The notes under the pieces were generated by a model. That model was not told the origin of the DNA and searched no databases. It saw only the letters and a program-made list of their open reading frames with translations. Positions 1 through 64,000 of a stretch of 64,000 nt of DNA are shown one piece after another. The DNA comes from Lachnospiraceae bacterium (GTDB lineage: Bacteria; Bacillota; Clostridia; Lachnospirales; Lachnospiraceae). The stretch's first letter is position 1, and each line of letters starts with the position of its first letter. The translations under genes and the position numbers were made by a program. The stretch is taken from positions 62,001-126,000 of the forward strand of contig SVFH01000007.1 of the NCBI GenBank assembly GCA_015056945.1, in the 5' to 3' direction.

Positions 1-2778
1 CTGATTTACCCTTGGCAGTTCATAGGATACCTTCTGAGGTTTATAATCACTTTCAAATTTCTCAAACTGGCATAATACAGCTTCTACCCAGTCATTTTGA
101 TAAACCGCAGCTACACCACGAGGAAGTTTCGCCAATTCATTGATTTGCTCGTCGTTCAATGCTGCTGCTTTTCCCACTAGTAATCTATCCTCTGCGTCCG
201 GAAGTCTGAGAATAATTTTAGTGTTGGTATTTCTGATTACTGCTTCATCCAGTAATCCTGGAGCTTGATCTGCAATAATAAACCCTTCACCGTATGTACG
301 CATTTCTGCGATAGAATTGGTCAGCATTTCCACAGACTTACCTTGTAAGTTTGCACTATCCTGTCCCTGTCCAAAAGAAGTCCTTCTCAAAAGATTATGT
401 GCCTCTTCTATAACTGTCACATGTTGCAGATCCTCATTCATTCCAGAAAAACTCATATGATACTCTTGAAGTTTCATTATCAGAAGTCCCATCAACAATG
501 CTTTAGTTTCTGTCGAGCCCACTCTGCTTATATCAACAATAACATTCTGTTCAAACAAATCTTCATTTGAAAGCTCCTCACTGCCTGAAGCACATAACAC
601 AAGACCATTAATACCATTTGTTAAAGATTTTACTCTTGTAACTAATGCACCCGAATAATCGCTTTGCGTATTCTTTGAATATAATGAATTATTCATAACC
701 TCCGGTAAAGTTGTCAGCAAATCAACAAACGTCGGAAACTTGATTGGATGGCATTCACTAGTATATAAATTCCAGCCTTTATTAATATATGCCTTTTCAA
801 TCGCATCCTTTAGCACCGCAGGCATAGCTGCATACATAGGCCAACAAGCATTTAAAATCTCTATCAAACGGTCTATATGTTCCAATACATGAATAGGTTT
901 CTCCACCCCTTCACCTGTAGGAAATGAAAATGGGTTTATACGAAGGAGTTCTGATATCTTCGGATTCGTACCATATGTTTGGCAATAACCACCAAGTGCA
1001 AGCCTATATTCACCCTTTGCAGGCTCAATAACCATTACCTTTTTATCCAGTTCTAACAAACCACTTAATATCTGATATACCGTATTCGATTTACCTGTTC
1101 CTGTAGAACCAGTTATAAATACATGAGAAGTTAAGCTATTTACATCTAGTTTTACTCTCTGCTTCTCTGCACGATACATATGCACCACATTTCCAACATC
1201 AAGAATCGTTTCATTCTCATCGTCAGAAACATTTGATACATTACCTTTTACCCCCGACACAGAAAACTTCTGTGTTTCTCGTCCAAATGAAACGCTTTCA
1301 ATCACAGGAAAACCAGCAACTGATTTCCTCGGGAAATTCAATGCTCTTACTAATTCCTTACCGGATACTAAAGTATGTAAGCTTGTATTTGCCGGAAGCA
1401 TCATTAAATCCGGATTTTTTCCACAGGCTTCTCTATTTAGCACAAACTGAGGATGCTGAATTCTCTTTAATGTTTCCAAAATAACAGCTGCCGCATCCTT
1501 TCTTTTTGTACCATGCCAAAAATTAATTGCAGATTGAGATAAGTATGATTGTTCACCTTGTGTTAAAGCAAGATACATCGTTGCAACGTTATTAGTAATA
1601 ACTGAATTTTTAGAAACTGCATACGCTGCAAATTTCCACATACCCAAAGCAGAACACTCTTCTAAGCGTTTGTTTTTTTCTTCCAATAATTCAAGACTAT
1701 GCTTTACGGCATAATTGGTACAAGTTCTTGTTTCTCCTTTACTATTACCTACAGTAGTATTATAAGTTGCTGTCTTTCCAAAATTTTCACCAAAACTTAC
1801 ACCTGCATGAACAACACCTACTCCTACGCCTATGCTGCCGTTAATACTCTTTCCCAAAGAACTTCCTGCACCAATTGTAGTATTTTCCAATTCCGAATAT
1901 GTTTCCTGCCATGAAGCATATGGAGCCAAGCTATTATACATGTCATAAAGCTGGTTCTTCTGCATAGCAATATCATCTGATGGACTCGCCAAAAGAATCA
2001 ATCTATATTCCTGTCCCTCACTTTCCGGGACTATTCCATCTAACAACTTCTCCATACTTTGGCTTATAAAATTCTCCGATTTATCAGTTGCAAGATTCGT
2101 TACTATTGCGACTGATTCTGCTGATAGAATTTCATTGTTGTTCTTATAACGAACTACCTCTTTCAAGCAGTTAGGTATACCATATCCAAACCCCTTCTCT
2201 ACTGGGTCTGTCTTTTTTATTTCTGCTCCCGGGAAATTACCATAAATAGCTTCAATCACCCGATCTCTGAAATCCGAAGCGATATTCAGCATGTCACTAT
2301 TTCCTGTATTAGCAATAGCCATAGTAACTTTACATCCACTCATTTTCCTGTCATAAATCAACGCAATATTACATTTTTCATTTGCCAATACCTGATACAC
2401 GTTTACAAGCTTGTCAATATTCTTTTCTTCTGTGTCATTTACCCAACGAGTAATATCAAAATACACGATTCTATTAGCATCTCTAAAAGAAACCAAATCA
2501 TATGATGGTTCATACACTTCACTTACGTATGGTAAGTATGTATTATGTAACTTTATTCCCAATGCACCTAAAGCTTTTTCTTTATCAATCATGGCAGAAT
2601 CAGTCTTGGATTGAAAATATGCTCTTCTCAATTGTTCCAATTCTTCTTTTTGTTCTTTTCCCAGCTGACTCCTTGTTGCCAAATACCCAGCTTCCGCTTC
2701 CTGTATTTTATGGTCTATTTCTCGTGTCTTTTCTTGTACTTGATGAACCACTTGCTTTGCCTTGTTATGCTTGCCCAT
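1..2778 (-). CDS. HerA/FtsK-superfamily ATPase (DUF87-like), partial
   Basis: The reading frame is open from the ATG at 2778 to the left edge, so about 926 residues are visible and the C-terminus is missing. The start is chosen because GAGGTG lies six bases upstream; an in-frame ATG at 2784 has no room for a ribosome site. Residues 1-80 are charged and probably coiled coil. A Walker A motif, GSTGTGKSNT, lies near residue 556, and a Walker B, VTVIEEAHNL, near 790. The downstream stretch with IAEMRTYGEGF and RLPDAEDR is typical of HerA/VirB4-like hexameric ATPases. Such proteins move DNA or act as motors in defence systems such as HerA-SIR2 and HerA-DUF4297. It is the last visible gene of the WYL-GTPase operon, 24 bases after the membrane protein gene. 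The substrate is unknown. Confidence 0.85.
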   Translation of the reverse strand, partial: MGKHNKAKQVVHQVQEKTREIDHKIQEAEAGYLATRSQLGKEQKEELEQLRRAYFQSKTDSAMIDKEKALGALGIKLHNTYLPYVSEVYEPSYDLVSFRDANRIVYFDITRWVNDTEEKNIDKLVNVYQVLANEKCNIALIYDRKMSGCKVTMAIANTGNSDMLNIASDFRDRVIEAIYGNFPGAEIKKTDPVEKGFGYGIPNCLKEVVRYKNNNEILSAESVAIVTNLATDKSENFISQSMEKLLDGIVPESEGQEYRLILLASPSDDIAMQKNQLYDMYNSLAPYASWQETYSELENTTIGAGSSLGKSINGSIGVGVGVVHAGVSFGENFGKTATYNTTVGNSKGETRTCTNYAVKHSLELLEEKNKRLEECSALGMWKFAAYAVSKNSVITNNVATMYLALTQGEQSYLSQSAINFWHGTKRKDAAAVILETLKRIQHPQFVLNREACGKNPDLMMLPANTSLHTLVSGKELVRALNFPRKSVAGFPVIESVSFGRETQKFSVSGVKGNVSNVSDDENETILDVGNVVHMYRAEKQRVKLDVNSLTSHVFITGSTGTGKSNTVYQILSGLLELDKKVMVIEPAKGEYRLALGGYCQTYGTNPKISELLRINPFSFPTGEGVEKPIHVLEHIDRLIEILNACWPMYAAMPAVLKDAIEKAYINKGWNLYTSECHPIKFPTFVDLLTTLPEVMNNSLYSKNTQSDYSGALVTRVKSLTNGINGLVLCASGSEELSNEDLFEQNVIVDISRVGSTETKALLMGLLIMKLQEYHMSFSGMNEDLQHVTVIEEAHNLLRRTSFGQGQDSANLQGKSVEMLTNSIAEMRTYGEGFIIADQAPGLLDEAVIRNTNTKIILRLPDAEDRLLVGKAAALNDEQINELAKLPRGVAAVYQNDWVEAVLCQFEKFESDYKPQKVSYELPRVNQ

Positions 2779-2802
2779 ATGCATCACCTCAAATCTACTA
2801 TT

Positions 2803-3162
2803 TTAGGAATTACCACGTAATATACAAACAATAAATATTAATACTGTTATTGCTAATACACCGAACAATACTCCCCTGAATAATTTCTTTTTCTTATACT
2901 TCTGCGAATATACCTCTTCACTAACCTCTGCCATATACAAATAAAATTCTTTAGATGCCGCTCCTGAAGCACTCAATACTTCAAGTTCTTTTAAACTGTT
3001 ATTTGTCCATGGTTTTGGTTGCTTTTTTACCTCATAACTGTTAAAACACTCGTCACCATATTGTTTCGAAATACGTTCCAATTCGTTTTCAACATCCTTT
3101 TTCCCTATTTCACCTTTTAAGATTTTAGAAACTAATAATAATCGTTCCTCTCTTCCGCTCAT
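2803..3162 (-). CDS. Small C-terminal tail-anchored membrane protein, unknown function
   Basis: This 119-residue protein has a charged soluble N-terminal part and one hydrophobic segment at about residues 94-114 (GVLFGVLAITVLIFIVCIL), followed by only a few residues. That layout suggests a tail anchor with the bulk in the cytoplasm. Its ATG overlaps the stop of the GTPase gene as TAATG, and GAGGAGG sits just upstream, so translation is probably coupled to the GTPase. I do not recognise the family. Its place between a dynamin-like GTPase and a HerA-type ATPase suggests it tethers the complex to the membrane, which is inference only. Confidence 0.75.
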   Translation of the reverse strand: MSGREERLLLVSKILKGEIGKKDVENELERISKQYGDECFNSYEVKKQPKPWTNNSLKELEVLSASGAASKEFYLYMAEVSEEVYSQKYKKKKLFRGVLFGVLAITVLIFIVCILRGNS

Positions 3163-5666
3163 TACCGCACCTCCTCAAACTTCAACAATCCATCAATCAA
3201 TTCCAATTCAGATTGAATTACTTTACCCTGTTTGGATTTTGCTTCAATAATATCTTGCTGTTCATCTAACATTTTCTTCAAACGCGACAACTCTGGATTA
3301 AAAGATGATACTGTCGCTATAAGCTCAGTAATAATATTGTCACTCCATGCTTGAAACATTTTTTCATTATCAGTTGAAACTTTTTCGTTGCTACTATCAA
3401 TATCAACTCGTATAGAATCCTTGTATTTATTTTTAGATTCTGACTTGCTAATATGCGTAATATCCCATAGCACCCATAAAAATCTTTCTCCCTTATTTTT
3501 AATTGCTGAAGTACTACTTATATTCAACAACCTATGATTACTGGAAACCATAGCAACCTTAAGAACCACCTTTTTTAATATTTCCTTTTGCTCCTCGGTT
3601 AATGCATTACTTCCTACAACAATTTTCATTAGGGATTCTCTTAATTCCTCTGCGCATTCTTTCCAATATTTTTCTGTTTTTTCAGATGTTTCTTTAGAAT
3701 AAGCTCTCATATCTGCCTGTAATGCAGCCTCAATCTTTTGATTAAATGGTGTTAATTTCTCATAATCATTTTTCCCTTTACTTGTTTTATAAGCATCATT
3801 AATTATTTTTGCTATTCTATCATCATCTAAATATTTAGATACTACACCTCCTGTAATAGTGGCAACAAAATTACTAGTGAACTTCTTCTTTTTCGTATCA
3901 CATTCATCCCGAAGTCTTTGAATTAGTTCCTTTTTCTTCGTATCTAAATTCCTCTGGACATCTTCGCACAGTGCCTTTGCTTTACTCTCTGCTTCTCGAA
4001 CTTCTTCAGAAACCAAATTGCCTGCTTCACTCAAATACTGTATTGCCTGTGAGCACTTATTATATAACGCATATTTCTGTGCAAAAACACCAATCTCTTC
4101 TTCAACGCAAGGTATACCACTATTCCACAAGAGTAATTCTGCTTCGCTGATTTTCTTTATTCTCTCATGCATTCTCTCATAGACATCCGGTGGAAGAATA
4201 TTATACATAAATAATCTCAAATAAAACTCACTTTCAGTGTCTTCAAAATCTTCTTTGTTTTTCCGGAAAATATTATAGTATGTTGCATCTACCCAATTCT
4301 TTTTCTCCCTTGGATTATCTTTTTTTCCACCTAAACCAATTATAGAAGATACAAAATATATTCGATTTTTATTTCTTGTCAAAATCAAATTATTTTTATT
4401 TTCTACTTTCTTTTCTAAATCTTCTTTGGATTTTTCATCCGACCTATTAACAACCAATAACATATTTGAAGCATCTAATGCTCCTCCGAACTCATCAATA
4501 AGCTTAATAATTTCTTCGTTATCCGTTTGATCCATTGTGTCAGGATTTGTAACAAAAATCGGAAGACCATTCGTCTGCTGTTCCAGTGATACCTTTAATA
4601 TGTCTGCATGTTCTCTAAACATTACTGAATTAGAACCTGGGGTATCGTAAATAACAAACTTAAACGTCTCTAACGGTAAATATGAATGAACAAACTTGAC
4701 ACTCACCTCAATCACATCATCTAATTTATTGGGTTCCAACACTTTCTGCTTGATTAAATCATTTATTCGATATCTTCTCAACAATTTTTCTATTTTTTCA
4801 TCATCATTTTTTATCGTTTTAAGTTCGTCCACGCTTAGAATTTTATCTGCGCATTTAAGCAAGTCATCATGGCGACTTTTCCCTTCTTGCTTAGCATACT
4901 TATTTAATTCAAAAAGAGTCCAATACATAAACTGCGCCTCTGTTTTAGGGTCCTTTTCTGTTATACGTTCACTAATAAGCCTCATAATTTCACTGTTCGG
5001 ATTTTTATTACCTTTCCATTTGTTTCCATCAAAATCAATTCGATAATCTTCATTCTGGAAAGTAAACGAAATGCTGTGTTTTTTAGATTCTCGAATTTTG
5101 TAAATCTTTGCAGTCGCAGGATCTGAATCACTCTGCAAAATTTCTTGTCCTATCAAACTATTAATAAATGCCGATTTCCCGGAACTATATAAACCCATCA
5201 CACATATAGCAATTTCCGGTCTAACCGCTTCATTAAATTTATCGAGCTCTGCTTTTACTTTTTCATTATGAGATTTATTGAAAAAATCCTCTAAATTCTT
5301 AAATGACGTGTTAATCTGCGGGAAAACCTCTTTGGCATTCTCCATCTTTTTCAGACCGCGCTCAAGTTCTATTTCATACTCTGAAAAATACATTTCTTTT
5401 ACAGATACCATATCCGCAAAATCATCATCTGTACCTTCAAACAAAACCTTAATTCCTATTGTTGGATTGTATAATTTATCTTTAATCACTTTAAATATAT
5501 CATATGCCTTTTGAGATACTGACGATGAAATAAATTCATCGGTATTAAATGGTGAATCATCCATTTCTTCCATATCAGTCCACCTATTTTCACCCTCATA
5601 CCAATAATAATCAATATGCTTTCTGTATGGGTCGCCACATATTTTTATTTGGTTCTTTTCCATCAT
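3162..5666 (-). CDS. Dynamin-like large GTPase
   Basis: The 834-residue protein has the GTPase motifs in order: a P-loop GLYSSGKSAF near residue 160, the G3 motif DTPGSN near 342, and the G4-like NRSD near 408. After the G domain comes a long helical, lysine- and glutamate-rich region with predicted coiled coil to the C-terminus, the layout of bacterial dynamin-like proteins. The spacing between G1 and G3 (about 180 residues) is larger than usual. The first 90 residues form a separate module that also begins the neighbouring 605-residue protein. There is no obvious membrane segment, so the next gene product may supply the anchor. The start is preceded by AGGAG. Bacterial dynamins remodel membranes and some take part in phage resistance; the role here is inferred from context. 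Confidence 0.85.
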   Translation of the reverse strand: MMEKNQIKICGDPYRKHIDYYWYEGENRWTDMEEMDDSPFNTDEFISSSVSQKAYDIFKVIKDKLYNPTIGIKVLFEGTDDDFADMVSVKEMYFSEYEIELERGLKKMENAKEVFPQINTSFKNLEDFFNKSHNEKVKAELDKFNEAVRPEIAICVMGLYSSGKSAFINSLIGQEILQSDSDPATAKIYKIRESKKHSISFTFQNEDYRIDFDGNKWKGNKNPNSEIMRLISERITEKDPKTEAQFMYWTLFELNKYAKQEGKSRHDDLLKCADKILSVDELKTIKNDDEKIEKLLRRYRINDLIKQKVLEPNKLDDVIEVSVKFVHSYLPLETFKFVIYDTPGSNSVMFREHADILKVSLEQQTNGLPIFVTNPDTMDQTDNEEIIKLIDEFGGALDASNMLLVVNRSDEKSKEDLEKKVENKNNLILTRNKNRIYFVSSIIGLGGKKDNPREKKNWVDATYYNIFRKNKEDFEDTESEFYLRLFMYNILPPDVYERMHERIKKISEAELLLWNSGIPCVEEEIGVFAQKYALYNKCSQAIQYLSEAGNLVSEEVREAESKAKALCEDVQRNLDTKKKELIQRLRDECDTKKKKFTSNFVATITGGVVSKYLDDDRIAKIINDAYKTSKGKNDYEKLTPFNQKIEAALQADMRAYSKETSEKTEKYWKECAEELRESLMKIVVGSNALTEEQKEILKKVVLKVAMVSSNHRLLNISSTSAIKNKGERFLWVLWDITHISKSESKNKYKDSIRVDIDSSNEKVSTDNEKMFQAWSDNIITELIATVSSFNPELSRLKKMLDEQQDIIEAKSKQGKVIQSELELIDGLLKFEEVR

Positions 5667-5688
5667 TTTCTTCTGCTCCTAAATAATC

Positions 5689-7506
5689 TTATTTAACGGT
5701 ATTTGACATCCACCACTCTACTACTTCAGCTCCAACATGGCGTCTATCAGCTTCTTGGTATTTTGCACATATATCCTGCCATTCGTCCTTCTCATACACT
5801 TCAGCTAAGAGATTCAATAATTCTGATATAAAATCATTACTACCTAAAAATGCATACATTTTCTCTTCAAATGATGGTTTATTCAAAAAACCTACTCTAC
5901 TTATAAAACGTGACATCAACACCATGTATTCGCAAGTCAAAATAAATTTGCTGTCAATAAACAAATCGTGCAATTCCTCTTGATTCTTTTTAGTCGGCAA
6001 AATAAATGACCAATATTTTTCAGTTACTCCATGTAAAGCTGCCCAAAAACCACTCTTTTCATTATTCAATATTTCATATGGAATATACGTCTGCTCCTTA
6101 TATGCAAATTTTTCAATTCCCGCCATCTTTTGTGTATACTCTTCATCATACTGCTCCGACACTATAAGATATGGAAACATAACCATTTCCTCGAATTTGT
6201 CAGCCTCTTTTATAAAAATCTCTCCGGCTAACCAATCAAAGAAATTTTTTTCTATGGATGTCATTACACTTGTTTTTTCTGTTGCCAACTGCAATATCTC
6301 TATCAAGTCCTTAAACAGAATTGCCATATAGATCTCTTCCATTTGTACATCTAAAGTATTCTTCCACATTAACACTTTTTGTTTCAAATCTTCTAACGTA
6401 CCTTTGTCTGAATTGATAGCATACTCACATAATCTCCAAAACTCCTCATCGTCTTCCCCAACACATTCTGTAAATTCACTGCATTTAACCAATGCTGCCA
6501 TTGGATTATGTTTACTCATTTTAAGAAAATCTATCAGTATCTCACCATATAAATAGGTTTCCTCATACAACCAAGCTTCATTCTCCCAAATCGGAGAATA
6601 TTCATCACTCTCCGCTGTCTTTGCTCCCTTCATTTCATATAACAATTTCACAAAGTCATCACTTATTTTTTTGTCTCCCCAATAGCGAAAACTATTTCCA
6701 TTCGTATCCGATATAACTAATTCATTTTTTGACTTTTCCCTTGTGTTTATTAGTATATCTTCTAAACACAAATCACTATAGGACATAGATATCCATTCAT
6801 GTGAGTTAAGCTCTACATATAATCCGGCAATTGTAAAATATACAGAAAAACAATTACCCAAATATGCCTTTGGAACAATAAATCCAACATTCTCTGCCAA
6901 AGTTTTATAATCATTTAAAGTTCTTTTTGCACCATATCTTTCCAAAATGGTCAAAAGATTTTCCAAATCCTCAATACCAAAATCATCCTCAACTTCTTCT
7001 TTTTCCTCTTGCTCATTCACTAATACTTCGGTTTGCGACTCTTCCGCCTGCTGAACATCAACAACCTTTTCCGATTCATTCAGTTCCTCTGGTATAACCC
7101 TCTCTTTCTCATATGATTCATCCGAATTTAGTTCCTCTTCAGAAAGAGTTTCTTGGCCGACTTCCTCGTCTTGTTTCAAATCAATTTCTTCTATTGTTTC
7201 ACGTTCAATTTCTATGTCATATTCAGAAAAATCGCTTTTCCATATCTTCAACATTGAATCATACTCATCGTCGTTTCCTATAAATACAATCTTAATCCCT
7301 TCTACCGGATGGTAATAACTTTCTGTTATGACCTTATAAATATCATACGCAGCCTGAGTTATCGAATTGGAAATAAAACACTCTGCATTAAGTGGAGAAT
7401 CATCTCTCTCTGCCATATCGCTCCATTCTCCATTCTCACCGTACCAATAATATTCAATATGTTTTTGTTCTGAATTACTCCATATTTTAATCTGGTTTTT
7501 TGCCAT
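5689..7506 (-). CDS. 605-residue protein sharing the N-terminal module of the adjacent GTPase
   Basis: I do not recognise the family. Residues 1-90 match the N-terminus of the GTPase encoded just downstream: both begin M(A/E)KNQIKI, contain a YYWY motif and a DDSP motif, and share a segment with YDI(Y/F)KVI. Residues 115-185 are a very acidic, glutamate-rich linker. The remaining 420 residues have no GTPase motif and look globular and helical. The ATG at 7506 is preferred over an upstream start at 7557 because AGGAG stands just before it, because it leaves an 11-base gap to the regulator gene instead of an overlap, and because it aligns with the start of the GTPase. The shared module suggests both proteins bind the same partner or signal. 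Confidence 0.8.
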   Translation of the reverse strand: MAKNQIKIWSNSEQKHIEYYWYGENGEWSDMAERDDSPLNAECFISNSITQAAYDIYKVITESYYHPVEGIKIVFIGNDDEYDSMLKIWKSDFSEYDIEIERETIEEIDLKQDEEVGQETLSEEELNSDESYEKERVIPEELNESEKVVDVQQAEESQTEVLVNEQEEKEEVEDDFGIEDLENLLTILERYGAKRTLNDYKTLAENVGFIVPKAYLGNCFSVYFTIAGLYVELNSHEWISMSYSDLCLEDILINTREKSKNELVISDTNGNSFRYWGDKKISDDFVKLLYEMKGAKTAESDEYSPIWENEAWLYEETYLYGEILIDFLKMSKHNPMAALVKCSEFTECVGEDDEEFWRLCEYAINSDKGTLEDLKQKVLMWKNTLDVQMEEIYMAILFKDLIEILQLATEKTSVMTSIEKNFFDWLAGEIFIKEADKFEEMVMFPYLIVSEQYDEEYTQKMAGIEKFAYKEQTYIPYEILNNEKSGFWAALHGVTEKYWSFILPTKKNQEELHDLFIDSKFILTCEYMVLMSRFISRVGFLNKPSFEEKMYAFLGSNDFISELLNLLAEVYEKDEWQDICAKYQEADRRHVGAEVVEWWMSNTVK

Positions 7507-7517
7507 ACTTTTGTCTC

Positions 7518-8486
7518 CTACAAAATTTCTATTGTATTCCCCTGGCTCCTCAGCCACATATCAATTCCATCACCAAAGACTTCTGCTGTAATGATATATC
7601 CATCCTCGGTTTTCTCCTGTATCTGTGCGGTCGGTAAGCGGTCCAATACAGCCTCTACAGAATATCCGGTATATTTAAACTTCACCCTTCTTAACTTGCC
7701 TCCGTACATAAATTGGATACGCTTGCGGAACTCCCCTTCTTCAAATCGGTCCTTGTAAGGAACATAAAACTTTTCATCTAATACTTTCAGTTCCTGCAAT
7801 CTATCAATACGATAAATCGTCGGAAACGCATCATTCAGAACACTAAAGTTTTCCCTTACTTTTTCGCTGTCTATAAAAGCAACTAGGTAAAAATAATACT
7901 CTGAAAACATAATAGCCAATGGCTTCAGTTTTCTCGTTTTTACAGTACTGCCTTGAATACCCTGATACTTAATTTCAATATATTGGTTATTATGTATCGC
8001 CTGTCCAATCTCCCATAAATTATCCGTTACATCTACTCCATGTCTCGGCTCTACATAATGGAACATTTCATTTGCTATCTGTTCCTTAATCATCTTCTGA
8101 CTATCAGCCGGGGCGCTGCACATAATGATTTTCTTTAACAAATTCTGCATTTCATCCTTCGGAAAAGCTCTGCTATCCAATAAAATTTTACTGAGTGCCA
8201 GCAACTCACTATTGGTCAGCTTCAGCAAAGAAATCTTTTCCAATCGGTATCCTTTTCTTTCACGATCATATATCACCGAATGCTGATAACCTTCCTGAAT
8301 CAGGTTGTCCTGCATATAATTACGAATATCATCTATATCTCTTTGAATACTTCTTTCATTGACACCAAATTGTTCTGCCAGCTCCGACTTACTAACCAGT
8401 CCTCCATCCATAATTTTTGAGTATATATAGAGAACCCGTTCAATCTTATCGGTGTTCTGAATATCTTTTTTGTTTTCCGTATTCAT
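7518..8486 (-). CDS. WYL-domain transcriptional regulator (HTH-11/DeoR-like N-terminus)
   Basis: The 322-residue protein has an N-terminal winged helix-turn-helix at about residues 15-70 (segment LVSKSELAEQFGVNERSIQR) and a WYL domain at about 150-225 (segment IKYQG..GSTVKTRKLKPLAI). It ends with a typical C-terminal extension. WYL regulators commonly control defence islands and respond to nucleic-acid or nucleotide ligands. The ATG at 8486 is chosen because GAGGTG lies five bases upstream; a GTG at 8492 overlaps that ribosome site. It is the first gene of the five-gene operon and the palindrome at 8537-8549 lies in its promoter, which suggests autoregulation. Confidence 0.88.
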   Translation of the reverse strand: MNTENKKDIQNTDKIERVLYIYSKIMDGGLVSKSELAEQFGVNERSIQRDIDDIRNYMQDNLIQEGYQHSVIYDRERKGYRLEKISLLKLTNSELLALSKILLDSRAFPKDEMQNLLKKIIMCSAPADSQKMIKEQIANEMFHYVEPRHGVDVTDNLWEIGQAIHNNQYIEIKYQGIQGSTVKTRKLKPLAIMFSEYYFYLVAFIDSEKVRENFSVLNDAFPTIYRIDRLQELKVLDEKFYVPYKDRFEEGEFRKRIQFMYGGKLRRVKFKYTGYSVEAVLDRLPTAQIQEKTEDGYIITAEVFGDGIDMWLRSQGNTIEIL

Positions 8487-8518
8487 ATTCACACCTCACT
8501 ATCTTTGTTCTTGTGTTT

Positions 8519-8550
8519 ATTGTAGTCATTACCTTAGACAGATTCTGTCA
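8519..8550 (-). promoter_or_regulatory. Promoter of the WYL operon with palindromic operator
   Basis: On the minus strand a -10 TACAAT (8519-8524) lies 17 bases from CAGAAT (8542-8547). The latter is the centre of the 13-base palindrome GACAGAATCTGTC (8537-8549). The same arrangement occurs at 17144-17174 and 17830-17860. The CAGAAT is a poor sigma-A -35, so the site may be bound by an activator or by a repressor. The 331 bases between the WYL gene and the next gene hold this site, a terminator at 8754-8777 and no gene that I can support. Confidence 0.65.
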
Positions 8551-8753
8551 CTCTGCAAATAAATCACTGATTAATTTGATAATTATTTTCGCATATACAG
8601 GTTGTTTCAGCTCACTTGGGTATAACTACCCTATTTTCTCATTATACCTCTTTTTTCTACCCCCTACAAGGAGTCGCTCCTACTATTTTCAGACAATTTC
8701 TCTGACAGTTCATTTTTATATATCTATGGAATAATACCGAAACAATAAGAAAA

Positions 8754-8777
8754 GTTAGCGGTACCATGACCGCTAAC
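8754..8777 (-). terminator. Rho-independent terminator of the primase-helicase gene
   Basis: A perfect 9-base inverted repeat (GTTAGCGGT and ACCGCTAAC, six-base loop) lies 46 bases beyond the stop of the leftward gene. On the minus strand it is followed by TTTTCTTATT. Confidence 0.8.
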
Positions 8778-8823
8778 CACCCATATGCACTCATATAAAC
8801 CTGATATTTTTACAAAAAATAAA

Positions 8824-11412
8824 CTACCCAATCAAATAATCACCCATACGAATTTCAGCCTGTTCACAGGGGAACGCTGAAAATACATATACCGTACATT
8901 CGTTACGAAGCAATCTTGCCCGTCCGACACACTGTTCCAACTCACTTTCCAGAGCATATAGCTGAAACTCCTGCAATAACGGTTCCTCATAAGTCGTGAT
9001 AATAAAACTATCATTCTTATAATTAACACGACGTGGTCTTGGCTTCTTATCTACTTTCGCATTAACATTTGCCCCTAGATAACAGGCTATAAGCTTATAC
9101 GCACTTTCAATCATATACGGAGTTCCCACTACACCTATATTTCTACCTGACAAGCAATTCATACCAATCGTATTCCCGAAATGAAGATTCTTTGTGTTCA
9201 TATTCGCTACGCCTTTGATTGATATTCCTTCCTTAAAAGTGATTATTTCCAAATCAGGATTATTCGCTATCTCTCTTGCGAACTCAAACACTTCCATCTT
9301 TCCTGAAAGATCTCGTCGCCCTAAAGAATGATGTGTATACTGTATCACCTTGCCTGTATACGCAACTTTTTTATTTTCGTAGGTATACACCGGTAATTTC
9401 CCCTTAAAAAACTCTCTGTATATCGTCTCATTTAAAGTTGCAGATAACACAATATATTTCTGTGCAGAAAACTGCGGTGGACAATAATAGTGTACTAAAT
9501 GTTCGTCTGAGTATTGTGATTTCACCTTAACAAAAGCTTCTGCATACTGCATATCGTTAATATTATCTCCTGCACCTACATTCAATCCTGACAGCTCTGC
9601 TTCGCTTAAAGGTGAGAGCTTATAACGTGCTTTCACTTTTTTATATGCATCTGTAGGCTGTGCTAAAAAGGTCTTTGCTATCTGTGAGTATCCCGGTACA
9701 GCCTGCTCCACCACTTCCTGTAAACATCTTTCTGATATGGTATTTACTTGAGCAAAAGCATATAACAGCAGAATATCCTCATCAATTATGATGCTATATC
9801 TACTCAAAAGTTCCGCTTTCATACACATAAAAAAAGCATGTGTAGTGACTACAACACGCTGTTCCCTGATTTCATCCACTCCATTTATAAGCTCCTCACA
9901 TTCATCTGCCATAGCTTGCTTCTGTGGATTATCTTTGATTTTTTCATAAGTTTCTTTCAAAATCTTTTTCTTTTTGTTATGTACACCTGAACGATGAGCA
10001 TCCATAACAATTTCATTTTCTTCTCTAAAATATATACTGTCTGACAAGCTCGGAGTCATATATAAATCTTCCTCTGCAATACCGGATCGAATCAAATCAT
10101 TCATTACCTGTTTCTTTAGAATATTGGTCGGCAGGGCAATTAAAAATTTACTTTCAGGATGTCTCGTAATCAAGTCAATATACTGTGTTGTCTTACCAAT
10201 CGCTGTTTGAGCCTTAATCAGATGCACCCCTTGTCCTTGACATCTATATGCTTGTTCTAAATTGTCTCTTAATAACTCCACTACTTCATCCATCGGATAA
10301 TACTGTTCTTTTTCCCTATGTACCTTTCTGTCAACTGCTAACGTATCTACGATTGTCCCAAGCTGATTGCAATTATCATAATAAGGACAAAAACTGTTAG
10401 AGCAACGCATAGGACGATAGCAGCACATATAAAAAATATCTTTTTCCCATTTTTCCTTAGACGCACTACCATAGGTTTTTTCTATTGTATCTAAGAATAT
10501 TTTTCTTCCGCCGTTAATCTGAATCAGATTTGTTGCTATGGCAAATTTTTCATTGTGTCCCAAATCTTCTCCAGCAAGAAAATCATTCAAAAGTTGACAT
10601 CCACTTCCCTCTCCAATATCCACCCGCTTGAGTTTCGTTTTTTCTTTGCGGCTGTTACGTTGGTGCATACTTTTACTCTCTATAACAAAAAAGGACGTAT
10701 TTGTGGTTTGAGCTATTTTATGTATAATAGCAGAATCCAGAAAATCGTCAGTTTTATCAATCGTAGATAAAACATTCTCATCACCCATTGCTGCTCTAGT
10801 ATTTATCATCAAAATCTTATTACTTTTACAAAATCTTTCTATAGCTCTTGCATAGTTTCTGTCTTTGTCTAAGACCCGATTAAAGGCATAGAGAATTTGC
10901 ACCAAAGCAACAGTCGCATTTTCATCGCAATAAATCAAATCCTTACCACCCATAAATATCCTATCCAAATTTTTACAAAGCGGATCACATTCCGGAAATA
11001 TCTTATGCAGCATATTTATAATTACCCTAATTACAAAAAAGTCTTCTATCAAAACCTCTGACGCAAAAACAACCCTGAATTTTTCTAACTTTGGACCGGA
11101 ACTAAATGTATGATATGCAAATGAAATGGGTAGTTGTAACTGCTCACATCTTTCTTGAATTTCAGTAAAACTTATTCCATCATCAAAATCCAACCCAAAC
11201 AATTGCATCCCCAGACAATTTTCAGCTTTCATACCTCCAACTAAATGTGCCGGCACAAATGCATGTCCTTTATTTCCAACACAATCTGCCAGTTCTTTTA
11301 TATCTACATCTTCCATCCAATTACTAATTGCCCTTCTCTTTGAAGCAATCATACCCTTTACATCCGGCTTATATTTATATGATAAGTTATCTATTCCTAC
11401 TTGAACCTTCAT
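8824..11412 (-). CDS. Primase-helicase fusion: AEP-like primase domain, Cys cluster, SF2 helicase
   Basis: The 862-residue protein looks like a mobile-element replication protein. Near the N-terminus is FGLDFDD (residues 72-78), resembling the DxD motif of archaeo-eukaryotic primases, followed by YHTFSSG near 100 and KFRVVF near 110. A cluster of five or six cysteines lies near residues 330-350, possibly a zinc or iron-sulphur site. The C-terminal half is a superfamily 2 helicase: Walker A AIGKTT near 405, IIDEDI near 540, SATL near 657, and VGRARLL (motif VI) near 829. Together they suggest primer synthesis and unwinding at the element's origin. The primase assignment rests on motifs only; the helicase is clear. 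It faces away from the excisionase-like gene. Confidence 0.8.
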   Translation of the reverse strand: MKVQVGIDNLSYKYKPDVKGMIASKRRAISNWMEDVDIKELADCVGNKGHAFVPAHLVGGMKAENCLGMQLFGLDFDDGISFTEIQERCEQLQLPISFAYHTFSSGPKLEKFRVVFASEVLIEDFFVIRVIINMLHKIFPECDPLCKNLDRIFMGGKDLIYCDENATVALVQILYAFNRVLDKDRNYARAIERFCKSNKILMINTRAAMGDENVLSTIDKTDDFLDSAIIHKIAQTTNTSFFVIESKSMHQRNSRKEKTKLKRVDIGEGSGCQLLNDFLAGEDLGHNEKFAIATNLIQINGGRKIFLDTIEKTYGSASKEKWEKDIFYMCCYRPMRCSNSFCPYYDNCNQLGTIVDTLAVDRKVHREKEQYYPMDEVVELLRDNLEQAYRCQGQGVHLIKAQTAIGKTTQYIDLITRHPESKFLIALPTNILKKQVMNDLIRSGIAEEDLYMTPSLSDSIYFREENEIVMDAHRSGVHNKKKKILKETYEKIKDNPQKQAMADECEELINGVDEIREQRVVVTTHAFFMCMKAELLSRYSIIIDEDILLLYAFAQVNTISERCLQEVVEQAVPGYSQIAKTFLAQPTDAYKKVKARYKLSPLSEAELSGLNVGAGDNINDMQYAEAFVKVKSQYSDEHLVHYYCPPQFSAQKYIVLSATLNETIYREFFKGKLPVYTYENKKVAYTGKVIQYTHHSLGRRDLSGKMEVFEFAREIANNPDLEIITFKEGISIKGVANMNTKNLHFGNTIGMNCLSGRNIGVVGTPYMIESAYKLIACYLGANVNAKVDKKPRPRRVNYKNDSFIITTYEEPLLQEFQLYALESELEQCVGRARLLRNECTVYVFSAFPCEQAEIRMGDYLIG

Positions 11413-11522
11413 TTGCCTTTCCTCTTTTCTGTAAGCTTTAGTAAGCTTTCTCCGTAATTTTTTACTTATTAGTTACCAGCAAATTAACTATTAAATAATA
11501 AAAAACGAAGGAGGAGAAAAGC

Positions 11523-11723
11523 ATGTTCGAGCAATATCCGGAGATTATGAGCGTATATGATGTTTCTGAAGCTCTCTACATTGGCAAAAACCGTACTTAT
11601 GAATTGTTGGAGGAGGGAGTGCTAAAAGGATTTCGTATCGGTCGCATATGGAAAATTCCCAGAAATAACCTTGAGGAATATGTAATACAGCAAAGTAGAA
11701 AAAACTTTATGATTAAAAAATAA
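11523..11723 (+). CDS. Excisionase-family DNA-binding protein (MerR-like helix-turn-helix)
   Basis: The 66-residue protein consists of one winged helix-turn-helix of the excisionase/helix-turn-helix-17 type. It shows the usual pattern DVSEALYIGKNRTYELLEEG followed by RIGRIWKIP. GGAGGAG lies just before the ATG. Such proteins bend attachment-site DNA during excision or regulate replication genes. Here it is far from the visible attachment site and next to the primase-helicase gene, so a regulatory role is as likely as excision. It ends just before a strong bidirectional terminator. Confidence 0.8.
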   Translation: MFEQYPEIMSVYDVSEALYIGKNRTYELLEEGVLKGFRIGRIWKIPRNNLEEYVIQQSRKNFMIKK

Positions 11724-11736
11724 ACCCATTCAGCTC

Positions 11737-11775
11737 AAAAATCCCAAGAGGCGATATGAACCTCTTGGGATTTTT
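11737..11775. terminator. Bidirectional terminator
   Basis: A perfect 15-base inverted repeat (AAAAATCCCAAGAGG and its complement, nine-base loop) lies between two convergent genes. It has A/T runs on both sides, so it can stop transcription from either direction. Confidence 0.92.
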
Positions 11776-11782
11776 ACTGCTT

Positions 11783-12373
11783 CTATCTATATACTATTTT
11801 TTTCAATTCTTCTTTTATGCTGTAATCTAAATCTACATCCGGTTCATACTGCATGTATCGGAACTGTTTCATATCTTTCAGTTCTTCTCTATTAGAACAA
11901 CCGACAATATTCGTCAATCTCATATCATTATCAAAATAATATATATCACATTCCGGGTCAGCTGTATCAAGCTCCATTCTCCATATTTCACCATAAACAT
12001 CTACCTCAGCTATAGATAACTTTTCTTTCTGCAAGAACCCCAAAGCTGTGTCATACGAGGAAAAAAACCTATAAGCTGATAGGCTGTCATTTTTTGAATC
12101 TCTCTCCTGTAGCTTTGCCAAAAATGCAACTCCGGTGTTGTTATAGCGGTCATTTAGAATAACCTTCCATAATCGGATTAGGTTATTTATATTTACTACA
12201 AAATCCATATCATCACAGTTGGCTGCTATTTTCTGCAAGTCCTGAATCTTCTCCTGCAAACTGCACTTACTGCTCATAGCAATTATGATTGTCTGTTCCG
12301 TTTCTGTAAGATTTTTTTCTTCCGTTTCCATCAAGCATTCCGAAGAATACACATATTTATTTATATTAAACAT
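11783..12373 (-). CDS. Uncharacterised 196-residue protein
   Basis: I do not recognise the family. The protein is soluble, acidic, without signal peptide or membrane segment. It has a helical N-terminal half with a TETEQTIIIAM stretch and a C-terminal half rich in aromatic and acidic residues (IYYFDNDMRLTNIVG). The start is well supported by AGGAGG six bases upstream. It stands alone, divergent from the XRE regulator gene and convergent with the excisionase-like gene, in the replication and maintenance part of the element. Similar small proteins are frequent in Firmicute integrative elements, but no function can be given. Confidence 0.7.
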   Translation of the reverse strand: MFNINKYVYSSECLMETEEKNLTETEQTIIIAMSSKCSLQEKIQDLQKIAANCDDMDFVVNINNLIRLWKVILNDRYNNTGVAFLAKLQERDSKNDSLSAYRFFSSYDTALGFLQKEKLSIAEVDVYGEIWRMELDTADPECDIYYFDNDMRLTNIVGCSNREELKDMKQFRYMQYEPDVDLDYSIKEELKKIVYR

Positions 12374-12442
12374 TTTCTGCCTCCTAATTTAAAATCATAT
12401 CTCTTATTATTGGTTTACTTCCCGTTGCTATAACTACGTTAG

Positions 12443-12517
12443 TTTGCGACACGTTATCTGAAACACAAAAACCTCGTATAATGGGCTTGCAAGACTACAG
12501 ACAGGAGGAATCGCAAA
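12443..12517 (+). promoter_or_regulatory. Promoter of the XRE gene with repeated TTTGCGA sites
   Basis: A consensus -10 TATAAT (12477-12482) has a weak TTATCT 17 bases upstream. TTTGCGACA occurs at 12443-12451 just above it, TCGCAAA overlaps the start codon at 12511-12517, and TGTCGCAAA, the exact complement of the first site, lies beyond the gene at 12779-12787. These are candidate operators for the XRE protein. An ATG at 12481 overlaps the -10 box and cannot be the start. Confidence 0.6.
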
Positions 12518-12735
12518 TGGTAAAACTTCGTATACTTGAAATCCTAGAGGAACAAGGAAAAACTCGTTACTGGCTCAACCAAAGAATGAATATGCATTAT
12601 GTCAGTTTCAAAAAAATGATTGAAAATCAGACCGACTCCATCCACTTTGAGACACTTAATAAACTGTCCGATCTGCTTAATGTCCCTATTGGAGACTTAT
12701 TCGAAAAAACGGACGATAAGGATAGTGATTTCTAA
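12517..12735 (+). CDS. XRE-family (Cro/C1) transcriptional regulator
   Basis: The 72-residue protein is a single Cro/C1 helix-turn-helix domain: the recognition region contains GKTRYWLNQRMNMHYVSFKKM and the fold closes with LSDLLNVPIGDLFE. The ATG at 12517 is chosen because AGGAGG lies eight bases upstream and because the upstream ATG overlaps the promoter -10. It is probably the master regulator of replication or of the segregation genes. Repeats of TTTGCGA on both sides of the gene are candidate binding sites. Confidence 0.85.
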   Translation: MVKLRILEILEEQGKTRYWLNQRMNMHYVSFKKMIENQTDSIHFETLNKLSDLLNVPIGDLFEKTDDKDSDF

Positions 12736-12769
12736 GAAGCCCGCAGACTTGAATGGACTGTAGGCTTCT
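12735..12769 (+). terminator. Terminator of the XRE gene
   Basis: The stem AGAAGCC / GGCTTCT, with further pairing of AGAC and its partner inside, begins at the stop codon and is followed by TTTTTTCTT. Confidence 0.8.
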
Positions 12770-12798
12770 TTTTTCTTGTGTCGCAAAATGCTTCTCGG

Positions 12799-12888
12799 TG
12801 CTACAGATTTGCTACACATTTTTTACACATCACTTATGCAGGTAGTTCTTGCTACAAATGTGTAGCACTCTGCACCATTTTGGTAGCA
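12799..12888. repeat. TGCTACA repeats, candidate centromere or iterons
   Basis: The heptamer TGCTACA occurs at 12799-12805, 12810-12816 (11 bases apart, one helical turn) and 12850-12856. The inverse TGTAGCA lies at 12861-12867, making a palindrome with the third copy, and a variant GGTAGCA at 12882-12888. The cluster sits just beyond the ParR-like gene. It could be the parC site of the ParM/ParR pair or a set of replication iterons. Confidence 0.5.
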
Positions 12889-12900
12889 CCTCTTAAATAC

Positions 12901-13263
12901 TTATTCCAAAAATTCTAATGCCCCATTTGGCAGGTCTTCACTCTTTTCAGGCAATTTGCTCTCATCACCAATCGCTATCATTGGTATCCCTCCACTTGTA
13001 CCAGCTATTCCAGATAGAATTGCTCCCACCAGTTTCATACCGGACTCCTGCATTTCTTCCCTGACAACTGCTATAATTTTATCCTGTAACCCATTACTTT
13101 GGTCTGTATGTTCCTGTCTATTATAGGAATCTTTTACCCTTGCTTTTACAACGGAGGCTAAGGAGGCAGACGAGCCAGCCTCCAGCTCCAATCGTTCATA
13201 AAGTTCCATATCCTCTCTGCTGTCTGCATGGAAACGAATACTAATAACTTTTTTACCTGCCAT
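12901..13263 (-). CDS. ParR-like segregation adaptor (probable)
   Basis: The 120-residue protein starts with a short ribbon-helix-helix-like stretch (KKVISIRFHADSREDMELYERLE), followed by an alanine/serine-rich segment, a helix and a tail with a glycine-rich part. Its ATG overlaps the stop of the actin-like gene as TAATG, so the two are co-translated. The second gene of a ParM operon normally encodes the DNA-binding adaptor ParR, and this protein has the right size and a basic DNA-binding-like N-terminus. The assignment is by position and general shape, not by a strong motif. The TGCTACA repeats just downstream are candidate binding sites. Confidence 0.6.
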   Translation of the reverse strand: MAGKKVISIRFHADSREDMELYERLELEAGSSASLASVVKARVKDSYNRQEHTDQSNGLQDKIIAVVREEMQESGMKLVGAILSGIAGTSGGIPMIAIGDESKLPEKSEDLPNGALEFLE

Positions 13264-14189
13264 TATGCAACCCTCTGCTTTCTTAACATCTGCTCTGCAA
13301 GAAACTCGTAGCCTTTCGCATTCGCAAGAATATCACAGTCATAAGCAATATTTTCTTTTGCTTCTGTAAAATTCTTTACAGTAACAGCACCTCCACCCAC
13401 ATAGATAACATTGGTGTACGTCAGGTCAAATTCTCGTTCCTCCAATTCCAATATCAAAGCTTCAATCTGTTCTGCAATACCGGCACGAATATGATTGATA
13501 AAAGATTTTGGCAGACTGCTACCCTGTTTTAGAATGACTTTCAGTATTTCGTTTTCAGGAATATTTTTCCCGTATTGTATCTGCAAACTTCCCTGTATCT
13601 GACGTATCCATTTTACCATAGCTCTCTCTATCGTGATGGATTTGCTTTCTACCGGAAGACCATTACGAATGTAAATTACATCCGTCGTCTTACTTCCAAT
13701 ATCCACTACCAGATAGTCCTTTTTCATGTTGCTAAGCCTTTGAGCAATGGCAGAATAGCACTGAGGGAACACAAATACTTTGCTAATTGTAATATCGTAT
13801 TTCATACCCTCATATTCATATTTCAGAACTGGTTTCTGTTCATAATATTGTATCAGACCTTTCTTCTCCCTACCATAGTCAGAAAACGGAAGTCCAACAG
13901 CCAATATTACTTCTGCCTTTGTTACACCGATAGCTGTAAGTTCCTGTGCGATTGCTACCATAGTCAACAATCTCGCATTTTCATCAGATACCTTATCCTC
14001 TGTAATCGCAGCCCTGCCTTCCGCTACTTTATAAAATTTTCTTTCAAATTTCAATGAATGCTCTTTGATAGATGGTTCTACCTTGCCTAATGGAAAAACA
14101 CCATTATCAAACATAAAATTGGCTGTCTTTCCAAACTGGTATCCATTATCGAATCCAATAATATATTTCCCGTTATCCAGCTTAATCAT
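13263..14189 (-). CDS. ParM/StbA-like actin-fold segregation ATPase
   Basis: The 308-residue protein has the actin/Hsp70 nucleotide-site motifs: phosphate 1 IIGFDNGYQFGK near residue 9, phosphate 2 VVDIGSKTTDV near 160, and the adenosine motif IYVGGGA near 262. This pattern and length fit ParM/StbA-like plasmid segregation filaments. The ATG at 14189 is preferred over one 12 codons upstream because AAGGA lies at the right distance. It is followed at once by the ParR-like gene and preceded by a terminator that separates it from the lipoprotein gene. Such pairs maintain plasmids or the circular form of integrative elements. Confidence 0.82.
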   Translation of the reverse strand: MIKLDNGKYIIGFDNGYQFGKTANFMFDNGVFPLGKVEPSIKEHSLKFERKFYKVAEGRAAITEDKVSDENARLLTMVAIAQELTAIGVTKAEVILAVGLPFSDYGREKKGLIQYYEQKPVLKYEYEGMKYDITISKVFVFPQCYSAIAQRLSNMKKDYLVVDIGSKTTDVIYIRNGLPVESKSITIERAMVKWIRQIQGSLQIQYGKNIPENEILKVILKQGSSLPKSFINHIRAGIAEQIEALILELEEREFDLTYTNVIYVGGGAVTVKNFTEAKENIAYDCDILANAKGYEFLAEQMLRKQRVA

Positions 14190-14219
14190 TCTATCACGTC
14201 CTTTCCTTACAACGCAGAA

Positions 14220-14251
14220 AATCACCAGATAGATTGCTCTACCTGATGATT
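14220..14251 (-). terminator. Terminator or structured element between lipoprotein and parM-like genes
   Basis: On the minus strand a 14-base stem with two G-U pairs (AATCATCAGGTAGA with TCTATCTGGTGATT, loop GCAA) is followed by TTTTC. It lies 40 bases past the lipoprotein stop. The T-run is short, so it could also serve as a parC-like structure. Confidence 0.6.
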
Positions 14252-14291
14252 CTCCTATTATCTTTTATACGCTTTTACCATCATTCTTCTT

Positions 14292-15542
14292 TTAGCCAAC
14301 TTCGCTGAAATCAAGCTGTGATGTCATATCATAATGTCCTTCCAAAACCTTGTACTCATCACTTTCGGAAGCTATTACTTTTACATCCATACCACCATCC
14401 ACAAATATTACTTCCAGCTCTACTGTTCCGGTTATCTTATCTTTTACAGAATATGTATTTTCAGAAATTTCTTTCAAAGTACCTGATATCTCAACAGTAT
14501 AATGATTACTGCCATAATAAAGAACTGCCAGATAAATATAATTTTCTTCCGTATCAACACTGATACCAACATCTCCATCTACGACTGCATCTACACCATT
14601 ATCATATCTATAAGCACCGTAAATAGATAAATCGTCCATATCTGACTTGGTATACTGCACCATAACAATTGCATCATATAACTCCGCTTCTATTACAGAA
14701 TACTCTTCCTCGCCTAATCGAGCGCAATAATATCCATGAACTTTTCGCCCTGGAGCAAGACACATTCCATTTGTAATATCTGTTTTATCACCCCTATACG
14801 CCCGTTCCATAAAATAATTGTCACCGTAGAAATCCGGATTAGGCAAATAAACATCTTCACTTCCTGTATTTATCGCTTCTACTTCGATAGTTACACAATC
14901 CATTCCTATAATATTTTCATACCCGACACTTACAATATTAATAGATAATCCATCTTTATAATTGATAGTGTTACCTACTGTAAAATAACCACTTCGTGCC
15001 AATTTTGCTTCGATGGAATCCAATGGTAAGAATGTAGCTTCCTTAGCCGTCACTTCATATTCTATAGAAATCTCGTCGCTTCCTTCGGTTTCATAAATTA
15101 CAACCTGATCTAATACAACCCTCATCTCAACTGCAAGATTATCAAGAGACTTATAATTTGCAGTATCAGCAAGAACTTTTCCATCTGTTTGGTCTGCCAC
15201 TCTGAAAAGTCCTATCATCGAACCCTCTTCTGTTTTTTCCAGAGCATTAAAAACATACTTACCTTCCATATCCTTTGCTTCGTAAATCATGGTTATATCG
15301 AACTCGCAACCAACATAATCATCTATACCGGTAAAAAACACATCTTCACCAAATGTACCAATATATCCTTTGCGTTCCTGTTCTGGTACTTCGTCTGTTT
15401 CTACAGTTTCATTATCAACTGCTTCTTTCACTTCTGTAGAATTGACCTCATTATTTGTTTCCTTTTCTGCCGATGTGCTATCTCCACATCCGGTAAGTAA
15501 CAAAACTGCCATAGCTAAAATTAAACTCTTTCTCATCTTCAT
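14292..15542 (-). CDS. Lipoprotein of unknown function
   Basis: The 416-residue precursor begins MKMRKSLILAMAVLLLTGCGDS: a signal peptide with lipobox LTGC and cleavage before Cys-22. A low-complexity, acidic, threonine-rich linker of about 45 residues follows, then a mostly beta-rich extracellular part with no motif that I recognise. The ATG at 15542 is supported by AAGGAG; an earlier ATG would put ten charged residues before the signal peptide. It follows the 128- and 388-residue genes at short distances and may share their transcript from the operator promoter at 17144-17174. A surface role in element transfer or exclusion is possible, but is inference. Confidence 0.8.
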   Translation of the reverse strand: MKMRKSLILAMAVLLLTGCGDSTSAEKETNNEVNSTEVKEAVDNETVETDEVPEQERKGYIGTFGEDVFFTGIDDYVGCEFDITMIYEAKDMEGKYVFNALEKTEEGSMIGLFRVADQTDGKVLADTANYKSLDNLAVEMRVVLDQVVIYETEGSDEISIEYEVTAKEATFLPLDSIEAKLARSGYFTVGNTINYKDGLSINIVSVGYENIIGMDCVTIEVEAINTGSEDVYLPNPDFYGDNYFMERAYRGDKTDITNGMCLAPGRKVHGYYCARLGEEEYSVIEAELYDAIVMVQYTKSDMDDLSIYGAYRYDNGVDAVVDGDVGISVDTEENYIYLAVLYYGSNHYTVEISGTLKEISENTYSVKDKITGTVELEVIFVDGGMDVKVIASESDEYKVLEGHYDMTSQLDFSEVG

Positions 15543-15582
15543 AATGCTCTCTCCTTTTCTCTTTGTTATCATCTGTTAATAG

Positions 15583-15969
15583 TTATTCGGGATACATTTC
15601 AGCAAAAGCCTTCATTCTGTCTACTATTCCGCTTACATTTGCCATCATCATCTTATCTTTTCTCATAGCCGCTTTTGCCTTTTCAATTTCCCGAATTGTC
15701 TCTGCTTCATCTCGACATTTTGTTTTTTTCGCTATTTCTGCATATTCCATAAAACAAGCTCCATATAACAAAAACATATACACTCTTTTTACTTTTACAT
15801 AACGAAAAGAAAACAACTGTTTTTCTGTAATTTTGTACCAGAAAAGTACTTCCTTTAACAGTTCCTCCTGTTTAAATGGTTTTGAAAGATACCCACGTAC
15901 ATCCATTTGAGCATCCAATAAAATATGAATACATGCTTTCTTTTTATCCGTTGGTTCTAAACATTTCAT
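15583..15969 (-). CDS. Uncharacterised 128-residue protein
   Basis: No family recognised. The protein is basic, with CMEYAEIAKKTKCRDEAE in the middle and a methionine-rich helical C-terminus; a short stretch (AQMDVRGYLSKPFKQEELL) faintly resembles the end of a response-regulator receiver domain. Its ATG lies inside the end of the 388-residue gene (26-base overlap), preceded by AGGAGG six bases upstream, so the two are translationally coupled. The pair probably acts together. Longer upstream starts lack a ribosome site. Confidence 0.7.
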   Translation of the reverse strand: MKCLEPTDKKKACIHILLDAQMDVRGYLSKPFKQEELLKEVLFWYKITEKQLFSFRYVKVKRVYMFLLYGACFMEYAEIAKKTKCRDEAETIREIEKAKAAMRKDKMMMANVSGIVDRMKAFAEMYPE

Positions 15970-17110
15970 ACATATCCTCCTCGAAAGTTGTTTCTTCAAT
16001 TCCTCTTACCTTTTGATACAATCCTCGTAACAACAGATACGCAGAACATGTCAAAAGTGTCATCAGTGCTGCTGTAGCGATGACACCCCATATAGGTATC
16101 TCGAAATCACCCATATGATTTACAATGGTCCATCCTACCATCTGCATCAAAAACACGCTTCCATAAAAGACGCCAAGTAGTATTGCCCTAATCTTTCGCA
16201 AACTTTTCACTTTACGTTTTGCCTCCTGCTTTTTGCCCCTGTATTCATCACACAAAAACTGTAAATCACTAAGTCCGCCTTTCCCTAATATCAGATTCTG
16301 AGCACAATATAATATTTCCTTTTTCTCGTCCTCTTCATCCGGTGTAGCGTATTCCAAATCTACAATTCTTACATGCTCATGTCCAAATCTGGCAGAAGCA
16401 TAAACGTAGGCTACTCTTAAAGAATCATCCGAATAATCTCGATATGTATGTGTCTGTTCCGTAATATCATCTTCCCTGTTACACTCTACAATTCCTACTT
16501 CATCACCCAACCTGTCATTGTACTTCGCTCTCACAAAATCTCCATTACTGAACGGATGCGGTATCTCCACATAAGCGTTTTCAAATCGCTCCCTATCGTT
16601 TTCCGGCTTCTTCGCTGTCCATTCCGCCTCCCTACTATAAAAGCCTTGTATGACTCCCTGCTTATCGAAACACACGGTAGCTTTACACTCTAAATAGCAG
16701 TCATCTTCTTCATCACCACTGCCGTCAGGCACCTTATAAATCGTAAAATTTTCATTTCTCTTCTTACCACATTCAACTGCTTCTTCCCCTGTTTTATAAC
16801 ATCCGTATTCGCGAGTTTTTCGTTCCTCCGAATCATATACATATAATTCAAAAACATAACCAGCACTGTTCTCATAAAATCTTCTAAGGCAAAGTTCATC
16901 AAATGAAAGCCTGTCCTGAATTTCTTCTTTCAAATCAGCATCCTGCGTTATGTCCATTAACTCTTTCAGACATTCTCTTATTTCAGCGTGACTCATCCCG
17001 GAATGGTTGTAGATAAGTGTAGCTTTTTCAAAATCGGACAATACCCGTCCTTGCTTCTCCATATATTCTCTTACATCTTTAGATGGTATCAGCTTTGCTG
17101 TTTCTATCAT
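15944..17110 (-). CDS. Uncharacterised 388-residue protein with two C-terminal membrane segments
   Basis: The N-terminal 280 residues look soluble and acidic: a helical start (residues 1-70), then beta-rich stretches with FELYVYDSEERKTREYGCY and a later HTYRDYSDDSLRVAYVYA. Two hydrophobic segments follow at about 305-330 (AILLGVFYGSVFLMQMVGWTI) and 340-362, and a short acidic tail. AGGAGG stands eight bases before the ATG. I recognise no family; it seems to be an element-borne cytoplasmic sensor or scaffold held at the membrane by its C-terminus. Its promoter carries the GACAGAATGTGTC palindrome, so it is probably co-regulated with the WYL operon. Confidence 0.75.
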   Translation of the reverse strand: MIETAKLIPSKDVREYMEKQGRVLSDFEKATLIYNHSGMSHAEIRECLKELMDITQDADLKEEIQDRLSFDELCLRRFYENSAGYVFELYVYDSEERKTREYGCYKTGEEAVECGKKRNENFTIYKVPDGSGDEEDDCYLECKATVCFDKQGVIQGFYSREAEWTAKKPENDRERFENAYVEIPHPFSNGDFVRAKYNDRLGDEVGIVECNREDDITEQTHTYRDYSDDSLRVAYVYASARFGHEHVRIVDLEYATPDEEDEKKEILYCAQNLILGKGGLSDLQFLCDEYRGKKQEAKRKVKSLRKIRAILLGVFYGSVFLMQMVGWTIVNHMGDFEIPIWGVIATAALMTLLTCSAYLLLRGLYQKVRGIEETTFEEDMYEMFRTNG

Positions 17111-17143
17111 AAGAATCGCCTCCTCTATCTGTTATTTAATTCG

Positions 17144-17174
17144 ATTATATCCGTCTACATAGACACATTCTGTC
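17144..17174 (-). promoter_or_regulatory. Promoter of the 388-residue gene with shared palindromic operator
   Basis: On the minus strand TATAAT (17144-17149) lies 17 bases from CAGAAT (17167-17172), which is the centre of GACAGAATGTGTC (17162-17174). The arrangement is the same as at the WYL promoter. Confidence 0.68.
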
Positions 17175-17199
17175 ACTCTTCTTAAAAAGGTCAAAAAAT

Positions 17200-17236
17200 A
17201 CAGCTATAAATTTCCTAACGGATTCTCTATAGCTGT
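17200..17236 (-). terminator. Terminator of the 192-residue gene
   Basis: The stem ACAGCTATA / TATAGCTGT starts within the stop codon of the gene and is followed on the minus strand by TTTTTT. A closely similar terminator ends the fic gene. Confidence 0.8.
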
Positions 17237-17805
17237 TCTCTATACTGAATAATAATCTCAGCACACAATTCCTCCAGTACCAAATCTACACCATATTCTG
17301 TTTTTATCATTTCCTCCAGCAGTCTGCATAAGCCGTTCCTACAATTATTCACTATATTGACTAGCAGACAGATTTTCATATCATTAGGCAAGGTTTTATC
17401 TACCGTTTGCAGGACTGGTCGTATCACCGAATGAAAATATGGATTTTCACACTCTCCCTCATACGAGAAGAGTAATTTATAAATATCCTCATAAGTAACA
17501 TTGCTAACCTCTACGTAAATTTCCAACTGGCTTTGCACCGACTTCACAATAATATTTTTTAGTAGCATACAAAAGTCCGCACTTACTAACCGCTTCTGTA
17601 AATATGCCAGGACAATAGCCTTCATCCAACCTGTCCGAAAAACATAAACCAATATGCTTTCAAAACTCTCTTTAGGTATTACCTTAAACATACTTGAAAT
17701 CAAACTCCACAAATCTGTTTTACCATTTTCAGATTTGCTTAATGCCTTTTGAATATTCGCAGAATCATATCCTGATACACAAATCGAAAAACCTATACCA
17801 TTCAA
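17227..17805 (-). CDS. Uncharacterised 192-residue protein
   Basis: No family recognised. The protein is helical and leucine-rich, without signal peptide or clear membrane segment, and ends with VDLVLEELCAEIIIQYREQL. The start is a TTG at 17805: GGAGGG lies seven bases upstream, an in-frame stop lies just before it, and no ATG fits. It stands alone between its own promoter, which carries the shared GACAGGATGTGTC palindrome, and its own terminator. It is therefore a single-gene member of the presumed WYL regulon. Confidence 0.7.
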   Translation of the reverse strand: MNGIGFSICVSGYDSANIQKALSKSENGKTDLWSLISSMFKVIPKESFESILVYVFRTGWMKAIVLAYLQKRLVSADFCMLLKNIIVKSVQSQLEIYVEVSNVTYEDIYKLLFSYEGECENPYFHSVIRPVLQTVDKTLPNDMKICLLVNIVNNCRNGLCRLLEEMIKTEYGVDLVLEELCAEIIIQYREQL

Positions 17806-17829
17806 ATTTCATCCCTCCTATCGTCTCAT

Positions 17830-17860
17830 AGTTTACTCCATCGATTAGACACATCCTGTC
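17830..17860 (-). promoter_or_regulatory. Promoter of the 192-residue gene with shared palindromic operator
   Basis: On the minus strand TAAACT (17830-17835) lies 17 bases from CAGGAT (17853-17858), the centre of GACAGGATGTGTC (17848-17860). This is the third site of the set. Confidence 0.62.
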
Positions 17861-17887
17861 TTTCCTCCAAAAAAGGTCAAAAAAATA

Positions 17888-17911
17888 CAGCTATGAGTCG
17901 CCCCATAGCTG
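17888..17911 (-). terminator. Terminator of the fic gene
   Basis: The stem CAGCTATG / CATAGCTG with an eight-base loop is followed on the minus strand by TATTTTTTT, 16 bases past the fic stop. Confidence 0.85.
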
Positions 17912-17926
17912 CTTCACATACTATAT

Positions 17927-18547
17927 TTATATATCTATTGCATCATATACAATTTTCTCTAAATACTCTTTCTTAGAGAAATCACTACCATCAGAAAAAT
18001 AGGCATTATAAGCAACAAGTGCTGTTCTGACATATCTGCTGTTTTTTTCAAACAACTCCCTGTTTATCTTCAATCCGATTTCATCTGCGTACTGACAACA
18101 GAATGTAATAGTTGTACGAGTATTACCTTCTCTGAAAGGATGTACTTTCCATAATTTTGCTAAAGAATCACAAAATTCGTCTGCTGCTTGTTTCCTATCC
18201 ATCTCTTTCCATTTTTTCTGTCTCATATCAGACAAAATATGATGAATATCATTGGTAATATCAAATGGGTCCGAATATTCTACTGACATTCCTCCCAATA
18301 CGTCTTCTTCCTTGTAAATAGATATAATACGAGGTTCGCCTGCCCATTCATATAAATCTTGAAATATATAATAGTGCATTTTTAAAAGATGCTCTGTATT
18401 ATATTTCCCCAGCATTGGATTCAATGCTAAGTCCTTTAAACGAAAGACTACATAATCGGCTTCTGCCTCATCTAATTCTTCCTGCGTCTTTATATCCAAC
18501 TTATTTTTTAGCACATAACTGTTTTCATACAAATACGGATCACGCAT
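17927..18547 (-). CDS. fic: Fic/DOC-family AMP-transferase toxin
   Basis: The 206-residue protein carries the Fic active-site motif HPFREGNTRT near residue 136, with the catalytic histidine and the anion-binding EGN. The flanking helices, including DLYEWAGEPR near 68, are typical of the VbhT/Fic class. Fic enzymes transfer AMP from ATP onto target proteins; VbhT-type toxins modify DNA gyrase and topoisomerase IV. The ATG overlaps the end of the small upstream gene by eight bases, as in vbhA-vbhT pairs. The pair probably acts as a stabilisation (addiction) or defence module near the right end of the element. Confidence 0.9.
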   Translation of the reverse strand: MRDPYLYENSYVLKNKLDIKTQEELDEAEADYVVFRLKDLALNPMLGKYNTEHLLKMHYYIFQDLYEWAGEPRIISIYKEEDVLGGMSVEYSDPFDITNDIHHILSDMRQKKWKEMDRKQAADEFCDSLAKLWKVHPFREGNTRTTITFCCQYADEIGLKINRELFEKNSRYVRTALVAYNAYFSDGSDFSKKEYLEKIVYDAIDI

Positions 18548-18716
18548 TGACAGGCTCCTTCATTTTATACTTTTTATCAAGAAACCTTTTTACATCTTCC
18601 ATAGTAGCTTCGCCACTTTTTTCTTTTTCAATATATTTCTTAAAATCTTCTGTAGGCTCAAGACCATCTACTTTAATCATACCAATCGCATAATCCCATG
18701 CTTCTGCATTCTTCAT
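18540..18716 (-). CDS. VbhA-like antitoxin
   Basis: The 58-residue protein begins MKNAEAWDYAIGMIKVDGLEPTEDF and ends in a charged helix, the pattern of the VbhA antitoxin family. The region IKVDGLEPT corresponds to the inhibitory (S/T)xxxE(G/N) helix, with Asp in place of Glu, so the inhibitory motif is not canonical. It has GGAGGTG seven bases before the ATG and overlaps the fic gene by eight bases. It should bind Fic and block its ATP site. The extended -10 promoter at 18751-18759 drives both genes. Confidence 0.82.
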   Translation of the reverse strand: MKNAEAWDYAIGMIKVDGLEPTEDFKKYIEKEKSGEATMEDVKRFLDKKYKMKEPVNA

Positions 18717-18750
18717 TCAAAAACACCTCCATCAGTATTCTACTATTTTT

Positions 18751-18759
18751 ATTATAGCA
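18751..18759 (-). promoter_or_regulatory. Extended -10 promoter of the vbhA-fic pair
   Basis: On the minus strand TGCTATAAT, a perfect extended -10, lies 35 bases before the VbhA start. No good -35 is seen. The 226 bases between VbhA and uvrB hold this promoter, the element junction and no gene that I can support. Confidence 0.65.
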
Positions 18760-18942
18760 GATTCCCTTTTATTATTCACTACTAACAAGCAAAATTTCCA
18801 ATAGTTGCTCTCTTGTTTTTTCTCCCATGACGAATCCCGTTCACAATTCTGCTCAGTAATACCCTTTCCATCTAGTCCATTTTCCCGATTTTAGTATCAA
18901 AAGTGCCGGAAAAAGACGTCAGATTTGGAACAGATGGACTGG

Positions 18943-19242
18943 TTAAGAAGCAGTCTCATAGTAGGACACAAAATATTCTACCGCATTCTCCGGAAAAAAT
19001 TCTTTAAATTCGCTGTAAAGCTGCGCGGCAAGAGTCTTATTGTGCGCAATAATCAATGTGGGAAGATTCATGGCTTGTATAACATTTGCCATGGTAAAAG
19101 TTTTACCGGAGCCGGTAACACCAAGAAGCGTCTGAATCTGATTCCCTTTCTGAAATCCTTTCACAAGCTCGGATATCGCCTGTGGCTGATCTCCTGTCGG
19201 CTGATATTCACTATGAAGTTTAAAGTTCTGCTGTCCTCTCAT
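18943..19242 (-). pseudogene. uvrB: UvrB N-terminal fragment interrupted by the mobile element
   Basis: The open frame gives 99 residues. It matches the start of UvrB, the excision-repair helicase: [11 protein letters not shown] (Q motif), Walker A GVTGSGKT near residue 40, [10 protein letters not shown], and [14 protein letters not shown]. It then departs to ETAS and a stop. UvrB is normally about 660 residues and continues here with the beta-hairpin region YDYYQPEAYVP, so the break is at the start of that hairpin. GGAGG precedes the ATG at 19242, and the native promoter is intact. The rest of the gene should lie beyond the other end of the element, left of the window, unless it was lost. 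The fragment alone cannot work as a repair protein. Confidence 0.93.
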
Positions 19243-19284
19243 AGACTCCTCCACTAAAAAAGCATGCACGGATACACTTTTTTC

Positions 19285-19324
19285 ATTATAGCACATCCGC
19301 ACATGCTTTGCAAACACTTGTTCG
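19285..19324 (-). promoter_or_regulatory. SOS-regulated uvrB promoter with LexA (Cheo) box
   Basis: On the minus strand TTGCAA (19308-19313) and TATAAT (19285-19290) are 17 bases apart, with an extended TGC before the -10. CGAACAAGTGTTTG (19311-19324) fits the Firmicute LexA box CGAACRNRYGTTYG and overlaps the -35. A 14-base inverted repeat (AAGCATGTGCGGAT with ATCCGTGCATGCTT) flanks the -10. The promoter now reads through the uvrB fragment into the element. Confidence 0.85.
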
Positions 19325-19328
19325 TTTT

Positions 19329-20549
19329 TTATTTCATTTTTTCTTGTAAAATCTTAATTGCTTCGTCATACTGGTTATCTGTTTCATCTTTCAGATATGC
19401 TTCGCTGTCAAAGGGAATTTCCACATCCGGCGCAATACCAACCTTATGAATATTTACACCGTTCGGTGTGAAATAGCGGCTCACCGTAAGCTTTCCTCCG
19501 GAACCGTCCGAATACTGGAATACATTCTGTACAATTCCTTTTCCGAATGTATTGGTACCTACAAGTTCTCCGATTCCGTAATCCTTAATGGCACCTGCCA
19601 TAATCTCGGATGCACTGGCCGAAGCTCCGTCAATCAGCACAACCAACGGTTTCGTAAATTCGTTTCCGCCTGAAGACGTATAACGGTTTCCCTCCCCGTA
19701 TTTATCTTCCGTATATACAATCAGACCTCTCGGCAGAATCTGATCACACACTTCCACCACCGCAGTCAGATTTCCTCCCGGATTTCCGCGCAAATCCACA
19801 AGCATACCTTGTGCACCATCCGCCTCAAACTGCTCCAAAGCCTTGGCAAACTGTTCTGATGTTACATCGGTAAACTCTGCAATTCTTACATAAGCAATGT
19901 TTCCTTCCACAAGTTCATAGGTAACGCTTTCCGTCTCTATCTCACGGCGTTCCACCTCAATTTCCACCTTTTCGCCCTTGCGATTCAAGGTAAGTTTCAC
20001 CTTCGTCCCTTCCGGTCCGCGCACTTTGGAAACGATGTAATTCAGGTCCTTTTGGAACATATCTTCATCGTCAACAAAAATGATATAATCATCTTCCTGA
20101 AGTCCCGATTCGCTTGCCGGACTTCCTTTCATCACGCCACTGATTCTTGCGTATCCTGCTTCCTGATCTGCCTGCAGATAAGCGCCGATTCCCTGAAAGG
20201 TTCCCGACATACTTTCCGCCATTTCTTCCATCTCTTCCTTGGAATAATAGCAGGTGTAAGGATCTCCTGCCGATAACATCATTCCGGAAAGCATACCATC
20301 CAGAATAGTTTCATCATCTATATCTTCATAATAGTTTTCTTTCAGTTTCTGTTTATAATGTGAAAGTTTTTCAAGCTCTTCCTGTGTAAAAGAATCACTC
20401 GATGCAAAAAGATAACCGCCGTTTTTTTCTTTCTGTGCCAAAAGCCCCACCAGTACAATCGCAACCAAAATAAGTCCGAAAAAAGCACTAATTACAAAAG
20501 AAACCAGCATTCCTAAAAAAAACGATTTTTTGTTACTTCCAGAATTCAT
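19329..20549 (-). CDS. C-terminal processing protease (S41 family, CtpA/CtpB-like)
   Basis: The roughly 406-residue protein has an N-terminal membrane anchor at about residues 10-35, an N-terminal helical cap, a PDZ domain at about 95-180 ([20 protein letters not shown]) and the S41 catalytic core. The catalytic serine is in DGASASASE near 308 and the lysine in GTNTFGKG near 336, the Ser-Lys dyad of this family. Such proteases trim secreted or membrane proteins outside the membrane. The ATG at 20549 is preferred for its GGAAAG site; a TTG four codons upstream is possible. It follows the M23 hydrolase gene after 88 bases and may cleave or activate envelope proteins of the same division cluster. 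Confidence 0.92.
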
Positions 20550-20637
20550 AAATCTTTCCAATCTGCCCTGAAGGGCTCCATATTATTTATAGGGCAAAAC
20601 CCGTTATTTACGAATTTCGCCCCGTTTCATTCAATCT

Positions 20638-21873
20638 TTACGGTTCTACGATATAATCCCAGGGGGATACATAACTTCCGTTTACTCTTACGCTAAAATG
20701 TAAATGATTTCCGGTACTTCTTCCCGTCGAACCGACTGTTGCAATCTTTTGTCCGCGGGATACCACATCTCCCTGCTTCACCAGCAGTTTCTGCGCATGC
20801 ATATAAATCGTATAGATACCGTCTCCGTGGTCAATCATGATATAATTTCCCATAGTTGCGTTATATGCTGCCTGAATAACATCTCCGTCATAAGCTGCAA
20901 GAATACGGCTGCCGCCGGGGGATGCCATATCCACGCCGGTATGAAACTGTTTCTTACCTGTAATCGGATGTATTCTGTATCCGTAATTATCCGAAATACG
21001 GGTATAATCCGGTGCCGGCCAGCAGAACTTGCCTCCATCGTAAACTCGCTGGTTGCGCAAATCTCTTTTTGCCTGTTCCACTGCCTTTTCAAGCTCTTCA
21101 ATAATCGCTGTCTGCTCGGCAATCTCCGCTTCGTATTCACGAATCAGCTTTTCTTTGTTTGCTATATCCTTCTCGTACGCAGTAATTTCTTTTTCTTTCT
21201 CAGCAATCAACTCTTCAAGCGCGGCCTCTTCCTGCTGCGCCGCTTCCTTGGTTGCCACCAAAACTTCTTCTTCCGCTTCTAATTTCTCTTTGCAGACCGT
21301 CACATAACGAACAATCTCTTTGTACTCATTCATTTTATTATTATCATACGCGGAAAGTTGATTAATATAATCTAATTTATTTAAAAAATCGCCAAAACTT
21401 CCTGAAGCCGCAAGCACTTCCACATAATAAAGTTCTCCCTGCTCATACAAAGTCTGAATCCGGACTTTCATGGCATCATAATGCGTATCTGCCGTCTCCT
21501 GCGCATCTTCAAGTTCTGCTTTCGTCTCTGTAATCTGGGCTTCTTTCTCTGTAATCTGACCGGTCAAAGTATCAATTCTGCCTTGAACCACCGCTACTTG
21601 TTCATCTAACTCTTTTACATACTCCGCAAGGCTGTTTTTGCTCTTCACAAGACTTTTTTTCACCTTTTCAACATCAGTCAAATCATCTTTTAAGGATTTC
21701 TTTTCTTTTTCTGCCTTTTCAATTTCCTGCTGTTGTTTACGAATCTGTTCTTCAAGATCAGACTTCTTATCCGCCAAAGCATATCCCGGTATCGAGGAGG
21801 TCATACTGAAACAAAGAAGAAGAATCAAAACAACCTTTATCAAATGCCTCCAAGTATTTCTCTTATATTTCAT
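20638..21873 (-). CDS. M23 (LytM) peptidoglycan hydrolase with coiled coil, EnvC/PcsB-like
   Basis: The 411-residue precursor has a signal peptide (residues 1-35), a long coiled coil (about 36-270, many Glu/Lys heptads) and a C-terminal M23 LytM domain (about 290-405). The zinc ligands are visible in HTGVDMA (His, Asp) and HLHFSV, so the enzyme should be active, unlike E. coli EnvC. It lies 22 bases after ftsX. In other bacteria the FtsEX complex holds and switches on such coiled-coil hydrolases at the septum (PcsB in streptococci, CwlO in Bacillus). The order ftsE-ftsX-hydrolase makes that role very likely here. Confidence 0.93.
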   Translation of the reverse strand: MKYKRNTWRHLIKVVLILLLCFSMTSSIPGYALADKKSDLEEQIRKQQQEIEKAEKEKKSLKDDLTDVEKVKKSLVKSKNSLAEYVKELDEQVAVVQGRIDTLTGQITEKEAQITETKAELEDAQETADTHYDAMKVRIQTLYEQGELYYVEVLAASGSFGDFLNKLDYINQLSAYDNNKMNEYKEIVRYVTVCKEKLEAEEEVLVATKEAAQQEEAALEELIAEKEKEITAYEKDIANKEKLIREYEAEIAEQTAIIEELEKAVEQAKRDLRNQRVYDGGKFCWPAPDYTRISDNYGYRIHPITGKKQFHTGVDMASPGGSRILAAYDGDVIQAAYNATMGNYIMIDHGDGIYTIYMHAQKLLVKQGDVVSRGQKIATVGSTGRSTGNHLHFSVRVNGSYVSPWDYIVEP

Positions 21874-21895
21874 AAAATTTTCCCCTTAACATTAA

Positions 21896-22801
21896 TCAAA
21901 CACGCAAATGCTTACGAACGGTGAAGAAACTGCCGAAGAAGCCAATTCCGACACCGATTGCAATAGAAATCGGGATTAATGAAATGAAAATATCCAACGG
22001 CTCTACTGTCGTAAACATAGAAGTTAAAAATGCCATTTTTTCATTAATAAACTTAATTGCAATAATATAAATATAATATACCGCAACCAAAGGAATGCAG
22101 GATCCAATCAAGCCCAACACGATACCTTCCACAACAAAAGGCGCTCTTACAAAGTAATCCGTTGCACCGATATACTTCATCACCTGGATTTCCGACTTTC
22201 TTACAGAGATACCAATGGTGACGGTATTGCTGATTAAGAAAATGGATACTGCCAGCAAAAGGACAATCATACCGATTGATACGTAAGATACAATCATGCT
22301 TGCAGCGCTGAAAGTACTTGCGGTAAGTTCCGACTTATTTACTTTCCGGACTCCCTCTACGCTGTTTTCAAGATAGTCAACCACTTCCGCCTGCTTATTG
22401 ATATCATTCAAATAAATCTGATAATTCGCAGAATCACTCAAAGGATTCTCTGTAAATCCTTGTGCATTCTCTCCCAATTTCTCGGAAAATTCCGCCCATG
22501 CTTCATCTGCCGAAACATAGTCGTAGTGTGATACAATTCCGCGATTTTTCATATCTTCAATCAGAAAACCGATTTTTTCAATTTCTTCCTCAGGAAGTCC
22601 TTCATCAAAAAATACGGTAATGGAAACGCTCTGCTCTGCTTTTTGAACAAGGTGCGCCACATTGAAAATCATGATATAGGAAATGCCGAACACAAAAAGG
22701 CACGCACTGATAGTTGCAATAGATGCCAGGGTAAACCACTTGTTTTTAAAAATGCTGACGATACCCTGACGCAATGTATATAAAAAAGTACTAATTCTCA
22801 T
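21896..22801 (-). CDS. ftsX: Cell division ABC transporter permease FtsX
   Basis: The 301-residue protein has the FtsX layout: a short cytoplasmic start, membrane segment at about 22-45, an extracellular domain of about 120 residues ([13 protein letters not shown] onward), then three membrane segments at about 168-195, 215-245 and 268-295. Its ATG lies within the end of ftsE (11-base overlap), so the two are translated together. FtsX carries the FtsE signal across the membrane to the cell-wall hydrolase encoded next. Confidence 0.95.
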
Positions 22802-23519
22802 CGATATATCCGCCTCTTTCTTCGTCGCTTAAAATAACGCCTTCCTTCAAAGTGATAACTCTCTTCTGCATTTCATTTACGATTTCACGGTTGTGCGTTA
22901 CCACAAGAACCGTTGTGCCGTTCTCATTAATCTTTTCGAGAAGTTTCATAATTTCATATGAATTTCTCGGATCAAGATTACCTGTCGGCTCGTCCGCAAG
23001 CAATACATCAGGCTTATTCACAAGTGCACGTGCAAGTGCAACACGTTGCTGCTCCCCGCCGGAAAGCTGCTTCGGATTAGCCTTATACTTTCCTGCCAGA
23101 CCTACCACGGAAAGAATGCTCGGAACATTCTTTCTGATATCACGCTCAGACTTCTGAATAATTCTCTGCGCAAAAGCAACATTCTCATATACATTGCGAT
23201 CTTTTAAAAGACGGAAATCCTGGAACACAACACCTAACTTACGGCGAAAAAACGGAATTTCTTTTCTTTTAATTTTCATCAGGTCATAACCGCTTACACG
23301 CACGGTTCCCGATGAAGCCGTATGCTCTTTCAGAAGAAGTTTAATCAATGTAGACTTACCGGAACCGCTGTCTCCCACGATAAAAACAAACTCTCCCTGA
23401 TTAATACGTAAATTTATATCTACCAAAGCGGGCATACCATCTTCATAAGACTTATGCACATGCTCCAGAAGAATCACCGGCTTATCTTTCGCCTGCGATT
23501 TCTTTTTGGTCTTTTCCAT
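22791..23519 (-). CDS. ftsE: Cell division ATP-binding protein FtsE
   Basis: The 242-residue ABC ATPase has Walker [10 protein letters not shown] near residue 49, Q-loop VFQDFRLL near 95, signature [15 protein letters not shown] near 147 and Walker [13 protein letters not shown] near 170. The FtsE-type phrases [15 protein letters not shown] and GNLDP and the overlap with ftsX settle the assignment. Lysine-rich residues 1-14 form a short extension. AGGAGG precedes the ATG. It opens the cluster ftsE-ftsX-hydrolase-protease. Confidence 0.97.
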
Positions 23520-23552
23520 TTAAAAGCCTCCTAACAGGAAACACTTTATTCA

Positions 23553-24641
23553 TTAATACTCAAAGTTTTCCATATATTTCATATATTTAACTACCATCAA
23601 TGCAATCTTAAAGGTAATAGCATCTTCAAAAACACGCAAATCAAGTCCTGTGCTCTTCTGGAGCTTATCAAGACGATAAACGAGTGTATTTCTGTGAATA
23701 AATAGCTGTCTGGATGATTCGGAAACATTTAAACTGTTCTCAAAGAATTTATTGATAGTCGTAAGCGTTTCTTCATCAAAATCATCAGGGCTCTTTCCGT
23801 CAAAAATTTCCTTGATAAACATTTTACACAGAGGAATAGGTAACTGATAAATCAAACGTCCGATACCAAGTTCACTGTACGCAATGACATCTCTTTCACT
23901 AAAGAAAATCTTACCGACATCCAAAGCCATTTTGGCCTCTTTATAAGAACGGCTCACATCCTTAATTTCATTTACGCTGGTACCGTATGCAATATGTACA
24001 TCCTTGATTCCTTCCTTCTGCAGATAGGAAACAATGCTCTGCGCAGTTTTATCAATATCTTTGTTTGTCTGGTCTTCTGTTAAATCCTTCACCACAACCA
24101 CATTGTTTTCATCCACGGCAGTAACAAACTCTCTCTTGTCATTGCCGAGTACACTTTTCACCAGTTCCAGTGCATTGTTATCTCTTCCGTTATCGGACTC
24201 AACAATCATAACAACACGCTTTGCATCTGTCTGGATATGGAGACGTTTCGCGCGTCCGTAAATATCAACCAAAAGAAGGTTATCCAATAAAAGGTTCTTC
24301 ACAAAGTTATCTTTGTCAAAACGCTCTTTGTATGCAACAAGAAGGGTCTGAATCTGGAAAGCAGCCATTTTACCTGCAGTATACGCATTCTCACCTGCAC
24401 CTGCCGAAACAAGAACATATTCCAACTGCTGTTCGTCATAAATCTTAAAAAACTGACTGTTCTGAATCTCCTGTGAATCTGCTGCAGATTTCACAAACTC
24501 CAAAACCGCAGCCATATAACTCTGCTGACCAAGCAAAGTCGTTGCAACCACTTTACCGTCTACATCCGCAACGGTTAAATCAACCCTTGTAATTCCCTTC
24601 ATTCCATCAATTGCATTTTGTAAAATTTGATTCGATATCAT
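23553..24641 (-). CDS. CdaR/PucR-type transcriptional regulator
   Basis: The 362-residue protein begins with a sugar-diacid-recognition-like domain (residues 1-130, DLTVADVDGKVVATT) and ends with a PucR-type helix-turn-helix near 300-350 (SLNVSESSRQLFIHRNTLVYRLDKLQKSTGLDL). The middle has a degenerate cyclase-like fold. The family includes CdaR, which senses glycerate-type diacids, but the ligand cannot be told here. AGGAGG stands eight bases before the ATG. It lies 33 bases upstream of ftsE and could be transcribed with it, but no functional link is evident. Confidence 0.85.
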   Translation of the reverse strand: MISNQILQNAIDGMKGITRVDLTVADVDGKVVATTLLGQQSYMAAVLEFVKSAADSQEIQNSQFFKIYDEQQLEYVLVSAGAGENAYTAGKMAAFQIQTLLVAYKERFDKDNFVKNLLLDNLLLVDIYGRAKRLHIQTDAKRVVMIVESDNGRDNNALELVKSVLGNDKREFVTAVDENNVVVVKDLTEDQTNKDIDKTAQSIVSYLQKEGIKDVHIAYGTSVNEIKDVSRSYKEAKMALDVGKIFFSERDVIAYSELGIGRLIYQLPIPLCKMFIKEIFDGKSPDDFDEETLTTINKFFENSLNVSESSRQLFIHRNTLVYRLDKLQKSTGLDLRVFEDAITFKIALMVVKYMKYMENFEY

Positions 24642-24815
24642 ATGTGTAACCTCCTAATGCCAATGCCCATTTTTAATGGCAACATATCCTCCGACAACAT
24701 TTTAATACATTTTCACAAAAAAATCCACCCTTTTTTGATAATTTTTATCTAATTCCATGATGGTTATATGAGCATTTTGTTCAGAGAGTGGTTTTTCTTT
24801 TTGCTATATTATACA

Positions 24816-24850
24816 AAAAGCCGTTCCCGAAAAATCCGGAAACGGCTTTT
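24816..24850 (-). terminator. Terminator of the GT26-like/cvfB unit
   Basis: The stem AAAAGCCGTT / AACGGCTTTT lies just beyond the stop at 24853 and is followed on the minus strand by TTTTTG. Confidence 0.88.
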
Positions 24851-24852
24851 GA

Positions 24853-25509
24853 TTAATCGTTATTCAGTATTTTTTTGTAAATCAGCTTCTGCGCAAGCCA
24901 TGCCAGCCCTTTCGGCGCATCATATCCGGGTCCTCCGTCAGGTCTTGCAATCCAAAGATCTGCATTCAAATTCAGGCGGTTTGCAGACACAAGTTGTTTG
25001 AAGCGTTCAAAGGATAATGCCGAAATCACGATATTCGGAGAACTATCGTTGATTTCATTAATCAGGTCTTCCGGCGAGCCGGTATCATCATTCCACAAAT
25101 AGGTTCCGGAGAGAACCGTATTTTCGTGGATTCCCTGCATATATTCTTCATAAGCATTCAGCGTTTCCTCGGTATCTGCAACAAGATAAACATTCTGTCT
25201 GGCTCGTGCGATTCGCTTGATCATTTCGTGAAAAAACGCATCTTCTTCAATTTCACTTACCCACTCCTCAGCCTCCGGATCAAGTTTGGTAAGAAGCTCC
25301 GGTTCTGCGCAAAGCAACATATCCATAGACATAAGACATTCTCTGGTTTCCATGTTCTCCTTGGCTTCCGCCAGCATCGGAACCGTCAAATACAAGATAA
25401 TATCCATTGCTCCGTTGTCAATAAATCGCAAAGCTTCTTTCGTGATTTCTTTTGCAGGCGAAGTATCAACCTTTAATCCCCAGTCTGTTACTTCCTTCAA
25501 TCCCAACAC
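24853..25509 (-). CDS. GT26 (WecG/TagA)-like protein, divergent
   Basis: The 218-residue protein resembles WecG/TagA glycosyltransferases in outline: an early stretch with PMLAEAKEN, a middle VYLVADTEETLNAYEEYM where the family has a gap-filling Rossmann strand, and a late INDSSPNIVISAL followed by a helix and a strand ending in a glycine-rich tail. The family motif GxPKQE is replaced by LSFERF, so catalysis is uncertain. It starts four bases after cvfB and shares its transcript. It may be a degenerate or non-canonical transferase in cell-wall polymer synthesis; this is inference from pattern only. Confidence 0.55.
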   Translation of the reverse strand: MLGLKEVTDWGLKVDTSPAKEITKEALRFIDNGAMDIILYLTVPMLAEAKENMETRECLMSMDMLLCAEPELLTKLDPEAEEWVSEIEEDAFFHEMIKRIARARQNVYLVADTEETLNAYEEYMQGIHENTVLSGTYLWNDDTGSPEDLINEINDSSPNIVISALSFERFKQLVSANRLNLNADLWIARPDGGPGYDAPKGLAWLAQKLIYKKILNND

Positions 25510-25513
25510 CTCA

Positions 25514-26353
25514 CTATTTCAATCGGATTGCGCGTTCGGTAATTTCAATCATTCCGTTCTTTAACAGGTTTCCAACCGCACGCTTGAATTCATTTTTGCT
25601 CATTCCCATTTCCCGGCGGATTACCTCCGGTGAAGCCTTATCGGTAAAAGGGAGTACTCCGTCAAAACTTTCAATTACACGAAGCACTTCCTTGGCATCC
25701 GTTTCAATCTGAAGATATGCCTTCTCGCGGATGCTCAAATTGATTTTGCCGTCTTCATGCACACTTGTTACGCGCGCCGTAATCCGGCTTCCGACAGGAA
25801 CATTTTTGGTAAATTCCTTTGCCGGAATTAACCCCTGATATTTATCATCAATCGCTACAAAAGCACCGAAGTTTTCACTGATTTCATAAAGTGTACCATC
25901 CACCTTATCATCTTTGACATAAGCCTTCGTCGTAGTAAGATAAGGGTAAAGTTTCATTGTCGCACATAAACGCCCTGTTTTATCAACATAAAGTGCGACC
26001 AGAACTTCTTCCTCTTCCCTTACGCGATATGTCTGTTCGCGAAACGGAAGCAAAAGCTCTTTTTCCAGTCCCCAGTCAAGGAACGCACCAATCTTTGTGA
26101 CGCCGGAGACACGGAGTCTTGCCACTTCTCCAAGCGAAATCAAAGTTTCTCTGACCGTTGCAATCAGACGGTCGGAAGAATCTTTATACAAAAAAACATC
26201 GATTTCATCTCCGATTGCCAGTGCGGCCGGAACCTGCTTGGCAGGTAAAAGCACCCGTTCCTCACCTTTGGCATCATCCGGACTTGCAAGGTACATTCCG
26301 AAATCAACCTTTTTCACCGCTTTCAGATTCTGTCTTTTTCCTAATTCTAACAT
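25514..26353 (-). CDS. cvfB: S1-domain RNA-binding protein CvfB
   Basis: The 279-residue protein begins LGKRQNLKAVKKVDFGMYL, the CvfB signature, contains three S1-like beta-barrels (about 1-65, 68-135 and 145-210) and ends in a winged helix (about 225-279, SPEVIRREMGMSKNEFKRAVGNLL). CvfB was first described as a virulence regulator in staphylococci and binds RNA. It sits between the thioesterase gene (14 bases upstream) and the GT26-like gene, so all three probably form one operon from the promoter at 27148-27177. Confidence 0.92.
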   Translation of the reverse strand: MLELGKRQNLKAVKKVDFGMYLASPDDAKGEERVLLPAKQVPAALAIGDEIDVFLYKDSSDRLIATVRETLISLGEVARLRVSGVTKIGAFLDWGLEKELLLPFREQTYRVREEEEVLVALYVDKTGRLCATMKLYPYLTTTKAYVKDDKVDGTLYEISENFGAFVAIDDKYQGLIPAKEFTKNVPVGSRITARVTSVHEDGKINLSIREKAYLQIETDAKEVLRVIESFDGVLPFTDKASPEVIRREMGMSKNEFKRAVGNLLKNGMIEITERAIRLK

Positions 26354-26367
26354 AACAACCTCTTACT

Positions 26368-27072
26368 CTATTCTAACTCGAACACAAACGTAGAATACAC
26401 TTCTTTCTCTTTCGTACCAAGCATCACCTTAAAAATCTGTTCGTCTTCACCGACATAGGCATGTACTTCATCGCCAAGAAACGCCTGCTTACGATATTGC
26501 ACTTTCATATTCTTAACGGTACGGTTTTTCGGCAAATACTGCGCCGCAAAATCTACGTACTGTGCATTATTCACATGATGGTTTGTATCCAGATGCTGCT
26601 TCATGATACAGAACGTATCCACATCTTTCAAATCTTCCATTGCCGGCTTGGAACGCAAATCTGCGCGATACACAGCTTCTTCCAATTCATATCTTCCGTA
26701 AATCTCTTCCGGAATTCTTAACGGTCTTAAAGTTTCCCAGTTGGCAAACATCCACATGCTGTCTGCCCGCGCAAGCAACTCACCTTTTGAGGTAGATAAA
26801 ACAAAATTTCGATACCCGAAAGAGCCCTTGAAATCATACGGCAAAGTAGAAACCACTACTTCCTCGCCCATGGTTGGCATTCTTCTGATATCAAATTCCC
26901 AGCCAAGCAAAATCCATGCCATTTTATGTTCCATCAAAAAAGACAGACCAACTCCATGATCCTCCGAATCGAAATTCGCACAATCCTGAAAAATATTAAC
27001 AAGCGCCCCCATCGACAACACAGCATTAGAATCCAATTCACTGTATCTGATTCTGGCATCCCAGTTATACAT
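26368..27072 (-). CDS. Acyl-ACP thioesterase
   Basis: The 234-residue protein is a double hotdog-fold acyl-ACP thioesterase: it begins YNWDARIRYSELDSNAVLS, has WILLGWEFDIRRMP, and carries the second-half catalytic region with HLDTNHHVNNAQYVDFAAQYLP, including the conserved Asn and His. It should release fatty acids from acyl carrier protein, ending synthesis by the fatty-acid genes encoded 3 kb to the right. It opens the operon with cvfB. AAGGAG lies eight bases before the ATG. Confidence 0.92.
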   Translation of the reverse strand: MYNWDARIRYSELDSNAVLSMGALVNIFQDCANFDSEDHGVGLSFLMEHKMAWILLGWEFDIRRMPTMGEEVVVSTLPYDFKGSFGYRNFVLSTSKGELLARADSMWMFANWETLRPLRIPEEIYGRYELEEAVYRADLRSKPAMEDLKDVDTFCIMKQHLDTNHHVNNAQYVDFAAQYLPKNRTVKNMKVQYRKQAFLGDEVHAYVGEDEQIFKVMLGTKEKEVYSTFVFELE

Positions 27073-27147
27073 TTGTTATTTCTCCTTCCGATCACATGCT
27101 AAAAGCTTGTTATTCGGTTCTTTCTCCCCCTTATAAAACCAAAACTC

Positions 27148-27177
27148 ATTGTATCATATTCTTTTAAATACAGTCAA
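27148..27177 (-). promoter_or_regulatory. Promoter of the thioesterase operon
   Basis: On the minus strand TTGACT (27172-27177) and TACAAT (27148-27153) are 18 bases apart, 75 bases upstream of the thioesterase start. Confidence 0.7.
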
Positions 27178-27242
27178 TGTTTCAGACAGCATTTTTAGTT
27201 GTACTGTTTTGCAACACACATGCGCATCTTGCCCCACATCTT

Positions 27243-27329
27243 TCATAACCACGAAAACGCAATCGACAAGTTAACAGACAAAACAACAAATACAGCTATA
27301 AATACCGCAACAGCCTTTCGTTTCTTCAT
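27243..27329 (-). CDS. 28-residue hydrophobic peptide
   Basis: A short frame starts MKKRKAVAVFIAVFVVLSVN and ends LSIAFSWL. Four basic residues precede a single membrane-spanning stretch that reaches the end. CGGAGG lies eight bases before the ATG and a good promoter (TTGACA, 16 bases, GATACT) lies 68 bases upstream. I recognise no family. Size, charge and shape match small membrane peptides such as type I toxins or membrane-protein regulators. No terminator separates it from the thioesterase promoter. Confidence 0.6.
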   Translation of the reverse strand: MKKRKAVAVFIAVFVVLSVNLSIAFSWL

Positions 27330-27396
27330 GTGTAACTTCCTCCGAACTCTAATTCAAGATTATTGTAATTGTTCGAGGTCATTTCCCCTCTCGTAT

Positions 27397-27424
27397 AGTA
27401 TCTATAGAAAAAAATATCTGTCAA
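27397..27424 (-). promoter_or_regulatory. Promoter of the 28-residue peptide gene
   Basis: On the minus strand TTGACA (27419-27424) and GATACT (27397-27402) are 16 bases apart. The promoter lies inside the left arm of the nested palindrome, so the arm AGTATCTATA includes the -10. Confidence 0.65.
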
Positions 27425-27553
27425 GGTCCACATTTGGTGCCGAACGAACCCCTAAAAACCAAATAAAAGTATCTATGCAGAAAAAATGTTTCTCCAGATA
27501 CTTTTTTCATGAAAAAAGTGGACCAGAAAGCAAATTAATTCTGTATAGATACT
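27397..27553. repeat. 157-base nested palindrome
   Basis: Three pairs of inverted arms lie one inside the other: AGTATCTATA (27397-27406) with TATAGATACT (27544-27553); GGTCCAC (27425-27431) with GTGGACC (27518-27524); AAAAGTATCT (27465-27474) with AGATACTTTT (27496-27505). The left half also holds a local hairpin, ATTTGG with CCAAAT. The 340 bases between the peptide gene and the tRNA hold this structure and the terminator at 27631-27664. It could be a structured RNA, a MITE-like element, or an operator for the peptide gene. Confidence 0.7.
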
Positions 27554-27630
27554 TTGCAACAATATTCCATGCCGCGAGCAGCGCATCTTCACGGAGTCAT
27601 TTGGATTTTACAGGAATTTCCCATGAAATC

Positions 27631-27664
27631 AAGAAACCTCTGAAGTTTCCTTCAGAGGTTTCTT
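27631..27664 (+). terminator. Strong hairpin terminator, plus-strand orientation
   Basis: A perfect 15-base stem (AAGAAACCTCTGAAG and its complement, loop TTTC) is followed by TTTTAG on the plus strand. It lies just past the tRNA 3' end and may also stop the tRNA transcript, though the T-run favours the plus strand. No plus-strand gene lies upstream except the nested palindrome. Confidence 0.85.
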
Positions 27665-27669
27665 TTTAG

Positions 27670-27741
27670 CAGGGCTACAAGGATTCGAACCTTGAGATGA
27701 CGGAGTCAGAGTCCGTTGCCTTACCGTTTGGCGATAGCCCT
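27670..27741 (-). tRNA. tRNA-Gln (anticodon CUG)
   Basis: The cloverleaf has a seven-base acceptor stem AGGGCTA / TAGCCCT, an anticodon stem ACGGA / TCCGT around the loop CTCTGAC with anticodon CTG, and a T-arm with GGTTCGAATCC. CCA is not encoded. The anticodon reads the glutamine codon CAG. Confidence 0.95.
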
Positions 27742-27774
27742 ATATTCAAGTGCGCTTGTTTATCGCACTTGATT

Positions 27775-27803
27775 AATATACACGATTTTGATTCACTTTG
27801 CAA
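27775..27803 (-). promoter_or_regulatory. Promoter of tRNA-Gln
   Basis: On the minus strand TTGCAA (27798-27803) and TATATT (27775-27780) are 17 bases apart. A perfect hairpin, TCAAGTGCG / CGCACTTGA (27746-27772), lies in the short leader just before the mature tRNA. Confidence 0.7.
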
Positions 27804-27812
27804 GCATTATTT

Positions 27813-28379
27813 TTAATTTTCTGCAACTTTTTTTCTGATTTCCTCAAGTTCTGCCTCCAAAGTCGCTTTTTCTTCCTTCATTTCCTCTATTTCTTTATAG
27901 AGAGAAGCTGCCTTCGGGCGTGCATCAGCAATAAGAAGCGACGTATTTTTAATATTGAAGCTTTTCGCAATCGAAATTGCCAAATCATCCCCTGTATAGC
28001 ATACGTAATACCGCAGAGAAAGAATCAGAAAAATCAAAACAGTAATTACAAGCAGCGGAATGATAACAAAATTTCTGACTAAAATAAGAAACCGGTTTAC
28101 CACTCCGACTATATACATCATGATAACCGTTGACATATCCCCGACTAAAACCTGACACAAAAATACCAGAACACAAAATGCAATCAATATACCCAGAAAC
28201 ACTATCCAGATTTTTAATTTATCCTTCTTATCTATCCGTATATTTTTCCACATCTGAATATCCTGCTGAATCTCCTCAAATTCCAGTTCAAATACCTCTA
28301 TTCTGCGACGCAGAATAGATAAACGATTTAAAATTTCATCCTCACGGTCAGTCAGCTTTTCAAACGTACCAAACTGCAT
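27813..28379 (-). CDS. Membrane protein with coiled-coil ends, unknown function
   Basis: The 188-residue protein has a charged coiled-coil N-terminus (residues 1-50), two hydrophobic segments (about 58-80 and 92-130, the second long enough for two passes) and a C-terminal coiled coil (about 160-188, EEMKEEKATLEAELEEIRKKV). I recognise no family. The ATG at 28379 is preferred because upstream in-frame sequence falls in the promoter region shared with the divergent DegV gene, and AGGAGG lies 12 bases before it. The two coiled coils face the cytoplasm if the passes are even in number. Confidence 0.72.
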   Translation of the reverse strand: MQFGTFEKLTDREDEILNRLSILRRRIEVFELEFEEIQQDIQMWKNIRIDKKDKLKIWIVFLGILIAFCVLVFLCQVLVGDMSTVIMMYIVGVVNRFLILVRNFVIIPLLVITVLIFLILSLRYYVCYTGDDLAISIAKSFNIKNTSLLIADARPKAASLYKEIEEMKEEKATLEAELEEIRKKVAEN

Positions 28380-28551
28380 CCTTTTTTCTTTCCTCCTATC
28401 CTTATGAAATCGGTCAATTTCCAGCGTAAGAATACGAAAATCTATTGACAGATTTCCATATCTTGATATAATGAATGTAGTTTTCAATACTACGTGTAAA
28501 ATTTAGACGATTATTGTAACAATATATATTTTAATACAGATGGAGGTTATC

Positions 28552-29439
28552 ATGCAATCTTTTATTTTAACCTGTTGTTCTACCGTGGACTTGCCCAAGG
28601 AATATTTTGCAGAACACAATCTTCCCTACATTTCCTATCATTTCATACTTGACGGAAATGAGTATCCGGATGATTGCGGACAAACCATTGCTTTTGATGA
28701 ATTCTACAATCGTATCCGCGGCGGCGCAATGCCGACCACATCTCAGATTAATGCCAGCGAATTTGCCGCTTTCTTTGAACCCTTCTTGAAGGAAGGAAAC
28801 GATGTTTTACACGTATCCATGTCTTCCGGAATATCAGGAACCTGTAATTCTGCGTTCAATGCCGCAAACGAGCTTCAGGAAAAATATCCGGATCGCAAAA
28901 TCAAAGTAATTGACAGCCTCGCGGCTTCCGCAGGCTATGGTTTACTTGTAGATGCGCTTGTTTCTTTACGTGATAACGGTGCATCCTTTGAAGAGGCATA
29001 TCAGTTTGCAGAAGAGAACAAATTAAATCTCCATCACTGGTTCTACTCCACAGACCTTACACATTTCAAAAGAGGCGGACGTATTTCCGGTGCTGCCGCT
29101 ACCATCGGTAACATTTTGAATCTCTGTCCGTTTATGAATGTAAGCAACATCGGTTCTTTGGTTGTAAGGGAAAAAATCCGCGGAAAGAAGAAAGTTTTAC
29201 AGCACTCCTATAAAACAATGGAAGCCTTAGCGCGTGACGGCAAGAACTATAACGGAAAATGTTTCATCTCAACTGCTGATTGTTATGAAGAAGCCTGCCA
29301 GCTTGCGAGCCTGATTGAAGAAAACTTCCCGAACCTTGACGGCAAAGTCCAGATTTCTTCCATCGGTACCGTAATCGGTTCCCATACAGGTCCCGGTACA
29401 GTGGCTCTGTTTTTCTGGGGTACCAAAAGAGAAGACTGA
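28552..29439 (+). CDS. DegV family fatty-acid-binding protein
   Basis: The 295-residue protein follows the DegV pattern: N-terminal LTCCSTVDLPKEYF, then TSQINASEFAAFFEPFL, HVSMSSGISGTCNSA (the Ser/Thr residues that hold the fatty-acid carboxylate), a VIDSLAASAGYGLLV strand and FKRGGRISGAAATIGNIL. DegV proteins bind fatty acids; FakB paralogues feed the fatty-acid kinase. No fakA is in the window. GGAGG stands six bases before the ATG at 28552. It lies next to the fatty-acid operon. Confidence 0.93.
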   Translation: MQSFILTCCSTVDLPKEYFAEHNLPYISYHFILDGNEYPDDCGQTIAFDEFYNRIRGGAMPTTSQINASEFAAFFEPFLKEGNDVLHVSMSSGISGTCNSAFNAANELQEKYPDRKIKVIDSLAASAGYGLLVDALVSLRDNGASFEEAYQFAEENKLNLHHWFYSTDLTHFKRGGRISGAAATIGNILNLCPFMNVSNIGSLVVREKIRGKKKVLQHSYKTMEALARDGKNYNGKCFISTADCYEEACQLASLIEENFPNLDGKVQISSIGTVIGSHTGPGTVALFFWGTKRED

Positions 29440-29472
29440 TATTTGCATCATGGAAATTTCCTATGATCTTAA

Positions 29473-29500
29473 AAAACGCTTCCCGACCGGGAAGCGTTTT
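29473..29500. terminator. Bidirectional terminator between degV-like and fabT-like genes
   Basis: A perfect 12-base stem AAAACGCTTCCC / GGGAAGCGTTTT with loop GACC lies between the convergent genes. A run of six A on the left and TTTT on the right allow use from both sides. Confidence 0.92.
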
Positions 29501-29506
29501 ATAGTG

Positions 29507-29962
29507 CTATTTAATTTTAGTAAAGTTATTATCAACTTCAGGTGTTAACTCGTCATGGACAATCACGAGCAATTTTTCAAGCACCTTCAGTTCTTCTTCC
29601 GTAAAGCGCTCTTTCATTCTCTCTGTTACGACATCAACATAATTGGTTGTGATGTGATGGTATTTCAAATACTTCTCAGTCACTTCAAGGAAATACTCTC
29701 TCTTATCTTCCTGAGACTGCACTTTGTTCAAATACCCTTTTTTCACGAGTGAATTAATCTTATATGCCGCATTCGGCGATGAAATCTGAATAAAAGAAGC
29801 AAATTCACTTACCGTAGGACGCCCCATTGCATAGATAATCTCAATACAATATGTTTCAACTGTTGTTAATGAAGTTTCACGATTTTTGATCTTTTCAAAC
29901 AATGATTTATAAAAATAAAGTTTGAATTTCGTGTAAACCTTCATAAAAGCTACATTCAACAT
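29507..29962 (-). CDS. fabT: MarR-family regulator of fatty-acid synthesis (FabT-like)
   Basis: The 151-residue protein is a MarR winged helix: a dimerisation start, then IIYAMGRPTVSEFASFIQISSPNAAY in the recognition region, the wing KVQSQEDKREYFLEVT and a C-terminal dimerisation helix. Its place at the end of the fatty-acid operon and its type point to FabT, the acyl-ACP-dependent repressor of these genes in streptococci and clostridia. It has its own promoter overlapping the end of fabZ. An inverted repeat at the acpP promoter is a candidate target. Confidence 0.82.
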   Translation of the reverse strand: MLNVAFMKVYTKFKLYFYKSLFEKIKNRETSLTTVETYCIEIIYAMGRPTVSEFASFIQISSPNAAYKINSLVKKGYLNKVQSQEDKREYFLEVTEKYLKYHHITTNYVDVVTERMKERFTEEELKVLEKLLVIVHDELTPEVDNNFTKIK

Positions 29963-30009
29963 AAAATCACCTTCTCTTCATCTTATTGTAAGCTTTTTCT
30001 TATGTTTTT

Positions 30010-30039
30010 ATTATACCTTTATTGTACCGCAAATGTCAA
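30010..30039 (-). promoter_or_regulatory. Internal promoter of the fabT-like gene
   Basis: On the minus strand a perfect TTGACA (30034-30039), partly inside the fabZ coding end, and a perfect TATAAT (30010-30015) are 18 bases apart, 47 bases upstream of the regulator start. The regulator can thus be made independently of the operon. Confidence 0.82.
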
Positions 30040-30444
30040 TTCCGCATTCACTGCAACCTTACCATTTACAGTTACTGTTCCTTCACCGATTCCAATTGGA
30101 CCTTTTTGTTTGATAATTTTAACTTCCATTTTCATTACATCCCCCGGAAAGACCTGACTGCGAAACCTTGCATTCTTAATTCCGCCAAAAAAAGCAAGCT
30201 TACCTTTGTTCTCTTCCATGGAAAGGATTGCCACAGCACCGGTCTGCGCCATAGCCTCAATCATCAACACTCCCGGCATAACGGGATACTCCGGAAAATG
30301 TCCCATAAACTGCATCTCGTTCGCAGACACACATTTGATTCCTTTTGCCCATACGCCCGGCTCATAATCAGTTATTTTATCTACCAGAAGAAACGGGTAA
30401 CGATGCGGAATAATCTTCATAATTTCATTAATATTTAATTCCAT
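30019..30444 (-). CDS. fabZ: 3-hydroxyacyl-ACP dehydratase FabZ
   Basis: The 141-residue hotdog protein begins NINEIMKIIPHRYPFLLVDKI, the FabZ signature with the catalytic histidine, and continues with GHFPEYPVMPGVLMIEAMAQTGA, holding the catalytic glutamate. It removes water from 3-hydroxyacyl-ACP in each elongation cycle. It is the last structural gene of the operon, 26 bases after fabF. Confidence 0.97.
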   Translation of the reverse strand: MELNINEIMKIIPHRYPFLLVDKITDYEPGVWAKGIKCVSANEMQFMGHFPEYPVMPGVLMIEAMAQTGAVAILSMEENKGKLAFFGGIKNARFRSQVFPGDVMKMEVKIIKQKGPIGIGEGTVTVNGKVAVNAELTFAVQ

Positions 30445-30470
30445 TTCTCTTCTCCTCCAAACAACCGTCT

Positions 30471-31712
30471 CTATGCTTCGTATCTCTTAAAAATCAAGCT
30501 TGCATTATGTCCGCCAAAACCTAATGAATTAGACATGGCATATCGTATTTCGGTTTCAATTCCTTTATTCGCTACAATGTTCAAATCACAGTTTTCGTCT
30601 GCAACTTCATGATGAATGGTCGGAGGTACAAAACCTTCTTGAATTGCTTTAACCGTAAAAATACCTTCAATTGCACCGGCTGCCCCAAGGAGATGACCTG
30701 TATTGCCTTTGGTGGATGACATGTAGAGCTTGTTTGCATGTTCTCCAAACGCCGCCTTTACAGCGAGTGTTTCACACTTATCGTTCATCGGAGTCGAAGT
30801 ACCGTGTGCATTGATATAAAGAATATCTTCCGGATTTACTCCGCCGTCCTTCATTGCCTGCATCATACACTTCGCAGCACCGGAACCGTCTGCTGAAGGC
30901 GCTGTAATATGATATGCATCACAGTTTGCGCCATATCCTACAATCTCTGCATAAATCTTTGCGCCACGTGCTTTGGCATGCTCTAATTCTTCCAGTAATA
31001 AAATACCTGCTCCTTCGCCCATAACGAAACCATTACGTTCCTTATCAAACGGAATGGACGCACGGTTCGGATCTGTTGACTGTGAAAGAGCCATAAGGGA
31101 AGTAAAACCACCGATTGCAAATTCTGTTACACTGCTTTCGGTACCGCCGCAAACCATACCGGTTGCATATCCGTCCCGAATATGACGGAAAGCATCTCCA
31201 ATTGCATTGCTTCCTCCGGCGCATGCCGTCACAACACTGTTACACATGTTTTTTAAGCCGTGTTCAATCGCAATTCTTCCGGGTGCGATATTGGAAATAA
31301 TGGAAGGAATGAAATATGGGGAAACTCTGTCAAATCCTTTTTCCATTCCCTTACGATATTCCTCTTCGATTGTCGTAAGTCCTCCGATACCGGAAGAAAC
31401 GATAACGCCGAAATCATCTTCCTCACCTTCGAATGAAATGCCTGCATCTTTTATCGCTTCATTAGCGGCAATCTGTGCAAGCGCAACGAAACGGTCCATT
31501 TTACGTAATTCTCTTTTATCAATGAAATCTTCCAAGTTTAAGTCCTTGACTTCACCTGCCACTTTTACTTTGCGTGTAGAAGTATCGTATTTGGTAATAA
31601 AATCAATACCGCATTTACCTTCGCGGATCCCTTGCCATGTTTCTGCAACGTTATTACCAATCGGTGTTACTGCACCCATACCGGTAACGACAACTCTTCT
31701 TTTCCCTTCCAT
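30471..31712 (-). CDS. fabF: 3-oxoacyl-ACP synthase II FabF
   Basis: The 413-residue protein starts RRVVVTGMGAVTPIGN and has the Cys-His-His triad: VTACAGGSNAIG near residue 164, NAHGTSTPMND near 300 and KGNTGHLLGAAG near 335. It joins malonyl-ACP to growing acyl-ACP. The only KAS I/II enzyme in the cluster; no fabB is seen. Confidence 0.97.
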   Translation of the reverse strand: MEGKRRVVVTGMGAVTPIGNNVAETWQGIREGKCGIDFITKYDTSTRKVKVAGEVKDLNLEDFIDKRELRKMDRFVALAQIAANEAIKDAGISFEGEEDDFGVIVSSGIGGLTTIEEEYRKGMEKGFDRVSPYFIPSIISNIAPGRIAIEHGLKNMCNSVVTACAGGSNAIGDAFRHIRDGYATGMVCGGTESSVTEFAIGGFTSLMALSQSTDPNRASIPFDKERNGFVMGEGAGILLLEELEHAKARGAKIYAEIVGYGANCDAYHITAPSADGSGAAKCMMQAMKDGGVNPEDILYINAHGTSTPMNDKCETLAVKAAFGEHANKLYMSSTKGNTGHLLGAAGAIEGIFTVKAIQEGFVPPTIHHEVADENCDLNIVANKGIETEIRYAMSNSLGFGGHNASLIFKRYEA

Positions 31713-31770
31713 GCTTTCATTATCCTTTCTATTGCTTCAAACCTAAATTTTCATCTTCCTCGTTTACTAA

Positions 31771-32517
31771 TTAACCCATTAATCCGCCGTCAATGGTAAT
31801 CACCTGACCGGTGATATAGGATGCTTCATCGGATGCCAGAAACAGAACTCCATTTGCAATATCCTCCGGTGTGCCGATTCTCTTAAGCGGAATCTGATTC
31901 AACATTGCTTCGTGCATTGCTTCCGGAATCGCGTCTGTCATATCCGTTTCAATCATTCCCGGTGCAACCGCATTCACGGTGATTCCTCGGGAAGCAAATT
32001 CCTTGGCAACAGATTTGGTAAAACCGATTACCCCTGCTTTACTTGCTGCATAATTTGACTGGCCGGCATTTCCGTGTACACCTACGACACTGCTTAAGTT
32101 AATGATTCTGCCGCTTCGTTTCTTCATCATATCCTTCACTGCAAGCTTGGTACAAAGGTATGTTCCCTTCAGGTTCACCTCAAGTACGGACATGAAGTCT
32201 TCTTCCGTCAAACCGATTAGTAATTTATCGCGTGTAATGCCTGCATTATTTACAAGAACAGACACTTCTCCAAATGCTGCATGTGTTTCTTCCAAAAGCT
32301 TTTTGCAATCTTCTTCTTTCGATACATCAGCTTTCACGCAAATTGCTTTTGCCCCTTCTGCTTCACACAATGCAACCGTTTCCTTTGCAGATTCCTCTCT
32401 GCCTGCGAAATTGATAACAACATTTGCACCTTCTCTGGCAAACGCTACCGCAACCGCCCTTCCGATTCCTCGTCCGGCTCCTGTCACAAGGACTGTTTTT
32501 CCCTCAAATTTTTTCAT
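31771..32517 (-). CDS. fabG: 3-oxoacyl-ACP reductase FabG
   Basis: The 248-residue short-chain dehydrogenase has the NADPH motif TGAGRGIG near residue 12, NNAGITRD near 87, and the catalytic Ser-Tyr-Lys in LSSVVG and YAASKAG near 138-158. It reduces 3-oxoacyl-ACP. The end ITGQVITIDGGLMG is typical of FabG. Confidence 0.96.
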   Translation of the reverse strand: MKKFEGKTVLVTGAGRGIGRAVAVAFAREGANVVINFAGREESAKETVALCEAEGAKAICVKADVSKEEDCKKLLEETHAAFGEVSVLVNNAGITRDKLLIGLTEEDFMSVLEVNLKGTYLCTKLAVKDMMKKRSGRIINLSSVVGVHGNAGQSNYAASKAGVIGFTKSVAKEFASRGITVNAVAPGMIETDMTDAIPEAMHEAMLNQIPLKRIGTPEDIANGVLFLASDEASYITGQVITIDGGLMG

Positions 32518-32553
32518 TCTTTTTCTCCGTTCCGTCGCAAACCGGCGACTCTT

Positions 32554-33489
32554 TTATGCTTCATACAACTTCATAACTTCTTCAAGTCCTGCCACATCTG
32601 AAATAGAGTAGCATGTAATTCCGGGCGCAGTTCTTTTCACAAATCCGCTTAAAGCTTTACCCGGTCCGATTTCGATGATGCGCTCCACACCCTCTGCCTC
32701 GAGATACTGAATGGTATCCTCCATGTAAATACTGCTTTGTACCTGTTTCACAAGCTGATTTTTAATGGTTTCATTTTTTGCAAGCGGCTTTGCAGTCGTG
32801 TTAAAAATAACCGGATACTGCATTGCACCAAACTCCAAGGATGCAAAATATTCTTCCAGTTCTTTCGCTGCAGGTGCCATATATTTCGTATGAAACGGTC
32901 CGCTAACTTTCAACGGAATGATTCTTTTCACGCCCTGCTCTTTGCACAACCCTTCCACTTTGCAAACACCGGAAAGTCTTCCGCAAATCACATACTGACC
33001 TGTGCAGTTATAGTTCGAAACGGTAACGTAATCCTCTTCACCGCCTTCTCTTACCTTCTCACAAAGTCCTGAAAGTGTTTCTTTATCCATTCCCATCACG
33101 GCACTCATTTTACATTCAATGCCCTCTGCTGCCGCTTCCATAACCTTGCCGCGGAATTCAACAAGTTTCAAAAGTGTATCTGTGTCAAAAACACCCGCGC
33201 AATACAATGCGGAATATTCCCCCAGACTTAAGCCTGCAACATAATCCGGTTTGATCCCCTTTTCGGATAACACTGCAAGAACACCTGCCGCAAAAGCCGC
33301 CATACAAGGCTGCGTATTTGATGTACGGGACAATTCTTCCATCTGCGCCTCGAACATCATTCTCTTCAAATCAAATCCAAGTTCTGCCTCATCAATCACC
33401 TTGGCAAAGGAAGGATAGTTCTCATAAAAGTCTTTCCCCATCCCCTGACACTGGCTTCCCTGACCTGCAAACAGAAATGCTGTTTTCAT
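32554..33489 (-). CDS. fabD: Malonyl-CoA:ACP transacylase FabD
   Basis: The 311-residue protein has FLFAGQGSQCQGMG at the start and the active-site GLSLGEYSALYCAG near residue 87, with the serine nucleophile, and the later GPFHTKYM with the catalytic histidine near 195. It charges ACP with malonate made by the acetyl-CoA carboxylase encoded in the same operon. Confidence 0.96.
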   Translation of the reverse strand: MKTAFLFAGQGSQCQGMGKDFYENYPSFAKVIDEAELGFDLKRMMFEAQMEELSRTSNTQPCMAAFAAGVLAVLSEKGIKPDYVAGLSLGEYSALYCAGVFDTDTLLKLVEFRGKVMEAAAEGIECKMSAVMGMDKETLSGLCEKVREGGEEDYVTVSNYNCTGQYVICGRLSGVCKVEGLCKEQGVKRIIPLKVSGPFHTKYMAPAAKELEEYFASLEFGAMQYPVIFNTTAKPLAKNETIKNQLVKQVQSSIYMEDTIQYLEAEGVERIIEIGPGKALSGFVKRTAPGITCYSISDVAGLEEVMKLYEA

Positions 33490-33521
33490 CTCTTCCTCCT
33501 CTTTCCTGCTATAGGAATTTA

Positions 33522-34472
33522 CTATGCATCAAGAAAACTTTTCATCTGCTCTAATATGCCAAAACGCTCCTCGTATAAATCAGCAAGTATTTCAGCAATT
33601 GTCTTAATCTCACGAATCTGACCGGAAACCTGCCCCGCCATCAGAGAGCCGTTTTCCGTATCTCCGTCGAATACTGCCTTGCGCAGCGAGCCGAGTGTAT
33701 ACTGCTCAAGTTCCATTTTATCTGCACCTTCACGTTCTTTCTTCACGTATTCGCGTGCCATGGTATTCTTCAAAATTCTGACCGGTGTACCTGCAATACG
33801 TCCGGTTACAATCGTATCATTATCCCTTGCATCCAATACCGCCTGCTTGTAATTATCATGAATCGGACATTCCTTACTTGCCAGAAGGCAGGTTCCCACC
33901 TGAACACCTGCGGCGCCAAGACAAAAAGCCGCCAAAAGCTGTCTTACGTCTGCAATACCGCCTGCAGCAATTACAGGAATATCTACCGCATCCACAACCT
34001 GAGGAATCAATGCCATTGTCGTCATCTCTCCGACATGTCCGCCACTCTCGGTTCCTTCTGCAATAATGTAATCAGCACCTCTGTCAGCAAGACGTTTGGC
34101 AATAGATGCACTCGGTACTACCGGCATCACAAGACTTCCTGCTTCTTTCCACATATCCATAAATCTGGAGGGGTTTCCTGCACCGGTCGTAATAACCTCT
34201 ACCTTCTTTGCAGCAAGCAAATCCGCAATTTCAGAAGCCTGAGGATGCATCAGCATCAGGTTTACGCCAAACGGATTCTTTGTAAGACTTCTGCATTTAT
34301 CAATCTCTTCTTCCAAGCGTTCTACGGAAAGACCGCCGGTCGCAATTAATCCAAGGCCGCCTGCGTTTGAAACTGCTGCCGCAAATGCGCCGTCTGCAAT
34401 ATTTGCCATACCACCCTGAATGATCGGATATTTTATTCCAAGTCTTTTATCAAGTCTCATTTCTTTATTCAT
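33522..34472 (-). CDS. fabK: FMN-dependent enoyl-ACP reductase II FabK
   Basis: The 316-residue TIM-barrel flavoprotein begins LGIKYPIIQGGMANIADG and has AGNPS, IAEGTESGGHVGEMTTMALIPQV and PVIAAGGIADVRQLLAAFCLGAAGVQVGT spread across two thirds of its length, the FabK and nitronate monooxygenase pattern. Its place within the fab operon identifies it as the enoyl reductase; no FabI or FabV is present. FabK enzymes are insensitive to triclosan. Confidence 0.95.
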   Translation of the reverse strand: MNKEMRLDKRLGIKYPIIQGGMANIADGAFAAAVSNAGGLGLIATGGLSVERLEEEIDKCRSLTKNPFGVNLMLMHPQASEIADLLAAKKVEVITTGAGNPSRFMDMWKEAGSLVMPVVPSASIAKRLADRGADYIIAEGTESGGHVGEMTTMALIPQVVDAVDIPVIAAGGIADVRQLLAAFCLGAAGVQVGTCLLASKECPIHDNYKQAVLDARDNDTIVTGRIAGTPVRILKNTMAREYVKKEREGADKMELEQYTLGSLRKAVFDGDTENGSLMAGQVSGQIREIKTIAEILADLYEERFGILEQMKSFLDA

Positions 34473-34494
34473 TCTTTTTTCTCTCCTCTTTTCC

Positions 34495-35430
34495 TTAAAA
34501 GGTTACCAACAATCCACAATGTGTAAAGCCTGCACCAAAAGCAACACAAAGTACTCTGTCACCCGCTTTCACGGCACCGCTTTCCTTTAACTCATTTAAT
34601 GCAATGGGAATACTTGCCGCAGAAGTATTTCCGTATTTTCCGATATTCACAAAAAACTGCTCTTCAGAACCGCCAAGCTGTTTCATCACACTCTTAATAA
34701 TTCTTTCATTTGCCTGATGACATACCACATAAGGAATTTCTTCAAGCGAAATCTCCGCCTGTGCAAGTACATGTTCCGCACATTCGCTCATGGTACGCAC
34801 TGCACTTTTGAAAACACTCTGTCCGTCCATATGTACATACGCATCCTCTTTGTCATAGGAACAGTACAATCCTTCTTTATTTCCAAGGCTGCCCCAGTCA
34901 GCTGCAAAAACCGCATTCTCATCGGTTGTAACGACTGCTGCTCCGGCTCCGTCTCCAAAAAGGACGCAAGTGCTTCTGTCCGTAAAATCCAGTTTCGATG
35001 AAATCTTTTCGCTTCCTACGATCAAAGCATATTTTTTATCCTCCTGCTCCAACAACGCTGCTGCACTCTTTAATGCAAACAAAAATCCGGAGCATGCAGC
35101 ATTCATATCAAATGCTGCAACCGATGCAGAAAGTTCTAATGCTTCGTGAATCATACAAGCCTGCGAAGGAGTTGCATAATCCGGCGAAAATGTTGCAACG
35201 ATAACCATTGCAAGTTCGTTTTTATCTATTCCGGAACGTTCCAGTGCCTGACGTGCCGCCTGTAATCCAAGATCGATATTGCGCTCGTTCTCACACATAT
35301 GACGTTCTCTGATACCCGTACGGGTGCGAATCCACTCATCATTGGTCTCCACTAGCTTTGCCCAATCATCATTTGTCATAACCTTCTTTGGAACAGCACT
35401 TCCCGTGGCAACGATTTGTATCCCTTTCAT
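34495..35430 (-). CDS. fabH: 3-oxoacyl-ACP synthase III FabH
   Basis: The 311-residue enzyme has DEWIRTRTGIRERH near residue 31, the nucleophile region MNAACSGFLFALKSA near 109, and the catalytic histidine and asparagine in VCHQANERI and YGNTSAASIPIAL. It starts fatty-acid synthesis from an acyl-CoA primer. It lies between accA and fabK. Confidence 0.97.
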   Translation of the reverse strand: MKGIQIVATGSAVPKKVMTNDDWAKLVETNDEWIRTRTGIRERHMCENERNIDLGLQAARQALERSGIDKNELAMVIVATFSPDYATPSQACMIHEALELSASVAAFDMNAACSGFLFALKSAAALLEQEDKKYALIVGSEKISSKLDFTDRSTCVLFGDGAGAAVVTTDENAVFAADWGSLGNKEGLYCSYDKEDAYVHMDGQSVFKSAVRTMSECAEHVLAQAEISLEEIPYVVCHQANERIIKSVMKQLGGSEEQFFVNIGKYGNTSAASIPIALNELKESGAVKAGDRVLCVAFGAGFTHCGLLVTF

Positions 35431-35475
35431 TTCTTATCTCCTATCCATAACATTACGTATTTTCATTCACACTTC

Positions 35476-36297
35476 TTACATATCGCGGGAAATGATTTTT
35501 TTCTCATCCATGCGGCGGAACTTGTGATATCTGTGCTTGGCAACCGCCAACGGCGTTAAGCCTTCATATTTAGCAAGTTCCTTGCGCAGCACCTTATCGG
35601 TTTCCTTAAATGCTGCCGTCCAGTCGGACTGCATACCATCCGCCGGTTCACGGATAATTTTATCAATCATCCCGAATTCATATAAATCAGCCGCCGTCAT
35701 TTTCATTGCTTCACAGGCATTCTCACTCTGCGATGCATCTTTATAAAGAATTGATGCAAATCCTTCCGGTGATAGAATTGAATATACTGCATGCTCAAAC
35801 ATCAAAACACTGTTTGCCACCGCAATGGCAAGTGCTCCACCGGAATTTCCTTCCCCTGTAATCACGGCAATCACCGGTACCTGAAGAGAACTCATTCCCG
35901 CAATGGCCTCTGCAATAGCAATACTCTGTCCGTGTTCTTCCGCTTCCATTCCCGGATAGGCCCCCGGGGTATCAATGAAAGTGATTACCGGTCTTCCAAA
36001 CTTCTCAGCCTGCTTCATCAGACGCAATGCTTTTCTGTAACCTTCCGGTTCAGGCATTCCGAAATTATATTTCACATTTTCTTCCATGGAACGACCTTTT
36101 CTGTGACCGATTACTGTCACGCACTGACCGTGAAACCATGCAATTCCGCCAATAATTCCGCTGTCTTCTTTGCCGAGACGGTCTCCGCGAAGTTCTATAA
36201 AATCATCAAAAAGCGCTTTGATAAAATCTTCTGTTTTTGGTCTTGCCGTGTCTCTCGCCAGCTTGACTTTATCATACGCCGCTATTTTTTTACCCAT
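35476..36297 (-). CDS. accA: Acetyl-CoA carboxylase carboxyltransferase subunit alpha AccA
   Basis: The 273-residue subunit has DFIELRGDRLGKEDSGIIGG near residue 31, FGMPEPEGYRKALRLMK near 78, FIDTPGAYPGMEAEEHGQ near 107 and EGNSGGALA near 147. It is shorter at the N-terminus than E. coli AccA, as is common in Clostridia. It pairs with AccD encoded five bases upstream. Confidence 0.96.
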   Translation of the reverse strand: MGKKIAAYDKVKLARDTARPKTEDFIKALFDDFIELRGDRLGKEDSGIIGGIAWFHGQCVTVIGHRKGRSMEENVKYNFGMPEPEGYRKALRLMKQAEKFGRPVITFIDTPGAYPGMEAEEHGQSIAIAEAIAGMSSLQVPVIAVITGEGNSGGALAIAVANSVLMFEHAVYSILSPEGFASILYKDASQSENACEAMKMTAADLYEFGMIDKIIREPADGMQSDWTAAFKETDKVLRKELAKYEGLTPLAVAKHRYHKFRRMDEKKIISRDM

Positions 36298-36302
36298 TTG
36301 GA

Positions 36303-37163
36303 TTACCTCTTTGTACGTGTATGCATCAAAAGTAACATACCGATTGTTTTTTTCAAATTCTTACGGGTCACGATGCTGTCTACAAAACCATGTTCCACCT
36401 GAAATTCCGAACGCTGGAATCCTCCCGGTAATTTCTCATGAATAGTCTGCTCTATTACACGCGGTCCGGCAAAACCAATCAAAGCACCGGGCTCTGCAAG
36501 AATCACATCACCAAGCATTGCAAAGCTTGCGCTGACACCCCCCATCGTCGGATGCGTCAATACCGAAAGATAGAATCCTCCCATTGCCGAAAACTTCTCA
36601 ATTGCTGCCGAAGTTTTCGCCATCTGCATCAGCGAAAACATTCCTTCCTGCATACGTGCACCGCCGCTTGCAGACACACAGACAATCGGCAGACTCTGCT
36701 TCATTGCATATTCCACCGCACGTGTAAATTCTTCTCCTACCACACAACCCATGCTGCCCATCATAAAAGTAGAATCCAAAACAATCAACACGGTTTTATT
36801 TCCGTCAATATTCCCGACACCTGTGATAATCGCATCACTGTTTCCTGTTTTTTTCCGGTTTGCTTCCAGCTTCTCTTCATATCCCGGAAAAGCAATCGGA
36901 TCGCTGCTCACCAAATTCCCTGTATGTTCTCGGAAGGTTTTGCTGTCTATCAGCTGTTTCACCCTGCGTCTTGCCGAAATCGGAAAATGGTATTCGCAGG
37001 CATCACAAACAAAATAATGTTTTGCCAATGCACTCTTCTCATGTTCTTTATTACAAACGGGACAGGTAAACGTTGTTTCCTCTAAAGCCGCTACGCCTTT
37101 CCGACGGCGCAGTTCCTTCAGTCGAAACATCTCTTTTCTTCTGTCGTCAAAAAGCTTACTCAT
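36303..37163 (-). CDS. accD: Acetyl-CoA carboxylase carboxyltransferase subunit beta AccD
   Basis: The 286-residue subunit has the N-terminal zinc ribbon CPVCNKEHEKSALAKHYFVC and CDAC at about residues 34-58, followed by the crotonase-like carboxyltransferase core with SASGGARMQEGMFSLMQMAK near 163 and the oxyanion region GFAGPRVIEQTI near 233. The start overlaps the end of accC by eight bases. Confidence 0.96.
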   Translation of the reverse strand: MSKLFDDRRKEMFRLKELRRRKGVAALEETTFTCPVCNKEHEKSALAKHYFVCDACEYHFPISARRRVKQLIDSKTFREHTGNLVSSDPIAFPGYEEKLEANRKKTGNSDAIITGVGNIDGNKTVLIVLDSTFMMGSMGCVVGEEFTRAVEYAMKQSLPIVCVSASGGARMQEGMFSLMQMAKTSAAIEKFSAMGGFYLSVLTHPTMGGVSASFAMLGDVILAEPGALIGFAGPRVIEQTIHEKLPGGFQRSEFQVEHGFVDSIVTRKNLKKTIGMLLLMHTRTKR

Positions 37164-38526
37164 AATCTTTTCCCCACTCTAACAGTTCTTCGAGATTCCT
37201 CTCTATGAAACCGGTATCATATCTGCCCCTGATAAATTCCGGATGAAATAAAATGAGATACTGGAATTTATCATTCGTCTCAATTCCTCCGACTATCATC
37301 TCTTCAAGTGCACAACGCATCTTACGGATTGCCTCAAGTCTGTTATCCGCATGTACGATTATCTTGGCAATCATGGAATCGTAAAAAGGACTGACCTCGT
37401 AACCGTCATAAATCGCACTTTCCACACGGACACCTTTTCCGCCCGGAAAATGAAGAAAATCAATTTTGCCGGGTGACGGCATGAAATTCATCTTGGGATT
37501 TTCTGCATTGATTCTGCATTCAATGGCGTGACCATTCATAACGATATCTTCCTGCTTTACGGACAAATCCATTCCTGCCGCAATTTTAATCTGCTCTCTT
37601 ACCAGGTCAATTCCGGTTACCATTTCCGTAACGGGATGTTCTACCTGAATTCTTGTATTCATTTCTATAAAATAATAATTACCTTCTTCATCCACAACAA
37701 ATTCAATGGTGCCCGCACTGTAATATCCTGCTGCCTTGGCTGCGCGAACCGCAACCTCTCCCATCTTGGCACGCATTTGTTTATCCAAAATCTTTGAAGG
37801 CGACTCCTCAATCATTTTTTGATTTCTTCTCTGAATGGAGCAGTCACGTTCCCCGAGATAAATTGTATTGCCGCTTTTATCTGCAAGAATCTGAAACTCA
37901 ATATGATGCGGGTTCAGAATCAGCTTCTCGAGATACATATCACCATTTCCGAACGCGGCTTTTGCCTCCATCGATGCACTTTGGTACGCCTGCTCAAATT
38001 CCTCGGGAGCATATACGCGTCTCATTCCTCTTCCGCCTCCGCCCGCAACAGCCTTTAAGAGAACGGGATATCCTATTTTATCTGCAAGTTCCTTTGCACC
38101 CGCAAGGCTTTCGCAAACCTCTTTGGAGCCGGGTACAACAGGAACATTATGTTCCATCATCAGTTTTCTGGCTTCCATTTTATCTCCCATACGACGGATA
38201 ATCTCCGCGCAAGGACCGATAAAAGAAATCCCTTTTTCTTCGCATTTTGCCGCAAATTCGGCATTTTCCGAAAGGAATCCATATCCCGGATGAATTGCTT
38301 CACAACCGGTCTTTAACGCTATATCAAGAATCAAATCCTGATTCAAATAGCTTTCTTTCGCATTCGCAGGACCGATACATACCGGAATTGTAGCAATTTT
38401 TACCGGAAGGGATTCTTTATCCGCTTCGGAATAAATCAGTACACTCTCGATTTCCATTTCGCGAAGACAACGAATAATTCTAAGCGCGATTTCGCCTCGG
38501 TTTGCGACCAACACTCTTTGAAACAT
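37156..38526 (-). CDS. accC: Biotin carboxylase AccC
   Basis: The 456-residue ATP-grasp enzyme begins FQRVLVANRGEIALRIIR, has AIHPGYGFLSENAEFA, the glycine-rich loop AGGGGRGMRRV near residue 164, and the active-site EMNTRIQVEHPVTE near 289. It carboxylates the biotin on AccB. A 94-base gap with a hairpin separates it from accB. Confidence 0.97.
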   Translation of the reverse strand: MFQRVLVANRGEIALRIIRCLREMEIESVLIYSEADKESLPVKIATIPVCIGPANAKESYLNQDLILDIALKTGCEAIHPGYGFLSENAEFAAKCEEKGISFIGPCAEIIRRMGDKMEARKLMMEHNVPVVPGSKEVCESLAGAKELADKIGYPVLLKAVAGGGGRGMRRVYAPEEFEQAYQSASMEAKAAFGNGDMYLEKLILNPHHIEFQILADKSGNTIYLGERDCSIQRRNQKMIEESPSKILDKQMRAKMGEVAVRAAKAAGYYSAGTIEFVVDEEGNYYFIEMNTRIQVEHPVTEMVTGIDLVREQIKIAAGMDLSVKQEDIVMNGHAIECRINAENPKMNFMPSPGKIDFLHFPGGKGVRVESAIYDGYEVSPFYDSMIAKIIVHADNRLEAIRKMRCALEEMIVGGIETNDKFQYLILFHPEFIRGRYDTGFIERNLEELLEWGKDYE

Positions 38527-38560
38527 GTGTGTTTTCCTCTCTTACTTTCGACTTATGAGC

Positions 38561-38609
38561 CAGCAGCGGGCGACCAAGGTTGGGGGAGCGGTCGCCACAT
38601 AATCTGCTG
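38561..38609 (-). other. Nested hairpin between accB and accC
   Basis: On the minus strand outer arms CAGCAG / CTGCTG (38604-38609 and 38561-38566) enclose inner arms GCGACC / GGTCGC (38590-38595 and 38570-38575) around a C-rich loop. It fills the only sizeable gap in the operon. There is no T-run, so it is more likely a processing or stability element than a terminator. Confidence 0.6.
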
Positions 38610-38620
38610 AATATACGATG

Positions 38621-39091
38621 CTATTCGCTTATGTAAAATAAGGGGGCACCGTAAGATACCAACGTCGCATTATCGACGGGGCTCTCCTTTACAATACCAT
38701 CTGCCGGTGATACAACATTACTCATCATTTTCATCGCTTCAAGTAATCCTAACGTATCTCCCTTTTTCACAGTCTGTCCGACTTTCACAAAAGGATCTGC
38801 ATCCGGTGATGAAGCACGGTAAAATGTACCTGCAATCTGCGCAGTTACGGCAATATTATTTTCATTTTTCACCGTACTCTTTTCTTCTTCGTTTGCTTTT
38901 ACTGTTACTTCTGCACTATTCTGCAGAACCACATTACTGTTTCCTGTCTGCACATATGCCTGTGCTGTTGCAGGTTCCTGAACGTATCCCTTTTTTCCAT
39001 GGAAGGATACGCCCTCCATCTTCACACTGAGTTCACTTAAGTTACTCTGTTCAAAACGTGCCAGAAGGTCGTATACATCTTTCATTTGCAT
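38621..39091 (-). CDS. accB: Biotin carboxyl carrier protein AccB
   Basis: The 156-residue protein has a short N-terminal helix (DVYDLLARFEQSNLSELSV), a variable Ala/Glu/Lys-rich linker, and the C-terminal biotinyl domain with the biotinylation site EAMKMMSNVV near residue 120. The modified lysine is the one in the AMKM sequence. It lies 20 bases after acpP. Confidence 0.96.
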   Translation of the reverse strand: MQMKDVYDLLARFEQSNLSELSVKMEGVSFHGKKGYVQEPATAQAYVQTGNSNVVLQNSAEVTVKANEEEKSTVKNENNIAVTAQIAGTFYRASSPDADPFVKVGQTVKKGDTLGLLEAMKMMSNVVSPADGIVKESPVDNATLVSYGAPLFYISE

Positions 39092-39111
39092 AACGTTCTT
39101 TCTGCCTTTCC

Positions 39112-39339
39112 TTATTTGTTTGCATCGATGTAATCAACAACATCCTTAACCGTCTTAAAGTTACTGATAGCATCTTCTTCAATCTTAATCTCAAATGCAT
39201 CTTCAAGTGCCATGCTTAATTCCATGGCATCTAAAGAATCTGCGCCGAGATCATCCATAATTGTAGCTTCAAGCGTAATCTTATCCTGGCTTGTGTGTAA
39301 TGTTTCCATAATAATTTCTTTTACCTTATCAAATGTCAT
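39112..39339 (-). CDS. acpP: Acyl carrier protein
   Basis: The 75-residue acidic protein has the phosphopantetheine site GADSLDAMELSMALED, with the modified serine near residue 35. It carries the growing acyl chain. It is the first gene of the operon, preceded by AAGGAG and a strong promoter. Confidence 0.97.
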   Translation of the reverse strand: MTFDKVKEIIMETLHTSQDKITLEATIMDDLGADSLDAMELSMALEDAFEIKIEEDAISNFKTVKDVVDYIDANK

Positions 39340-39375
39340 TTTTTACTCTCCTTTTTGTTTCTTATAAAATTTTTT

Positions 39376-39424
39376 AAGTAAATATTTCGAAGGTAATTTT
39401 ACTTTATACAACCTTTGTTGTCAA
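39376..39424 (-). promoter_or_regulatory. Promoter of the fatty-acid operon with inverted repeat
   Basis: On the minus strand TTGACA (39419-39424) and TAAAAT (39396-39401) are 17 bases apart. AAGTAAA (39398-39404) and TTTACTT (39376-39382) form an inverted repeat that covers the -10 and start region, with TTCGAA in the middle. It is a candidate site for the FabT-like repressor. Confidence 0.7.
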
Positions 39425-39589
39425 TATTTTTTTCTAAATTTTTTTAGCTTAATTTTGTTTGCTTGTTTTTTTATTTAATTGCAACTATTTTCTTGCATTT
39501 TGTCCTGTTTTTTTTTATTCTATTTCTATAGCAAATGTGCGTATCAGGAACACAAAAATACGCAAAATGAACAGGGAGGATTACTTACA

Positions 39590-41014
39590 ATGAGTAGAAG
39601 CGTAGCAGATTTGATTCAGATGATTCAGGATAATGATATTCAGATGATTGATTTTAAAATCGTGGATATCAACGGACAGTACCGTCACGTGACCATTCCC
39701 GCGGAACAGTTTTCAGAAGAAACCATTCGCGACGGAATCGGTTTTGACGCATCCAATTACGGATATGCAGTCGTTGAAAAGAGTGATATGGTATTCATTC
39801 CGGATCTTGATACAGCAATTGTTGACCCGTTTTGCAGCATTCCCACATTATCCATTACCGGTAACGCGATGATTATCGATTATCCGAACAATCGTCCGCT
39901 TGACCAGTATCCGAGAAATATCGTACTTGCCGCAGAACAATATATGCAGGATTCCGGTATTGCGGATACCATGCTGATTCTTCCGGAATTTGAATTCCAT
40001 TTATTTGACAATGTAGACTGGTCTGTTGACCCGGCACAAATTTCCCTTTCACTGGATGCTTCCCAGGCTTACTGGAACAGCGATTGCGAAGGTCTCGGAC
40101 GAGTTGTGCCCCATCAGAAAGCATACCATATTGCAAAGCCTTTGGATACCTCTTACGAATGCCGTTCCGAAATGTGTCTGGAAATGCAGAAAGCCGGTAT
40201 CCCTATCAAATATCACCATCCCGAAGTTGGTGCAGCAGGACAGTTTGAGATTGAACCCATGCTTGGTCAAATGTCTAAGATGGCAGATAACACCATGATG
40301 ATTAAATACATCATTCATAATACGGCATTGAAATACGGCAAAGTTGCAACCTTCATGCCCAAGCCCGTTTACAACGAAGCCGGAAACGGCATGCACGTTC
40401 ATATGCTTCTTTTAAAAGACGGCAAACCTGTTTTCTCAGATGATAACGGATATTCACACTTAAGTCAGGAAGCACATTATTTCATGGGTGGTTTGCTCAA
40501 GCATATTGCATCTCTTTGTGCAATTACCAATCCGAGCACCAACTCCTTCAAGCGTCTGGTTCCCGGATTTGAAGCACCCGTTACAGTTGGTTATGCAACC
40601 TCAAACCGCAGTGCGGTTATCCGAATTCCCGCATATGCCAAAACACCTGAATTAAGACGTTTTGAATTGCGCAATCCGGACGCAACCTGTAACCCGTATC
40701 TTTGCTATGCAGCAATCCTTATGGCTGGTCTTGACGGCATCAAGAACAAGATTGATCCTCATGCAAACGGTTGGGGACCTTATGACATGAACCTCTACTC
40801 TCTCTCTGATGAGGAAAAGGCGAAATTATCTTCCCTTCCCACAAGACTCGAGGATGCTTTGGATGCGTTGGAAGCAGACCATGACTACTTAACTGCAGGC
40901 GGAGTATTCCCTGAACACTTAATCAACAACTTTATTAAGTTGAAACGCAAGGAATGCAGCGAATTGTCCAAAATTCCTCATCCTGCAGAATTCGACAGAT
41001 ATTTCAACTTATAG
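39590..41014 (+). CDS. glnA: Glutamine synthetase type I
   Basis: The 474-residue enzyme follows the GSI pattern: an N-terminal beta-grasp (IDFKIVDINGQYRHVTIP), DGIGFDASN, the metal-binding EFEFHLFD near residue 129, QFEIEP near 218, NGMHVHMLL near 268, NRSAVIRIP near 344 and FELRNPDATCNPYL near 361. The stretch MNLYSLSDEE near 403 holds the tyrosine that is adenylylated in enterobacterial GlnA, so it belongs to the GSI-beta-like branch in this feature. Whether an adenylyltransferase exists here is unknown. The ATG at 39590 is preceded by GGGAGG; an earlier in-frame ATG lacks a ribosome site. It is divergent from acpP. Confidence 0.95.
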   Translation: MSRSVADLIQMIQDNDIQMIDFKIVDINGQYRHVTIPAEQFSEETIRDGIGFDASNYGYAVVEKSDMVFIPDLDTAIVDPFCSIPTLSITGNAMIIDYPNNRPLDQYPRNIVLAAEQYMQDSGIADTMLILPEFEFHLFDNVDWSVDPAQISLSLDASQAYWNSDCEGLGRVVPHQKAYHIAKPLDTSYECRSEMCLEMQKAGIPIKYHHPEVGAAGQFEIEPMLGQMSKMADNTMMIKYIIHNTALKYGKVATFMPKPVYNEAGNGMHVHMLLLKDGKPVFSDDNGYSHLSQEAHYFMGGLLKHIASLCAITNPSTNSFKRLVPGFEAPVTVGYATSNRSAVIRIPAYAKTPELRRFELRNPDATCNPYLCYAAILMAGLDGIKNKIDPHANGWGPYDMNLYSLSDEEKAKLSSLPTRLEDALDALEADHDYLTAGGVFPEHLINNFIKLKRKECSELSKIPHPAEFDRYFNL

Positions 41015-41021
41015 GCTTCAA

Positions 41022-41080
41022 ATGTCAAAAGTTTAAGCCCCTATTATGCTTGCATAAATAGGGGCTTAAATTTTTGACAT
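41022..41080 (+). terminator. Terminator of glnA
   Basis: A long stem, TTTAAGCCCCTATT with AATAGGGGCTTAAA, extended outward by ATGTCAAAA / TTTTTGACAT, begins eight bases past the glnA stop. T-runs are present on the plus strand. Confidence 0.9.
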
Positions 41081-41081
41081 G

Positions 41082-41137
41082 CTCCAATATGAGCATAAAA
41101 GCGAAGCGTAAGCTTCGCGATATGCGAATATTGGGAG
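41082..41137 (+). other. Structured leader of the hairpin array
   Basis: An outer stem CTCCAATAT / ATATTGG(G)AG (41082-41090 with 41128-41137) encloses a perfect hairpin, GCGAAGC-GTAA-GCTTCGC (41101-41118), with a GNRA tetraloop on the plus strand. It lies directly before the 42-base repeats and seems part of the same RNA-like structure. Confidence 0.65.
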
Positions 41138-41147
41138 GATTGCGAGA

Positions 41148-41311
41148 GTGCGAAAGCACAAAGCAATCCGGATGAAGCCGTTTGCTAAAGTGCGAAAGCA
41201 CGAAACAATCCGGATGAAGCCGTTTGCTAAAGTGCGAAAGCACGAAGCAATCCGGATGAAGCCGTTTGCTAAAGTGCGAAAGCACGAAGCAATCCGGATG
41301 AAGCCGTTTGC
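41148..41311 (+). repeat. Four tandem 42-base repeats with GNRA hairpins
   Basis: Units begin at 41148, 41190, 41232 and 41274; the last is cut at 38 bases. They differ at only two or three positions. Each starts GTGC-GAAA-GCAC, a hairpin with a GAAA tetraloop on the plus strand, and continues with AGCAA..CGG-ATGAAG-CCG..TTGCT, a second imperfect hairpin. The 303 bases between glnA and the next gene are filled by the glnA terminator, this array and its leader. The 42-base period keeps frames open on both strands, but none has a ribosome site and I take it as non-coding. Confidence 0.85.
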
Positions 41312-41319
41312 GGCTTTTT
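41301..41319 (+). terminator. Terminator at the end of the hairpin array
   Basis: AAGCCG-TTTG-CGGCTT followed by TTTA closes the last repeat on the plus strand and overlaps the stop of the facing gene. Confidence 0.7.
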
Positions 41320-43582
41320 ATAACGGATATTTTAAGAGCAGTTCTTCTGAAGGTTCATAATCAATCATAAGATGCTGTCCCATTTCCATAAGCATTTCAT
41401 ACGATAAGTAAGGTACATATCGATATCCCATTTCTTCAAGCAGAAATGCGTGTTGTTCTCGGTCAAATCCGGTGATTCCTTTCATGTCAGCAATCACCCC
41501 AAGAGATGAATCCAAAATATAATCGCGATTGGCGGTATCAAGCACATACGAGTAAATTGCCGTTTCATACCATAAACACAAATTTGTGCCCGGCTTATCC
41601 AATCCGATAATGGTTGTGCGTTTCTCCAATGTTTCAGCATCATAAAGCTCCAATGCATCGGATGCATTTAACACACATAATAGTTTTCCGTCTGTACTAA
41701 AGAAGATTTCTTTAGCATAACGCAGGTCCATTTCTCCCTGCGCCAATAATTCCTGTCTGCGGGTTTTATATATAAAAACCTCCTTCATATTCTCCGAAAT
41801 CAATGCGTACGTATCACCCCGGTTTCCTAACACGAGGTTTAAACTTTTGGCATCAGCCTTATTCATCATGGTGCCTACCTTCTCGCCGGTTGTTAAGTCA
41901 TAAATACCGTTTTCATTTTTAGGAAGATACACCGCATCAAAATCCGCCGAGAACAACGGCTGCGAAGCGTATTCAAACGAATATACAACAGAGCCGTCTT
42001 TTACGGAACAGACATCCAGCGTAGAACCGTATAGAATGAAATACTTCGAGCCGTCCTCCACAAATGCAAACGAACGATACTCATTTTCCATTCTTACCCG
42101 CTCCTCGCCGGTCGCGAAATCATACAGAATGTATTCACGCTTTTTCTCGGTATCATTGCAAACCATTTGCAATGTTCCTCTTTTATTTACAACACCTGTG
42201 TCCACATCTTCTACATAACTTTGCTGAAGATTTTTGGATACACCGTACCCGCATAATTCCTTTTTATCTGCAAAGAACACAAATACAGACTCTGCACTTG
42301 CTGCCATAATTGTTGCATCATTTCCGGGTTTTTTATCGTAAAAGCTGTGCTCCGTGCAATCCCAATATTCGGTAGAAACAATGCGATAGGTATTATCGCC
42401 CAGTAAAATGCGCACATAATCTTTACGCGCTCTTGTTTCCAGTGAAAGCACTTCACATTCAAAATGCTCTTCAAAAACACAACTGCCGGACGCATCATAC
42501 GCCATAACCGTATTCCTGTCGGTAATCCAGATGCCCTTTCCGTTTCCATCCGGGTGCGCGGTAAGCTCACGGACTTCAGACAAAGAGCATGCACTTCTCC
42601 AAATAATTTCGCGTTCCTGCAAATCATAACAGACAAGCTGATCGCCAAACTCCGGTGATGTTGTTTTATAATAAAAGAACGTGCCTGACACCGCATGATT
42701 TCCGATTGAAAAATCTTCCAGATCATGGCGTCTTATAAATTCCCCTTCCGGCGTATATTCCGAAAGCTGTAAATCTGCTGCCGTACGTGTCAGGATGAAA
42801 ATACTTTCTGTTGTCAGAAAAATATCCTCCACTTCCATCAGTTTATTTAACTGCGGTGTGACAAAACGTTTCAAAACTTTACCGTTTTCAGGATTGATTA
42901 CAACAACCTCTCGATGCGCATATGCATACAGATTACGATCCACCGGATAGCCAAGGTATGCAAAATCTCCTTCTTCCACAAGGAGTTTGCTTCCGTCTTC
43001 CATACAAACGGCAATATCCTTATCTACATCAATATAAAACCATCTTTCGCCAATCCAGAAGGATTCCTCGCCCTGTAGCAAATCATCTACAACGGTAATG
43101 ACATCCATTGTCTGCGTATCCATAAACAGACAATTTCCGATAGCATCTTTCAATATCATTCTGGTCCGGTTTTCTGATAACGATAAAGAAACCGCTTCCT
43201 GTTCCAGCCTTAAATTTTTAATCGGAACATACGAAATATCTGACGCATAAACTCCCAGCGCCTGCGTCAGTGCATAACGCACCTGCGGCACATCTTCTCC
43301 CTTTTCCATGACATCTTTTAATACATAAATTGCATCATTTCTCTTGCCCTGACGATAAAGTTCTTCTGACGCACCGGCCAATGCCTTGGCATGTTTGATG
43401 TTGGATTGTTCAATCTCCTTTTGCAAATCATTGATATAGGCTTCTCTTTCATCGTATTTTTTCGACGCCTGCGAAAAAAGGACGAAACACAAAAAGCCGA
43501 ATACCAAAAATAAAAATGTCAACAATCCCCAGAATCGTGCGCCAAGTTTAATACTCTTTGCACTTTCACGTTCTTTACTCAT
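41318..43582 (-). CDS. Membrane-anchored beta-propeller-like protein
   Basis: The 754-residue protein has a basic start, one membrane segment at about residues 15-37 (FWGLLTFLFLVFGFLCFVLF), a helical stretch to about 100, then a long beta-rich region. Repeated strand-turn patterns such as YDLQEREIIWRS, YDFATGEERVRM, YDLTTGEKVGTM and YDAETLEKRTTI, spaced about 40-90 residues apart, look like WD40/PQQ-type propeller blades. It should face the outside. The ATG at 43582 is chosen because it leaves 11 bases after the preceding gene and has AAAGGG upstream. It is the last gene of the envelope operon; function unknown, perhaps a scaffold. Confidence 0.78.
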   Translation of the reverse strand: MSKERESAKSIKLGARFWGLLTFLFLVFGFLCFVLFSQASKKYDEREAYINDLQKEIEQSNIKHAKALAGASEELYRQGKRNDAIYVLKDVMEKGEDVPQVRYALTQALGVYASDISYVPIKNLRLEQEAVSLSLSENRTRMILKDAIGNCLFMDTQTMDVITVVDDLLQGEESFWIGERWFYIDVDKDIAVCMEDGSKLLVEEGDFAYLGYPVDRNLYAYAHREVVVINPENGKVLKRFVTPQLNKLMEVEDIFLTTESIFILTRTAADLQLSEYTPEGEFIRRHDLEDFSIGNHAVSGTFFYYKTTSPEFGDQLVCYDLQEREIIWRSACSLSEVRELTAHPDGNGKGIWITDRNTVMAYDASGSCVFEEHFECEVLSLETRARKDYVRILLGDNTYRIVSTEYWDCTEHSFYDKKPGNDATIMAASAESVFVFFADKKELCGYGVSKNLQQSYVEDVDTGVVNKRGTLQMVCNDTEKKREYILYDFATGEERVRMENEYRSFAFVEDGSKYFILYGSTLDVCSVKDGSVVYSFEYASQPLFSADFDAVYLPKNENGIYDLTTGEKVGTMMNKADAKSLNLVLGNRGDTYALISENMKEVFIYKTRRQELLAQGEMDLRYAKEIFFSTDGKLLCVLNASDALELYDAETLEKRTTIIGLDKPGTNLCLWYETAIYSYVLDTANRDYILDSSLGVIADMKGITGFDREQHAFLLEEMGYRYVPYLSYEMLMEMGQHLMIDYEPSEELLLKYPL

Positions 43583-43593
43583 ACTCTTTCCCT

Positions 43594-44682
43594 TTAACGA
43601 ACAATAAAACCAGCAGGTAACCTCCATGAAGAATTCGCATAATAAAATGTTACACTCTCCATCAAATATTCTCCGTCATAATACATACAGGAGGAACTTC
43701 CTCCATCCAGATTTGCAGCATTCACGGCTCCGTATTCCTGCATCACTGCAATCAAATCACCACTTGAAGCGCCTAAATGTCCTGACTTCCCTCTTCCGTC
43801 CGTAACGAACATAAGCACCGCGCCGTCTGCTCTCTGACCAATCGCCGTACGCGGATTCAATCCGCTTCCGGCACCATTCATCTGCCGCGCCTCATTATTA
43901 ATAATCAGCTGCACAAAATGATTATTGGCATCACTGGCTTCTTCCTGAAATGTTACGGCATCGCGAATATGACGTGTTTCAACCAATTCCGTCACCTGCG
44001 CTTCCGACATTCCGTTTATATCTATAATCTGGAGTATATTCTCTGTTGTAAAACCAACCAGCACAAGTCCGCGACAATCATTGGGACGATTGTACTGAAT
44101 TTCACCGTTCGAAACAATAACCCCAAGCGGTCTTCCGCCTGAATTGTTATCGGATTTATAGAGCCCACCGTTAATCCCTGCAACTGCATCGTTTTGTGTC
44201 ACCAGCTCATCCAGTGTCACCCCCATCTCACGCCAGGGATAAATAGTTGCCAGGCTTACTCTGGACGGATCTTTTACAATCATCATGGTTCCGGTATAGG
44301 TTGCTCCGGCAACCTCAAAAATTTCAATATCCTCCCCCGGTTCTGCCATGTCTTCTTTACTGCTCTCACCAACGCCTGCAAGACTGATTAATCCCTCGTC
44401 CACATCCGAATCAAGTGCCTTCATGGAATTGGCATCCACAATCTCCTGAATCTTCTCCGACTTCATAAATATCGACACCAGCGATTTCATCTGTCCGGTT
44501 TCAAGAATCGTGGTAACAAAGGTTGACTGCACATTGGGGTAACGGTCGGAGCAAAGCGCCTTCAACGAAAGAAATACCGTAAGGCAAAGCATCACAACCG
44601 TCACGGAAAGAACCAGAAGCACACGAAGCAGGACGATTTTATGATTCGGGGCTCCAGATTTCTGTTTCACTGATTTATTCAT
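43594..44682 (-). CDS. Phosphodiester glycosidase family protein (NAGPA-like), membrane-anchored
   Basis: The 362-residue protein has an N-terminal membrane segment at about residues 18-40 and a C-terminal phosphodiester glycosidase domain (about 150-362): VAGINGGLY near 168, NPRTAIGQRADGAVLMFVTDGRG near 275-297 and AANLDGGSSSCMYYDG near 318. The family includes the lysosomal uncovering enzyme, which splits GlcNAc from a phosphodiester. In bacteria such proteins act on cell-wall or exopolysaccharide phosphodiester linkages. It overlaps its upstream neighbour by eight bases. Confidence 0.9.
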   Translation of the reverse strand: MNKSVKQKSGAPNHKIVLLRVLLVLSVTVVMLCLTVFLSLKALCSDRYPNVQSTFVTTILETGQMKSLVSIFMKSEKIQEIVDANSMKALDSDVDEGLISLAGVGESSKEDMAEPGEDIEIFEVAGATYTGTMMIVKDPSRVSLATIYPWREMGVTLDELVTQNDAVAGINGGLYKSDNNSGGRPLGVIVSNGEIQYNRPNDCRGLVLVGFTTENILQIIDINGMSEAQVTELVETRHIRDAVTFQEEASDANNHFVQLIINNEARQMNGAGSGLNPRTAIGQRADGAVLMFVTDGRGKSGHLGASSGDLIAVMQEYGAVNAANLDGGSSSCMYYDGEYLMESVTFYYANSSWRLPAGFIVR

Positions 44683-46186
44683 GTTCTACAATCTCCTTCA
44701 TCCCCGCGAGTTTCCATCCGGCTTCCTCGCCCTCTTTCACTTTAACATAAAAGAATCTGTCATTCATGGCATCATCCACTGCTTTTCCAAGTCCAACAGA
44801 CATATGCTTCACAAAGCTTATATCCACCGAAAAACATTCCGGTGTAATCTGTACAAAATTCGTTACCTTTTCATCCGTAAAAGGCGGATTTTTCAATGTA
44901 TGCGGACTGGTAAAAGTAATATCAACCCCCGTCGCATATTTCCGTGCCACCTCATATTGGTAGGAATCTTTTAACAGCATGGGTGACATTGTCGAAAACT
45001 CCATATCACGCGACATGAAAAGACTCCATTTTTTGGCATTTCCAAGTACATCTACTTCTTTGGCAATCTCTTCCGGTACCCCTTCCTGTGTCTTTGTTTC
45101 TACAGAATAAACACTTCCCGTTTCATCAGAAACAGGTTTTACCTCTGCACCGGATGCATCCGTGATGGTCCATTCCGGGTCATTTTTCAAAACAGCGATA
45201 TCCCAAACACTGCGTTCTTTCAAACCTTCAACATACGCTTCTAAAAATGAGTATTCCGGATTCTTCGTAAGTGTTATCACTTCATCGGGGACGTTTTTCC
45301 CTTCTACGCTCACTTCGTAAGACACATCTCCATGAACCTGAAAATGCGTCAGCGGCAATTCACTTTTCCCATCATAAGAAACAACATTTCCGTACAAATC
45401 CTCAAGTGTCACTTCAGGTTTGGTCCGTTCACTGATGCGGTAGGTACACATTCCGTTCTCCACACGTTCCCCCGAAAGTATTTCTTCATTGCAACAAACT
45501 TTAATCTGTTCCGGCAAAAGAAGACGATATTCGTAAAAGGTTGCTTTGATTGCATCTTCTGTTACAAGCGTTTCTATCGCCTCTCCCTTGCCGTTTGCAA
45601 TTGTTACGTCCGGCTTCAAATAAAGATTTTCAAAGCTGTATTTTACCAGTCCTTCTTCCTGCACTTCCTCTGCGATTCCATCCTTACCGTTCAATGTAAT
45701 TCTGTAATCAGAAGGCAACAGAATTTCATATGTGTGCGGTGCTAAAAGCAATTCTACCGAAGCCACTTCCCACTCCTGAAAGTGCAAAATAATCAGTCTT
45801 GAATATGCCTCGCCTTTGGTACGCAACGTTACCTCTGCCAAAGGAAATTCTCCATTCAAAATCCGGTATACAGACTCTTCCTCCGTCATCTTCATCTGAC
45901 GGATTTCCAGTTCTTCCGCAAACAAAGCTTCGTATGAAGCAAAGAAATCATCCGTCTCTTCCCACACGGAAACCGAAGGAACAGAAAGACCGTAAGATGA
46001 TGCAATTGTATGGGCTTCTGCCTGTGTCTTAAGTTCTTGCTGTACCTGCATCACATAATGTGCAGGTCTGTAATCTTCATATCTCTGCAACAAGGTATGT
46101 ATGTAAATCAGTACGGCTGCTGATGCAATCACCAGCAACACGACATACATCAAAAAGTATGCCCTGAAGTTTAGTTTTCGTTTCAT
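44675..46186 (-). CDS. Single-pass membrane protein, unknown function
   Basis: The 503-residue protein has a basic start and one membrane segment at about residues 8-29 (AYFLMYVVLLVIASAAVLIYI), followed by an extracellular part rich in beta strands. Repeated short phrases such as YDYRITLNGKDGI-like and YEYRLLLPEQIKV suggest tandem Ig- or NTF2-like modules. I recognise no family. It overlaps the GT2-GtrA gene by four bases and the glycosidase gene by eight, so it is a fixed part of the envelope operon. Confidence 0.72.
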   Translation of the reverse strand: MKRKLNFRAYFLMYVVLLVIASAAVLIYIHTLLQRYEDYRPAHYVMQVQQELKTQAEAHTIASSYGLSVPSVSVWEETDDFFASYEALFAEELEIRQMKMTEEESVYRILNGEFPLAEVTLRTKGEAYSRLIILHFQEWEVASVELLLAPHTYEILLPSDYRITLNGKDGIAEEVQEEGLVKYSFENLYLKPDVTIANGKGEAIETLVTEDAIKATFYEYRLLLPEQIKVCCNEEILSGERVENGMCTYRISERTKPEVTLEDLYGNVVSYDGKSELPLTHFQVHGDVSYEVSVEGKNVPDEVITLTKNPEYSFLEAYVEGLKERSVWDIAVLKNDPEWTITDASGAEVKPVSDETGSVYSVETKTQEGVPEEIAKEVDVLGNAKKWSLFMSRDMEFSTMSPMLLKDSYQYEVARKYATGVDITFTSPHTLKNPPFTDEKVTNFVQITPECFSVDISFVKHMSVGLGKAVDDAMNDRFFYVKVKEGEEAGWKLAGMKEIVEHE

Positions 46187-47259
46187 TTTTCTTTTTTCCC
46201 CTTTTCATTATATACCCACTTATGCTGAATACGGAAACTGAAGAAAAACAGTATCACATCTACCACGGTTTTAATCAGGGTAGAAAGAATCGGTGCTTCC
46301 ACATGAAGCAGTTTCTCCAATCCGAATACGCAGGCTGCCGAAACTGAAATCTGGGCAACCGCCAGTATATAATATTTCACCATTGCCGAAAGCGATGCCT
46401 TTTCTCCAAATACCACTTTGGCATTGATTGCAAAATTAACCAGTGAAGAAATTACTCTTGCAAGAATTGCTGCCGTAAACGTAAGGGGCAACGGAATCAC
46501 CGCAAGAAATGCAAAATTCTTAAAGAGGAAAAATGCTCCCTCATCAATCAACGCTGATGCAACCGAACTCAACAGATACTTTAAAATCAATCCGTAAATT
46601 TTGATACTATCTACAATCGGTCTGAAATGAGATGATTTATTGTCATCAATATAAACAGTTTCAATCGGAACCTGTTCAAGCGGAATGTTCTTTTTGTTCA
46701 TCATAAAAATCACATTCGTTTCATACTCGTATCTGTCCCCTTTAGCAAGCATCATATCCGCCAGATATTTCTTTGGAAATGCGCGCAGACCGGTCTGCGT
46801 ATCTTTCAGTTTCATGCCAAAGAAAAGGCGGAACACCAAACAGGTCGCACGGTTTCCAAACCTGCTGCGCGGCAAAACACTCGGATGAGAAAAATCTCGT
46901 ACACCAAATACAACTTTTTCGGTAGTGACTGCTGTTTCCGATACAGCGGCTATATCTTTCGACAGATGCTGTCCGTCAGCATCCGCAGTTATCACACATT
47001 CATGCTCCGGTCTGTTTTCCAAAAACCACGCAAAGGCAGTCTTCATAGCCGCACCTTTTCCTTTATTTACCTCATGTATCAAAAGTGTACATTCCGGTAT
47101 TTTTTTCACTTCCTCAAAGACAGATTCAAATTCCGCTCCGCTTCCGTCATTTACAACAATAATATCATCAAATCCGTCCTGCACCAAATCCGCAAGCATC
47201 GCAAGTAATTTTTTATCCGGCTTATATGCCGGTACAACCACAGTTATTTTCTTTTTCAT
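46183..47259 (-). CDS. Glycosyltransferase family 2 fused to a GtrA-like membrane domain
   Basis: The 358-residue protein joins a DPM1-like GT2 domain (residues 1-215; VVVPAYKPDKKLLAML, VNDGSG, and the DxD-type VITADADGQH near 90, then TQTGLRAFP) to a GtrA domain with about four membrane segments (about 235-350). Such fusions make and flip undecaprenyl- or polyprenyl-phosphate sugars for surface polymers. It overlaps the neighbouring genes by four bases on each side. The sugar donor is unknown. Confidence 0.92.
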   Translation of the reverse strand: MKKKITVVVPAYKPDKKLLAMLADLVQDGFDDIIVVNDGSGAEFESVFEEVKKIPECTLLIHEVNKGKGAAMKTAFAWFLENRPEHECVITADADGQHLSKDIAAVSETAVTTEKVVFGVRDFSHPSVLPRSRFGNRATCLVFRLFFGMKLKDTQTGLRAFPKKYLADMMLAKGDRYEYETNVIFMMNKKNIPLEQVPIETVYIDDNKSSHFRPIVDSIKIYGLILKYLLSSVASALIDEGAFFLFKNFAFLAVIPLPLTFTAAILARVISSLVNFAINAKVVFGEKASLSAMVKYYILAVAQISVSAACVFGLEKLLHVEAPILSTLIKTVVDVILFFFSFRIQHKWVYNEKGKKEK

Positions 47260-48827
47260 TTCGCTCCCCTGAAATTAATAAATTTCCTTTTACTCATATA
47301 AATTAAAACCGCAGCAGACACAATAATCGTCAAACCGATTCCGCCCGCAAGCAGCAATTTTCTTTTTTGATTTTCCTGTCTTAGATTTGCTGAAACCGTT
47401 TGCATGTTCTGTTGCAGTTCTGCAAGTTCGCCTGCAATCTCTTCTGCCTTTTTTTCGGCTTCTTCCTGCAACCGTATCGCTTCCTGTTTCAGCCGCTCTT
47501 CTTCCTGCAATCGAAGCGCTTCCTCTGCCGCAATCCGATACTGTTCTTCATACGAAACAATATTTTCCATGAAGTCACCGCCAATTACATCATTCCCTAC
47601 AAGCGTATGGTAAAGACCATAGTCACACGGCGAATATCTGTTAATTTGCGACGCCTTGGTAACAGGTGCCCCGTCCTTGCCGTAAATCCATGCATAAAAC
47701 CAGGTCCAATGCTGGCTCTTATGACAGGCAAATCCCTCCTGGGTCACTTCAAAAGCAGTCTTTCCGTTCCAGAATGCAAGCGGTGTATCATAATCCATCC
47801 TTATTGTATTCTCCGGATATAAATGCGAATATGCTTTTTTTACAGACCACGTTCCGTATGCATTCGCACTTTCACTATGATATGTCTCATCCTCTGCTGC
47901 CGCAATCGCTTCCTGCAAAGCACTTGCACATACCACATGCGTTCCGTGTCCGTATTCGCCGTCAAAGTCATGCGAAACCACAACCTGAGGGCGGCATTTA
48001 CGGATAGCTTCCGTTAAATATGCAACAAAATCTTCATATGTCACCCCGGCATCTTCAAACACTTTAACTGCCTGCGCAAAAGCCGTCTCCCTGTTTTTGG
48101 ACTCCGCATACAAATCAGGGAATTCGGAAATAAACGGATAATTCCTGACCCCTACCGTCCAAAGACCGTCTAACTGCTCGTGTCCTCTGACATGGTTCTG
48201 TACGCCTTGCGCTTCAAAATGCTGAACCACATACGCTACCTGAACCCGCAACTGCTTTTCTCCCGCGTATAGCGGCAACAAACCGGCAAAAAACAACTGT
48301 TCATCATCCGAATGGGAGGAAACCAGTAACAAATCGGCTTCTTCATACGGTACCTGCCAGTTCTGCACGAAAGAAGGGATTTCCGGTGACTGCACTACAT
48401 AAATATCTGCAATAACCGTACCCGGTGCGAAAACAAGCTCTGCCTCCTGCAGATGTTCTCCTGTAAGTGAAACCACATCCGTATAGGCATGTAAAAATCC
48501 ATTTTCGCCACAGGAAAAGCGTTCTCCTGTGGCACAATCATTCAACTGCCATTCTTCCGAAATTCTGTCAAACTCAATATAAATTCCGTAAACACCTTCC
48601 TCTGACGAAATCAGAATACGATTTTGCTCTTCTGCTTTCGTATAGGTTGTCCTGGATGCATCCGAAAGTGCTTCCGGTCTGTCAAAGCCCTCCGTCTCAA
48701 TTATTACTCCATCCCAAGCAGTCTGCTTCGCCTCAGCCGACTGTGGGGCAGCCAGTCCCACCGAAAAAGGAAACATGCTGATAATAAGCATACAAAGGAG
48801 CAACCAAATTCCCTTTTTTATATTCAT
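47256..48827 (-). CDS. Secreted PIG-L (LmbE-like) deacetylase with coiled coil and C-terminal anchor
   Basis: The 523-residue precursor has a signal peptide (residues 1-28), a beta-rich N-terminal part, and a PIG-L deacetylase domain (about 165-400) with the zinc motif SHSDDEQLFF near 171 and HGTHVV near 294. A glutamate-rich coiled coil (about 430-485) and a membrane segment (about 490-510) close it. Substrates of the family are N-acetylglucosamine-type sugars on lipids or polymers. First gene of the envelope operon; the catalytic domain is probably outside, which is unusual for the family. Confidence 0.88.
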   Translation of the reverse strand: MNIKKGIWLLLCMLIISMFPFSVGLAAPQSAEAKQTAWDGVIIETEGFDRPEALSDASRTTYTKAEEQNRILISSEEGVYGIYIEFDRISEEWQLNDCATGERFSCGENGFLHAYTDVVSLTGEHLQEAELVFAPGTVIADIYVVQSPEIPSFVQNWQVPYEEADLLLVSSHSDDEQLFFAGLLPLYAGEKQLRVQVAYVVQHFEAQGVQNHVRGHEQLDGLWTVGVRNYPFISEFPDLYAESKNRETAFAQAVKVFEDAGVTYEDFVAYLTEAIRKCRPQVVVSHDFDGEYGHGTHVVCASALQEAIAAAEDETYHSESANAYGTWSVKKAYSHLYPENTIRMDYDTPLAFWNGKTAFEVTQEGFACHKSQHWTWFYAWIYGKDGAPVTKASQINRYSPCDYGLYHTLVGNDVIGGDFMENIVSYEEQYRIAAEEALRLQEEERLKQEAIRLQEEAEKKAEEIAGELAELQQNMQTVSANLRQENQKRKLLLAGGIGLTIIVSAAVLIYMSKRKFINFRGAK

Positions 48828-48884
48828 ACCTTTTTTCCCTTATTTCTTATTTATTATGCATTAGAAAACATTTCAAGTTGCACG

Positions 48885-51254
48885 TTACCATTTTTTTATC
48901 ACTTCGTCAATACGTTTATAAAACATCTCGGTTTCCCGCGTTGGAATCACATCACTTGTCAAGACCTCTTTTAACTTCTTTTGCGAGGTATATTGATAAC
49001 ACCCGTCCGTAAGCTGTCTGTCCACAGCATGCTCTGAAAGGAAATCAAGAAGAAGCTCTTTTAACTCCGGATTTTCATAAAATTCCTTGACGGAAGAATT
49101 TGCTCCGTAAGAATAAGGTGAACGACAATCCAGATAAATCCGCAAAGAATCCGCCACATCCCTCGACGATTGTGCAAGGATAAGATCATACAATCCTTCT
49201 TCCACCGTAAAGGCATGCAGATTCGGGTCATACGAAGCGAAATCCTCTTCCGAGAAAATGAAATCAATGATTTGCTCTTCTCCCGGTTCGAGATACACCT
49301 TCTTAAATTTCTTCAATTCCTTCACGGGTTTGGTAAGTGTTGCAAACGGATCTGAAATGTATAACTGAACCACTTCAGCACCGGCATACGAACCGGTATT
49401 TTGAATCCGTACGGAAATTTTACCGTAATTGTACGGGACATACGCCGCATTTTTTTCCTCATCCGTTTTGACAAAAGACATTGCAAACGTCGTATAAGAA
49501 AGCCCGAATCCAAACGGATATGCCGGCTCAATTTCCTTTTTTTCATAATAACGGTATCCCACGAAAATACCTTCCCCGTAACAGATTTCTGTTCCGTCTC
49601 CCGGGAACGATATGCAGGTCGGTGTATCGGTGTACTTGCGTGGAAACGTAACCGGAAGTTTCCCTGACGGATTTGCCTTTGCACACATCAAATCTCCGAG
49701 TGCCCTCGCCCCCTGCATGCCCGGCAAAAAGCACAGCCATAAATTATCAATCGCCTTTTCATATGCACGTAAGTCCACAGGTCCGCATACGTTTAATACA
49801 AGCGTCAGCGAAAAAGAAATCTCCTTCTTATATGCAACCAGCCACTCCAAAAGTTCCCTGTCTGTTTCGCCAAGATAAAGATTCTTTCTGTCATTTCCCT
49901 CCATACCATTGACAGCTGCTACCACAATGATATGAGAATTATCTTCAGGGACAAATTCCTTTGACACAGACGATATCGTTTCCGTCAAAAGTCCCGGAAT
50001 ATTTACATGCAATGTTTCTTTCAAAGAAGTGGTTCTGCTCGTCGTAATTCCGGCACTTCCTCTTCCGCAGTCAAGTAATTTTTCGCTTGCGCTTCCGGTC
50101 AGATATAATTTGGAAGTGTTTTCTTTTGTCAGCGGAAAGTCTTTGTTTTTTAACAATACGCATCCACCCAAAGCAGTTTCATACGCACATCTTTCTGTCA
50201 GTTTATACAGACTTTCTGCATCCGTTGCACTCTCTTTCCTACCTTCCAAAACTTCTTTAACCATGCCAAGGATTGCAAGCACATTCCTGTCAAGCTCATC
50301 CTCTTTCAGTTCTCCCGTCTGCAATGCGTTATGAATCGGCGTCGCATCCATCGGTCCCGGCATGGCCAGGTTTGTTCCTCCCTGCAAAGCACGAACGGGA
50401 TGATATACCGCACCCCAGTCACTGATGACACAGCCTTCAAATCCCCATTCGTCACGTAATTTATCAATTAAAAGTTCCTTGTTCTCCGTACATGCAACTC
50501 CGTTGATTGCATTATACGCACTCATCAGGGTTTTCACATTTCCTTCTTTTACGCAAGCTTGAAAACCCGGTAAATAAATTTCCTCTAATGCCCGTTCTGA
50601 AATGATTTCATTGATTCCCAACCGATTCGTTTCCTGGTTATTGGCCGCAAAATGCTTTACATTAGCAAGCACACCTTTCTTTTGCACCCCTTTTACCATC
50701 ATCGGTGCCAGCGTTTTTATCACACAGGGATCTTCGGAAAAGCTTTCAAACAAACGGCCGTTTAGCGGGTCTCTGTGAATATTTATATTCGGTGTCCCGA
50801 GCAATACATCAATGCCGAAAAATCTTGCTTCTTCTCCCAATGCAATGCCGGTTTCATAAACAAGTGCCGGGTCAAATGTTGCCCCTAAAAGCATCCCCGT
50901 CGGAAAACATGCCGGCGCATACTCTGCTTTGGTCCTTTCAAAAAGTAATTTCTCAATTGCTTCTTTTATCTGTAATTCCTCTTCTGTAAAAGCATAGTCT
51001 TTCTCATAAAAATGCTCTGCCACATTTGCAAGAGCCATGGATTCCTTTAAATCAGCACGAATCACCTGCAATTCCGGCAATGCACAAAAATCACCAAATA
51101 ACTGCTCAAAATTAATACCGGTTCCACCATCAAGAAACCGGATTGCAGGAATTTGCAATCTCTTTATTTCCTGCGTGCCGAAAAAGGAAGCCCCCTGTAC
51201 CAGACTCACTTTTTCCTCACGTGTCATTTTAGCCAATACAACCTTTGGATTCAT
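48885..51254 (-). CDS. Glycoside hydrolase family 3 (beta-glucosidase-like)
   Basis: The 789-residue enzyme has no signal peptide, so it is cytoplasmic. The GH3 barrel (about 1-320) holds VKHFAANNQE near 180 and the nucleophile in CVISDWGAVYHP near 276. The alpha/beta sandwich domain (about 360-580) follows, with LPVTFPRKYTDTP and FGFGLSYTTF near 545-605, and a fibronectin III-like domain ends the protein. Substrates are likely beta-linked di- or oligosaccharides. No transporter lies beside it. Confidence 0.93.
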   Translation of the reverse strand: MNPKVVLAKMTREEKVSLVQGASFFGTQEIKRLQIPAIRFLDGGTGINFEQLFGDFCALPELQVIRADLKESMALANVAEHFYEKDYAFTEEELQIKEAIEKLLFERTKAEYAPACFPTGMLLGATFDPALVYETGIALGEEARFFGIDVLLGTPNINIHRDPLNGRLFESFSEDPCVIKTLAPMMVKGVQKKGVLANVKHFAANNQETNRLGINEIISERALEEIYLPGFQACVKEGNVKTLMSAYNAINGVACTENKELLIDKLRDEWGFEGCVISDWGAVYHPVRALQGGTNLAMPGPMDATPIHNALQTGELKEDELDRNVLAILGMVKEVLEGRKESATDAESLYKLTERCAYETALGGCVLLKNKDFPLTKENTSKLYLTGSASEKLLDCGRGSAGITTSRTTSLKETLHVNIPGLLTETISSVSKEFVPEDNSHIIVVAAVNGMEGNDRKNLYLGETDRELLEWLVAYKKEISFSLTLVLNVCGPVDLRAYEKAIDNLWLCFLPGMQGARALGDLMCAKANPSGKLPVTFPRKYTDTPTCISFPGDGTEICYGEGIFVGYRYYEKKEIEPAYPFGFGLSYTTFAMSFVKTDEEKNAAYVPYNYGKISVRIQNTGSYAGAEVVQLYISDPFATLTKPVKELKKFKKVYLEPGEEQIIDFIFSEEDFASYDPNLHAFTVEEGLYDLILAQSSRDVADSLRIYLDCRSPYSYGANSSVKEFYENPELKELLLDFLSEHAVDRQLTDGCYQYTSQKKLKEVLTSDVIPTRETEMFYKRIDEVIKKW

Positions 51255-51398
51255 CTAAACATAATCCCTTCTTTTTTATATTTATATCGTTCTTTTTAGC
51301 GTTTTCTTTTATACTAAGATGCGAATTTCAGCTTTTTGTTCCGTGTCACACTCCCGTTTTTCTTCATATAATAAACTAAAAACACCCGGGAGATTCTC

Positions 51399-52751
51399 AT
51401 GAATTCTTATAAATCTTTTAACCCGTTTGAAGAAAAACCACTTCCCATAGAGAAAACATTTATGGACTGGAAAATGATGTACCCCTGCAGTTATCATAAA
51501 TCAGAAACAAATCCCTATACCAAAACCCGTATCGTTTTGATGAACGGCACGGAATTTGAGGCGCAATGGTTCAGCCGTAATTATTCCCGCAGATGCGTTG
51601 ATAATGATTTACGACGCGAGCTGGCAATTGTGCGACGTATCGAGCAACAACAGCAGAAACGGATTGCGTGCCTGAAACCCAGAGACGAAACCATTCTTGA
51701 AACGACAATTGCTTACGAACAGCTTGCCGTTGACTTAACTGCGGTTATGGCCAAAAAAGAAAAAAACTGTGTTGTGAAAAACGCATTGAATTTCGCACTG
51801 TTAGAGGATTTTGACCATCTCTACCGCTACAGTAACCTTTTGGCTTACGAATACGACCTGGATCCGAAGCTCTATGTGGGCGGCTATACGGAAATTACCC
51901 CTGCAAGACCGACTATTTCAGAACATCGTCACCCTGTCGACTCTATTTTCCCTTATATCAACAACTGCACCAATGAAACACTTACAAAGCTTCATATCGG
52001 TATCATCACTGCTGCAGAACAGCAGACCATGAACTACTATATGAATATTGCACCCTTTTACTGTAAGTCAGATCTCGGTCGAAGACTGTATCAGGAAATC
52101 GGCATGATCGAAGAAGAACATGTTACACAGTATGAGAGCCTGAAAGATACAACTGCAACCTTCTTAGAAGACTGGCTGATGCATGAATATACAGAATGCT
52201 ACCTCTACTATTCCTGCATGATTTCCGAATGTGATATGCAGATTAAAAAGATTTGGGAAGAATGTCTTATTCAGGAAATTTCTCATTTGCACAAAGCCAA
52301 AGATATGTTACGCAAATACGAAGGTAAAGACTGGCAGCAGGTAATTCCTGACGGTTATTTCCCCGAACCTCTTATTTTAGGTCCCAATATCGAATACGTC
52401 CGCAACATTATTGCAACCACAACCGGCAACACGCAGTCCGTCGAAGATATTGTCCCGTTGTATGAATTAAACAGCAATGCACCCTTTTACTATTATCAGA
52501 GCATAGTAAACAACAATGTATCCTGTGTTGCAAGCCACAGGGTAATCGAAGACACCATCTCAGCGTTCCGCAAAGACGTCCGCTACGAAGTGGCTCCCAA
52601 TCCGCTTCCGTCCTTACGTGAGCGTTGCTCGGATAACACGGCGCTGGCGCGCATCGCATCACAGACGCCGAAATCAGCAAGCATCTGCAGCACAACCGAA
52701 TCAGACTGTGACTGCCTCGGATGTACGGACAGCAAAGCCGTCACATGGTAA
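51399..52751 (+). CDS. Ferritin-like di-iron protein, unknown function
   Basis: The 450-residue protein is not from a family I can name. Its middle part (about 195-305) shows the four-helix di-iron pattern: Glu in TAAEQQTMNYYM, then EEEH about 30 residues on, Glu in HEYTECYLYY, and QEISH about 27 residues further. This is the arrangement of ligands in ferritin-like carboxylate-bridged di-iron proteins. A first helical part (about 95-150) with DFDH may be a second, degenerate bundle. The C-terminus ends with a cysteine-rich tail, DCDCLGCTD. GGGAG precedes the ATG. It stands alone with its own terminator. Confidence 0.72.
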   Translation: MNSYKSFNPFEEKPLPIEKTFMDWKMMYPCSYHKSETNPYTKTRIVLMNGTEFEAQWFSRNYSRRCVDNDLRRELAIVRRIEQQQQKRIACLKPRDETILETTIAYEQLAVDLTAVMAKKEKNCVVKNALNFALLEDFDHLYRYSNLLAYEYDLDPKLYVGGYTEITPARPTISEHRHPVDSIFPYINNCTNETLTKLHIGIITAAEQQTMNYYMNIAPFYCKSDLGRRLYQEIGMIEEEHVTQYESLKDTTATFLEDWLMHEYTECYLYYSCMISECDMQIKKIWEECLIQEISHLHKAKDMLRKYEGKDWQQVIPDGYFPEPLILGPNIEYVRNIIATTTGNTQSVEDIVPLYELNSNAPFYYYQSIVNNNVSCVASHRVIEDTISAFRKDVRYEVAPNPLPSLRERCSDNTALARIASQTPKSASICSTTESDCDCLGCTDSKAVTW

Positions 52752-52791
52752 AAGGAGACTGAATTATCTCCCCTCCTGAATCGATTGCCCG

Positions 52792-52844
52792 GGGTTCCGT
52801 TCGGAAAAAGACTTTATAGCAAAGAAAACTTGCCGGCGGAACCC
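52792..52844 (+). terminator. Terminator of the ferritin-like gene
   Basis: GGGTTCCG (52792-52799) and CGGAACCC (52837-52844) pair across a 37-base loop and are followed by TTTTTTT. Confidence 0.78.
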
Positions 52845-52865
52845 TTTTTTTGGTGAAATATAGAC

Positions 52866-52894
52866 TTGACTTTACTTTGTCGGGAAAATATACT
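52866..52894 (+). promoter_or_regulatory. Promoter of the PPi-phosphofructokinase gene
   Basis: TTGACT (52866-52871) and TATACT (52889-52894) are 17 bases apart, 39 bases before the start codon. Confidence 0.8.
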
Positions 52895-52932
52895 AAAATT
52901 GTTCTGAATAAAATAACAAAGGAGATATAGCT

Positions 52933-54594
52933 ATGAATATTTCACCATTACAAAAAGCAAGATATGAGTATACACCGAAGCTTCCCGGAATGCTTAGAAA
53001 CGGCATCGCAGACATCTGCGTTAAGGAAGGTGCGGAAACTCAGAGTGTAGCAGATCAGGAAAAGATTAAAGCGTTATTCCCGAACACCTACGGCAAGAAG
53101 GAAATCACTTTCCAGAAGGGACAGAATACATCTGAAGCTAAGAAGCAGATTGTTGGTGTTATTCTTTCCGGTGGACAGGCTCCCGGCGGTCACAACGTTG
53201 TTTGCGGTTTATATGATGCTTTAAAGGCAACCAACAAAGAAAACGAGCTTTATGGTTTTAAGGGTGGCCCGAGCGGTTTAATTGAAGACAACTACATCGT
53301 TTTAACTGACGAATATGTAGATCAGTTCAGAAACACAGGCGGTTTCGATATTATCGGTTCAGGAAGAACCAAACTTGAAACAAACGAGCAGTTTGCTATC
53401 GCAGCTGAAGTTTGTAAAAAACACGGCATCACAGCTATCGTTATCATCGGTGGTGACGATTCTAATACAAACGCAGGTATCCTTGCTGAATATTTTGCAG
53501 CAAACAACACAGGCGTACAGGTAATCGGATGCCCTAAGACAATCGACGGTGACTTAAAGAACGAAGATATTGAATGTTCTTTCGGTTTTGATACAGCTAC
53601 AAAGACATACAGTGAAATTATCGGTAACATCGCAAGAGACTGTAACTCTGCTAAGAAGTACTGGCACTTCATCAAGGTTATGGGCCGTAGCGCTTCTCAC
53701 GTAGCATTAGAGTGTGCACTTGAGACACAGCCTAACATCTGCCTTATCTCTGAAGAAGTTGCTGCTAAGAAGATGTCTCTTTCTGCAATCGCTGATTACA
53801 TTGCTGATTCTGTAGAAGCAAGAGCTGCTAAGGGAATGAACTTCGGTATCGCAGTTATTCCTGAAGGTGTTGTAGAATTCGTTCCTGAGTTCTCTGTATT
53901 GATTCAGGAAATCAACGAATTACTCGCAGGAAGCAAAGCTGATGAATTCAACGCACTTCCTACATGGGAAGCTAAATACGCTTTCATCGAAAAAGGCTTA
54001 ACAAAGGAATCCATGGAAGTATTCGCAATTCTTCCTCAGGCTATCCAGCAGCAGTTATTCTTAGAAAGAGATCCTCACGGAAACGTTCAGGTATCCTTAA
54101 TCGAATCCGAGAAATTATTCTCAGCACTTGTAGCAGACAAATTGGCTGCAAGAAAAGCTGCAGGTACATACAAGGGCAAATTCAGCACACTTCATCACTT
54201 CTTAGGATACGAAGGAAGATGTGCATTCCCTTCAAACTTCGATTCAGACTACTGCTACTCACTCGGATACAACGCATTCATGTTGATCCAGTACGGCTAC
54301 AACGGATACTTATCCAAAGTTTCCAACCTCTCTGCTCCTGCTAATGAATGGGTTGCAGGTGGTATGCCTATCACAAAGATGATGAACATCGAAAGAAGAC
54401 ACGGTGAAGATAAGCCGGTTATCAAGAAAGCTCTCGTAGAACTTGATGGCGCACCGTTTAAGTACTTCGAAGCACACCGCGAAGAGTGGGCTCTTGAAAC
54501 CTGCTTCAAATATCCCGGTGCTATCCAGTACTACGGACCGACAGAGGTTTGTGACATTACAACTGTTACACTTGCTCTTGAGCAGGCGAAATAA
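52933..54594 (+). CDS. pfp: Pyrophosphate-dependent 6-phosphofructokinase
   Basis: The 553-residue enzyme is of the long PPi-PFK type: [16 protein letters not shown] near residue 75, [10 protein letters not shown] near 174, [11 protein letters not shown] near 198 and [14 protein letters not shown] near 253. The GGDDS sequence, with Asp where ATP-dependent enzymes have Gly, marks use of pyrophosphate. The reaction converts fructose 6-phosphate to fructose 1,6-bisphosphate reversibly. AAAGGAG stands at the right distance before the ATG. Codon use is strongly biased towards common codons, as in highly expressed genes. Confidence 0.96.
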
Positions 54595-54611
54595 TTTATT
54601 TATAATATTGA

Positions 54612-54644
54612 AATACGGTGTAACCACTCAGGCTACACCGTATT
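54612..54644. terminator. Terminator between pfp and the EAL gene
   Basis: The stem AATACGGTGTA / TACACCGTATT with an 11-base loop is followed by TTTTTT on the plus strand. It may also serve the facing gene. Confidence 0.92.
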
Positions 54645-54653
54645 TTTTTAATG

Positions 54654-56339
54654 TTATTGATATGTACCTATTGCAACGCGTTTTAAGAATTTATCTACGG
54701 ATAAAGGCTGATCAAAGAAGTAGCCTTGTACGATGTCACAGCCAACAGCTTTTAGGTAGTCAAATTGATTCTGTGTCTCAACACCTTCCACAACAACTTT
54801 ATAGCCAAGACTCTTCGCAAGATTTGCTATATTTTCAAACATAATACAGTCTTTCTTCTTGTTCGGATAATCTTCCTCGCGCGGAATGAATGATCGGTCA
54901 ATTTTCAACAAATCGATTGTTGTCATCTTCAACATATTCAAGGAAGAATAACCTGTACCGAAATCGTCAATGGAAGTACTGATGCCTTGTTCCTTCAGCT
55001 GTCGAATCATCTCTGCCATAACAACATAATCTTTGAAGTCTTCACTCTCCGTTAATTCGATTTCGATAAACTGATGCGGTACTTTGTGTTTATCTATGAT
55101 ACTAATGATTTCACGCGCAAGATCAGGATTTCCTATGTGCTTTCTGGAGAAATTAATAGAGATTCTAGGCATCTTCAGTCCGGTCGCCATACACTCGCGT
55201 AAAAGTTCACAGGTTCTTTCCAATACATAGAAATCGAGTCTGCAGATACTGCCGTCTTTTTCTAAAATAGGAATAAACTCTCCGGGAAAAAGCATCCTTC
55301 CCTGTGTATTCCAACGCACCAAAGCTTCGGCGCCGCATAAACTTTTATCTTCGGCATTAACCTTAGGCTGATAATAAATCACGAATTCCTGCATCTCCAG
55401 ACTACGCTGAAAACGGGCAATGATTTCTTTCTGACGCATGATATCTGCGTAGAAATCTTCGCTGAAAAATACCGGTTCATTCTTTTCTAACTGTCTTGCA
55501 ACCTGGTATGCTATGCTGATTCGTGTCATAACGTCACCTGCGTCCTTGACATCAAAGAGCTTGGCCGCCCCTATGGTTGCACTGAAATGGAACTTTCTGA
55601 TTTCATTCTCATAATGATATGTAGTTTCCATATCATTGATAATCTCGAAAAATCGATTTGCATTTTCTTCCCGAATCAAAGCAACATAATTATCGCCACC
55701 GAGACGCGCAACAATTTCATCACGCTCCAGCTCTTGTAATAACCGGTTTGCATATATTTTCATTACTTCATCCGCATGCTCATACGGTAAAATTTTATTT
55801 ACATATTTGAAATTATGAATATTGAAATATACGCCCACATAGTGTTCCAGACGCTTATTGGAAAAAAGTCGTATCACAAAATCCATATATCCCGATACAT
55901 TCGGAATTCCAACTGCCAAATCTGTTTTAATTGCAGTTTTCAACAAATCCTGTACGCTTTCAAGCCGAAATGAAATAAAAAGCTGATATGCAATCACATG
56001 AATATCACGTTTCTCTTCATCATCCCAAACCACTTCTCCTCTGGGATAAAAAGTAATATTAATAATATCACCTTCTCCGGTACGAAAACTAAATCCTACC
56101 GGTTTACAACCACAAATCCCCGGTCTGTGATATAAGGTGCATGACATATTCTCACTCTGCGCACGTAACTTTGATTGCTTTACAGAAAGTTGAAGCATAA
56201 CCCTTCCAACATTCAATTCGTCCTCAACACATGCGATAGCATCGCGCAATTTTGTCATCAATTCATCTTCTGAATGAACAGGTTTCTGCATTATGGTGAA
56301 AAATCGCTCCATATTTGCACTTTCTATCAGTCTGCCCAC
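54654..56339 (-). CDS. Cyclic-di-GMP phosphodiesterase (degenerate GGDEF, intact EAL)
   Basis: The 561-residue protein has an N-terminal sensor-like part (about 1-150), a GGDEF domain whose motif is GGDNY near residue 225, so cyclase activity is unlikely, and an EAL domain. The EAL catalytic set is complete: GAEALVRW near 337, ISINFSRKH near 398, ELTESED near 424, IDDFGTGYSSL near 458, LLKIDRSFI near 478 and VVEGVET near 512. It should hydrolyse cyclic-di-GMP in the cytoplasm. No membrane segment is seen. The start is a GTG with GAGGTG five bases upstream. Confidence 0.92.
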   Translation of the reverse strand: MGRLIESANMERFFTIMQKPVHSEDELMTKLRDAIACVEDELNVGRVMLQLSVKQSKLRAQSENMSCTLYHRPGICGCKPVGFSFRTGEGDIINITFYPRGEVVWDDEEKRDIHVIAYQLFISFRLESVQDLLKTAIKTDLAVGIPNVSGYMDFVIRLFSNKRLEHYVGVYFNIHNFKYVNKILPYEHADEVMKIYANRLLQELERDEIVARLGGDNYVALIREENANRFFEIINDMETTYHYENEIRKFHFSATIGAAKLFDVKDAGDVMTRISIAYQVARQLEKNEPVFFSEDFYADIMRQKEIIARFQRSLEMQEFVIYYQPKVNAEDKSLCGAEALVRWNTQGRMLFPGEFIPILEKDGSICRLDFYVLERTCELLRECMATGLKMPRISINFSRKHIGNPDLAREIISIIDKHKVPHQFIEIELTESEDFKDYVVMAEMIRQLKEQGISTSIDDFGTGYSSLNMLKMTTIDLLKIDRSFIPREEDYPNKKKDCIMFENIANLAKSLGYKVVVEGVETQNQFDYLKAVGCDIVQGYFFDQPLSVDKFLKRVAIGTYQ

Positions 56340-56425
56340 GAAATCACCTCAAATCCTTCCTCTTACATAATGCCACAGACACGGTTTGTCCCAAAAACAA
56401 CACCGTGCCCGCAAACATTTTCCAT

Positions 56426-56434
56426 ATTATAACA
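56426..56434 (-). promoter_or_regulatory. Extended -10 promoter of the EAL gene
   Basis: On the minus strand TGTTATAAT is an extended -10 about 87 bases before the start. The leader between them can form a hairpin, CACGGTGTTGT with ACAAACCGTG. Confidence 0.6.
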
Positions 56435-56503
56435 CTTTTTTTCAAAAAATTAAAGTGCATAGTCTGAATTTTCTGATTTTTTCATGGTAATTTTTGCAAT
56501 TTA

Positions 56504-58357
56504 TCATACCATTTCGGCATCTGCATATTTTCCTGCCTGAGCATGCCACATTTGCGCATATTTTCCGTTTGCTTTCAACAATTCATCATGTGTACCGCTT
56601 TCAATGATGCGCCCCTGTTCCAACATAAGAATGCGGTCTGCATCACGCGTGGTAGAAAGCCTGTGCGAAATGTAAAAGACTGTCTTTCCTTCGGCCGCGT
56701 CATGCATTGCCTTGTTTAACTGATACTCCGCAATCGGGTCAAGTGCACTGGAGGGCTCATCCATAATCAGGATATCCGCATCTTTGTAAAAGGCCCTTGC
56801 AATCGCAACCTTCTGTGCCTCGCCACCGGATAAATCCACGCCCTTAGGGTCAAATTCCGTTGTAATAGGCGTATCCAAGCCGTCCTCTAACTCACTCAGA
56901 CGTTTCCCGAATCCGCTATGCTTCAGTGATTCTTTTACTTTTGGTGCAACAACCACACCATCCAGCACAATGAAATTATCCTTCGTTGTCGTTTCATACC
57001 GGGTAATGTCATCCATGATTACATTCTCCATAAGAGATGCACCAATCATTTTGAAATCCTGAAATACAACACCGATTCGTCTGTGATATTCTTCCGGAGA
57101 ATATTCTGAAATAACGTGATCATGATAACGGATTTCTCCGGATGTCGGGTCATACAAACGCATCAGAAGCTTCACCAGAGTGGTTTTTCCCGCTCCGTTA
57201 TATCCTACTATCGCAATGCGTTCTCCCTGTTTCACTTTCAGACTGATATCATGCAGAATCTCAGGAGCATCCTGCGTATATCGGAAGGAAACGTGGTCGA
57301 GAACCAATTCACCGGCACCTTCCGGAATCCGGATTGCGTTCGTATCTGTATCCTCGCGATGAATCGTCGGCTCATATGCAAGAAATGCACGTATTTTATC
57401 TATGTAGAGGCTGTTCTCATTCGCCTGCGCCGGAATTTCCGCAAACCGCCTCATCGCATTACGCAAACTACCTGTTCTGTTAAACAGAATCACAGCTGCA
57501 CTATAGTCTATGGTATGAAGCACCGCCGCCTGAAAAATCAGATAGGTAATGTAGAGACCATCCAGTACAAAATCTCCCGCAAGATAACGCTGACCAAACA
57601 TCAACAGGAAGCGTTTCGGCGAAACCTTACGCTGTTCCTCAATAATTGTATCTCCTGTTTTGGTGAAATCTTCTTTCAGCATCTGCGCCACATCAGGATT
57701 CAGTCTAAGTTCCTTCGCATAATCCCTTAGATAAAAGATTCTTCCCGTATAATTCCTGCGGCGCTCAAGCGGATTTATAGCAAGGCGTACTTTATAATTT
57801 AGTTTATTAATCACTTTTGCCATAAAGAAATTCAGGATAAAAGAAGCAAAAATGAACAAAATTCCCACCCAGTCCGTCACGATATAGAAGACGCCTGTCG
57901 TTACAACAACCGTAATGGCCTGCACAATGGAATTTAAGAGTGTCAAAAATCTGTCAATGGAAGTTTCCGCTTCCGCTACCGCAAGCACAAAGTCATTATA
58001 ATACTCCGGATTGTCATAGCAGGCTAAATCCATCTCGGCCGCCTTCTCATACATCTGCGATTTCAAAGCCTGATAAAGCCTTGGTTTTTGTCTGTTCGAC
58101 CATGTATAGATAAACAATCCGTCCGGGATAATCTGAATCGCATTAATCAACAGAATGATTCCGATATAAACAAATACTTTCCAGAATGGTTCTCCGTGTT
58201 CCGCACAATAAAGCACCAGATAAATCCCCACCACATGCTCAATAAAAATAATAAACTGATAACGAAAACCGTCATATAAATGGTAGAGCATATAAAGTGG
58301 TGCTCTCTTAAAGCATAATTTCCAGAGGAAGAAATGATTACTTAGAACTTGTTTCAT
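56504..58357 (-). CDS. ABC exporter half-transporter (second gene of a pair)
   Basis: The 617-residue protein has an N-terminal membrane domain (about 1-320, five or six segments) and a C-terminal ATPase: Walker A GYNGAGKTT near residue 387, signature DLSGGEAQKVAIARA near 506, Walker B ILIMDEPSSALDP near 528. An extra stretch of about 30 residues lies between Q-loop and signature (TRYETTTKDNFIVLDGV). Its start overlaps the stop of the other half-transporter as ATGA, so both form a heterodimer. Cargo unknown. Confidence 0.93.
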   Translation of the reverse strand: MKQVLSNHFFLWKLCFKRAPLYMLYHLYDGFRYQFIIFIEHVVGIYLVLYCAEHGEPFWKVFVYIGIILLINAIQIIPDGLFIYTWSNRQKPRLYQALKSQMYEKAAEMDLACYDNPEYYNDFVLAVAEAETSIDRFLTLLNSIVQAITVVVTTGVFYIVTDWVGILFIFASFILNFFMAKVINKLNYKVRLAINPLERRRNYTGRIFYLRDYAKELRLNPDVAQMLKEDFTKTGDTIIEEQRKVSPKRFLLMFGQRYLAGDFVLDGLYITYLIFQAAVLHTIDYSAAVILFNRTGSLRNAMRRFAEIPAQANENSLYIDKIRAFLAYEPTIHREDTDTNAIRIPEGAGELVLDHVSFRYTQDAPEILHDISLKVKQGERIAIVGYNGAGKTTLVKLLMRLYDPTSGEIRYHDHVISEYSPEEYHRRIGVVFQDFKMIGASLMENVIMDDITRYETTTKDNFIVLDGVVVAPKVKESLKHSGFGKRLSELEDGLDTPITTEFDPKGVDLSGGEAQKVAIARAFYKDADILIMDEPSSALDPIAEYQLNKAMHDAAEGKTVFYISHRLSTTRDADRILMLEQGRIIESGTHDELLKANGKYAQMWHAQAGKYADAEMV

Positions 58358-60201
58358 GCTTCCACCTCCTCTGCCATCGCAAAGATACCGGCTTCATGCT
58401 TTGCTCCCGCAAGATAATTGATCGCCTGTTTCTCATACATTTGCTGATAGGACCCCTTTTGCTTCAAAAGTTGTGCATGAGTTCCCGACTCAATCACAGT
58501 CCCATTTTCAAGCATAAAAACACAATCTGCCTTTTGCACAGAAGAAAGACGATGCGAAATAAACAGCATAGTATTCTTTTTTCCGGACTTCAGTATATTT
58601 TTGAATAATTCATATTCCGCAATCGGGTCAAGCGCGCTTGACGGTTCATCGTATATTTTGACCGGACAAGGATTCGCCATTGCTCTTGCCACAACAATCT
58701 TCTGATATTCGCCGCCGGAAAGCACAGCTCCTTCTTCTGCAAATTCCTTCGTCAGAATTGTATGAATCCCTTTGGGAAGTGAACATATTTTATCATAAAC
58801 ACCCGCAAGCTTTAACGCCTGCACAGCAACTGCTTCGTCCCCTTCCTTCGCCGGATGCATCAAAACATTCTCCAGTACTGACAAGGAAAAGATCTGATAA
58901 TCCTGAAAGGCCGTCGCAAAAAGAGCACGATATTTCGCCAACTCATAAGTTTTGATATCTTTACCGTTTAAAAGAATCACACCCTCTGTCGGATCATAAA
59001 AGCGAAGAAGAAGTTTGATAATCGTAGATTTGCCCGCACCGTTATGTCCAACCAACGCATATGTTTTACCGCCTTCAATCCGAAACGACAAATCATGAAT
59101 CACCTGTTCATCCTTGTACGAAAAACTGACATTCCGAAACTCAATCTCTCTGATTTCACATCCCGGATCGTCTCCGGCATAATTCTCAGGAATTTTTTCT
59201 TCATACTCCATAAAAGTACGCAAGTTATCCACAAACAGCCCCTTCTTAAAAGCCGTGGTTAGATTGTCCGTAAAGCCGATTAAAATCCACGTAGTAGAAA
59301 CCATCATACTTGTGATAACCGATAACTGCGCAAGATTCATCGAATGATTGACAATGGTACGATATGCACCGTAAATAAGGAGCCCTTCAAAGATAAAAGA
59401 AAAAGTAAACATTACATAAAGCCAGTGAAAAATCATTGACTTAACAGTATACTTTCCAGTCACCTTCCAAATTCCGCGTATGGCTTCCGCATAGTAGCGT
59501 TTCATTAATGCAAATGCATTGGTCAGGCGAATTTCCTTGGCATAATCAGATAAATACATGACACGATTCACATAAGCAATTTTACGATTATACGGTGCTG
59601 TTTCTTTGTTTCGTTTGAATTCATTCTTCGCAACCTGCTGATTAAATACAAAGTTACCGAGAATCGGAAACAGAATAAAAAGAACCGACCACTGGTCCAC
59701 TTCAAACATCAGAATAAAAGCAGCAACGGAAGCAATAATACCAAAAACGACACCCCATATATTTTTGACGGTATCAATCAGATTTTCCGTGGCTTTATCC
59801 AACGCCAGAGTATAACGATCGTAAAATTCATTGTCTTCAAAACAAGCAAGTTCCACATTGGAAGACTTTTCGTACAATAACAAATTAAGCTTTTTATAAA
59901 CAATTTCCTTGCTGACCGGATTTACTTTTCCCTCTACATAATTCGTGTAAAAGGAAAGTGATGCAAACACCGCAATTGTAATTCCGAGAAAAACCATAAT
60001 TCTGGAAAAAGCCTGTTGTGTTTCCAATGCATTGATGACATACCTCATAAAAAAAGCACTGTAAAAAAGCCATTCCAGATATCCGAACATACAAATCAGG
60101 GCCTGATGAATCACCAAACCCGGACATAATTTCCATAACAAACGACAGGCATACAAATTATTTCGAATTACCTTCGCGTTCTTCCCTTTCTCCTTCTTCA
60201 T
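58354..60201 (-). CDS. ABC exporter half-transporter (first gene of a pair)
   Basis: The 615-residue protein has the same layout as its partner: membrane domain (about 1-330), Walker A GHNGAGKST near residue 389, signature VLSGGEYQKIVVARA near 495, and Walker B VKIYDEPSSALDP near 515. The signature has E in place of the usual Q, as in the partner, and both keep the catalytic glutamate. Membrane segments in the first third lack charged cargo motifs. Peptide or lipid export is typical of such pairs. Confidence 0.93.
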   Translation of the reverse strand: MKKEKGKNAKVIRNNLYACRLLWKLCPGLVIHQALICMFGYLEWLFYSAFFMRYVINALETQQAFSRIMVFLGITIAVFASLSFYTNYVEGKVNPVSKEIVYKKLNLLLYEKSSNVELACFEDNEFYDRYTLALDKATENLIDTVKNIWGVVFGIIASVAAFILMFEVDQWSVLFILFPILGNFVFNQQVAKNEFKRNKETAPYNRKIAYVNRVMYLSDYAKEIRLTNAFALMKRYYAEAIRGIWKVTGKYTVKSMIFHWLYVMFTFSFIFEGLLIYGAYRTIVNHSMNLAQLSVITSMMVSTTWILIGFTDNLTTAFKKGLFVDNLRTFMEYEEKIPENYAGDDPGCEIREIEFRNVSFSYKDEQVIHDLSFRIEGGKTYALVGHNGAGKSTIIKLLLRFYDPTEGVILLNGKDIKTYELAKYRALFATAFQDYQIFSLSVLENVLMHPAKEGDEAVAVQALKLAGVYDKICSLPKGIHTILTKEFAEEGAVLSGGEYQKIVVARAMANPCPVKIYDEPSSALDPIAEYELFKNILKSGKKNTMLFISHRLSSVQKADCVFMLENGTVIESGTHAQLLKQKGSYQQMYEKQAINYLAGAKHEAGIFAMAEEVEA

Positions 60202-60215
60202 TTCACTTCTCCCAT

Positions 60216-61805
60216 TTATCTGTACACTACCACCGTATCCCCTTCGTGAATCACTGTTTTTCCGTCAGGGATGATGGTCTGTCCCGCGCGAATAATCAAC
60301 GCAATCAATTCATCATCTGCCAAAGACAGATTTCCGATTGCCTGATTACACCATTTATGTTTCTTATCTATCACAAGTTCTAAAAGCTGCTCGTCTTCCG
60401 TCGGTACATACGGCGGTACACTTAAAATCAATGTATCATGCGGCAAAATCTCCGTATCGCCTTTCGTAATAATACTCTCTTCACCTCTTTTGAGCATAAT
60501 CGCAAGGGAACCATGCGGCATGGACACATCTTTGATTTTTTTATGAATCCAGTTATGATCCTCGGGAATATACATACGCATAAGCTGAAAAGCCGTCTCC
60601 TCCTGGTAATCGTTGAAGGTCTTGGTTACGTCGGCATTATCATCAATCATCTGCAATTTCTTTGCTACCAAAGGCAGCATTCCTCCCTGTATTGCTACAG
60701 AAATCAATGTTGTCATAAACACAATGTGAAACAAATCCTGATGCATGGTAATCCCGGTTGCCACCGCCATAATGGCAAACACGCACGAAGAAGCTCCACG
60801 CAAACCCGCCCATGAAATAAGCGCACACTGACGAAAAGAACACTTCTGAATCACAAGTAACAGAAGGACCGAAATCGGTCTTGCAATTAAAGTCAAAAAT
60901 ATTGCTACAGCCAATGCAATCAACATGATACCCGGCATCTGGCTCGGATAACTTAGCAAACCGATAATGAAAAAAACCAGAATCTGAGCCAAAGAGGTCA
61001 CTCCATCAAAAAATGGAATCAATGTTTGTTTGCTTCGAATCCGGCTGTTACCGATAATGATACCGAACAGGTATAAACTCAGATATGCATTGCCCTGTAG
61101 CACAGAGGAAATGCCATAGCAAAGCAATACCATAGCAATCAGGAAAATAGTATCAAGCCCTTCTGAAATCAATCTGGTTCTTTTAGAAACCCATAGTGTA
61201 ACAAATGCAGCCAGGATACCTGCCAATATGCCGACAGCCATCTGTAATATAATCATCCACACAATAGACCCTGATTTCTCCGCACCAAAGAAGCCAATGG
61301 CAATCGTTGTAAGCATAAATGACATCGGGTCATTACTACCGCTTTCCACTTCAAGGATAGAAGCCGTACCATCTTTTAAGTTCAAACGTTTCTTACGCAA
61401 AATAGAGAACACGCTCGCAGCATCCGTAGAAGAAAGAACTGCACCAATCAGAAAACTTTCCTGCCACGAGAGGCGAAGCAGGAAATGACATAACAGCATC
61501 GTAATCAGTGCTGTCATGACAACGCCTAACGTAGAAAGTGACACTGCCTTCACCGAATATGCTCTCGCCGCACTCCATTTCGTATTGAATCCCGAGTAGA
61601 ACATAATAAAAACAAGTGCAACGGAGCATACGTTCTCTGCCATTGAAAAATCATCAAACGCAATGCCGAATATTCCGTCCGACCCAAACACCATACCGAT
61701 GAACATAAAAAGAATCAACGCAGGCAAACCGAATTTATCAGAAAACTTTTCGGCAAGAATACAAAGTAAAATAATAACACCAACTGCTATAATAGAAACT
61801 ATCAT
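60216..61805 (-). CDS. CPA1-type cation/proton antiporter with TrkA-C domain (NhaP2/CvrA-like)
   Basis: The 529-residue protein has about 12 membrane segments (residues 1-400) with SSTDAASVFSILRK and LEVESGSNDPMSFML, the conserved exchange-site motifs of the family (Asp pairs in TDAA and NDP), and a cytoplasmic TrkA-C-like C-terminus (about 430-529). Such proteins exchange K+ or Na+ for protons and sense nucleotides or pH through the tail. The ATG at 61805 is chosen; a longer frame to 61940 would run over a terminator and has no ribosome site. Confidence 0.93.
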   Translation of the reverse strand: MIVSIIAVGVIILLCILAEKFSDKFGLPALILFMFIGMVFGSDGIFGIAFDDFSMAENVCSVALVFIMFYSGFNTKWSAARAYSVKAVSLSTLGVVMTALITMLLCHFLLRLSWQESFLIGAVLSSTDAASVFSILRKKRLNLKDGTASILEVESGSNDPMSFMLTTIAIGFFGAEKSGSIVWMIILQMAVGILAGILAAFVTLWVSKRTRLISEGLDTIFLIAMVLLCYGISSVLQGNAYLSLYLFGIIIGNSRIRSKQTLIPFFDGVTSLAQILVFFIIGLLSYPSQMPGIMLIALAVAIFLTLIARPISVLLLLVIQKCSFRQCALISWAGLRGASSCVFAIMAVATGITMHQDLFHIVFMTTLISVAIQGGMLPLVAKKLQMIDDNADVTKTFNDYQEETAFQLMRMYIPEDHNWIHKKIKDVSMPHGSLAIMLKRGEESIITKGDTEILPHDTLILSVPPYVPTEDEQLLELVIDKKHKWCNQAIGNLSLADDELIALIIRAGQTIIPDGKTVIHEGDTVVVYR

Positions 61806-61837
61806 ATCTTTTTCACCATCTTCATCCGAATAAATCA

Positions 61838-61875
61838 AAAACATCTCCTGTCCGAACCGAAACAGGAGATGTTTT
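61838..61875 (-). terminator. Terminator of the Ca2+/cation antiporter gene
   Basis: A perfect 14-base stem AAAACATCTCCTGT / ACAGGAGATGTTTT with ten-base loop lies eight bases past the stop and is followed on the minus strand by TGATTTATTC; the A/T ends make it usable. Confidence 0.85.
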
Positions 61876-61882
61876 CCTCTTA

Positions 61883-62830
61883 CTAAAACAACAGGTATAC
61901 AAAATATGCCGCATAGGCAATCAGGAATACAATTCCCCATACTCTTTTGAGTTCGCGTCCTTTTAAAACAGACACAAACAAAAGAAGCGTTGCTGCAATA
62001 GATACAATACCATCTACCAAAAATGTTTCAGGATACGGCACCGGTGTAATAACCGCCGACAAACCAATTACAAATAAAATATTAAAAATGTTACTTCCTA
62101 CAATATTGCCGATTGCAATATCTGCATTGCCCTTACGTGCTGCAATGACTGATGTTACAAGCTCAGGAAGAGAAGTTCCGAGTGCTACAACCGTTAAACC
62201 GATAAAGCGCTCACTAATATGCATTGCCTCCGCAATTGCTGTAGCGGCGTTAACAGTAACCCTACTTCCGAATACAATCAATACTGCACCGACAATAATC
62301 AAAATAATCTGAAACCATATTTTTTTCTTAATCGGCTTCACATTCTCTTCTTCTGGCTCCTCTTCTTTTGCCTTACCCTTCTTGGCAAGCACAAAAAGAT
62401 ACGTCAAATATGTTACAAAGAGCAAAAGAATAATAATGCCGTCAACAAGTGAAACAACTCCGCCAATTCTTCCGAGTAAAATCAAAACAGCAGAAATGGC
62501 TGCCACAAACGGAATCTCAATCCACAATGTAGACTTCTGAATTTTGATAGAACGAATTAACGCTGTTACACCTAAAATAATCAAAATATTTAAAATATTA
62601 CTACCAAGAACATTACCAATCGCAATATCTGCAGTCTCGTTCAACGCTGCTGAAATACTAACTGCAGCTTCCGGTGCACTTGTTCCCATCGCAACAATTG
62701 TAAGACCTACTACAAGCTGCGGAATACCCATTTTACGTGCCAAACCTGCGGAACCATCCACAAACCAATCAGCTCCTTTAATCAGCATCACAAATCCAAG
62801 AATCAATAACAATATCTGCAAAAAAATCAC
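61883..62830 (-). CDS. CaCA-family calcium/cation antiporter (YrbG-like)
   Basis: The 315-residue protein has two homologous halves of about five membrane segments, each with the alpha-repeat motif: MGTSAPEAAVSISAAL and GNVLGSNILNILIILG in the first, LGTSLPELVTSVIAAR and GNIVGSNIFNILFVIG in the second. A charged loop (about 155-175) joins the halves. It exchanges Ca2+ for Na+ or H+. The start is GTG, with AGGAGG seven bases upstream and overlapping the end of the small upstream frame as GTGA. Confidence 0.95.
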   Translation of the reverse strand: MIFLQILLLILGFVMLIKGADWFVDGSAGLARKMGIPQLVVGLTIVAMGTSAPEAAVSISAALNETADIAIGNVLGSNILNILIILGVTALIRSIKIQKSTLWIEIPFVAAISAVLILLGRIGGVVSLVDGIIILLLFVTYLTYLFVLAKKGKAKEEEPEEENVKPIKKKIWFQIILIIVGAVLIVFGSRVTVNAATAIAEAMHISERFIGLTVVALGTSLPELVTSVIAARKGNADIAIGNIVGSNIFNILFVIGLSAVITPVPYPETFLVDGIVSIAATLLLFVSVLKGRELKRVWGIVFLIAYAAYFVYLLF

Positions 62831-62937
62831 TTGTTTTCCTCCTCTTTATCCGGTCCGAAATTTTCATACCACCATCCGAACACGCTTACGCCGACCATAA
62901 CGGCAGACATGAAAATAACAAAAATCATCTCTAACAT
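62827..62937 (-). CDS. 36-residue membrane peptide coupled to the antiporter
   Basis: The frame begins MLEMIFVIFMSAVMVGVSVF, a single membrane segment, and ends GWWYENFGPDKEEENK. Its stop overlaps the GTG start of the antiporter (GTGA) and the antiporter's ribosome site lies in its last codons, so translation is coupled. The two tryptophans at the membrane border and the acidic tail are typical of small subunits or regulators of transporters. I recognise no family. Confidence 0.7.
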   Translation of the reverse strand: MLEMIFVIFMSAVMVGVSVFGWWYENFGPDKEEENK

Positions 62938-62965
62938 CTTTTTTACCTGACCCTTCTATCGGGCT

Positions 62966-63002
62966 ACGGTACCATATGTAAAGAAAAACCAGTTGGCACC
63001 GT
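62966..63002 (-). promoter_or_regulatory. Structured leader of the antiporter unit
   Basis: On the minus strand ACGGTGCC and GGTACCGT pair over eight bases (one G-U), 28 bases before the small peptide start; a second short stem, CCC with GGG, lies between. It could be a regulatory RNA that senses a cation, but it does not match a riboswitch class that I know. Confidence 0.45.
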
Positions 63003-63050
63003 AAGTCCAATGTTTTTTCCTTCAATATATATCTCATAACGCAAAAAGAA

Positions 63051-63068
63051 ACCTACGTCTCCATAGGT
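63051..63068 (-). terminator. Terminator of the 133-residue gene
   Basis: On the minus strand ACCTATG-GAGA-CGTAGGT (7-base stem with one G-U, GNRA loop) is followed by TTCTTTTTG, 12 bases past the stop. Confidence 0.82.
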
Positions 63069-63080
63069 ATTAAAAAGATG

Positions 63081-63482
63081 TCAGATTCTTTTTCTCCCAT
63101 CCTGCCGATGCACATAATCCACCATAACAGAACAAGGATTAATAATCTCAATTTCGTCTCTCTCATATTCAGAAACAACTTCTGTAAATTGGGTTCTAAT
63201 ATTTGCCCTTTCAGGCAAAAGAACATTCCAATCTGCAAAAAAACATTTGCGTGTTATTCTTCCAAGCCTCAAAAACACTTCCGAAGACTCGAGCTGTTCT
63301 GATTGACGAATCGCAATTTCTACTTCAGAATATTCGTCCGGAGAAGTAATATATGCATCTCCCAATGCACCACATGAATTCTCATCATATTGAATCCAGT
63401 GTTTCAAATCAATATGTAATCCGGCACAAAGTATGCACACGATTAATACTATACATATCGGCCCGGCTTTTATCGAACGCAC
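63081..63482 (-). CDS. Small exported or membrane-anchored protein, unknown function
   Basis: The 133-residue protein has an N-terminal signal or anchor (residues 6-22, AGPICIVLIVCILCAGL) and an acidic extracellular part with two cysteines near residues 37 and 74. I recognise no family. The start is GTG with AAGGAGG seven bases upstream. The ribosome site and start codon form one arm of a 10-base inverted repeat, so translation may be regulated. Confidence 0.7.
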   Translation of the reverse strand: MRSIKAGPICIVLIVCILCAGLHIDLKHWIQYDENSCGALGDAYITSPDEYSEVEIAIRQSEQLESSEVFLRLGRITRKCFFADWNVLLPERANIRTQFTEVVSEYERDEIEIINPCSVMVDYVHRQDGRKRI

Positions 63483-63541
63483 GTGATTACCTCCTTAAAG
63501 TATTATTCAACAATTCATTCTACTTTATTTTGGTAATCACG
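63482..63541 (-). promoter_or_regulatory. Inverted repeat that can hide the ribosome site
   Basis: On the minus strand CGTGATTACC (63532-63541) is the exact complement of GGTAATCACG (63482-63491). The second arm includes the end of the AAGGAGG ribosome site and the first base of the GTG start of the 133-residue gene. The first arm lies just past the stop of the upstream gene. Confidence 0.6.
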
Positions 63542-63562
63542 TCAATCGACATCACAATTTTA

Positions 63563-64000
63563 TCACTTATTTTTCTTTTCAGCCGGTGTTGTTGCAGAAG
63601 AATCAGGCTCAATCATTTCCATTCCCATGTCAAACATATTCTTCATACGTTCCACAATGTCCACATAAAAGGCTTTCACCGCATCCGTAAAATTTCCTTC
63701 CTCTGTGCCGAGTAAAGTTACGTACTCTTCTACAATATTTGCAGTTTTTGTTCCGGCATTTTCTTCAAGAAAAGTATTGTAGGTATCTACAATATCATTA
63801 TTGATTTTCTTTCCTTCTTCGTCCAGATAAAGATGTGAAGACTGTTCTTCGCTCACATATCCGCCGGTAATGGCAGCAGTCACAAGACGGTTATAATACT
63901 CTACCGCGTCCTCGCGATATTTGGTTTCAGGATAATCCTGTAAAAAGTTCTCAACCATGACTGCACGTCTTAAAAGTTCTGATGCATCTACGCTTGCGCC
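63563..64000 (-). CDS. C-terminal part of an uncharacterised protein
   Basis: The frame is open to the right edge, so 145 residues of a longer protein are visible. They are helical and acidic, with NFLQDYPETKYREDAVEYYNRLVTAAITGGY near the edge (similar in style to tetratricopeptide or outer-assembly lipoprotein helices that follow a YPETKY-type turn) and a disordered tail PDSSATTPAEKKNK. No family can be named from this part. It precedes the 133-residue gene and may share its transcript. Confidence 0.7.
   Translation of the reverse strand, partial: GASVDASELLRRAVMVENFLQDYPETKYREDAVEYYNRLVTAAITGGYVSEEQSSHLYLDEEGKKINNDIVDTYNTFLEENAGTKTANIVEEYVTLLGTEEGNFTDAVKAFYVDIVERMKNMFDMGMEMIEPDSSATTPAEKKNK

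Follow-up and report, generated by a model that had tools for sequence, protein, structure and literature searches.

What a dynamin-like GTPase and a HerA-type ATPase do together in a single operon on a mobile element is the question raised by the locus studied here, which lies at the left end of a window of 64,000 nucleotides (C26:62001-126000, in a Lachnospiraceae genome of 48 contigs; by the window we mean this whole stretch). A sequence-only reading had taken the locus for a candidate undescribed defence system made up of five genes.

The operon and its gene products

We found all five ORFs on the minus strand at the positions given by that reading, and ORF calls, Pfam scans and motifs bear out one operon with the coordinates, gaps and components described. 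It begins with a WYL-domain transcriptional regulator (7518..8492; WYL 36.3 bits against a cut-off of 21.8, HTH_11 26.1 against 25, Pfam), followed by a 605-aa accessory protein (5689..7506) with an N-terminal domain as in the GTPase and no recognised G domain, an 834-aa dynamin-like GTPase carrying that shared domain (3162..5666; Dynamin_N 48.4 bits, cut-off 27), a 119-aa tail-anchored membrane protein with a single C-terminal hydrophobic segment (2803..3162), and the 5' part of a HerA/VirB4-like ATPase (1..2778; DUF87/HerA 50.2-50.7 bits, cut-off 23.2). The intergenic gaps of 11, 22, -1 and 24 bases hold if the ATG at 2778 is taken as the HerA start, from which the product begins MG, like its relatives; 9 bases further upstream there is a GTG in the same frame. 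Extending the contig to the left, as had been proposed, completes the ATPase at 1062 aa, the gene ending at C26:61590, 411 bases beyond the left window edge. On the same strand as HerA there follow a 343-aa nuclease toxin (C26:60562-61593; WHH 32.7 bits, cut-off 25.1; Colicin-DNase 25.4, cut-off 25), which overlaps the HerA gene by 4 bases when the longest ORF is taken, and next to it a SUKH-6 immunity gene (about C26:60027-60566; SUKH_6 63.4 bits, cut-off 27). Considering that these two genes continue the operon past the window edge, it comprises seven genes, and the five-gene operon was real but incomplete, the toxin and immunity genes having been missed. As had also been claimed, the operon sits on a mobile element, of ~38 kb, inserted in uvrB and bearing relaxase-like and ParM-like genes.

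Numbered from the upstream GTG, HerA has the Walker A motif GSTGTGKS at 560 and the Walker B-like motif VTVIEEAH at 790. Three known ATPase groups were compared and rejected: the antiphage HerA family (NF042943, 52.1 bits against a cut-off of 800; NF042944, 25.7 against 850), HerA-NurA repair (NF040819, 52.2 against 970; none of the operon proteins matched NurA in the Pfam scans) and Type IV secretion or Ced ATPases (CedD, 83.7 against 600; VirB4_plasma, 26.2 against 590). The best partial NCBIfam matches of five ATPases scanned were to CedD (NF053655, 84-98 bits) and ser_rich_anae_1 (NF033849, 35-111 bits), far under the cut-offs of 600 and 650, and no curated NCBIfam model covers any of the five. 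HerA relatives are mostly 1000-1250 aa long, with an extra N-terminal region and a Ser-rich stretch, and hydropathy reveals no clear transmembrane segment in HerA or the GTPase (median maximum 1.41 and 1.18).

The GTPase carries the G1, G3 and G4 motifs of a dynamin-family G domain and its profile matches the bacterial dynamin-like protein 2j68 (E 2.6e-14); DynA was rejected as its direct family, the score being far under the curated cut-off. Its N-terminal ~110 residues are common to the 605-aa protein (49% identity, E 3e-29), and a profile of this domain matches residues 3-103 of the latter (E 1.2e-18). Neither the 605-aa nor the 119-aa protein has a Pfam match over cut-off, and the 605-aa protein has no convincing solved-structure relative (best match E 0.016). 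The 605-aa protein is an element-specific accessory and we rejected it as a core component, since its non-shared C-terminal part recurs in just 1 other of 299 family genomes; no plasmid record carries the protein. That one other copy lies on an apparently related element and is followed directly by a surface-protein-like gene, neither GTPase nor HerA intervening. The 119-aa protein reaches its maximum 19-residue hydropathy, 3.07, at residue 97, and proteins with a C-terminal hydrophobic segment occupy the slot before HerA on the E. coli, Lactococcus and Treponema plasmids.

The GTPase-HerA pair and the nuclease-immunity cassette

As relatives we read the best 80 of at least 529, plus one viral contig, giving 81 loci. 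Within the four genes upstream of HerA, profile scores identify a dynamin-like GTPase in 68/81 and GIMAP-like GTPases in 7/81, together 75/81. The order GTPase-HerA-nuclease-immunity is present in 5/5 complete family relatives found via the GTPase, and the E. coli, Lactococcus and Treponema plasmids repeat it as dynamins-HerA-nuclease-immunity. The GTPase with HerA is thus conserved elsewhere, but the full set of five genes is not a conserved unit: besides the scarcity of the 605-aa C-terminal part, BLAST with the window proteins over the four upstream genes found WYL in 12/87 locus contexts (L026-L112) and the 119-aa protein in 7/87, the latter a count that would miss dissimilar tail-anchored proteins. 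Hosts include Lachnospiraceae, Oscillospiraceae, four Streptococcus species and a Bifidobacterium, and the system is also plasmid-borne, in dairy Lactococcus and, on one conjugative plasmid, in E. coli. No phage record carries the GTPase of locus L073, and two unannotated phage fragments carry HerA. The wider-locus and family-genome samples overlap because four records are common to both (L028, L073, L086 and L097 are G049, G213, G210 and G009). A toxin was not recognised beside HerA in 5/20 strong HerA relatives from family genomes; G107, outside that count, combines a weak HerA with a neighbouring GTPase and LHH-cluster toxin, and family genome G065 (L023) retains WYL and GTPase remnants on a contig from which HerA is absent.

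For the toxin and tag analyses we used 78 loci plus the window, omitting from the 87 contexts L108-L112 (sister or partial HerAs), L030, L041 and L067 (same-strand downstream gene absent or doubtful) and L107 (a copy of L106). The gene after HerA proved variable and mostly a nuclease: among the 78, Pfam (E 0.001) matched Colicin-DNase in 29, WHH in 28, Endonuclea_NS_2 in 22, LHH in 4 and Ntox15 in 1, so that every Pfam-matched toxin is a nuclease. Its ORF overlaps the end of HerA in 66/78 loci, by 1 or 4 bases in 44, although these values come from longest ORFs and the larger overlaps may be start-codon artefacts. The genes that follow, 71 of them, were matched by Pfam as YezG-like (19), DUF6985 (17), SMI1_KNR4 (11), PoNi (2) and Tdi1_C (1). 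The 79 toxins fall into 10 C-terminal clusters. Six multi-member clusters each have a single immunity cluster as partner and the largest (WHH) has two, in a sample of 70 loci plus the window in which the 'immunity' gene of L029 is really a detached nuclease module. The mutual information between toxin and immunity clusters over these 71 loci was 1.75 against a shuffled maximum of 0.63, three singletons being uninformative. Immunity arrays were absent, and isolated extra immunity-like genes occur in L029 and L109 only. What we observe is therefore the arrangement of polymorphic toxins, with C-terminal domains that differ among relatives and a matching immunity gene immediately downstream.

N-terminal tags and the HerA tree

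The window toxin has seven 16-aa repeats (core LPEIEDF) and a WHH/HNH nuclease domain, and by sequence it has no match in the PDB at E 0.1. Placed on the HerA tree, tag class requires 4 changes against a shuffled mean of 25.8 and minimum of 20 (200 shuffles), counted over the 59 rows with a tag regex match, the regexes being derived from the same data. For the same 59 rows toxin cluster requires 24 changes against a shuffled mean of 33.5 and minimum of 28; toxin class swaps more than tag class, and it too shows clustering on the tree. No tag regex is matched by 20/79 toxins, the window toxin among them. By our computation tag and HerA are co-inherited. Two HerAs that are 92.6% identical have different toxin classes and the same tag class, although some close HerAs differ in tag, as do those of L060 and L080 (77.5% identical). 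One tag is moreover linked to the locus. Its profile matches 4/299 family genomes, all four HerA-positive, and gives 25 matches in 20 system genomes, every one at the operon and none an orphan cargo elsewhere in those genomes, with the reservation that the profile's own sequences account for 21/25 of the system-genome matches and 3/4 tag-positive family genomes, leaving 4/25 new. These 25 matches comprise 20 toxins and 5 occurrences on a metallopeptidase-like protein without a match to the toxin C-termini. A tag that is specific to a HerA clade, and in some loci is also borne by a metallopeptidase-like protein, suggests cargo.

Candidate delivery, its alternatives and described systems

In our view the operon probably encodes a polymorphic toxin-immunity system that brings along HerA/GTPase machinery of its own for loading or export, of which we infer the export. 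Constant across relatives would be an ATPase of the HerA/VirB4 superfamily together with a protein whose shared N-terminal domain of ~100 residues is in most cases fused to a dynamin-like GTPase; what varies would be the nuclease toxin, its N-terminal tag being short and often repeated, and the immunity protein. Freshly made toxin may be bound by its tag, either by the HerA motor, which is probably hexameric, or by HerA's partner domain; the GTPase would sit at the membrane, directly or via the tail-anchored protein, and remodel the membrane or gate the exit; and the toxin would then reach neighbouring cells and cut DNA where the matching immunity protein is absent. No channel or cell-wall-crossing component was recognised in the system, and the nuclease toxins could also be intracellular effectors.

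Such effectors are central to an antiphage reading by abortive infection, in which HerA and the GTPase sense infection or membrane damage and free the nuclease from an antitoxin-like 'immunity' protein, the nuclease then killing the infected cell or cutting phage DNA. WYL regulators are common in defence loci and the PADLOC library includes WYL models, and a toxin set in which all Pfam-matched members are nucleases would suit this reading. In the flanks of some loci we found BREX, restriction and type IIG genes by PADLOC (114 proteins from 24 loci chosen among the 87, among the 25 listed of 145 matching families), four WYL matches there being probably the operons' own regulators, and by eye L022 has a Wadjet/McrB-like neighbourhood. 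Additional support comes from the available parts of PMC9503650 and PMC12926258, where conflict systems, some described and some proposed, join HerA to SIR2 or to nucleases. Dynamins are a listed defence class as well. We nevertheless find this reading unlikely: HerA reaches 52 bits where the antiphage-HerA model demands 800, an internal effector needs no swapping of toxin and matching immunity under a constant machine, the immunity families (YezG-like, PoNi, T6SS Tdi1) bear names from exported toxins, and the clade-specific tag, with its metallopeptidase-like second carrier in some loci, suggests cargo. Because a nuclease toxin gene and then an immunity gene close the operon, as in most relatives read, the earlier defence claim is weakened as the main reading, and what stands of it is the position of some loci beside BREX and restriction genes.

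Competition or maintenance of the mobile element, with the nuclease-immunity pair enforcing retention or killing recipients or rival elements during transfer and HerA and the GTPase as element accessories, would fit the uvrB element and the finding that 9/10 plasmid records matched are conjugative or mobilizable (five being near-identical Lactococcus plasmids). We give it little credence, since many loci lie, perhaps outside any integrated element, on contigs of 0.2-1.7 Mb (e.g. in Streptococcus sanguinis, S. rubneri, S. porci and Thermophilibacter) and since a two-gene toxin-antitoxin suffices for retention, which leaves a 3-kb ATPase gene and the GTPase unexplained. It is very improbable that another machine, Type VII secretion (T7SS) or Sec, exports the toxin and leaves the HerA-GTPase pair just to process or store it. 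Similar nuclease toxins and related immunity families are T7SS cargo, and some host genomes have EssC, over cut-off in 4/30 system genomes; 3 others, the window's genome included, have long matches that are split, and 2 have partial ones of 186-267 bits. Yet in 21 of these 30 genomes, a set with several incomplete members, the only match to the T7SS EssC model is FtsK-like at no more than 129 bits, Pfam finds no LXG match among the 78 toxins, and most toxins have no signal-peptide-like hydrophobic start, a strong hydrophobic segment being absent in 76/79.

The toxin-delivery reading can be taken further, and here we are tentative, leaning slightly to doubt: the system might be a new protein-delivery machine in which a HerA-type hexamer reads short repeated tags, a dynamin-like GTPase replaces the classical channel, and DNase toxins are exported between bacteria. 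Its range would span Bacillota, Actinomycetota and Spirochaetota as well as one Bacteroidota draft genome and a conjugative plasmid of E. coli, and a sister branch would have Hsp70/DnaJ-like chaperones in the role of the GTPase. If true, this would mean one more delivery route, a defined task for bacterial dynamins and a small tag amenable to testing; considering that the system occurs in Streptococcus, Bifidobacterium, a Lactococcus plasmid and an E. coli plasmid, it is testable in tractable hosts. Polymorphic toxins are known to use a limited set of delivery routes. The literature searched contained no account of the dynamin-HerA-nuclease-immunity gene set, in agreement with the novelty earlier claimed for the combination, and the set is widespread and apparently undescribed. 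Similar to the system here, the polymorphic toxins of 2012 (PMC3482391) have variable C-terminal nucleases, an adjacent immunity gene and SUKH immunity, and their trafficking-linked N-terminus may have its counterpart in the tag; the routes given in the available part of that paper are T2, T5, T6, T7 (FtsK/HerA-like YueA), PVC, TcdB/TcaC, PrsW and MuF, and a HerA ATPase with a dynamin-like GTPase and a short-motif tag is not among them. Type VII secretion likewise has an FtsK/HerA-superfamily motor, but in our comparison through EssC and LXG the toxins here had no LXG, the ATPase was a single DUF87 protein and a dynamin-like GTPase was present instead, and we rejected membership on the four EssC-positive genomes of 30 and the lack of LXG in 78 toxins. 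SIR2-HerA and related antiphage systems, in the descriptions available, also place a HerA-superfamily ATPase beside an effector gene, whereas the HerA here falls far short of the antiphage models in score, its effector comes with an immunity gene and a GTPase is usual; the available part of PMC9503650 mentions a conflict system of two genes, HerA and an endoDNase. LeoABC of E. coli (PMC4159319) resembles the present loci in its paired dynamin-like GTPases, its mobile island and its toxin release, possibly via vesicles, although its abstract names neither a HerA ATPase nor a nuclease-immunity cassette and most GTPases here have an extra conserved N-terminal domain. Two dynamins stand in tandem on three of the plasmid-borne relatives.

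The operon beyond the window and its relatives

Our reading of the ORFs confirmed the five minus-strand genes and the spacing that the sequence-only reading had described, from the WYL regulator to the HerA ATPase. The window is C26:62001-126000 of a 2.7 Mb draft genome (48 contigs, 88% complete), and beyond its left edge we found that the HerA gene ends after 411 bases and overlaps by 4 bases a 343-aa gene (longest ORF). The encoded protein carries seven 16-residue repeats in tandem at residues 35-146, built on the core LPEIEDF or a variant of it, and has a nuclease domain of the WHH/Colicin-DNase type at its C terminus. Next comes a gene for SUKH-6 immunity, and with these two genes the operon therefore reads WYL - 605 aa - GTPase - tail-anchored protein - HerA - nuclease - immunity. 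Downstream of the immunity gene lies a 756-aa surface-protein-like gene with an Asp/Ser-rich region (L003:12557-14827 of the fetched locus), and a similar gene comes after a 605-aa-like protein in a related element of genome G031 (L190).

Among 299 genomes of the family the GTPase is present in seven, the window's own counted. One of them (G065) has a GTPase fragment alone, on a short contig that bears pieces of WYL but lacks HerA. The five remaining complete cases have the order GTPase - HerA - nuclease - immunity; a WHH/Colicin-DNase nuclease is paired there with SUKH or DUF6985, and an Endonuclea_NS_2 nuclease with a YezG-like gene. The HerA profile at E 1e-60 matched in 28/299 genomes, and a recognised toxin adjoins HerA in 15 of the 20 with E below 1e-200, these being six with the GTPase, G049 and eight more (G049 and locus L028 are one record, so the family and wider samples overlap there). 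As for the others, the gene beside HerA in G250 looks peptidase-like by eye and bears repeats, G298 ends at the contig edge, and nothing next to HerA was recognised as a toxin in G092, G194 and G253. Of the eight weaker HerAs, that of G107 has matches to the GTPase and to a toxin profile next to it; the other seven (L156-L162) gave no toxin-profile match. By eye, C39-like peptidase genes follow the more distant HerAs of L150 and L162, one of them with N-terminal PQ-x-Y-like repeats; such genes may encode peptidase cargo. In a phylum-wide sample this HerA was found at 1e-150 in 3/398 genomes, again counting the window's own.

Toxin, immunity and tag

Scanning one genome per species yielded at least 529 HerA relatives, and the best 80 of the 529 were retrieved (Bacillota 68, Actinomycetota 6, Spirochaetota 2, Bacteroidota 1, unassigned 3). 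In 66/78 loci the ORF after HerA overlaps it, and in 44 the overlap is 1 or 4 bases long. These 78 genes matched, at Pfam E 0.001, Colicin-DNase (29), WHH (28), Endonuclea_NS_2 (22), Endonuclease_NS (8), LHH (4), HNH (2), Ntox15 (1) and Col-Pyo_DNase (1), families that overlap. The 71 next genes matched YezG-like (19), DUF6985 (17), SMI1_KNR4 (11), SUKH_6 (9), SUKH_5 (8), PoNi (2) and Tdi1_C (1), and one is a detached WHH module. Clustered on their last 125 residues, 79 toxins fell into 10 clusters (three singletons), and across 71 loci each of the six other multi-member toxin clusters has a single immunity cluster as its partner, and the WHH cluster has two.

At the N terminus, three short motif classes, here called tags, cover 59/79 toxins (NFKxIKPE assigned in 28, FDPDKR in 16, LPxEIG in 15), the other 20 matching no tag regex. 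In the same order, the average number of matching loci was 0.4, 0.5 and 2.0 for shuffled N-termini, and the count was 0, 0 and 3 for the last 100 residues of the toxins; the comparison is a sanity check only, because the regexes derive from these same data. On the HerA tree (59 rows, 200 shuffles) 4 changes account for tag class, where shuffling gives a mean of 25.8 (minimum 20), and 24 for toxin cluster, where it gives 33.5 (minimum 28), so toxin class is clustered too, far less than the tag. Six toxin clusters are seen with LPxEIG, six with FDPDKR and three with NFK; tag class differs between some close HerAs (L060/L080, L076/L088). The window's HerA falls among LPxEIG loci, and its LPEIEDF repeat, which no regex matches, looks like a variant of that tag. 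A profile of the NFK tag matched 4/299 family genomes, all HerA-positive, and in 20 genomes carrying the operon all 25 matches lay at the operon by coordinates (20 toxins, 5 metallopeptidase-like proteins), 4 of the 25 coming from sequences outside the profile.

After the immunity gene, 13/81 loci encode a metallopeptidase-like HELRH protein of ~230 aa, in most cases together with a partner of ~98 aa (all among L060-L106; for example L097:13630-14585). It matches DUF6782 just above cut-off in L060 and below it in L097, several copies bear the NFK tag, and it is possibly a second cargo or a processing enzyme.

Upstream partners and competing readings

In 68 of 81 loci (the best 80 of 529 and the viral contig L106), a dynamin-like GTPase is encoded no more than four genes upstream of HerA; elsewhere that stretch holds GIMAP-like GTPases (7), other proteins (5) or the contig start (1). 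A profile built on the first ~120 residues of the GTPases matched an upstream protein in 73/81; of the eight other loci, the upstream part is incomplete in six but not in the remaining two (L052, L065). The profile also matched the ~280-aa protein that comes first in the GIMAP variant, GTPase-less upstream proteins of L043-L045 and the window's 605-aa protein. To a greater degree than the G domain, this N-terminal domain and HerA appear to form the constant core. NFK and LPxEIG tags both occur in GIMAP-type and in dynamin-type loci, so the tag seems, from five GIMAP loci, to follow HerA rather than GTPase type. Sister HerA systems occur on viral contigs (L109-L112), where L110-L112 have a 522-525-aa protein with a similar start (with a Big_2 Ig-like domain in L110, the one scanned) and, by eye, Hsp70- and DnaJ-like genes, and several downstream genes of L109 share a KLER motif, one belonging to toxin cluster 2 and followed by its immunity cluster.

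A constant machine, a HerA-clade-specific N-terminal tag, a swappable C-terminal nuclease and matching immunity is the polymorphic-toxin pattern set out in the part of PMC3482391 consulted, where delivery routes include one with an FtsK/HerA ATPase (T7SS) but none with a HerA and dynamin-like GTPase pair. HerA may engage the tag, whose repeats would suit a ring-shaped HerA hexamer, and the GTPase may act at the membrane, with LeoABC (PMC4159319) as a precedent for dynamins that help toxin release. Export is the weakest step, because the system shows no channel, no part that crosses the wall and no route of uptake. T7SS is unlikely to be the exporter in general: of 30 system genomes, 21, several of them incomplete, have just an FtsK-like EssC match, although the window's own genome does carry an EssC-like gene.

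An internal defence system is also compatible with nuclease effectors, HerA, WYL, dynamins and the BREX or type IIG neighbours of some loci (114 proteins of 24 loci; among the 25 of 145 matching families listed), and HerA coupled with an endoDNase is mentioned for conflict systems in PMC9503650. The 20 toxins outside the tag classes and the close HerAs that differ in tag class likewise count against the toxin-delivery reading. By eye, one relative has beside it a Wadjet-type, SMC-like gene as well as a McrB-like one (L022:1065-4313 and 15622-17796), and another a large repeat-type ATPase-like gene (L018:9006-11039), hinting at defence-island surroundings. No description of the system was found by title or abstract start in openly licensed PubMed Central papers (preprints aside), nor in the parts consulted of PMC7159879, PMC9503650, PMC12629846 and PMC12926258, and no NCBIfam model scored above its cut-off for the five ATPases scanned. 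We place it among the polymorphic toxin systems, with machinery that is undescribed; to take it for a new delivery machine is the bolder reading.

Plasmid members and the surrounding element

Named plasmids carry members, which were checked by HerA similarity, toxin profiles and a C-terminal hydrophobic segment in the protein before HerA. They are the conjugative IncI-gamma/K1 plasmid pTW10590_133 of E. coli TW10590 (two dynamins, hypothetical, ATPase, HNH/ENDO VII nuclease, SMI1/KNR4), the one case in 5426 complete E. coli genomes at megablast sensitivity; Lactococcus cremoris p158B (WYL, two dynamins, two hypotheticals, ATPase, HNH, hypothetical); Treponema saccharophilum pTS2 (WYL, two dynamins, hypothetical, DUF87, HNH, SMI1/KNR4); and Exiguobacterium acetylicum p1 (ATPase, HNH, SMI1/KNR4, no dynamin annotated). 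Among them only the Lactococcus dynamin matches the N-terminal profile, weakly (E 4e-4). HerA relatives of Ruminococcus albus pRUMAL01 and Acinetobacter piscicola have neither annotated dynamins nor a recognised nuclease.

The element around the window's operon looks plasmid-derived and mobilizable, because it has a ParM/actin-like gene with a small partner (window 12901-14225; MreB-like_C and ALP_N above cut-off) and a MobA/VirD2-like relaxase match (L003:11590-12108, above cut-off). The element is ~38 kb and appears inserted in uvrB: to its left lies a full 681-aa uvrB, adjoining two genes that look integrase-like by eye (within C26:40409-45187, L191), and a 124-aa 5' remnant at its right edge (window 18943-19317) is 75% identical in DNA over 270 bases. 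Near the right end lies a Fic/DOC-family gene (window 17927-18547).
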